Shown here piece by piece: positions 1 through 26,898 of a stretch of 26,898 nt of DNA (within the stretch, counting starts at the first letter, position 1; the number at the start of each line of letters is the position of its first letter). The stretch comes from a virus: IMG/VR virus record IMGVR_UViG_3300050132_000209, positions 1 to 26,898 of that record, one strand, 5' to 3'. The position numbers were made by a program, and so were the translations under genes. Under the pieces are notes generated by a model. The model was not told the DNA's origin. It searched no databases and saw only the letters and a list, made by a program, of their open reading frames with translations.

Positions 1-92
1 CGGAGTAGCGCCGCCTGCAGTCTTTCGTGATCACTCTCGAGAAACTCGACTTTCGATTCGACGCGAGTGATGCGTTCCTGATCTATTGGCAT
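1..92 (-). CDS. Partial coiled-coil protein, N-terminus only
   Basis: Only the first 30 codons are in the window; the gene continues past the left edge. The start MPIDQER is chosen because AAGGA lies a few bases upstream; an in-frame ATG six codons earlier (position 110) lies right against a terminator U-run and has no Shine-Dalgarno. The visible residues (ERITRVESKVEFLE, DHERLQAALL) have heptad-like spacing of I/V/V/L, suggesting a coiled coil. It follows the last tail gene, where lysis genes usually begin; small XhlA-like or spanin-related proteins have similar N-termini, but too little is visible to decide. Confidence 0.6.
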   Translation of the reverse strand, partial: MPIDQERITRVESKVEFLESDHERLQAALL

Positions 93-110
93 GTCATTCC
101 TTTCGCCCAT

Positions 111-134
111 AAAAAAACCACCCGAAGGTGGTTT
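111..134 (-). terminator. Intrinsic terminator-type hairpin with UUCG tetraloop
   Basis: On the minus strand an 8-bp perfect stem (AAACCACC / GGTGGTTT) closes a TTCG tetraloop and runs into at least four further T. It lies 24 bases after the stop of the 157-aa tail protein and 19 bases before the next start codon. Stem and loop closely match the hairpin at 6546-6568. Confidence 0.85.
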
Positions 135-158
135 GATCTGGCGTTGATTTTTGGTGAA

Positions 159-632
159 TTACGGAGTCGCCGCCGCCGGCGTGATATTGGCCAGAATGGC
201 GGATGCGCGATCCGCCGTCAGCAGGCCGGCCGCCTGCAGCTTGCCGATACCGGTAACGGTCGCGCTATTGGTCAGATCGATCATGTCCGACACTTTCAAT
301 TTGTCCATGTAGACCTCAACCGATACGACCGTTTTGGCGGCGGTATAAATCGCCTCCAGCTCATCCGACGTGAATAGTTCCATGAACGCAATCCGGGTCA
401 CGATAGTCGCGGGCGGGTTATGCTGCGCCTCCAGTGCAGTCATCTGAGCCTCGTTAGTTGCGTGAAGCGCGGCGAGTACCTCGCCATCGGCCTTGCCTGG
501 GTACATGTCCGTCACGACATCGTTGACCAGTTCGTAGCGACAGGCCAGTGTCGAGCTGCCATCGGGTAGCGGGTAATCGCCACTGACCTCCGAGACCGAG
601 GCGCCGCCCTTGTCATGAAAAGAAATAAACAT
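159..632 (-). CDS. Phage tail-fibre-associated protein, 157 aa
   Basis: Last complete gene of the host-recognition cluster. The C-terminal half (about residues 78-150) carries a pattern I recognise from small proteins downstream of siphovirus tail fibres: TRIAFMELFTSDE, then a helix ending VYMDKLK, a stretch with DLTN and VTGIGKLQAAGLL. Its role is not established in general; it is probably structural or an assembly factor. The N-terminal 75 residues are unrelated to anything I recognise. The start is supported by AAAGGA 6-7 bases upstream. A strong terminator follows directly, so this may end a transcription unit. Confident as a gene, unsure of function. Confidence 0.8.
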   Translation of the reverse strand: MFISFHDKGGASVSEVSGDYPLPDGSSTLACRYELVNDVVTDMYPGKADGEVLAALHATNEAQMTALEAQHNPPATIVTRIAFMELFTSDELEAIYTAAKTVVSVEVYMDKLKVSDMIDLTNSATVTGIGKLQAAGLLTADRASAILANITPAAATP

Positions 633-644
633 ATATGCGTTCCT

Positions 645-2066
645 TTAATATGGAAGTTCAGATTGCAGGGCGAACTCCCACACCTGGCTCATGCCTGGGT
701 AGTTCGTCGTATTTGGTGCCGGGGAAATCGGCAAATACAGATTGGCGTTGGTCCACACGGGAGGTGCACCGGCGATTACGCCGGGCGTGACGAATCCCTG
801 GATATATCCACCCTGGTTGTTGCCCGCGTAGAAGTTACCGGCGAACCAGTTTGCAAAGCCGTCGTCCCCATACGGCAGGACCTGACAGCCGCCGCTTGAT
901 AACGCGTACTGGAAACCGCGTGCCCAGGAACTGTTCCGTTTATCGACGACGAAAGATTCGATGCCGGTGCCATAGTAGTAATACGGACAGAAGCAGATCA
1001 CCAGCTGACCATTGCGCGACTGCATGGTTTTCATGCCGTAGTCATTGCCTTGCTCCAGCCCATAGCTGGTCGTGGTGCTGAGCGAATCAACCAATGTAAA
1101 GGTGTTGGTGGTGTCGCCGCTAGTCCGCACCATCTTGAAAAGGCGAATGGCGGCGGCCGGAAAGAATGCCACCAGATAGATATCACCGGTATCGACCAAT
1201 ACCGGCGTCACCCGATACTGCGACTCCGTCGTGCTCGAACCCCAGCCACCGACGGTATTCATGTTCACGGTTTGAGCAACGTCCGGCACGCCAAGCGCGG
1301 TCACGTCCACCGCATCAAAGTTCATGTTCTTCCAGATCTTGACATCGTATTGTCCGGCGACGCTCGTGTTGTAGGCGACTGTCACGAACTCTTTACGCAC
1401 GTTGTTGTAGGATGCGGAACCGAACTGGCTGGTAATCTGCGATCCGGCGCCGAACTGCGAAACGATGGATTTCGTGCGTGTCTTGCTCTTTTGCAGCGCG
1501 AGCAGGGTCGGAGGCGTTGGCCGCCAGCGGCTGGTCAGCGACACCTGACCGCCGTTGAGCGTCAACACGACGCTACGATCCTTGTGGTCGCTATTGATAA
1601 ACGAAAAATTCGTTTGCGCCATGATGGTATTCGTGCCGGCGCGCTGGACCGTATTTCCCTGCAGGCCACGCTCGGACACCCAGGTATTGTCATTGCCGAA
1701 CTCGCCACTGTTATTGGTGGCGTTGACCCAGGCGCTGGTGGTGCTGTTGGAGCTGGGCTGCGTCTGGGTTGGTGCGCCGCTGTAGGCGCCGGACGTCTGG
1801 CTGTGATCCTTGTAGGTCGCGAGGAAGCGGTCAAAGGCTGCAGACGCGCCACCGCCAATCGCCTGGCTGGCACTGACCGGCCCGGTGTTATACGGCGCGA
1901 TGGCACGGAACTCGGCATCAAGGAACGCGGTTTCATTGATCGTGCTGGACGAGTTGGCGGAAATGATCGCATACGACGCGCGCGGCAAAGACGCCGCCGA
2001 CATCTGGTGCGAAGGACTAATTACATTGTTTACAGCTACCGGCATTGCGGTGATAGTGCGCCCCAT
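645..2066 (-). CDS. Putative tail-tip or receptor-binding protein, unknown family, 473 aa
   Basis: I do not recognise a family. The start MGRTITAMP is chosen because a strong Shine-Dalgarno (GGAGGAATAAGC then ATG) lies upstream, overlapping the end of the preceding gene; the longer open frame upstream is Arg-rich and lacks this signal. Composition is Ser/Thr/Asn/Gly-rich with many aromatics and few charges in the C-terminal half (WFAGNFYAGNN, PYYYYGTG), typical of secreted beta-rich adhesins or phage tips. A basic patch (LQKSKTRTKS) lies near the middle. There is no signal peptide or membrane helix. Position after the modular fibre and its 103-aa companion suggests a terminal structural protein contacting the host. 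Function is inferred from position and composition only. Confidence 0.75.
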   Translation of the reverse strand: MGRTITAMPVAVNNVISPSHQMSAASLPRASYAIISANSSSTINETAFLDAEFRAIAPYNTGPVSASQAIGGGASAAFDRFLATYKDHSQTSGAYSGAPTQTQPSSNSTTSAWVNATNNSGEFGNDNTWVSERGLQGNTVQRAGTNTIMAQTNFSFINSDHKDRSVVLTLNGGQVSLTSRWRPTPPTLLALQKSKTRTKSIVSQFGAGSQITSQFGSASYNNVRKEFVTVAYNTSVAGQYDVKIWKNMNFDAVDVTALGVPDVAQTVNMNTVGGWGSSTTESQYRVTPVLVDTGDIYLVAFFPAAAIRLFKMVRTSGDTTNTFTLVDSLSTTTSYGLEQGNDYGMKTMQSRNGQLVICFCPYYYYGTGIESFVVDKRNSSWARGFQYALSSGGCQVLPYGDDGFANWFAGNFYAGNNQGGYIQGFVTPGVIAGAPPVWTNANLYLPISPAPNTTNYPGMSQVWEFALQSELPY

Positions 2067-2068
2067 GC

Positions 2069-2380
2069 TTATTCCTCCAGTCCAAGTGCGATAAAGTTGG
2101 TATTGGCCGTGTCCGACTGCACAGTGATCGCCTCGCTTGCTGTCAGCTGGATGCCGGTGCGCTCGAACACGCCGTTGCCGGGGATCGGCGTGTCGTATTC
2201 GATAAAACTGACCGGCAACGTGGCGTTTTCTCCGACGCTGCGCAGCGCCACGCGGATCTTGACCGGCACGGCGTTCCTGTTGCACACCTCAAGTGCCGCG
2301 AGGCCGTTTTTTCCCGCGGTAACTGTGTAAAGTACGGCTTCGGTTGCTGCCGCCGGAGACTGTTTTCCTAAAATTGCCAT
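2069..2380 (-). CDS. Small tail protein, 103 aa, similar to the 4167-4493 product
   Basis: A short beta-rich protein (MAILGKQSP start; LYTVTAGKNGLAALEVCNRN; GIQLTASEAITVQSD; ending FIALGLEE). The layout of N-terminal Thr/Ala segment, a VLYTVTAGK-like strand, an xVCNR strand, then a predicted exposed loop and a sequence reading 'LxxSEAITVQS', parallels the 108-aa protein at 4167-4493 (TLYQAPVNTKS, LLTNRT, LLPGDKVMAQSA). They look like divergent paralogues. AAGGA lies upstream of the start. It sits between the modular fibre and the unknown 473-aa protein and is probably a fibre-connecting or capping structural protein. Function is inferred. Confidence 0.75.
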   Translation of the reverse strand: MAILGKQSPAAATEAVLYTVTAGKNGLAALEVCNRNAVPVKIRVALRSVGENATLPVSFIEYDTPIPGNGVFERTGIQLTASEAITVQSDTANTNFIALGLEE

Positions 2381-2393
2381 GTTCGTGTTCCTT

Positions 2394-3899
2394 TTAGAAT
2401 TGCGATGCGTAAAAAGCGGTTTTCATCCTGGAGACACCCTGCACCCAGACCGGATTGATGCCGTCAGTGCCGAGCACCTGCCCAGCCTTGTTGATCATGC
2501 TGGGTAGCACGCTTTGACCCAGCGCCAGCACCTGCACTTTGGCCGCGGCCATATCCGCTGAAATTGAGGCGCCGGAAGTGTGATCAATCGCCGCGATATA
2601 GGTGGATACGCCATCGGTAAAAATGTCATTGGCTAGGTAGGCGACCGCTGTAGCCCAGATACCGCGCCAGCGAATGCCGCTGGTAAACAGTTGCCAGTTC
2701 GCCGCCATGTCGGTCGCAAACACTGTCGACGCGTGATAGTGCGTGCAGATGAAGCTCTGGCCACCATAGGTAACTACCTCGCCCGGATAGTAGGCAGTGG
2801 CCGTTGCCCAGGCGCCGCGATTACCGAGACCGGACATCTGCAATGCAAACTTCACCGGATTGGTTGGAAGATCGCCCACGACGGTGTTGACGATAGAGCG
2901 GTACAGCGCCGGGCCATAGGTAACCAGGCTACCGACCGGATAGGCGACAGCCGCGCTCCAGACACCTTGCGGCGCGCTGCCGCTGACGTAGAGCGACCAG
3001 TTGCTGGTGTCGGTAGGCAGATTGCCGGTCGTATCGCGCACGGCGATGTAGGTGTTGCCGCCGTAGTTGACGATATCGTTCTGGTGATAGGCAGTCGCCG
3101 CCGCATACACTCCCTGAAACTGGCTGCCGTACACGATAGCGGTCCAGTAGATGACATTGGTCGGCAGATTGCCGAGCGTGTCACTGATGGCGCGATACAG
3201 GTTCGCGCCGTAGCTCACGATGTCGTTTGCGTGGTACTGCGTGCCGGCAGCGTACACACCCTGGAACGCCAGGCCGGAGAGCAGCGGCGCCCAGTAAGCG
3301 GTATTGGTCGGCGTATTGCCGGTCGTGTTGGCAATCGCGCGGTACAGGTTGGCGCCATACGCCACGACATCGCCGGGGAAATATGCGTTGGCCGAGTTGT
3401 AGATGCCCTGCGGGTCGATGCCGGTGATGAAGGATGCCCAGTACGCGGCAACGGTCGGCAGGTTGTTGGTCGAATCCTGCAGCGCGATGTAGACGCAGCC
3501 GCCATAGGTCACGATGTCGTTTTTCTTGTACGACGCCGTAACGGAAAACACACCCATGTACTCGATGCCGTCCGCGAACTGCGACCAGTACGCCGGGGCC
3601 GGCGGAATCTGCCCGGCGTTGTCGGCAATCGCCACATACACCTTGCCGCCGTAGGAAACTGCCTCACCGATGTGATACTGCTGTGTGGCGTTGAAGGCGC
3701 CGGTAAAGTTAAAACCCTTGACCATCAGCGCCCAGTGGGTGGTGTCGGTCGGCAGGATGCCCGCCTGCGCCAGCGCGAAGGTGTAGCAATAGACGTTGCC
3801 GCCATATTTCACGACATCGTTGGCTTCGTACACCGTGGTCGACAGCCAGTCTCCCGCGAAGTTGAAGCGCAGTTTGCCGAGATCGATGATTTGCGTCAT
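2394..3899 (-). CDS. Modular tail fibre with nine carbohydrate-binding-like repeats, 501 aa
   Basis: Almost the whole protein (residues 11-461) is nine tandem modules of 49-53 residues, each reading roughly: aromatic-x-G-x-[WFY]-x6-Y-x2-[GN]-D/E-x-V-x-YG-x2-[YL]-Y-x-A-x12-P-x6-W-x4-xG. Module boundaries are about 11-62, 63-111, 112-160, 161-209, 210-258, 259-307, 308-357, 358-408 and 409-461. The pattern (Y..GD.V.YGG..Y.A) is that of CBM5/12 or ChtBD3-like chitin and polysaccharide-binding modules, often found repeated in phage fibres. The last 40 residues (GQVLGTDGINPVWV) match the tail-fibre C-terminal pattern 'G..L.TDG....W'. GAGGAAC precedes the start. Likely role: multivalent binding of a surface glycan; the ligand is unknown. 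Modules 7-9 are the most diverged. Confidence 0.85.
   Translation of the reverse strand: MTQIIDLGKLRFNFAGDWLSTTVYEANDVVKYGGNVYCYTFALAQAGILPTDTTHWALMVKGFNFTGAFNATQQYHIGEAVSYGGKVYVAIADNAGQIPPAPAYWSQFADGIEYMGVFSVTASYKKNDIVTYGGCVYIALQDSTNNLPTVAAYWASFITGIDPQGIYNSANAYFPGDVVAYGANLYRAIANTTGNTPTNTAYWAPLLSGLAFQGVYAAGTQYHANDIVSYGANLYRAISDTLGNLPTNVIYWTAIVYGSQFQGVYAAATAYHQNDIVNYGGNTYIAVRDTTGNLPTDTSNWSLYVSGSAPQGVWSAAVAYPVGSLVTYGPALYRSIVNTVVGDLPTNPVKFALQMSGLGNRGAWATATAYYPGEVVTYGGQSFICTHYHASTVFATDMAANWQLFTSGIRWRGIWATAVAYLANDIFTDGVSTYIAAIDHTSGASISADMAAAKVQVLALGQSVLPSMINKAGQVLGTDGINPVWVQGVSRMKTAFYASQF
2517..3869 (-). repeat. Nine tandem ~147-bp coding repeats
   Basis: DNA encoding the nine ~49-residue modules of the modular fibre. 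Five consecutive copies (modules 2-6) are exactly 49 codons; modules 1, 7, 8 and 9 are 50-53. Recurring plus-strand blocks such as 'ccgtagntgacgatgtcgtt' mark the YG/DIV motif in each copy. Confidence 0.85.
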
Positions 3900-3912
3900 G
3901 TGTTCCTCAGTC

Positions 3913-4167
3913 TCAGTAAATGGTTAAAAGAAGGTGGCCGTTGGAACCGAAAGAAAAATTGAGCGTGTCCGTCGTCCACACGAACTGCCGGTAGTCGTCG
4001 GCGCGGATCACCGACGGATCCGGCATCGACACCACCGAGACGCCGTCGTTGATCACCTCGACGTTCAGGTGCCCGGTCTGCGGATCTAGACGGAAACCGT
4101 AGAAAGTCTTGTCGCCGAGGTCGGTGCCGGCAGTGTCGCCGCTTCCGACCGCATAGAATTCCGCCAT
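3913..4167 (-). CDS. Small hypothetical tail protein, 84 aa
   Basis: Unrecognised. It starts MAEFYAVGSGD and ends GHLLLTIY. It is acidic (several Asp), with alternating hydrophobics consistent with a small beta structure. The start codon overlaps the stop of the preceding gene by one base (TGATG), so it is translationally coupled to the 108-aa protein at 4167-4493. It lies directly before the modular fibre gene, whose start is 13 bases beyond its stop. Probably a structural adaptor or attachment protein in the fibre cluster, by position only. Confidence 0.7.
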   Translation of the reverse strand: MAEFYAVGSGDTAGTDLGDKTFYGFRLDPQTGHLNVEVINDGVSVVSMPDPSVIRADDYRQFVWTTDTLNFSFGSNGHLLLTIY

Positions 4168-4493
4168 CAGGACACTCCCTCGAGAACAGACACACTGGCG
4201 TCAAAGGCACCGGCGACGGCCGATTGCGCCATCACCTTGTCGCCGGGCAGTAGCACGCATTTCCTGCCCTGCGCCGGGTCGGCGGACTGGCCGCCCGCTA
4301 CCTTGCCGTTACGAAGTAGATAAGCATCGCCGGCAACGGAGCGGAGGATCACGGTCAGCGGCAAGGCTGCAGGCGTCCTGTTGGTCAGCAGGCAAGCGAC
4401 CAGGACGGACTTGGTATTGACCGGCGCCTGATACAGGGTGGTCAGCGTCGCGCCGACGCCAGTCGTCGCCTTGCTGTTAAAAGTGGTTGTCAT
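4167..4493 (-). CDS. Small tail protein, 108 aa, similar to the 2069-2380 product
   Basis: A beta-rich protein with no recognisable named domain. Segments LTTLYQAPVNTKSVLVACLLTN and LLPGDKVMAQSAVA parallel LYTVTAGKNGLAALEVCNRN and LTASEAITVQSDTA in the 103-aa protein encoded at 2069-2380, suggesting a shared fold. The C-terminus ends SVSVLEGVS. GGAG lies about eight bases before the ATG. It is coupled to the following 84-aa gene by TGATG. The two paralogues flank the modular fibre gene, one two genes before and one directly after, which suggests they cap or seat fibres. Confidence 0.75.
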   Translation of the reverse strand: MTTTFNSKATTGVGATLTTLYQAPVNTKSVLVACLLTNRTPAALPLTVILRSVAGDAYLLRNGKVAGGQSADPAQGRKCVLLPGDKVMAQSAVAGAFDASVSVLEGVS

Positions 4494-4508
4494 GGGTCTT
4501 GCTCCAAT

Positions 4509-6182
4509 TCACGCTCCAAAGACAAGGGCAAAGGCGACCGGATCCACGTACCCGGCCAGCTGGCTGACGGCGGGCTGGTTGGACAGGTCGGTGTAACTGC
4601 CGGAAGTGGCGACTGTGGCCAGGCCAGAAACGTCGCTGGCGCCGAGTGCTACCGCACCCTGCCTGCCGGCGACGGAAATGACCAGATTGCCGGCTGTCGC
4701 CTGCTGCGCTGCCTGCGCGGCGATGGCTGCCGAGGCGGCGGCATCGCTGGCCTTGCCGGTGGCGGTTGCAGCAGCAGATACAGCAGCATCCCTGCTCGTG
4801 CCGGCGGTCGCTTCCGAAGCTGCGGCATTGGTGGCGGACGTATTCGCGCTGCTGGCAGCGGCGGTGGCGATACCGGCTTCGCTGGTTGCTGTGGCCGCAC
4901 TGGCTGCTGCCGCAGTAGCCTGCGCCGTCGCAATACCCGCTTGTGCCGATGTGGTCGCAGCGCTACCTGCGGCGGCGCTGGCCTGGGTGGTGGCGATCCC
5001 GGCCTGCGCAGATGCAGTGCCGGCAGCGGCAGTAGCGGTCGCAGCCTGGGTGGTCGCGATGCCTGCCTGTGTCGTTGCCACGGTGGCGCTACCTGATGCG
5101 GCGGCGGCCTCGGCGGAGGCAATCCCGGCCTGGGTCGTCACAGTACCGGCGGCAGTTGTCGCCGTAGCTGCCTGCGTAGTCGCGATCCCCGCCTGCGTGG
5201 TGGCGGTCGTTGCCGCGCTGCTCGCGGTCGTCGCCGACGCGGCCGCACTGGCTGCACTGAGCACGGCGTTTTGAGTGGCGGTCTGCGCCGTGCTGTCATA
5301 GTCGCCCCATGCGCTGCCGCTATAGATGCGCAGCTTGCCGGAAACGGTATTGAAATACTCCACGCCTGCCGTCAGCGCGTTGCCGTTGCCGTCCACCGTG
5401 GGATCGGTCGCAAAATGGCCGAGAAACACGGACCTGAAGGAACTGAGTGCGGCGGCCAGCGATGCAGCCGATCCGGCAGCCACAGTGGCGCTGCCCTGCG
5501 CCGCCGTAGCCGAGCCGGCTGCTGCCGTTGCCTGAGCTGTCGCGATACCGGCCTGCGTGGTCGCCGTGCCTGCCTGCGTCGTAGCGATACCGGCCTGAGC
5601 CGTGGCCGTAGTAGCGGCAGCGCTGGCCGTCGTCGCCGAGGCCGCAGCGGCGGTCTGGCTGCCCTGTGCGTTGGCGGCAGCGGTCAGATTGGCCGGATTG
5701 ACGTCGCCGACATCACCTTTCTGGCCCTGAATCGAGCTGGATTTCCACATCATCCCGACCCAGACGTACAGACTGCTGCCGATCAGGTAGGCGTCGCCGG
5801 TTGCGCCGGAAGTGGGCAGCTGGCTCGGATCGATCAGCACGCCTTGCAACTGCAGGCCGGCACCGACCAGATTGCCGGCCAGGTAGGCATCCCTGAAACC
5901 GCCGAAGGTATTTAATAGTGAGGACGCCTGCGCGGCCAGGTCGACGATATACGACTGCGTCGGTGCAATCGCATACGGCGCATTAGCGATGGTTAAACCG
6001 ACATAGCTGGCGACCAGTGTCAGCGCAGTCGCACTTGCGATGCTGCCGACCTCGTAGATATGGCCGTCCGGCGCGCAGAAAATTCCGCCCGGCGAGACAT
6101 TCGTCACGAAGTCGGTGCCGACGCCTGCGACGGCATTGCTGCCATTGGTCAGCGAGACCGATCCTGTTTTGTACCAGGCCAT
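4509..6182 (-). CDS. Tail fibre with Ala/Thr repeat stalks, 557 aa
   Basis: The N-terminal ~100 residues (MAWYKTGSVSLTNGS, DGHIYEVGSI, YAIAPTQSYIVDLA) match the attachment domain of many siphovirus and podovirus fibres. Residues 110-160 hold a GDAYLIGSSLYVWVG strand pair and a short collagen-like GQKGDVGDV. Two low-complexity stalks follow, residues 166-244 and 300-497, almost only Ala, Thr, Ser, Gly, Gln and Ile. Between them (247-295) lies the familiar fibre motif FLGHFATDPT-DGNGNAL-GVEYFNT-SGKLRIYSGSAW. The C-terminus has VAGRQGAVALGASDV, typical of fibre tips. In the second stalk AGIA recurs at residues 331, 352, 373, 394, 415 and 436, a perfect 21-residue period. Expected to be trimeric. 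There is no chaperone-like C-terminal domain. High confidence as a fibre. Confidence 0.9.
   Translation of the reverse strand: MAWYKTGSVSLTNGSNAVAGVGTDFVTNVSPGGIFCAPDGHIYEVGSIASATALTLVASYVGLTIANAPYAIAPTQSYIVDLAAQASSLLNTFGGFRDAYLAGNLVGAGLQLQGVLIDPSQLPTSGATGDAYLIGSSLYVWVGMMWKSSSIQGQKGDVGDVNPANLTAAANAQGSQTAAAASATTASAAATTATAQAGIATTQAGTATTQAGIATAQATAAAGSATAAQGSATVAAGSAASLAAALSSFRSVFLGHFATDPTVDGNGNALTAGVEYFNTVSGKLRIYSGSAWGDYDSTAQTATQNAVLSAASAAASATTASSAATTATTQAGIATTQAATATTAAGTVTTQAGIASAEAAAASGSATVATTQAGIATTQAATATAAAGTASAQAGIATTQASAAAGSAATTSAQAGIATAQATAAAASAATATSEAGIATAAASSANTSATNAAASEATAGTSRDAAVSAAATATGKASDAAASAAIAAQAAQQATAGNLVISVAGRQGAVALGASDVSGLATVATSGSYTDLSNQPAVSQLAGYVDPVAFALVFGA
4800..5192 (-). 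repeat. 63-bp tandem coding repeat in fibre stalk
   Basis: Six AGIA-containing units spaced exactly 21 codons apart (residues 331-456 of the 557-aa fibre), each made of three heptads rich in Ala/Thr/Gln. The first stalk (about 5451-5687) has related heptads at a 14-residue spacing. Confidence 0.8.
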
Positions 6183-6184
6183 GA

Positions 6185-6511
6185 TTAACCGGCTGCGCGG
6201 ACCAGGGTTGCGCCGGCGAACACGTTCTGCGACACGCTAGCAATATCGGCACCTGCAGGCGCTGGCTGTGTTACCGCCGCATACAGCCAGTCGGGCGCAC
6301 CGGCGTCATCCGGGATACCTGGCACCTGGACGTTGTGGTGCATCAGCGCATTGCGGCCCGCTGCCTGCGAATCCTGCGAGACATAGCCTTCGAGCAATAC
6401 CGTGGACAACTGGTTGCGGACATCAACCGAATAGAAATGGATGACATGGAATGTCGCGTCGGCGCCGGTATTGGGATCTTCGATCCGTGCGCTGATACCC
6501 TTGATGCTCAT
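6185..6511 (-). CDS. Small tail-associated hypothetical protein, 108 aa
   Basis: Unrecognised family. The start MSIKGISARIEDP has AAGGA upstream and follows a terminator hairpin; the longer frame begins inside that hairpin region and is not credible. The middle contains FHVIHFYSVDVRNQLSTV and GYVSQDSQAAGRN; the C-terminus is Ala-rich. Three bases separate its TAA from the start of the 557-aa fibre, so the two are probably translated together, and a fibre-attachment or tail-tip role is plausible by position. Confidence 0.7.
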   Translation of the reverse strand: MSIKGISARIEDPNTGADATFHVIHFYSVDVRNQLSTVLLEGYVSQDSQAAGRNALMHHNVQVPGIPDDAGAPDWLYAAVTQPAPAGADIASVSQNVFAGATLVRAAG

Positions 6512-6545
6512 GATGGTTTTCCTTGCTCTATAAAGTCGAAGACGT

Positions 6546-6568
6546 AAAAAAACCACCCGGAGGTGGTT
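6546..6568 (-). terminator. Intrinsic terminator-type hairpin
   Basis: On the minus strand a 7-bp stem (AACCACC / GGTGGTT) closes a TCCG loop and is followed by five T. It lies 24 bases after the stop of the 55-aa gene and 35 bases before the next start. Nearly identical to the hairpin at 111-134. Confidence 0.8.
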
Positions 6569-6591
6569 GATGGAGATGGCGTGAATACTGA

Positions 6592-6759
6592 TTACGATTT
6601 TGGATAGCGCTGCTTGACCGCATCGCACCTGGCCAGATAGACAGTCATTTTTGAGACATCTCCTTTCGCCTGCCAGTAAAGTGCATCGGCCAGATCGGCG
6701 AGCGGTGGATATTCCTTCGCGCGCAGCACGCGATAATCCTCGGTGTGATTGATGATCAT
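6592..6759 (-). CDS. Small phage protein, 55 aa
   Basis: Starts MIINHTEDYRVLRA at an ATGA overlap with the preceding gene's stop. The rest (KEYPPLADLADALYWQAKGD, a VYLARCDAVKQRYPK end) is a pattern seen in short proteins next to phage tail-tip genes: a 'YPPL.DLADALYWQ' helix followed by a 'CDAVK..YPK' C-terminus. The function of that group is unknown to me. Predicted mainly helical. It is the last gene before a terminator hairpin, closing the run that begins with gpJ. Confidence 0.75.
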   Translation of the reverse strand: MIINHTEDYRVLRAKEYPPLADLADALYWQAKGDVSKMTVYLARCDAVKQRYPKS

Positions 6760-7100
6760 TTTGTAACGGTAAAAATGGCGTCTAGATAAGGGAAAGCGGT
6801 CACGGTGACCGCATAGGTTCCAGCCAGCGTCAGGTTCAGCGTCGCGGTGCTGTCGGTACAGGGGTATTCGGATGCATTGATACGGATCACACAAGGTACC
6901 GGCAGGTTGGACAACGTGGTACCGCTGAGCGTGGCCGGGTTCGCTGGCCTTGTCATCACCGTGCCATTGACGATGTATTGACTGTCCGAGTCTGCCGTGC
7001 CGACATAGATATTGCCGTCCTGTAGTGCCAGCATGCTGGTAGGCATGCTGCCGGTCGCCAGTATCCGGCCGGCGCCATCATATTTTGCAAAATCCGTCAT
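6756..7100 (-). CDS. Hypothetical tail protein downstream of gpJ, 114 aa
   Basis: The start MTDFAKYDGAGRILATGSMP is chosen because its ATGA overlaps the gpJ stop; the longer frame upstream is a shadow of gpJ. The N-terminal half (GRILATGSMP, GNIYVGTADSDSQYIVNG) resembles a small fibre-proximal domain; the C-terminal half (LNLTLAGTYAVTVTAFPYLDAIFTVTK) reads like an Ig-like beta-strand pair. No catalytic motif is visible. Linked at both ends by ATGA overlaps (gpJ before, 55-aa protein after), so it is part of the gpJ translational unit and is probably a virion component at the tail tip. Confidence 0.75.
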   Translation of the reverse strand: MTDFAKYDGAGRILATGSMPTSMLALQDGNIYVGTADSDSQYIVNGTVMTRPANPATLSGTTLSNLPVPCVIRINASEYPCTDSTATLNLTLAGTYAVTVTAFPYLDAIFTVTK

Positions 7101-10100
7101 CGCATCGCTCCCAGCACGGTCAACGACCAGTTCCCAAGATTCCAGGTTCCTCCGCCCGGCCAGTCGTTGCCGAACCACATCGTGAACGTGTGGGCACCTG
7201 CGGCCAGGTTGACAACTGCGGACGCCACATGGGAGGTCGTGATGCCGGACGGGGCGGTGTCTGAAGCGGCTAGTACGGTATTGCCATCCGCCCGTATTTC
7301 CACTCTCGTGTTCCCGCCACTGCCTGGGGCTCCTGATTGCCACGTCACCAGAATAATTACCGGTGTCGTTACCGCGTAATTAACGTTCAACGCCGCGGCA
7401 AAGACCTGCGACATCACATAACTTCCGCTGCCGCTAAATGGCCCGGCACCGCCGCTGCCGCTGATCGATGCCGGGACTGTGACCGCATTGCCGCCGATAC
7501 TGAGCGTGCCGACTGCTGCTGCGGCGATCTTCGCGTTCGTGATCCACGCTGTGCCTATCAGTGCCTGGCTGATAAAGGTTTGTCCACCCTGGATCACGAA
7601 GGGCGTGGTCAGGGTGCCGCTGCTCTCGTCGATCATCGCGACGCGATTCGCGGATAGCAGAATCTGCGATTCGACGATACCGGTGCTGTTCGAGACGCCG
7701 ACGCCGATCGAGGCCAGATAGGTACTACCTCCGACGGCGATCTGGGTCTTGATAGTGGACATTGCCGACAACTGACCATTGGTCGCGGCGATCGCGCTGG
7801 TGGCAGTTTGAGCGGACGCACTGGCGTTATTCGCTGTTGCCGCGACAGTCGTGATGCTGGACGACAATGCGCTATCGGCACTGGCGCGCGAGCTTGCTTC
7901 CGACTGGATGGCTGCGATATTGCCGTTGGCCGTTGCGACCACGCTGTCGATGCGGGTCGACAGAGCACCATCCGCACCGGCCCGCGCATTCTGCTCAGTC
8001 ACGATGGCAGCAGTATTGCCGCTGGCAGTCGCCACCACGCTGTCGATACGGGTCGAGAGCGCACCATCGGCGCCGACCCGTGCATTTTGTTCCGTGACGA
8101 TGGCAGCAGTGTTTCCATTGGCGGTCGCGGCTACACTGTCTATTCGTGTCGACAGTGCGCCGTCGGCACCGGCGCGTGCAATCTGTTCGCTGGTAATGGC
8201 CGCCGTATTGCTGTCGGCAGTCGCCGCCACGGTTGTCACCAGCGTCGAGATCGCACTGTCGGCATTGGCGCGCGCGGTCTGTTCGCTCAGGATCAGCGCA
8301 GTATTGCCGTTGGCGGTGGCTGACACGCTGCTGATCTGGCTAGCCAGCGCGTCGGTTGCGGTGATGCGCTGGGTCGTTTCTGTCGTCACCTGAGCGGCGA
8401 CACCGCCGATGGTGCTGGTCAGGGTATCCCGCGCGGTTTTGAGCGCGTTGTCTGCGGCGATCAAACCGGTCAACTGGGTCGCGGCAAGCTGATCCTGCTG
8501 ACCGACGCCGTTTAACAGTACGTCGATCTGTTGCAGCACCGGACCGATGATTGCCTCGGCATCCTCGATTGGTTGCAGGACGTCCTGCCCGAGTTCCGTC
8601 TTGCCGATCTGGCCGGCCAGGTAGCTGAGGATTTCGGTTGAGTCGGTACTGGTGGTGGCCGACGCCGGGCCAGACCAGGCGCTTGCATTGCCAGTGGTAT
8701 CCACCACGCGCGCCCAGTAATAGAGCGTGACGCCGGCAGCCAGGCCCAGTTGCGTCCACTGTGCGGTCGGGTAGGCGATTTCGGCCAGTTTTACGGCATC
8801 GGTCTGGTCGCTCGATGCACCGCCCCAGATCTCGATCAGCTTGGTATCGACCGCTGGCGGGTAAATCCAGGCCAGCTGGATCTGGAGTATTCCACCGATA
8901 GCAGACAGCGCACTGAGTGGTTGCGGCGCACTGGTCTTGGCACCGACCACGTAGGTGAGACTTGCAGGCGTCGATTCGAGGCCGATGGTGGAAACGGCCA
9001 CCACGGAAAAATAATAAGTGGTCAGGTCGACGTTGTCGATATCGATCGAACTCTGGTGCGCGTCGCGCGTATCCGTCTGCCCGCTGGCGGTATGCCAGGA
9101 AACTCTGAAGGTGCCGGCGCCCGACGTCCACGACAGGGTCAGGCGCAAGCCGACTACCTGGCCCGCGACAATATAGGGCGATGTCATGGCGGACAGATCG
9201 CCGGGACTATCCGGCACGGTCTTGATGTTACTGACTTGCGGCAGGTCGAACTGGGCACCGCTGTCGACCAGATCGAACAAGCCGTCGTAGTGCGCGATGG
9301 CGACGATGTCGACCACATTGTTGCCGCTTTCCTGCACGCCCATCACGCGCCAGGTCTCGGCAGCCAGATCATTGGCCGCAATCACGAAAATCGCATTGGT
9401 TTGCGGTGCCGCCGCCAGCGATGGCGTGATGTTAACTGTGCGGGTCGTTCCGGGCGCATTGATGATGGCACTCACATTGGTGCTACCGTCGCTGCCGATC
9501 ACGTTAATCGAGTAGGACTTGCCGTCTTCAATGACGAAGTCGGCATCCAGTGTCAGCGACGCGGCAGTGGATGGCGCCAGTCGGCCGCCCATGCGCTTGC
9601 CCGACCGGTTCAGGTCGGTGGTCTTGATGATTGCGCCCGGGTATAGCGTGCAGCTATCCAGTCCCGCCTTGAACGACAGGGATTCGGTTGCATATTTTTC
9701 AGTGGCCAGCAGCCACTGGCCCAGTCGGTGCGCCTGTCCCTTGGATGCACAGCCAAATGCGGTCAATTGCGTCTGTACTACGCCCAGTTGCCTGATGCCG
9801 TCGTCATCCTGTACATACTCGACCTTTTGCCGATAGAAGTCGGTCGGGTCGTTCCATGCCACGAGGGCGACGGTGTGGCGCTGCTTGATTGAGGTGCCGG
9901 AGTAATTGAAGACCCCGTCAATCACATTCGCATTGGTATATAGCGCGCTGGCGTCTGCCGGGCGATCCTGCATGGCGACGATGGTGCCGGCACTCCAGAA
10001 CGTGATCGCCCTGAAAATCGACGCAAAATTCTGCGCCAACGTATACGCTTCGGCGGATGTCTGCAGATACAGGTTGCAGGTAAAGCGCGGCTCGAACCCG

Positions 10101-11143
10101 CCATAACCGTCCGGCACGATTTCATCGCAGTAACGCGCGATCGCATACAGCGACCATTTGTCGATACTGGACGGATCGATGAAATCACCCAGACCGTAGC
10201 GGCTATTGGTCAGCAGATCATAAAAACACCAGGCCGGGTTATCCGACCATGCCAGCTTGAAGCTGCCATCCCAGATATCGGCGTAGGTGCGCGCCACAGG
10301 GTCATAATTGGCTGGCACGCGGATGATCAGCCCCTTAATGCCATACGCGCGACTCGGAATCGACGTGAACTGCGAGGCATCAATCTGCGTGCCGACCAGC
10401 GCCGAGTTCGGGTACGCCAGGCGCGAACTGACGATGCCGGTGTAACTGTCGAAGAAGGTTTTGTTGTTGACGGCGGAAGTCGTGGCATCGCCGCTTACCC
10501 GCGTCACGCGCACATCCCATGGCCCCGTCCCATCTAGCCTGATCAGGTAAGCGCGCTGGTAGCGGCTGCTGGTCTTGCCGGAAATGGTATCGCTGACTTT
10601 GTTGACGTAGCCGCCGCCATCGGTCTGTACTTCAACCGTGATGTCGACGGAACTGCCGGTGATGTTGCCGTTGGTGGTGTCCTGCGTGGTCAGGGATGGA
10701 ACCGATACGGTGACGCGCAGGTTGTCGAGATTCGGATCCGTCAGCGTGCGAACGATAGGCACGCCGCTCTTGACCTCCACGCCGACCGCAGTTTCGTATT
10801 CGACGTCGGATACATTGTCCAGCGGCAGCTGGTCTTGCGTGCCATTGCGCCATTGCGCTGCGACGTTGACAAAATTAAAGGTGCCATCGGTATTTTGCAA
10901 TGGGCCGCCAGATACCTGAGCCGACCCATCCGGATTCTGCAGCGGCACCTCGTTCAGGTAGATCGACTGCAAGCCATTGACCAGCCCGACGATCGGCCCT
11001 TCGCACAGTACATCGATCACCGTGGCGATCTGCGTGGAACGCAGGCTGTCGGAAACCTCCGTCGCACCGGAACCGCCACCGCCTTTGCTGCCACCCGCGC
11101 CGCGGATGGTCAGGGGCTTCATGGCGAAACTGACGTCATTCAT
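7097..11143 (-). CDS. Tail tip / central fibre protein J-like host specificity protein, 1348 aa
   Basis: Equivalent of lambda gpJ, the trimeric tail-tip protein that contacts the receptor. The start MNDVSFAMKPLTIRGAGG overlaps the gpI stop (ATGA); the N-terminal GAGGSKGGGG and SLRSTQIATVIDVLCEGPI motifs are typical of J. The first ~620 residues form the conserved tip body. Two fibronectin-III-like domains follow (about 650-735 and 742-835; LSWTSGAGTFRVSW, AWIYPP). A helical linker rich in TETTQRITATDALAS leads to five 32-residue repeats (about 920-1080). A DUF1983-like C-terminal region follows (ANRVAMIDE, FVIQGGQTFISQALIG), then a Gly/Ser linker and a terminal beta domain of about 100 residues (FTMWFGNDWPGGGTW) that probably varies with host. 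Longer than lambda J (1132 aa). Confidence 0.95.
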   Translation of the reverse strand: MNDVSFAMKPLTIRGAGGSKGGGGSGATEVSDSLRSTQIATVIDVLCEGPIVGLVNGLQSIYLNEVPLQNPDGSAQVSGGPLQNTDGTFNFVNVAAQWRNGTQDQLPLDNVSDVEYETAVGVEVKSGVPIVRTLTDPNLDNLRVTVSVPSLTTQDTTNGNITGSSVDITVEVQTDGGGYVNKVSDTISGKTSSRYQRAYLIRLDGTGPWDVRVTRVSGDATTSAVNNKTFFDSYTGIVSSRLAYPNSALVGTQIDASQFTSIPSRAYGIKGLIIRVPANYDPVARTYADIWDGSFKLAWSDNPAWCFYDLLTNSRYGLGDFIDPSSIDKWSLYAIARYCDEIVPDGYGGFEPRFTCNLYLQTSAEAYTLAQNFASIFRAITFWSAGTIVAMQDRPADASALYTNANVIDGVFNYSGTSIKQRHTVALVAWNDPTDFYRQKVEYVQDDDGIRQLGVVQTQLTAFGCASKGQAHRLGQWLLATEKYATESLSFKAGLDSCTLYPGAIIKTTDLNRSGKRMGGRLAPSTAASLTLDADFVIEDGKSYSINVIGSDGSTNVSAIINAPGTTRTVNITPSLAAAPQTNAIFVIAANDLAAETWRVMGVQESGNNVVDIVAIAHYDGLFDLVDSGAQFDLPQVSNIKTVPDSPGDLSAMTSPYIVAGQVVGLRLTLSWTSGAGTFRVSWHTASGQTDTRDAHQSSIDIDNVDLTTYYFSVVAVSTIGLESTPASLTYVVGAKTSAPQPLSALSAIGGILQIQLAWIYPPAVDTKLIEIWGGASSDQTDAVKLAEIAYPTAQWTQLGLAAGVTLYYWARVVDTTGNASAWSGPASATTSTDSTEILSYLAGQIGKTELGQDVLQPIEDAEAIIGPVLQQIDVLLNGVGQQDQLAATQLTGLIAADNALKTARDTLTSTIGGVAAQVTTETTQRITATDALASQISSVSATANGNTALILSEQTARANADSAISTLVTTVAATADSNTAAITSEQIARAGADGALSTRIDSVAATANGNTAAIVTEQNARVGADGALSTRIDSVVATASGNTAAIVTEQNARAGADGALSTRIDSVVATANGNIAAIQSEASSRASADSALSSSITTVAATANNASASAQTATSAIAATNGQLSAMSTIKTQIAVGGSTYLASIGVGVSNSTGIVESQILLSANRVAMIDESSGTLTTPFVIQGGQTFISQALIGTAWITNAKIAAAAVGTLSIGGNAVTVPASISGSGGAGPFSGSGSYVMSQVFAAALNVNYAVTTPVIILVTWQSGAPGSGGNTRVEIRADGNTVLAASDTAPSGITTSHVASAVVNLAAGAHTFTMWFGNDWPGGGTWNLGNWSLTVLGAMR
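7907..8386 (-). repeat. Five 96-bp tandem coding repeats in gpJ
   Basis: The block encoding N-[TI]-A-[AL]-I recurs at 7907, 8003, 8099, 8195 and 8291, exactly 96 bases apart. Each unit encodes 32 residues of the form NTAAI-x-[ST]EQ-x-AR-x-[GN]AD-x-A[LI]ST-x(3)-[ST]V-x-ATA-x-[GNS], likely a trimeric coiled coil. The central three copies are the most alike. Confidence 0.9.
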
Positions 11144-11682
11144 ACCGCAACCTGCTCCACCGACAAGCCAGCGGACACGACCTGCGAGCCGATGATCATC
11201 GTGCCATAGCAGATCGGCACCGGATTGCCTTGTGCTGTTGTGTTGACCGGGCCATTGAAGCAATACGATGCCTGGTTATTGGCCGGCGTGGCCGGGCCGG
11301 GCGGGCGTATCAGCATCTGCGAGATGCCGCCGACCATCATCGAAACGCCGATATTCACCAACCACGACTGGTCGAAATATGCGCCGACCACGACCAGCAC
11401 CGCGCCCAGTATCGTCTGGAACACACCGTGTCCGGATCCTGCCACGACCGGCACGATCCTGATGGCAGCATCGCTACCCGGTACCGAAAGGTCGTTTTTG
11501 CCGACATTGCGTTTGCCGACGAACACATGATAGCCAGGTGCCGAATGCTGGAACATGTACGCTTCGAACCCTTCCAGATTGGCGCGCAGCGCGCGAATGG
11601 CTTCTGCCGGAGACTTGACGTCAAAGCGGAACACCCGCCCGAATCGTTTTCCAAGATGACCATACAGTCTTACTTCACGCAC
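11140..11682 (-). CDS. Tail assembly protein I-like, 180 aa
   Basis: Lambda gpI family, needed to assemble the tail tip but not part of the finished virion in lambda. The N-terminal ~80 residues (MREVRLYGHLGKRFGRVF, a helix around residues 26-35, VPVVAG) form the ubiquitin-like fold expected. Two hydrophobic segments follow (about 87-103 and 107-124; FQTILGAVLVVVGAYF, GVSMMVGGISQMLIRPP), then an Asn/Gly/Pro-rich tail with the family sequence YCFNGPVNTTAQGNPVPICYG. It overlaps gpK by eight bases and gpJ by four, the usual K-I-J arrangement. Confidence 0.93.
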   Translation of the reverse strand: MREVRLYGHLGKRFGRVFRFDVKSPAEAIRALRANLEGFEAYMFQHSAPGYHVFVGKRNVGKNDLSVPGSDAAIRIVPVVAGSGHGVFQTILGAVLVVVGAYFDQSWLVNIGVSMMVGGISQMLIRPPGPATPANNQASYCFNGPVNTTAQGNPVPICYGTMIIGSQVVSAGLSVEQVAV

Positions 11683-12415
11683 GGATCAGGCTCCTGTGTC
11701 GCACGACCTTGACGGTGCTGCGCTGCCAGTAGCCGCCGTAGATATCGCGGCTCGACAGGCGGTTCATGCAGTGCTGCAGAATGAATCCGTCGCCGATGTA
11801 CACGGCGGCGTGGTTCGGCACCGCCGAGCCGATCTGCATTAACAGCACATCATGTTTTTGCATCGTGTCTTCTGCGGCTACCGGGACGAAACCAGCCTGC
11901 TCGAAATTATCCAGATAGAGATTGCTACCGTTTTCATTGCGTTCTTTCAGCCACCATTCTTCGTCGCGCTCGAAATCAGGAATGTCGAGCGACAGTTCGC
12001 ACCGGTAGTAATCCCGGATCAGCGAGTAGCAATCCAGAATCCCGTGCGAAAAGCTGCGCCCGACCAGCGGCGCCTGATATCCGGTCGGTGCGAAGGCATG
12101 GATCGCACCCGTAGGCCAGTTGACGATGATCCATGGCAGGCCGGAGCGCTCGCAGCCGACCAGGTCGGCCTCGGACGGCAGCGGCGACATGCCGGGATGG
12201 CTGTGGACGATGTGCGTGATCTCGCCGGTTTCCTCCGCTGCGACATAGTCTTCCGGCCTGATCGCGAAATGGCTGTTGCCGGAAGCGATGTTGGCGCAGG
12301 GGACATAGCGCTGCCTGCCGCGGGCAATGATCACCACGCCGCAGCATTCGCGCGGATAGGCGCGTTCGGCGTCGGCGCGGATCGCTGCGAGAACAGAATC
12401 GGTGACCGGACTCAT
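11675..12415 (-). CDS. Tail assembly protein K-like: JAMM plus NlpC/P60 peptidase, 246 aa
   Basis: Lambda gpK family. The N-terminal domain (about 1-110) is a JAMM/Mov34 metallopeptidase: Glu23 in PRECCG, then H71-S-H73-P, Ser81 and Asp84 (HSHPGMSPLPSEAD), the zinc-binding set. The C-terminal domain (about 120-246) is NlpC/P60: Cys129 in GILDCYSLIRDYY and His202 in PNHAAVYIGDG, with a further His at 215. In phages it is thought to act in tail assembly and possibly in cell-wall penetration during infection. The start is chosen at the ATGA overlap with gpL; the longer frame upstream is a shadow of gpL. All key residues of both domains are present. Confidence 0.93.
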   Translation of the reverse strand: MSPVTDSVLAAIRADAERAYPRECCGVVIIARGRQRYVPCANIASGNSHFAIRPEDYVAAEETGEITHIVHSHPGMSPLPSEADLVGCERSGLPWIIVNWPTGAIHAFAPTGYQAPLVGRSFSHGILDCYSLIRDYYRCELSLDIPDFERDEEWWLKERNENGSNLYLDNFEQAGFVPVAAEDTMQKHDVLLMQIGSAVPNHAAVYIGDGFILQHCMNRLSSRDIYGGYWQRSTVKVVRHRSLIRA

Positions 12416-13116
12416 TGCACCAGCCCGCAGCCGGGGAAGCCGCCATAAGGCAGGACACCAGTACCGAAGCGTAGCTTGCAGTCGGTGAGCTTCTTGCCGC
12501 ACAGATCCTGGGTAAGGTCGGTGGTAGCCGTGCCGTCCTCTTTGGCCACCGCGCCGCCGGTGTAACCACACTCCGGCGAACGGTAAACCCAGGCGCAGCA
12601 ATTCTGGATCATCTGCCGGCGTGGCAGCGTTACGCCCTGCATGTCCAGGGCCGAGGCCAACTCGAATTCAAGGACGGAGGGGTTTTCGTTCGACTTGCGG
12701 TCGATGATCCAGATATCGTCTGGCAGAGCCTGATTGGGATCAGCCTGCGGGTTGCCGGCCGTGAAGTTCACGGCGTCCAGGAAGCGCGCAAAGGTGCGTT
12801 TGCGGATGAATTTGCATCCCAAAAAATAGCCGAACTGGCGCGCCTCGGCACCCATCAGTCCCTGCGTATTGGATACTTTCACCAGCGGACGCGGCAGCGC
12901 GCCCGTGCTGCGCTTATCAAAACCAGTGGCTTCAATCGGAAAGCGGGCATAGGTCTGTCCTTGCCACACGACGTCGCCAGCCAGTTCGTTGGTGCCGGCA
13001 TGAAAATAAAACATGCCGCCACCCTGTTTGCTCAAGTCCAGCACGAACAGTTCGATCATTGCCGAAGGTGCCAGGCTTTGTATTTCTGCCTGGATGGTTT
13101 CAGATGGGAGTGTCAT
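12412..13116 (-). CDS. Minor tail protein L-like, 234 aa
   Basis: Lambda gpL family, joining the tail-tip to the tube. The N-terminus has LAPSAMIELFVLDLS and a FHAGTNELAGDVVWQGQTYARFPI stretch typical of L. The C-terminal domain has Cys173, Cys174, Cys183, Cys206, Cys213 and Cys230; four of them (173/183/206/213) fall at almost the positions of the [4Fe-4S] ligands of lambda gpL, so an iron-sulphur cluster is likely. No Shine-Dalgarno is visible: the ATG is only five bases beyond the U-run of a terminator-like hairpin. The family N-terminus nevertheless supports this start. Coupled to gpK by an ATGA overlap. Confidence 0.93.
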   Translation of the reverse strand: MTLPSETIQAEIQSLAPSAMIELFVLDLSKQGGGMFYFHAGTNELAGDVVWQGQTYARFPIEATGFDKRSTGALPRPLVKVSNTQGLMGAEARQFGYFLGCKFIRKRTFARFLDAVNFTAGNPQADPNQALPDDIWIIDRKSNENPSVLEFELASALDMQGVTLPRRQMIQNCCAWVYRSPECGYTGGAVAKEDGTATTDLTQDLCGKKLTDCKLRFGTGVLPYGGFPGCGLVQ

Positions 13117-13120
13117 CGAT

Positions 13121-13147
13121 GAAAAAATGCCGCTCGGAGAGCGGCAT
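13121..13147 (-). terminator. Intrinsic terminator-type hairpin
   Basis: On the minus strand an 8-bp perfect stem (ATGCCGCT / AGCGGCAT) closes a five-base CTCCG loop and is followed by five further T (six with the stem's last base). It lies between the gpM stop and the gpL start, only five bases from the latter. Confidence 0.8.
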
Positions 13148-13170
13148 CATGGTTGGTGAATGACTAACGA

Positions 13171-13506
13171 TTAATTTCCGAAATCCTGCTCAAACGTGGC
13201 AGTGATCGTCCACAATTTGTCGATGTTGATTTGCGCCGCATAGTCGGCGCAGGTAAAGCGGAAACTGACCACCTCTCCCGGCGGCTGCCAGTCGAACGCG
13301 GACACGCCGGCAGCAGCACGCAGAAAATCCATGATCGCGTCGCGGTCGGCGGCGCGTTTGTTCGAAAAGGTGAGCGACCATGACTGCGGATTGATATTCA
13401 GGCCAAATGCGGTGCGCTGTGCATAGCCGTCCCCGAATTTTGCGACCACGACCCTGGGTTTTTCGGTGAGCTGGGCGTTGCTGGGCGGGAAAGTAAAAGT
13501 CGTCAT
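13171..13506 (-). CDS. Minor tail protein M-like, 111 aa
   Basis: Lambda gpM family (COG4718), a tail-tip ring protein between tape measure and gpL. Recognised from the order of motifs: FPPSNAQLTEKPRVVVAKFGDGYAQR near the N-terminus, NPQSWSLTF, and FDWQPPG around two thirds, ending TITATFEQDF. The length is normal. The ATG overlaps the tape-measure stop (ATGA), giving translational coupling to the much longer upstream gene. A terminator-like hairpin follows the stop. Confidence 0.92.
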   Translation of the reverse strand: MTTFTFPPSNAQLTEKPRVVVAKFGDGYAQRTAFGLNINPQSWSLTFSNKRAADRDAIMDFLRAAAGVSAFDWQPPGEVVSFRFTCADYAAQINIDKLWTITATFEQDFGN

Positions 13507-16271
13507 GTCGCTAATAAGCCGCCCGAGCGCTTCTCTGTCACGATGACCTCGCGCACCTTGGCGGCGATCAAGGTACCGAGCTGCGTCATCTGCTGCGCAT
13601 TTCCAGTCGACGAGGTGGTGCTGTCGCCGGTTTGCGCATTCACGGTGATATTGACCGAAATGTCACCGCTGCTGGCAGGCGGGTTTCCGGCCAGGCCACG
13701 AATCACATCGGCCTGCTGTGCAGGCAGCACCATTTCGTTTTCATGGAGTTGCGTCAGCGGATTCACGCCGGACGGTACGTCGTAACCGCTGGCGGCCGAC
13801 ATGACATCCATGCTGCTGCCGGCATCGCCACCGGCCCATAAACCTGACGAACCGGCGCTGGATCCGGTACTACCGCCCGATCCGAAGCTGAAGCCGGACG
13901 AGAAGCCACCCACCGCCATGTCGACGATTCCGGCGATCGCCTTTTTGATCAGGATGCGCTCGATATCGGCGAGGATGGAAGTCGCCAGACTCTTGAACGA
14001 CAGCTTCCCGGTTTGCACAAAATTGACAAAGGCATCTTCGGCGCCTTTGAAGGCATTGTCCATTGCATTGCCGATCTGCGTGCCGACATCATTGGCAGCC
14101 TCTCCATACTTGCGGATCGATTCGCGGGCGTTGAACCACGGATCCTTCTGCTTGTCATTTTGCTGCTGGATCAGGTCGATCGCCTTCTGGGTTTGTGCGG
14201 AGCCGGCAGCGAGCGCGCCGGAGACGTCCGCATCGGGATCCTTCAACCTCAGTTGGCGGATCCGTTCCTGCACTTCCAGGTCGACTTTGTGCGCGGCGGT
14301 CAGCTTGGCAACTTCAAGGGTGCTTTTGCCCATCAGATCAATCGAAAACTGCTGCTGGGCGTTGGATAATTCCTGGTTACGGGTCCATTCGATCGTGGCC
14401 CGGTTGAAGTCGGAGTAGATCTTGAGCTGCTCGGAACCGGCCTTGATCATTGCCGAGCTGGCCTCGGCTTCCGCTGCGGCGCGCTTCGCGGCAATCTCGA
14501 TCAGCTTGACGTCGGCAGCGGCAATTTTTACCTTGTCGGTGTCGGTGCTGAGCGCTGCCTTGTACTTGACCACCGCAGCCGCTTCCTTGTCGTAAGCGGC
14601 CAATGTCTCTGCATAGTTGTCGGCGATGAGTTTGCGTCTCTCATCGTAATAGGTGCGGGCATTGATGTATTCGCTGTCATACGACTGTTTCAGAAACGCC
14701 GTGCGCGTGTCCATGCTCTTTTTCTCGGCAGTGATCAGGGCGTCTTCTGATTTCAGGTAGCCTTCGAGAATTGTCTTTGCCGGATCATCGGCCGGGCCGT
14801 CCGGTTTTTCTTTTGGTTTCGGCACCCAGGTCTTGCCTTTTGCGCTGGCCATGCCGGACGCATTGCGATCATCCAGCGCCCATGCCTGTTTCATCGCGTC
14901 CGCGTTATGCCGCGCTTGCGCGACGATGTTGTCGCCGATCTCCCCCAATCGACCCTTTGCATCGGTCCAGCCGGCAATCAGCGCATTCTTTGCACCGGTA
15001 AAGTCGCCCTGGAGTACCTTGACTCCCGCAGTCGCGACGCCGCCCAGGCCGGCGCCGATGGCGGCGACACTGCCGACCACGGATTCCGCCACGATGTAGG
15101 CTGCTGTCTTGAGGCCGTAGAACAGCGACGTGATGGTCGCGATACTGTAACGAAAGGTATTGACCGCAAACGGAAAGCCATCGCGGAAGAATTCTGCGAG
15201 ATCGGTCAAAACCGGCATGATGTTGTCGGCCCAGGCGCGCTTGAAGCCGTCCGAGGTCAGTTCGGTCTCACGATTGAAGTCGCGCATCGCATCTTCATAC
15301 CGTTTGACCGCAGCCTGCGAATCGGCGCCGATGCCGAGGTTATAGTCGTTCAGGCGGCTCGAGGCCGCTGCGAGTGCATCGCGGGTGACGGTTGCGGCGG
15401 CGGCGACCTGAACGGCCGTCCCAAGTCCCAGCGCCGAGGCAGCCTGGTTCCGATCCCAGCCAACTGTGTATTCATTGAGTACCGCGTTCGCATTCTGGAT
15501 CGTGTCCGTCAATGGCAACAGATTGCCGTTGGCGTCCTTGTATTTGACGCCAAGCCGGTCAAGCTCGTCGGTGTTGGTGCGGATCGCGCCGGCTGCGCTG
15601 CTGAACACCGACGTGTAATCCGATTTGTTCACGCCGAGCGCGGCGATCGCCGCATTGGTGGCCGACGCCTCCTGGGCTGTCAGGTTGAGGGAATGCTGGA
15701 TTTCCTTGATCTGGTTGTTGGTCGCGACAAGCGCGTCGATGCTGGGGCTCTTGTAGCTCTCGCCAGTGAACAGGCCTTCGATGAAACCGATTGCTTCCTT
15801 TATTACTTTGTAGGTGACATAGATTGCGGACAGCGCAGCGGCGCTGACGCCTGCGATAAGTGCAATACCGGTAATGACCAGCTTCGTTTCGACGTAGGAT
15901 TTGAATGCCTCAATGGCTTTGTCGGCAGTAGTTGCTCCGGCTCCCACGCCGGCACCGAAGGCCGCAGCGAATTTCTCGGAGGTTGATTTGAAATCGACGT
16001 TATCGGCGGCGTTTTGCAGGTCGTCGAGCGCGGCGGTCGACTTTTCGGTACTGGAAGCAATCGCATCGTTGGCCGCTTCCATGTTTGTGCTCATGGCTTT
16101 GGCTGCACGTTCCAGTTCGGTGGCGGCCTGCATCAGACTGGTCTGGAATTGTTCGACCGATGCCGTCGAGTCGCCCATGCCCGACTGGGCCGCACGCGAA
16201 GCAGCGTCCATGTTGCTCACGAATCGGGATACGTCCGCGTTGACCGTGATGGAGAGATTGCCAAGAGCCAT
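13503..16271 (-). CDS. Tail tape measure protein, 922 aa
   Basis: Sets tail length and occupies the tube lumen until DNA ejection. The N-terminus MALGNLSITVNADVSRFVSNMDAA is typical of lambda-type tape measures. It is mostly helical, with hydrophobic segments at about 128-168 (LVITGIALIAGVSAAALSAIY) and 374-415 (SIATITSLFYGLKTAAYIV). Residues about 750-785 (KLSFKSLATSILADIERILIKKA) match the conserved C-terminal tape-measure region. The C-terminus is Gly/Ser-rich. At about 1.5 Angstrom per residue it predicts a tail near 140 nm. No Shine-Dalgarno precedes the ATG (TTAAAAAAAC then ATG), and the upstream neighbour is not gpT but an inserted plus-strand toxin-antitoxin cassette. Confidence 0.95.
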   Translation of the reverse strand: MALGNLSITVNADVSRFVSNMDAASRAAQSGMGDSTASVEQFQTSLMQAATELERAAKAMSTNMEAANDAIASSTEKSTAALDDLQNAADNVDFKSTSEKFAAAFGAGVGAGATTADKAIEAFKSYVETKLVITGIALIAGVSAAALSAIYVTYKVIKEAIGFIEGLFTGESYKSPSIDALVATNNQIKEIQHSLNLTAQEASATNAAIAALGVNKSDYTSVFSSAAGAIRTNTDELDRLGVKYKDANGNLLPLTDTIQNANAVLNEYTVGWDRNQAASALGLGTAVQVAAAATVTRDALAAASSRLNDYNLGIGADSQAAVKRYEDAMRDFNRETELTSDGFKRAWADNIMPVLTDLAEFFRDGFPFAVNTFRYSIATITSLFYGLKTAAYIVAESVVGSVAAIGAGLGGVATAGVKVLQGDFTGAKNALIAGWTDAKGRLGEIGDNIVAQARHNADAMKQAWALDDRNASGMASAKGKTWVPKPKEKPDGPADDPAKTILEGYLKSEDALITAEKKSMDTRTAFLKQSYDSEYINARTYYDERRKLIADNYAETLAAYDKEAAAVVKYKAALSTDTDKVKIAAADVKLIEIAAKRAAAEAEASSAMIKAGSEQLKIYSDFNRATIEWTRNQELSNAQQQFSIDLMGKSTLEVAKLTAAHKVDLEVQERIRQLRLKDPDADVSGALAAGSAQTQKAIDLIQQQNDKQKDPWFNARESIRKYGEAANDVGTQIGNAMDNAFKGAEDAFVNFVQTGKLSFKSLATSILADIERILIKKAIAGIVDMAVGGFSSGFSFGSGGSTGSSAGSSGLWAGGDAGSSMDVMSAASGYDVPSGVNPLTQLHENEMVLPAQQADVIRGLAGNPPASSGDISVNITVNAQTGDSTTSSTGNAQQMTQLGTLIAAKVREVIVTEKRSGGLLAT

Positions 16272-16287
16272 GTTTTTTTAACAAAGA

Positions 16288-16366
16288 CGCGTGAAACTGG
16301 TTGAATGGGCTATAATGTTTGCTGCTTACCGATAAACGATATATAATCTGTATATGATTCAATCAT
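16288..16366 (+). promoter_or_regulatory. Putative higBA promoter and operator
   Basis: AT-rich intergenic stretch with two perfect TATAAT boxes, at 16311-16316 and 16342-16347. The second has TTGCTG (16319-16324, three of six -35 matches) at a 17-base spacing. Two dyads overlap it: ATATA-N5-TATAT (16341-16355) and ATGATT-C-AATCAT (16354-16366), the latter covering the higB start codon. These are plausible HigA operators by analogy with other autoregulated higBA loci. Inferred, not proven. Confidence 0.5.
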
Positions 16367-16632
16367 TCGCCTGCGCCGATACGCAAAGGCTTTACGAAGG
16401 CAAGAAAGTTGCTCGTTTCGCCAACATTGCCTCAGTTGCAGAACGGAAATTGCAGCAGCTTGACAGCGCTGCGACGCTGGATTTTCTGCGATCGCCGCCG
16501 GGTAACAGGCTGGAGCAATTGAGCGGCGACCGGGCCGGGCAGCACAGTATTCGTATTAACGCGCAATGGCGACTTTGCTTTGTCTGGGCCGAGAAGGGGC
16601 CGGAGCAAGCCGAAATTGTCGATTACCACTAG
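16354..16632 (+). CDS. higB: HigB-type mRNA interferase toxin, 92 aa
   Basis: RelE-superfamily HigB toxin, which cleaves mRNA on the ribosome. Length and motif order are canonical: MIQSFACADTQRLYEG, a helix ending VAERKLQQLD, the signature PPGNRLEQLSGDRAGQHSIRIN, QWRLCFVW, and the terminal EIVDYH. All conserved basic and aromatic residues of the family signature are present, so it should be active. Encoded before its antitoxin, as usual for HigBA. No Shine-Dalgarno is visible, and a TATAAT box ends six bases before the ATG, so the transcript could be leaderless. Lies in antisense orientation to the surrounding late operon. Confidence 0.95.
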   Translation: MIQSFACADTQRLYEGKKVARFANIASVAERKLQQLDSAATLDFLRSPPGNRLEQLSGDRAGQHSIRINAQWRLCFVWAEKGPEQAEIVDYH

Positions 16633-16641
16633 GAGCACAAC

Positions 16642-16953
16642 ATGACCAAATTCAAAAACGGCATGCGTCCGATTCACCCGGGCGAAATCCTGCGCGAGGA
16701 CTATCTGAAGCCGCTCGACATGAGCGCGCATGCGCTGTCCAAGGCGCTGCATGTACCGCCGGCCCGTGTCAACGATATCGTTTTGGAGCGGCGTGGCATC
16801 TCGCCGGATACTGCCCTGCGGCTGGCCAGGTATTTCGGCGGCGATGCGCAGTCATGGCTCAATCTTCAACAGGCTTACGATCTGAAGATGGCCGAGAAAG
16901 AGGTGCTGCCGAAAATTTTCAAGGAAATTCAACCGATGGCGCATGCTGCTTAG
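16642..16953 (+). CDS. higA: HigA-type antitoxin, XRE-family HTH, 103 aa
   Basis: Antitoxin and likely autorepressor of the higBA pair. The N-terminus MRPIHPGEILREDYLKPLDMSA and the helix-turn-helix (HALSKALHVPPARVNDIVLERRGISPDTALRLARYFG, about residues 30-67) are diagnostic of HigA/VapI-type XRE antitoxins. QSWLNLQQAYDLKMAE follows, as in the family. AGGAG lies seven bases upstream of the ATG, a clearly better ribosome site than that of higB, which would favour antitoxin excess. Nine bases separate it from higB. Confidence 0.95.
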   Translation: MTKFKNGMRPIHPGEILREDYLKPLDMSAHALSKALHVPPARVNDIVLERRGISPDTALRLARYFGGDAQSWLNLQQAYDLKMAEKEVLPKIFKEIQPMAHAA

Positions 16954-16980
16954 CGCCATCGGGCATTGGATCCATACGAA

Positions 16981-17274
16981 ATGAACGCGCTAATCTGCCA
17001 AGCCATCAAGGAAACATTGCTCCTGGACTTCAGTTACGAGGGACACCATCGGCTCGTTGAGCCACATGCTTATGGTGTGAACGACAAGGGACATGCCATA
17101 TTGCGTTGCTATCAGGTTGGTGGTTCAAGCGAATCCCATAAATCACCGTACTGGAGAATATTTTTGGAAAGCGAAATGCGTAGCTTGCACATCGTGCCGC
17201 AGAAATTTTCGGGTGCGCGACCGGGATACAAGCGCAACGACAAAGCCATGACACGGATTTACTGCCAGCTTTAA
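16981..17274 (+). CDS. WYL-domain-like hypothetical protein, 97 aa
   Basis: Third gene of the plus-strand cassette, 27 bases after higA. It matches a widespread stand-alone small family with a WYL-like core: ICQAIKETLLLDFSYEGHHR, VEPHAYGVNDKGHAILRCYQVGG, then PYWRIFLESEMRSL and a C-terminal FSGARPGYKRNDKAMTRIYC. WYL domains usually bind nucleic acid or nucleotide ligands and regulate defence or stress genes; this short form has no HTH. An upstream in-frame TTG at 16966 is possible, but ATG at 16981 begins where family members usually do. No clear Shine-Dalgarno. Function unknown; it may be cargo or an auxiliary regulator of the TA module. Confidence 0.75.
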   Translation: MNALICQAIKETLLLDFSYEGHHRLVEPHAYGVNDKGHAILRCYQVGGSSESHKSPYWRIFLESEMRSLHIVPQKFSGARPGYKRNDKAMTRIYCQL

Positions 17275-17333
17275 TGGCGTCGGGATTGTATTTCGATGGC
17301 ATGCATGACCACATTGAGGCAGTGTGGACTCCC

Positions 17334-18040
17334 TCATGTTCTCTCCGCGTCCAATTTCCGTTTCAATGCCTCGAATCCCAATAGCAGCTTGTGCTGCTCT
17401 GCCGTCAATCCGTTGACGCGTACCGGTTCTTCCGGAACAGCACGTTGTTCTTGCCGCGGATCGCCGAATATCAGGAAATCGCTTAATGCGTAGGGCGTTG
17501 GACGTTTTTTACTGTCTCGATTCACATTCGCCAAGATCGATGCCAGATGGGCCTGCATCGCGTCCTGCACCGCAACTCCCCACGGCTCGACCGCATAGAA
17601 TTCTTGCAATTCCAGATAATCGGCGTAGGGCATCGCATCAATTTCGCCCGGCAACTTGCCAAGAGTGATCGCCAGCCTGCATCGGAAGCGGCGATCCGGG
17701 CTGTCTCTTAGTTTTTTGTGTCGGCAACCTTCTTGAAGCCGTTCACTTCAAGCGTCTTGCCGACCAGCACATCCATGACGGCGTTGCTGGCCGACTTCAA
17801 TGCCGGCATGTCTGCATCCGTGAAGACGCGGGTACCGTCGCTGTCAACCACCGACAGCATCACCATATTCAGGCCAAACTGGTCGGTCTTGTCATCACTC
17901 TTGAGGGCGGAGCGGAGCCCCTCGACCTCCGCGACACTCAGCTGCATGATGCCCACTTCGCCGAATCCGTCGATGGTCAGATTGGTGGTTTTCGGTTGCA
18001 AGGCAACCAGCAATGCGGCTTTATCAAATTTGTTTGTCAT
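17334..18040 (-). CDS. Tail assembly chaperone gpGT-like, -1 frameshift fusion (about 235 aa)
   Basis: Produced by a -1 ribosomal frameshift from gpG at A AAA AAC (17711-17717). After the shift the reading continues CTA AGA GAC and yields RFRCRLAITLGKLPGEIDAMPYADYLELQEFYA, exactly the chaperone T-domain pattern (WRFRxxLA..LG...E.DAMP..E), followed by AVEPWG and NVNRDSKKR, then SDFLIFGD. The T part is 125 residues and ends at 17334. In lambda, gpG and gpGT in a fixed ratio hold the tape measure and recruit tube subunits. The T frame also has a TTG/ATG that could start alone, but the in-frame sequence upstream of it is clearly coding. Confidence 0.92.
17665..17717 (-). other. Programmed -1 frameshift site with downstream stem
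   Basis: The minus strand reads ACA AAA AAC TAA in the gpG frame, giving the heptamer A AAA AAC (17717-17711) immediately before the stop. Seven bases further on, CAGCC (17703-17699) can pair with GGCTG (17677-17673); a competing 7-bp pairing GATCGCC (17696-17690) with GGCGATC (17673-17667) overlaps the loop and could make a pseudoknot. Spacing fits known frameshift stimulators. Confidence 0.88.
17708..18040 (-). CDS. Tail assembly chaperone gpG-like, 110 aa
   Basis: The unshifted product. Starts MTNKFDKAALLVALQPK; contains LTIDGFGEVGIMQLSVAEVEGLRSAL and a helical C-terminus ending EVNGFKKVADTKN. Position between the tail tube gene and tape measure, size, and the slippery heptamer before its stop identify it as the G-type chaperone. 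Ends TAA at 17708-17710. The Shine-Dalgarno is poor (AAGCC and an A-run upstream of ATG). Expected to be the major form, with gpGT the minor frameshift product. Confidence 0.9.
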   Translation of the reverse strand: MTNKFDKAALLVALQPKTTNLTIDGFGEVGIMQLSVAEVEGLRSALKSDDKTDQFGLNMVMLSVVDSDGTRVFTDADMPALKSASNAVMDVLVGKTLEVNGFKKVADTKN

Positions 18041-18064
18041 GATTTTTTGGCTTGTTTATCAAAT

Positions 18065-18484
18065 TCACGCGGTGGTGGTAACGCCGGTGATCTTCAGACT
18101 GATGGAGAGATCGAGCTTGCCGTCGACCTTGGCAGTCGGGCCGTCGTATTTGGTGACATAGGCGTTGAAGCTGATCGTGATCGGTGTCGCCGATCCACCC
18201 AAAATCAACTGGTAGGGAGATGTCTGGCCGGCTAGTACATCGGCATACAGGGCCTTTTGCACTGGCCCGCCGGTGTAATTGCAGGTCAGCGTGATGGTGC
18301 CGGGGTCGAGCAGGCCCGGCACCGATTCCTTGCCCAGTGACAGCAGATGTGTGACGTCGACCACGGCGACGCTGACGCCGCCGAGTTGAATATCGGTGCA
18401 TTCTTCGATGTCGGCGAAGACGACCGGGTTGGCGCCGGTACCGTGTTGCAACCTCGTACCCTGGCTGCGAATGGCGTTGGTCAT
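18065..18484 (-). CDS. Major tail tube protein, 139 aa
   Basis: Lambda gpV / TP901-type tail tube subunit, polymerising as hexameric rings around the tape measure. Shows FADIEECTDIQLGGVSVAVVDVTHL near the N-terminus, the family-typical LLDPGTITLTCNYTGG loop, GSATPITISFNAYVT, and a C-terminal KLDLSISLKITG strand. The ATG has AGGAG upstream, a strong ribosome site suiting an abundant protein. A strong terminator-like hairpin precedes it by 17 bases. No Ig-like C-terminal extension is present. Confidence 0.93.
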   Translation of the reverse strand: MTNAIRSQGTRLQHGTGANPVVFADIEECTDIQLGGVSVAVVDVTHLLSLGKESVPGLLDPGTITLTCNYTGGPVQKALYADVLAGQTSPYQLILGGSATPITISFNAYVTKYDGPTAKVDGKLDLSISLKITGVTTTA

Positions 18485-18500
18485 GCATGGCTCCTAAAAT

Positions 18501-18523
18501 GAAAAAGCCGCCCGGAGGCGGCT
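18501..18523 (-). terminator. Intrinsic terminator-type hairpin
   Basis: On the minus strand a 7-bp stem (AGCCGCC / GGCGGCT) closes a TCCG loop and is followed by four further T (five with the stem's last base). It lies between the stop of the DUF3168-type gene and the tail tube start, so it separates connector genes from the tail tube gene. Confidence 0.85.
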
Positions 18524-18543
18524 ATCTGTGAAAGAAAGAATTG

Positions 18544-18903
18544 CTAGTCGTAAAACCAGAGTGAAAAATCGGTGCGCTCGCGAAACAGCTTGGTGTCCGG
18601 CTCGAACGTCGCGCCTTCACCGATATGAACCGCGCCCAGATCCGGATTCGCCATCATCGCTTTCCTGACTTCGTCGCGCAGTACGATGGCACCAGCCCGC
18701 GTATCGGCATACACGTCGAACTGGAAATGCGGGTTGGCCAGGCCGCTATCGCCTTGCAGGGAATTGATCCGCACGCCGGTAATTTTCTGGAAAATGACGT
18801 ACGGCGGCGCGTCGGTTTCCTCCACCCGGTCCGCGCTGATCACGATGCCAGCGAGAGCCGGCCACGCAGTCAGCGTCTGAAAAATCGTCGTTTCGACGCT
18901 CAT
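18544..18903 (-). CDS. Tail terminator / completion protein, DUF3168-type, 119 aa
   Basis: DUF3168-family protein (equivalent of lambda gpU / HK97 gp10-neighbour), thought to cap the tail tube at the head end. Motifs: LTAWPALAGIVISADRVEE, PPYVIFQKITG, FQFDVYADTRAGA and a C-terminal LFRERTDFSLWFY, the usual order. The ATG overlaps the stop of the preceding gp10-like gene by four bases. Normal length. Confidence 0.92.
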   Translation of the reverse strand: MSVETTIFQTLTAWPALAGIVISADRVEETDAPPYVIFQKITGVRINSLQGDSGLANPHFQFDVYADTRAGAIVLRDEVRKAMMANPDLGAVHIGEGATFEPDTKLFRERTDFSLWFYD

Positions 18904-19292
18904 TGGGCGTCCTCGATAATGGATGCGATGCGCTCGACCATCAATTGCTGCGCCCTCGGCGCAGCGGCCTGCACGGCTGGACGGAAGAACGGCCGCGCCG
19001 GCTGCTTCGAGGTGCCGAATTCGTCAAATATCGCGTAATGCTCCTGCTGGCCCTGGGCGCTGTCATCGATCTGCACCGTGGCTGACGCTGCGTCATTGCT
19101 ATGGGTTTCGATGGTGTCGATCGCGCTGGCGAGGCTGCCGGTTCTGACCGGCGCGCGCGCCCGGATTTCGGCTTCGATGATCGTTGCACCATCAAGGACG
19201 ATTTCCGGCAATGCGGCGCGCAATTCGCTGTTCAGGGCGTCGATACTGGAGGCAAGATCATCCAGGCCGGTAACCTGAGCCGCTTCAGCCAC
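18900..19292 (-). CDS. HK97 gp10-like neck/tail component, 130 aa
   Basis: HK97-gp10 family (Z-like) protein at the head-tail interface. Diagnostic motif order: a helical N-terminus (LDDLASSIDAL), APVRTGSLASAI in the middle, then HYAIFDEFGTSKQPARPFFRPA near residues 86-106, and a C-terminal helix. The FxEFGTxxxPARPFxRP signature is complete. Overlaps the adaptor gene by eight bases and the next gene by four. Confidence 0.95.
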   Translation of the reverse strand: MAEAAQVTGLDDLASSIDALNSELRAALPEIVLDGATIIEAEIRARAPVRTGSLASAIDTIETHSNDAASATVQIDDSAQGQQEHYAIFDEFGTSKQPARPFFRPAVQAAAPRAQQLMVERIASIIEDAQ

Positions 19293-19617
19293 GATTGGCG
19301 CCGATGGAAACGGTTAAATCCGCATACTCGCGGCCTTGCGTGTCAGGCAATACGGCTGCGATGTTGTAGATTGCACCGCGATACAGTACGCGCATCGCAG
19401 CCGTGACGTCCTCGCGGTACCGGATACGTATGCTGGCGATCGCCTTGCTCACTTCAACCTGGCCAACCAGATATTCTTTGCCGCTCAGATAGCGGATGTT
19501 CGCCCACACAACCGCAAAGTCGGCCCAGGTGAGTGTGGACTGACCGAGACCATCCTTGCCCCCGGCCTTGCTTTGGATGGTCACCAGGCGATTGAGGCTT
19601 CCAGACTGAAGGGTCAT
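19285..19617 (-). CDS. Head-tail adaptor, SPP1 gp16-like, 110 aa
   Basis: Phage head-tail joining family (stopper). Starts MTLQSGSLNRLVTIQSK, followed by the family pattern DGLGQSTLTWADFAVVWANI, LSGKEYL, and RIRYREDVTAAMRVLYRGAIYNI. Length normal. The ATG is the last of three ATGA overlaps inside a 13-bp tandem repeat, and no Shine-Dalgarno is visible (CATCTCCGT precedes it), so translation probably depends on reinitiation from upstream. Confidence 0.92.
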   Translation of the reverse strand: MTLQSGSLNRLVTIQSKAGGKDGLGQSTLTWADFAVVWANIRYLSGKEYLVGQVEVSKAIASIRIRYREDVTAAMRVLYRGAIYNIAAVLPDTQGREYADLTVSIGANRG

Positions 19618-19643
19618 ACGGAGATGTCACACATAAAGGTCAT
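19614..19643 (-). other. Nine-codon mini-ORF in the repeat (second relay step)
   Basis: Reads MTFMCDISV then TGA. Its ATG overlaps the stop of the first mini-ORF (ATGA), and its own stop overlaps the adaptor ATG. A coding role for the peptide itself is unlikely; the structure suggests ribosome relay. Confidence 0.55.
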
Positions 19644-19669
19644 ACGTAAAGGTCACACGTAAAGGTCAT
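19640..19669 (-). other. Nine-codon mini-ORF in the repeat (first relay step)
   Basis: Reads MTFTCDLYV then TGA. Its ATG overlaps the stop codon of the connector gene (ATGA) and its stop overlaps the ATG of the second mini-ORF. Confidence 0.55.
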
Positions 19670-20241
19670 ACGTAACTTCGCACGCGATATTCCGCAATGA
19701 GCCCGTCGAGGAATGGATTAGTGACCAGTGCGTGCTTGCTGGACACCTCGCTTGCCGCATCCCGATTGGCAAACCAGTTCCCGATCTGCAGCTTCATCCA
19801 GCGTTTGATCGAGTCCGGCACATCGTCAGGCGTGCCGAACCCGGATACATATTCGACAGTGATGGCGTCGGGGCGCGTCGTGATGCCGGGAAATTTGTGC
19901 GAGCCTGCTGCGGGCGAGATCAAGGCCAGTCCGCAGGACTCCGCCAGGGCATAGGCGGTGAGCGTCTGCTGGGTGTTGGTCGTATCGAAATACTGGATCG
20001 ACGTGATGGATTTCACGCGACCGCGATTCAGATACCACTTCAACGGGAAACCGGACAATGTTTCCCGGTACGTGGTATCGGTCAGGCCGCAGCGCAGTTC
20101 TGATTCCGCCATGGACTGCACATCGTTCAGCAGCGCCGTCAGATCCGCATCATATTCGGTTTCATCGGCGGTCAGGCGTACCTGCAGCCTGGCGTCATCT
20201 ATCGTGAGTGCCAGCGCCGGGGTCTCAATCCGGTTGAGCAT
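19666..20241 (-). CDS. Head-tail connector, phiE125 gp8-like, 191 aa
   Basis: Gp6/gp8-type connector that docks beneath the portal. Family features: MLNRIETPALALTIDDARLQVRL at the N-terminus, DADLTALLNDVQSMAESELRC helix, FPLKWYLNRGRVKSITSIQYFDT in the middle, and PDSIKRWMKLQIGNWFANRD toward the C-terminus, all in the expected order. Its 5' end overlaps the end of the 69-aa gene by 17 bases; AAAGG precedes the ATG. It ends inside the 13-bp repeat. Confidence 0.92.
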   Translation of the reverse strand: MLNRIETPALALTIDDARLQVRLTADETEYDADLTALLNDVQSMAESELRCGLTDTTYRETLSGFPLKWYLNRGRVKSITSIQYFDTTNTQQTLTAYALAESCGLALISPAAGSHKFPGITTRPDAITVEYVSGFGTPDDVPDSIKRWMKLQIGNWFANRDAASEVSSKHALVTNPFLDGLIAEYRVRSYV

Positions 20242-20434
20242 TCGTTACCTTTGGTTGGGCCTTCTTGTCCGGTTTTCCCTGCCTGGCATCGATTGAACCG
20301 TCCGCCGCGGTTGCTGCTGGCGCATCGGTGGCGACGCCAGCCGTGATCAATTTGTCGGCTAGGTCGTCCTCGAAATGCGCAATTTCACGCGGGTTGTAAC
20401 TGCGATAGTGCTTTTTGAACTGAATAGATTTCAT
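20225..20434 (-). CDS. Small head protein after capsid, 69 aa
   Basis: Starts MKSIQFKKHYRSYNPREIAHF and continues DDLADKLITAGVATD, a pattern common in 60-90 aa proteins between capsid and connector genes ('FKK.YR.YN.GE.A.F....A..LI..GVA'). The C-terminal 30 residues are low-complexity, Ala/Lys/Gln-rich. Function is not known; a structural or assembly role in the head is inferred by location. AAGGG lies seven bases before the ATG, overlapping the end of the capsid gene region. Confidence 0.8.
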   Translation of the reverse strand: MKSIQFKKHYRSYNPREIAHFEDDLADKLITAGVATDAPAATAADGSIDARQGKPDKKAQPKVTNAQPD

Positions 20435-20442
20435 GGCAACCC

Positions 20443-21852
20443 TTAGCGGTAATACGTGACACCATCAAGAACAGCAATTGCCTCGGCATGACGCGGCCCG
20501 AAATCGTTCTCGGTGATGATGCGGATCAATGTCAGGTCGCGCTGGAACGCCGAGACGGTATTGCCGGTCGCCGGATCCGTGTACGCGGCATCCATTGAGA
20601 TTGCGACCGACATATTCATCGACTCGCCGATAACCATCTCGGCGAAGTCGACAAAATAGATTTCACTGCCGTTGCCGACAGCGCCGGACGAGGAAAGATT
20701 GGTCGGAATCTCGGTGGTCATGCCGATCGGAAAGCCGCGGAACATGCCGTCGGCGATTTCGGGAAACACCTTGTTGCCGGTCGTGGTCAGCAGATCGGCA
20801 AGAAACTGTACGGAATCGGGGTGCATCAGCCAACCCGGCTTGCGCAGACGCACATTGGCGCGACGCAGCGCCAGAACACAGCGTCCAGCGTCCGCCATGA
20901 TGGCTTGCACCAGCTCCTGGCCGACGAGGGTAGCAGTCGGCGTTGCCTTGAGAATATTTTGTGGCAGACACCAGTTGCGCAATCCCTTCGGCGTACTGTT
21001 GGTGCCGTCGCCTCGAATGAAGGCCACATCCTCGGCATTGGCCATGGAAGACGCGGTGTCCTCGACAATCAGCGTATCGACACGGGTATCGATGCCGGCG
21101 AAGCGGATCAGGTCATTGCCGATCGGCACCAGGCAAGCCAGTTTCTTGGCGACCAGTTGCACGTCGTCGAAGCTCTGTTGTGACACCGGGGCGTCATTGT
21201 CGCGTCCGATATAGCCCGCAATGGCTCCGCCGGCCAGGCGCGGTATGGTCAGGTTGCCGTTATTGAGCGGCAGCGACAGCGGTCCCATACTGCGCACGAC
21301 GGCATTCGGAATCAGACGTTCGATCACGGTTTGCGCCAGCACGGATGGGATCAGCACCGCGCCGCCGGAGGCGTTCACGGAAGACAATGCCATGGCGACG
21401 CCATCGCCGACGCCGTTGGCACGCATGGTCTTTTTGGCGAATTCGGCGCCGGCTACCAGATTGCCGGGCGAATGCTTGAGCGCAGCCACGATCCCGGAAA
21501 ATACACTCATGTTATGGGCGGCCTGTGCTGCGTGATCCTTTGGTCGCGCAAAGTAATGCCCATTTTCTGCTGAGCCTGCCGGATTTGCCAAACCAGAGGC
21601 CAGTGCTGTGGCCTCAGCTTGTGCCTGCTTGCCAATTTCGACGCTATCAACCGGCACGGCCGATGCCATTGCGATGCGTTCTGCGCGGTCGAGCGTATCG
21701 ATCTGCGCAGAGAGAGCCGTGAACTGGGCCTCCAGTTCGGCGAATTCGGTGGTTTCCGCCTCGGACAGCAGTGCGGTTTGGGCCTTGACGGCAAGGTCTT
21801 GCACACGGACGTTAAGCTGGGTGCGTTCGCGCTTCAATTTCTGGATACTCAT
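20443..21852 (-). CDS. Major capsid protein, HK97 fold, 469 aa
   Basis: HK97-family coat protein with an N-terminal scaffold-like delta domain. The start MSIQKLKRERTQLNV is chosen for its ACGGAG Shine-Dalgarno; the in-frame ATG at 21933 would read through a terminator hairpin. Residues 1-65 form a coiled coil (heptads of L/A/E) expected to be removed by the protease. The HK97 core shows SVNASGGAVLIPSVLAQTVIERL, LPLNNGNLTIPRL, then KKLACLVPIGNDLIRFAG and FIRGDGTNSTPKGLRNW, and a C-terminal FVDFAEMVIGESMNMSVAIS with RDLTLIRIITENDFGPRH. Typical length with delta domain. Confidence 0.95.
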   Translation of the reverse strand: MSIQKLKRERTQLNVRVQDLAVKAQTALLSEAETTEFAELEAQFTALSAQIDTLDRAERIAMASAVPVDSVEIGKQAQAEATALASGLANPAGSAENGHYFARPKDHAAQAAHNMSVFSGIVAALKHSPGNLVAGAEFAKKTMRANGVGDGVAMALSSVNASGGAVLIPSVLAQTVIERLIPNAVVRSMGPLSLPLNNGNLTIPRLAGGAIAGYIGRDNDAPVSQQSFDDVQLVAKKLACLVPIGNDLIRFAGIDTRVDTLIVEDTASSMANAEDVAFIRGDGTNSTPKGLRNWCLPQNILKATPTATLVGQELVQAIMADAGRCVLALRRANVRLRKPGWLMHPDSVQFLADLLTTTGNKVFPEIADGMFRGFPIGMTTEIPTNLSSSGAVGNGSEIYFVDFAEMVIGESMNMSVAISMDAAYTDPATGNTVSAFQRDLTLIRIITENDFGPRHAEAIAVLDGVTYYR

Positions 21853-21869
21853 CGGGACTCCGTAGGAAA

Positions 21870-21903
21870 TAAAAAACCCGCCGTGGGCTACGCCAATGCG
21901 GGT
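21870..21903 (-). terminator. Terminator-like hairpin before the capsid gene
   Basis: On the minus strand ACCCGC and GCGGGT pair (6 bp, 16-base loop with an inner GGC/GCC pairing), followed by five more T. It lies 18 bases before the capsid start, just before its Shine-Dalgarno. Confidence 0.65.
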
Positions 21904-21950
21904 CGGGAATGCCTGACACGCGAACGCGGTCATGGCGAAATTAGGTAAAC

Positions 21951-21984
21951 GAAAGCCGTCAGATCGGGCGAAATGACGGCTTTC
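21951..21984 (-). terminator. Long perfect hairpin after the protease gene
   Basis: Perfect 11-bp inverted repeat GAAAGCCGTCA / TGACGGCTTTC with a 12-base loop, 17 bases beyond the protease stop. The following bases are only weakly T-rich, so it may be an RNA-stability or processing element rather than a terminator alone. Confidence 0.7.
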
Positions 21985-22001
21985 CGGTATTCAGGGCATA
22001 G

Positions 22002-22970
22002 CTACATCTGCACCCGCAGGTTCATCGCACTGGCCCGGAGGTGAAGCGCCTGGCGTTGCATCTGCATGCGGTAGGACTGCTGCGTTTGCGCGGCCCTGTC
22101 GTCACTGATGCCCGACGCAATGCGATTGATCGCTTCTTGCGGGGTTTCCAGACGATCGGCAAGCCCAGCGTCGACGGCATCCTGCCCGAAGTAGAGCCCG
22201 GCCTGCGTGTCGATCACCTGTTGCTGCGGCATGGCGCGAAATTGCGCGACGGCGCTGGTGAATTGCTGGTAGTTTTTATTCACCATTTCAGTCAATTGCT
22301 GCAGCGAGGCGTCGGTGAGCGGCTCGTTGGGCGTCAGATTGTTTTTCATGTCACCGCAGTACACGGCAGTGATCTTGATGCCCATCGCCTCGTTCATTTT
22401 CGAGACATCCATGTGTTGCGCGATCACGCCAATCGAGCCGACGCCGCTTGACTGGCTGACGCTGATGTCGTTGCAGGCGGAAGCGATCAGATAGGCACCG
22501 CTCATCGCGTTGAAATGAACGATCGCGGTGGTTGGCTTGACCTGGCCAGCAGCGCGGATCTGGTCGGCCAGCTCAAACGCGCCGGTAGCAGCGCCGCCGG
22601 GGCTGTCGATGTCGAACACGATGTGCGCAACATCCGGATCGGCCAGCGCGGCATTGACTTGCGCGGCAACCGATTCATAAGCGGTCATCTGCTGGCACAG
22701 CTTCAGATTGCCGGTGCGCGGCACCAGCGGGCCGGCAACCGATATCATCGCGATGCCGGCGGCCGCGTTATCGTCGTCTTCCCCGTCATCGTCATCATCA
22801 TCCGGATCGGTGCCTTGAATTGCGATTTGCGGCGACGTTGAGGCATCGGCAAGCAGATGCGACCGTGCGAGATCGACGGCCAGCGCCATCAGTTCGGGCG
22901 TCATCATGTGCGCCCGGTTAAAAATCTGGGAAAGGAGATGCGGATACATAGAGGGATATATACGATTCAT
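22002..22970 (-). CDS. S49-family prohead protease, 322 aa
   Basis: SppA/ClpP-fold serine peptidase of the lambda gpC type, which processes capsid scaffold. Motifs: FDIDSPGGAATGAFELAD (oxyanion region, about 119-136), catalytic Ser157 in NAMSGAYLIAS, GVGSIGVI (177-183), and the probable catalytic Lys209 in YCGDMKNN followed by NEPLTD; LYFGQDAVDAGLADRL comes near the C-terminus. Between the N-terminal segment and the core is an uninterrupted acidic run (about residues 56-67, nearly all Asp/Glu). The last 45 residues are Gln/Arg/Met-rich. The ATGA overlap couples it to the portal gene. There is no nested scaffold gene start as clear as lambda Nu3. Confidence 0.93.
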   Translation of the reverse strand: MNRIYPSMYPHLLSQIFNRAHMMTPELMALAVDLARSHLLADASTSPQIAIQGTDPDDDDDDGEDDDNAAAGIAMISVAGPLVPRTGNLKLCQQMTAYESVAAQVNAALADPDVAHIVFDIDSPGGAATGAFELADQIRAAGQVKPTTAIVHFNAMSGAYLIASACNDISVSQSSGVGSIGVIAQHMDVSKMNEAMGIKITAVYCGDMKNNLTPNEPLTDASLQQLTEMVNKNYQQFTSAVAQFRAMPQQQVIDTQAGLYFGQDAVDAGLADRLETPQEAINRIASGISDDRAAQTQQSYRMQMQRQALHLRASAMNLRVQM

Positions 22971-24283
22971 GAGAGCAGGGCCTCGATGGCGGCGATCTGT
23001 TTATCGGTGACGTTCGGTGGCGTTGCAATTTGCCTCCCCGCCGGTGGAACTGTCCCCAGAGGGGAGCGGGCGTCGGTCATGTTCAGTGGCTGCAGATAGA
23101 TGTCGCCGCCAGTAACCGGCGGCAGGTTCTCCATGCGGCGAATGTCGTTGATCGACATCCATCCCCACTGACGCGCCTGGGCATAGGCCGCATAACGCGA
23201 CGTGATGTCGCCGCGCAGCAGTCCGGCGACGCTGAACTGGATGATCATTCCTCCCAGCCGCTCTTCATCGGAGAGGAAATCCCGTTCCATCGCTTCCTCA
23301 TGGCGTTTCAGCCATGGCATCAGCGTGTAGATCACGAATTCCAGCGACTGCTGTTCGATGTTCGAGTGGGTCGCCCGGTCAAGGTCGCCCAGCATGTGTG
23401 CCGGGATGCCAAAGATGCGGGCGATGTCGCGCACGCCATACTGGCGCGCAGCAATCAGCTGTGCATCCTCGTTGCTCATCGACAGCGGCTTGAATTCCAT
23501 GCCCTCCTGCAGCAATGCAACCCGGCCGGCGTTATCGGTGCCGGCATATTTCGCGGCCCACTCCGAAGTGATCCGCTCGATGCCAGCTGGATCCTTGATG
23601 GCCGGCGAACTCGCCGGGCGTGTAATCACACCCGACAGATGCGTGCCGTTGCCGAACATCTTGCCGGTATGGCGTTCGGTGCTCAGTGCCACGCCGATGG
23701 CGTCACGATGAAGCGACACCGGCGAGATGCCGGTATAGGCATTGTCCGAAATCCAGCGCACATGGTGAATGTCGCGCAACGGAAAAATTCCCTCAATGCC
23801 GTCCGGCATGCGCAGAACCCGGTAGTACGGCATGCGGTCGACCGGACTCACCATCACCTGTACCCGGTCGGCGTTGAGCGGATAAAGGCTTTTGACCTGA
23901 CCGCTGCGATCGTAGAACTTCAGCGCGAAGGCATTGCCGCGCAGACCCAGCGACAGTTGCTTGAATTCGTTGAACTGGAATGGCGTCTGAAACGCGTTTG
24001 GCGCCACCCGCAGCAGCGCATAGGCGGGATGATCCCGAACCAGCGTGCGACTGTCGTCTGGTGTAGTCTGGTAAAAATTCACCGGCAGTTGCGCCACGGC
24101 TTCGGCCAGAATAGTCACGGCGCGCTGTACTGCCGTGAGTGCGAGTGCAGTCTGCGGCGTCACCACGGCACCAGAATCGGCACGGATACCCCAGCCGCCG
24201 CCAAGCATCGAGCCGAGCCATCCACCGCCGCCCTGTTGGGTCACGTTGCCGTTGCCGGCAAATACGATGTCAGAAAAAAACAT
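22967..24283 (-). CDS. Portal protein, HK97 family, 438 aa
   Basis: Forms the dodecameric DNA-entry ring at one capsid vertex. Recognised from TAVQRAVTILAEAVAQLPVN, a KSLYPLNADRVQV segment, GISPVSLHRDAIG (about 185-197), IARIFGIPAHMLGDL (about 289-301), SNIEQQSLEFVIYTLMPWLKR and ARQWGWMSINDIRRMENLPPV. The start MFFSDIVFAG overlaps the stop of the membrane-protein gene by one base (TGATG) and has CAGGAA upstream; the longer frame is not supported. The N-terminus (about 17-32) is a Gly-rich stretch, and the C-terminal 20 residues follow a PPAGRQIATPP linker. Confidence 0.95.
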   Translation of the reverse strand: MFFSDIVFAGNGNVTQQGGGGWLGSMLGGGWGIRADSGAVVTPQTALALTAVQRAVTILAEAVAQLPVNFYQTTPDDSRTLVRDHPAYALLRVAPNAFQTPFQFNEFKQLSLGLRGNAFALKFYDRSGQVKSLYPLNADRVQVMVSPVDRMPYYRVLRMPDGIEGIFPLRDIHHVRWISDNAYTGISPVSLHRDAIGVALSTERHTGKMFGNGTHLSGVITRPASSPAIKDPAGIERITSEWAAKYAGTDNAGRVALLQEGMEFKPLSMSNEDAQLIAARQYGVRDIARIFGIPAHMLGDLDRATHSNIEQQSLEFVIYTLMPWLKRHEEAMERDFLSDEERLGGMIIQFSVAGLLRGDITSRYAAYAQARQWGWMSINDIRRMENLPPVTGGDIYLQPLNMTDARSPLGTVPPAGRQIATPPNVTDKQIAAIEALLS

Positions 24284-24507
24284 CAGTGTTCCTGCGTTTT
24301 TCTGGTGTTGCGCGCTGCAACCGCCCGTGCGGCCATGAACGACCACCCGAGCAGTCCCGCGCCCGCGACGATCATTGCCGCGGGCCAGTACACGAAACCG
24401 ATGCCGGTGACGAATAGAGTGAAGCCAGTGAGTCCGACCATGAACGCGATGAGATCAAGATGCTCATTGGTCCATGTGGCCAGCTTTTGGCTGCGGCCCG
24501 AACTCAT
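24283..24507 (-). CDS. Small two-helix membrane protein, 74 aa
   Basis: The start MSSGRSQKLATW is chosen because its ATG overlaps the stop of a 36-codon ORF (ATGA); an alternative in-frame ATG at 24597 would give 104 aa with no Shine-Dalgarno. Two hydrophobic segments (about residues 18-36, LIAFMVGLTGFTLFVTGIG, and 39-58, WPAAMIVAGAGLLGWSFMAA) with a tight turn, then a basic tail. Such holin-like topology between terminase and portal genes is unusual; a holin-type, superinfection-exclusion or head-assembly role is possible. Function unassigned. Confidence 0.75.
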   Translation of the reverse strand: MSSGRSQKLATWTNEHLDLIAFMVGLTGFTLFVTGIGFVYWPAAMIVAGAGLLGWSFMAARAVAARNTRKTQEH

Positions 24508-24614
24508 TTGACAATTGCGGTTATCGACACCGGCACCTGTGCGATCCGCCTGGGTGGCAACCTGGGAAGCCATCGCAGCACGTATTTCTGCACGCATTGC
24601 TTGAACTTGCTCAT
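24504..24614 (-). CDS. Possible 36-aa basic peptide
   Basis: Starts MSKFKQCVQKYVLRWLPR and ends ITAIVK; highly basic and amphipathic. TGGAG lies about seven bases upstream of the ATG, and its TGA overlaps the membrane protein's ATG. This arrangement (Shine-Dalgarno plus ATGA coupling) is stronger evidence than the sequence, which resembles nothing I recognise. It may be a leader peptide that couples translation rather than a functional protein. Confidence 0.45.
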   Translation of the reverse strand: MSKFKQCVQKYVLRWLPRLPPRRIAQVPVSITAIVK

Positions 24615-24649
24615 GATTTCACTCCAGATGCCAGGCGGGCGGAACACAA

Positions 24650-24970
24650 TTACGCCAGCGTGACGGTGATCGACTGTGGCGCGTCGTAGGTCGCGACGGA
24701 CGGATGCGGCACAGTGAAGGATTGGGTAATGGCGGTGCCGATCGCCGTGCCGGTGGTATCCAGACGAACCGCGTTGGCCAGATAGTCACCTGCGGGAACA
24801 TTGGCAAATGTCGCCTGTGTATCGGTACCCACTTGAGCAGGAATGGGATTTCCGCTGGCGTCGTTGACCGGCTTGCCGGCGACGTCGGTGATCGAGAGAC
24901 TCAGTTGACCGGCGGTGATGCCTGTCGGCAGGGCGAGCGGGCTGGTGGTGATGTTCAGAATTACATTCAT
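24650..24970 (-). CDS. Small Ig-like/beta-sandwich protein, 106 aa
   Basis: The start MNVILNITTSPLALP has AGAGGA upstream and follows a hairpin; the longer frame upstream is not credible. The sequence reads as alternating beta-strands with an Ig or carboxypeptidase-regulatory-like layout: QLSLSITDVAGKPVND, TQATFANVPAGDYLANAVRLD, IGTAITQSFTVPHP, then SITVTLA at the end. No signal peptide. Located between terL and the membrane protein. May decorate the capsid or assist packaging, but this is inferred from position; I do not recognise a named family. Confidence 0.75.
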   Translation of the reverse strand: MNVILNITTSPLALPTGITAGQLSLSITDVAGKPVNDASGNPIPAQVGTDTQATFANVPAGDYLANAVRLDTTGTAIGTAITQSFTVPHPSVATYDAPQSITVTLA

Positions 24971-24997
24971 GCTTGATCCTCTTTGGCAGTGCAGTTG

Positions 24998-25038
24998 AAA
25001 AAGCCCGTACCAGGCAATGCCTGGACAGGCTGAAAAAA
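24998..25038 (-). terminator. Hairpin with flanking A/T runs after terL
   Basis: Plus strand A-run, AGCC, CCAGG-CAATG-CCTGG, GGCT, A-run. Outer AGCC/GGCT pairs around an inner 5-bp stem with small internal loops; T-runs on either side allow a terminator in either direction. It lies between the terL stop (25062) and the 106-aa gene start (24970). Confidence 0.65.
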
Positions 25039-25061
25039 TTGAAACGAGTGTGAAAGTGCGC

Positions 25062-26771
25062 CTAGATGCCGACGCCCTGGTCATAGATCGATTCCATGAC
25101 AGCGCCCGGCAGGTTGGCGCGGGCAAGCGCCATGATCAGGGCGACAATGCCGTCGATCTTGTTTTCCGGGCGCTCCTTGCGCGGATAGATATTGTCTTTT
25201 GCATCCAGGTGGGCGACCACGTTGGAAACCATCCAGGCCAGCACTGGATCGCCGTCATGGATCAGTTTCCTTTGCAATACCAGCGCTTCGAGCGTCTTCA
25301 TCGGCTCCGAAAAATTGAGCACGGTAGGGCGCACCTCGATCATTGGCAGGCCCTCGGCGATCATGCGGGTCGACAGTTGCGTCGCCTGAAACGGATCGAA
25401 CGCGACAGCCTGGATGGCGAAGCGCGACACCGCATCAATCAGATCTGCCTCAATCCAGCCGAAGTCGATCACGTTGCCTGGTGTCACGGTCAGGCGTCCG
25501 GTGCGCATCCAACCGGGGTACTGGCTGTTGCCGGTCGCCATCACGGTATCTTCCGGCAGGTAGTAGCGTCCGAAGACGGCAAAGCCACCGACGATTTCCG
25601 GATGAGCAAACACCATCAACAGCGCTGCGATGTCGGTCTTGCTCGCAAGATCCAGCCCGATCCAGCAAGGTTGTCCTGCGAATGTTTCCAGATTCAGTGC
25701 AGGATCAGCGCAGCGATCCCAGGCGCGCATGTCCATCCACGCGGTATCGGCATTAACCCATTCGTTCAGGTGCTTGGTCTTGAAATTGTTGACGGCGCTG
25801 GGCAGTTGCATCGCCTTGGCCTGCAGCGGCAGCAAAATTTCCGCCCGTACCGAGATACCCCAGTTCGGGTTGGCTTTTACCAATGCTGCTTCGCTGGCCC
25901 AGTCGTCGCCGTCATCCAGTCCAAAAATGATGCCGAACTGACTGTCGTCCCCGAACACGCGGTCCAGCAGCTTCGTCACAAAGGTGCGGACCTCGTAACA
26001 GATGCCGGCGCGATTGCTGCCGGCGGTGGTGATCACCCACAGCAGCGAATTGTCACGCTTGCCGGTGCCGGTCTCGACCACGTCGTAGACGGTGCGGGTC
26101 TTGTGCGCGTGCAATTCATCGACGCAGCCAAAGTGGATGTTCAAGCCATCTAGGGTTGATCCTTCTGCCGAAAGCGCCTCGAATTTGGAACCAGTTGCCA
26201 GCACGTGCATGTTGTGCGCGCCGACGGCAACGCCAAAGCGCGAGCGGAAGCCGCTGGACTTGCGCGCCATCGTCTGCGCATCGCCAAATACAATGCGGGC
26301 CTGGTCGCGGGTGGTTGCGAGCGAATACACTTCGGCGCCACCCTCGCCATCTGCGGTCAGCATGTACAGCGCAACAGCCGACGACAGCGTCGATTTGGCA
26401 TTGCCGCGTGGCACCTCGATATAGGCGCGCCGGAAGCGTCGTGTCCCATCTGGCTTGACCCAGCCGTACACGGTGGATAGGATGAAGACCTGCCATGGCT
26501 CCAGCGTGATCGCCGTTCCGGCCAGCGGCCCCTTCACATGCGGCAGCCGCTCGATGAAGGCGCACAGGTTGTCCGCCGGAGCATAGGTCTTGCCGGTGCG
26601 ATCCGTCAGCTTCGGGTTAAAGCGGTACGGACTACCTTTGCCTTTGAAGCGCGCCAGATCGTCCAGTTGCCTTTGGCACGCGAGCTGCACCCAGCGGCAG
26701 GCCGGAATATCTCTCGCCACCACGGCTTCGGCGTATTGCCGAGCCACGGTAGTGTAGGTAGCTTTCGTCAT
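25062..26771 (-). CDS. terL: Large terminase subunit, HK97-type, 569 aa
   Basis: ATPase/nuclease of the DNA-packaging motor. N-terminal ATPase: LEPWQVFILSTVYGW adenine-binding region (about 90-104), Walker A VPRGNAKS (120-127), Walker B IHFGCVDELHAH (212-223) and the coupling motif ITTAGS (247-252). C-terminal RNase-H-like nuclease: GLDLASKTD (Asp374, Asp380), FDPFQ (Asp459) and ENKIDGIVAL (Asp540), the expected acidic triad. Walker A is a slight variant of the usual VPRKNGKS but retains Gly/Lys/Ser. Length normal. Starts ten bases after the small subunit stop. The host type and packaging mode (cos expected for this class) are not shown here. Confidence 0.96.
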   Translation of the reverse strand: MTKATYTTVARQYAEAVVARDIPACRWVQLACQRQLDDLARFKGKGSPYRFNPKLTDRTGKTYAPADNLCAFIERLPHVKGPLAGTAITLEPWQVFILSTVYGWVKPDGTRRFRRAYIEVPRGNAKSTLSSAVALYMLTADGEGGAEVYSLATTRDQARIVFGDAQTMARKSSGFRSRFGVAVGAHNMHVLATGSKFEALSAEGSTLDGLNIHFGCVDELHAHKTRTVYDVVETGTGKRDNSLLWVITTAGSNRAGICYEVRTFVTKLLDRVFGDDSQFGIIFGLDDGDDWASEAALVKANPNWGISVRAEILLPLQAKAMQLPSAVNNFKTKHLNEWVNADTAWMDMRAWDRCADPALNLETFAGQPCWIGLDLASKTDIAALLMVFAHPEIVGGFAVFGRYYLPEDTVMATGNSQYPGWMRTGRLTVTPGNVIDFGWIEADLIDAVSRFAIQAVAFDPFQATQLSTRMIAEGLPMIEVRPTVLNFSEPMKTLEALVLQRKLIHDGDPVLAWMVSNVVAHLDAKDNIYPRKERPENKIDGIVALIMALARANLPGAVMESIYDQGVGI

Positions 26772-26781
26772 TGATCTGCGT

Positions 26782-26898
26782 TCATCCAGCGATATCTGCC
26801 CACGGATCCAGATCGCCCGCAGCTTCCAGCGGCAAAGTCACCCGGGAGCGTGATGCCGGCGTAAAACCCATCTCGGCGGCAGCTTTCATCATGATCTG
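26782..26898 (-). CDS. terS: Small terminase subunit (P27 type), C-terminal fragment
   Basis: Only the last 38 residues are in the window; the gene continues beyond the right edge. The fragment reads KAAAEMGFTPASRSRVTLP and ends DPWADIAG. The 'MGFTPASRSRV' motif is characteristic of the C-terminus of P27-family small terminases, which recognise phage DNA for packaging. Its position immediately before terL confirms it. The cos site and the upstream HNH gene, if any, would be outside the window. Confidence 0.85.
   Translation of the reverse strand, partial: QIMMKAAAEMGFTPASRSRVTLPLEAAGDLDPWADIAG

Follow-up and report, generated by a model that had tools for sequence, protein, structure and literature searches.

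The 501-aa protein encoded at 2394..3899 (minus strand) of the window, a 26,898-nucleotide virus record (IMGVR_UViG_3300050132_000209) analyzed at its full length, carries nine tandem modules of CBM5/12-like fold. We favor the reading that this array is a linker-free beaded shaft or adaptor (stem) of a side tail fibre, probably trimeric, and a shaft or joint is more likely than a nine-fold grip on sugar. In such a stem, nine CBM5/12-fold beads stacked head to tail without linkers would give a rigid or semi-rigid shaft or adaptor, with three chains probably coming together. The conserved N-terminal bead would dock on the virion, while the last two specialized beads and the short C-terminus would connect to whatever lies distally. 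The chitin-gripping loop of chitinase A1 would have been remodeled to a conserved G-N-L-P-T turn that may be used for protein-protein contact, and the number of modules would set the length of the shaft, which would thus serve as a spacer.

The distinction bears on annotation: databases label such array proteins as carbohydrate-binding, and arrays of this kind occur in hundreds of environmental phage fibres. Our results suggest that in phages the CBM5/12 fold is mostly a fibre building block from which the sugar-gripping residue is gone. Care is therefore needed before host sugar specificity is inferred from CBM5/12 matches in phage fibres, and distal parts and partner proteins appear the better candidates for host recognition. 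Array-bearing tail fibres are already known, and the 501-aa protein adds a member that is without a long distal fibre. Our literature search for CBM5/12 arrays in phage fibres found no paper in the collection covered; an Oenococcus phage "CBM_5" was dismissed because that label numbers a domain and does not refer to family CBM5.

Module architecture and predicted fold

The gene runs from an ATG at 3899 to 2394 on the minus strand; the initial annotation had given this ORF with no strand, and the ORF is real. The modules, each of about 49 residues, occupy residues 16-462. Compared with itself at a 49-residue lag, the protein is 27.0% identical, versus 12.7% for the best lag (40-59) over 2,000 shuffles. 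A search against the CBM families, as the initial annotation had suggested, matched Pfam CBM_5_12 to the whole protein with E=2.8e-29 over eight stretches (101.3 bits, cut-off 26.2). Single modules all score under the curated cut-off (best 24.2 vs 26.2 bits), and a family-specific HMM recovers 9/9, in agreement with the nine modules of the initial annotation.

All modules are encoded on the minus strand. Module 1 (residues 16-65, 3705..3854) follows a conserved N-terminal motif, MTQIIDLGKLRFNFAG, and its region is the best-conserved part of the array, with 61/65 of residues 1-65 identical to the relative L002. Modules 2 (residues 66-114, 3558..3704), 3 (115-163, 3411..3557), 4 (164-212, 3264..3410), 5 (213-261, 3117..3263), and 6 (262-310, 2970..3116) are 49 residues each. 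Module 7 (311-360, 2820..2969) has 50 residues, and modules 8 (361-411, 2667..2819) and 9 (412-462, 2514..2666) have about 51, so that the earlier description of copies 2-6 as exactly 49 codons, with the last three differing, is borne out. Module 8 is of a penultimate type with an H-x-S...F-x-x-D loop, and module 9 is a degenerate last module. Only 39 residues remain after it, a C-terminal segment (463-501, 2397..2513) that begins LPSMINKAGQVLGTDG and runs into a low-confidence tail. The modules adjoin one another without flexible linkers. Pairwise identity among the copies is 21-61%, and the duplications are therefore old; recent tandem duplication was rejected on these values and on a nucleotide identity of 42% at lag 147.

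An AlphaFold2 monomer model of the array protein, built with 40 sequences, has a pLDDT of 86.8 and an identical short-strand pattern in every module. Values exceed 90 from about residue 160 to 360, module junctions included, with a pTM of only 0.53, so that the model leaves the overall course of the rod free. Foldseek with this model returns CBM-bearing Vibrio chitin deacetylases (probability 1.00), the phage fibres 9rkv, 8fqc, and 8kec, and phage proteins annotated "CBM family 5/12". The top match, a tectonin, was set aside (TM 0.07-0.11), as were megalin and propeller matches. The Pfam match, the model, and Foldseek thus agree on the CBM5/12-like fold originally proposed. Pfam, PHROGs, and NCBIfam yield no catalytic domain, as the initial annotation had also held, and Pfam and PHROGs recognize no receptor-binding domain other than the CBM5/12-like modules. 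The PHROG profiles that match are those of tail fibres, phrog_9851 (E = 7.9e-68) and phrog_5073 (E = 1.8e-48).

The ligand loop and the same fold in solved phage fibres

We aligned 665 modules (565 unique) to ChiA1, in which we take W687 to be the Trp that grips chitin. The W687 column is aromatic in 0/562 unique phage modules and in none of the nine modules of the 501-aa protein, whereas Trp is kept there in the CBM of an intradiol dioxygenase (4ilv) and in Vibrio deacetylase domains, a small control set. This difference argues for the shaft. The alignment of the column is somewhat ambiguous; the phage loop is shorter, and because its alignment could slip, the whole loop was scanned as well. 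An aromatic residue occurs anywhere in the loop in only 23 of 406 non-terminal modules, one of them a Trp. Cellular CBM5/12 domains belong to the same fold family and have the same core aromatics, but their loop is longer and, unlike that of the phage modules, retains the ligand Trp. By this alignment, the T-T-G-N-x-P loop of the modules appears to correspond to the ChiA1 loop in which the chitin-binding Trp sits, and its G-N-x-P portion is conserved, not variable, among phage modules.

The core columns 3, 9, 22, and 39 are 99-100% aromatic in the module alignment. Both an aromatic binding surface and hydrophobic-core aromatics have been described for CBM5/12 (PMC8449059), and the Tyr/Trp richness of the phage modules appears to be that of the described hydrophobic core. 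Judged by sequence, the array comes close to the outcome that the initial annotation had named as refuting its reading, a lack of exposed binding aromatics. It is CBM5/12-like in fold yet appears to lack the residue expected of a ligand binder, and for that reason we would not class it among functional CBMs; the inference that it binds sugar is weakened accordingly in our reading of the alignment.

The matched region has known roles in three phages of solved structure. Profile searches match residues 30-118 of gp124, the tailspike of Agrobacterium phage Milano; residues 28-119 of gp015, the long tail fibre of phage 7-7-1; and residues 139-183 of gp33, the short tail fibre of Anabaena phage A-1(L). 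In Milano gp124, this region is part of a trimeric tail-binding module (PMC10811340); in 7-7-1 gp015, it is the N-terminal baseplate anchor (PMC12796354); and in A-1(L) gp33, it is a joint bound to the baseplate wedges (PMC10966104). That these phage relatives use the same module as a protein-protein part counts for the shaft, and the array most likely functions as these docking and joint modules do. The Milano and 7-7-1 N-terminal modules (PDB 8fqc, 9rkv) resemble the array in being tandem small domains that match both its profile and its model, but they have only two such domains, followed by a beta-helix and a jelly roll. The joint domain of the A-1(L) short tail fibre (PDB 8ke9, 8kec) matches in module sequence, including the N-x-L-P-T loop, but it is a single module followed by a stem and a tip domain. 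The Milano protein contacts the baseplate through two proline-rich motifs, 55-VPPGTP-60 and 100-RTDLPPGPFDPANWQ-115 (PMC10811340). Profile positions 4-43 align with Milano residues 30-69 at equal length, which places 55-VPPGTP-60 on the T-T-G-N-x-P loop of the array. The ChiA1 ChBD fold is also that of head subdomain D2 of CBA120 TSP1, whose authors state that polysaccharide binding by tailspike head domains has never been reported (PMC3966878).

The initial annotation read the array as a multivalent, low-affinity binder of a glycan, and of that reading the fold stands, and the glycan binding is weakly supported. In this alternative, which we consider possible but unlikely, the beads would bind capsule, exopolysaccharide, or LPS weakly, perhaps via a site other than that of the chitinase, and nine of them would give avidity. 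The match of the whole protein to CBM_5_12 fits it, as do solved cellular relatives of the module that include chitin deacetylases and a chitinase, and the protein offers no other recognized receptor-binding domain. The main point in its favor is divergence. Of the tail-tip genes compared between the window and L002, the array has diverged most, with 52% local protein identity versus 74-93% for its neighbors, which counts against the shaft insofar as it fits a host-facing role too; the divergence may reflect module turnover or host pressure. Against the glycan grip stand the missing ligand Trp in all modules, the rarity of loop aromatics in non-terminal modules, the conservation of the loop, the absence of flexible linkers, and the protein contacts made by the domain in the solved phage relatives. 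In A-1(L), moreover, a carbohydrate-binding module of a different type, at the neck-fibre tip, did not bind the host (PMC10966104).

The last two modules are set apart systematically, by H at column 28 and F at column 32. Their loop holds an aromatic, mostly Phe, in 120/142 cases, which also counts against the shaft. A division of labor, with seven proximal beads as spacer and the last two H-x-S...F-type beads as an adhesive tip, would account for this difference and for F394 of module 8, which is invariant across 40 aligned sequences. We nevertheless regard it as improbable: in the model, F394 opens a short helix and may be a core residue, and since a long fibre follows the last two modules in most relatives, those modules are internal there.

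Array length and the missing distal fibre

At least 562 relatives were confirmed by a profile scan of IMG/VR. The best 80 of these carry 5-14 modules per array, a set biased toward nine because it is ranked by similarity to the query. In a second sample, of loci picked solely by a degenerate DNA pattern for NDxVKYGG, the count is 4-10, most often 8. Hundreds of IMG/VR contigs, and marine phages too, have tail fibres that open with an array of 4-14 modules, usually 7-9. Counts in the pattern sample, in the best relatives, and in isolated cyanophages and a pelagiphage make nine an ordinary number. The module count in relatives, which the initial annotation had proposed as a check, therefore goes against its statement that most CBM-containing fibres carry far fewer copies, at least for this array family. 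The largest array seen has 14 modules, in an 822-aa protein (L071, 8213-10678), and is followed in the same contig by a second array protein, of five modules (10720-13026).

Array length changes by whole modules, with module 1 and the last two keeping their type, a mode of variation that counts for the shaft. Modules of the window and of the eight-module L002 pair by position, 1-6 approximately with 1-6, 8 with 7, and 9 with 8; a counterpart of module 7 was looked for in L002 and none was found. The family is essentially viral, since an alignment-based search of 84,980 species genomes gave only eight loci, all in MAG contigs that are possibly misbinned phage. A whole-genome search with the 501-aa protein alone as query gave no match.

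Most relatives have the array at the N-terminus of a much longer protein, with hundreds to about 2,000 aa more of fibre behind it, which likewise counts for the shaft. Such are the phrog_9851 and phrog_5073 fibres of cyanophages, pelagiphages, and uncultured Caudoviricetes, among them Synechococcus phage S-CAM1 and Pelagibacter phage Mosig. The 501-aa protein shares with this family the conserved opening motif, the N-terminal tandem array of CBM5/12-like modules, and a setting in fibre gene clusters, but the family members run on into a long distal fibre. The "fibre-type C-terminus" of the initial annotation is therefore present as a short segment, though it is not where the fibre ends in most relatives. 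Lack of the usual long distal fibre is the only unusual feature of the 501-aa protein. The pattern sample includes 30 uncut proteins, of which only that of the L001 contig is array-only; among the nearest loci, 16 contigs have under 140 residues beyond the last module.

Because the protein stops where most relatives run on, we considered a decaying relic, in which a once-long fibre gene was truncated behind the array and lost its function. This is very improbable. L001 and L002 keep this same end, and other array-only proteins exist. Of the codons that differ from a 96%-identical relative, 114 changed synonymously and 20 non-synonymously, giving a dN/dS of 0.047. The gene is conserved and coding, under strong purifying selection, and the relic reading is largely refuted on that ground.

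Tail-fibre cluster and neighboring genes

The record encodes terminase, portal, S49 protease, capsid, tail, NlpC/P60, J, and fibre genes. The phage is a lambda-type siphophage, and its array gene comes behind J, within the tail-fibre cluster. Its tail-fibre PHROGs and this position bear out the original call of a fibre protein. The terminase is nearest to those of Marinobacter and Burkholderia phages (≤57% identical), from which the host is probably a Gram-negative proteobacterium. The gene order is J, a 147-aa ORF, a 557-aa fibre protein, two small genes, the array, and genes for 103-, 473-, and 157-aa products, and L002 has the same order around the array. The J homologue, a central tail-tip protein by Pfam and PHROGs, is at 7097..11245 (minus strand, as are the genes that follow), and the syntenic Ala-rich 557-aa protein, with a tail-fibre N-terminus, is at 4509..6182.

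Directly upstream of the array is an 84-aa protein (3913..4167), preceded by a 108-aa protein of phrog_26609 / phrog_1276, of unknown function (4167..4493). The 108-aa family is upstream of the array in 82/84 nearest loci. The 84-aa family is so in 80/84, but in only 23/61 pattern-sampled loci, so that the partnership is common, not universal, or the profile is too narrow. The 84-aa protein has no Pfam, PHROG, NCBIfam, or PDB match, and its model (pLDDT 77) gave no significant fold match; its dN/dS versus L001 is 0.04, which is strong purifying selection. The family is common to quite different phage contigs (for example, L003 7696-7998).

Downstream are a 103-aa tail-fibre-domain protein of phrog_11338 (2069..2380) and a 473-aa protein (645..2066) that may be a distal partner. 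The latter occurs in only two other contigs and has no credible Pfam, PHROG, NCBIfam, or PDB match. It is 93% identical in L002, though the nearby array gene is only 52% identical. No distal receptor-binding domain follows the array here, so that a protein acting purely as stem would depend on a partner in trans, which counts against the shaft. More speculatively, and with rather low confidence, the window may belong to a small lineage with a split fibre, in which the array is a stand-alone shaft, the 473-aa or 103-aa product supplies the tip, and the 84-aa and 108-aa proteins are dedicated array partners across many phage groups.

Elsewhere in the window, 16354-16953 on the plus strand holds a gene for a HigB-like toxin (PF05015, E=9.9e-15) with an HTH antitoxin-like gene (PF01381) next to it, and a 102-aa ORF with no Pfam match (16966-17274, plus strand) comes after the antitoxin-like gene. 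The toxin/antitoxin-like pair sits inside the tail gene cluster, on the opposite strand, and adjoins the tape-measure gene.
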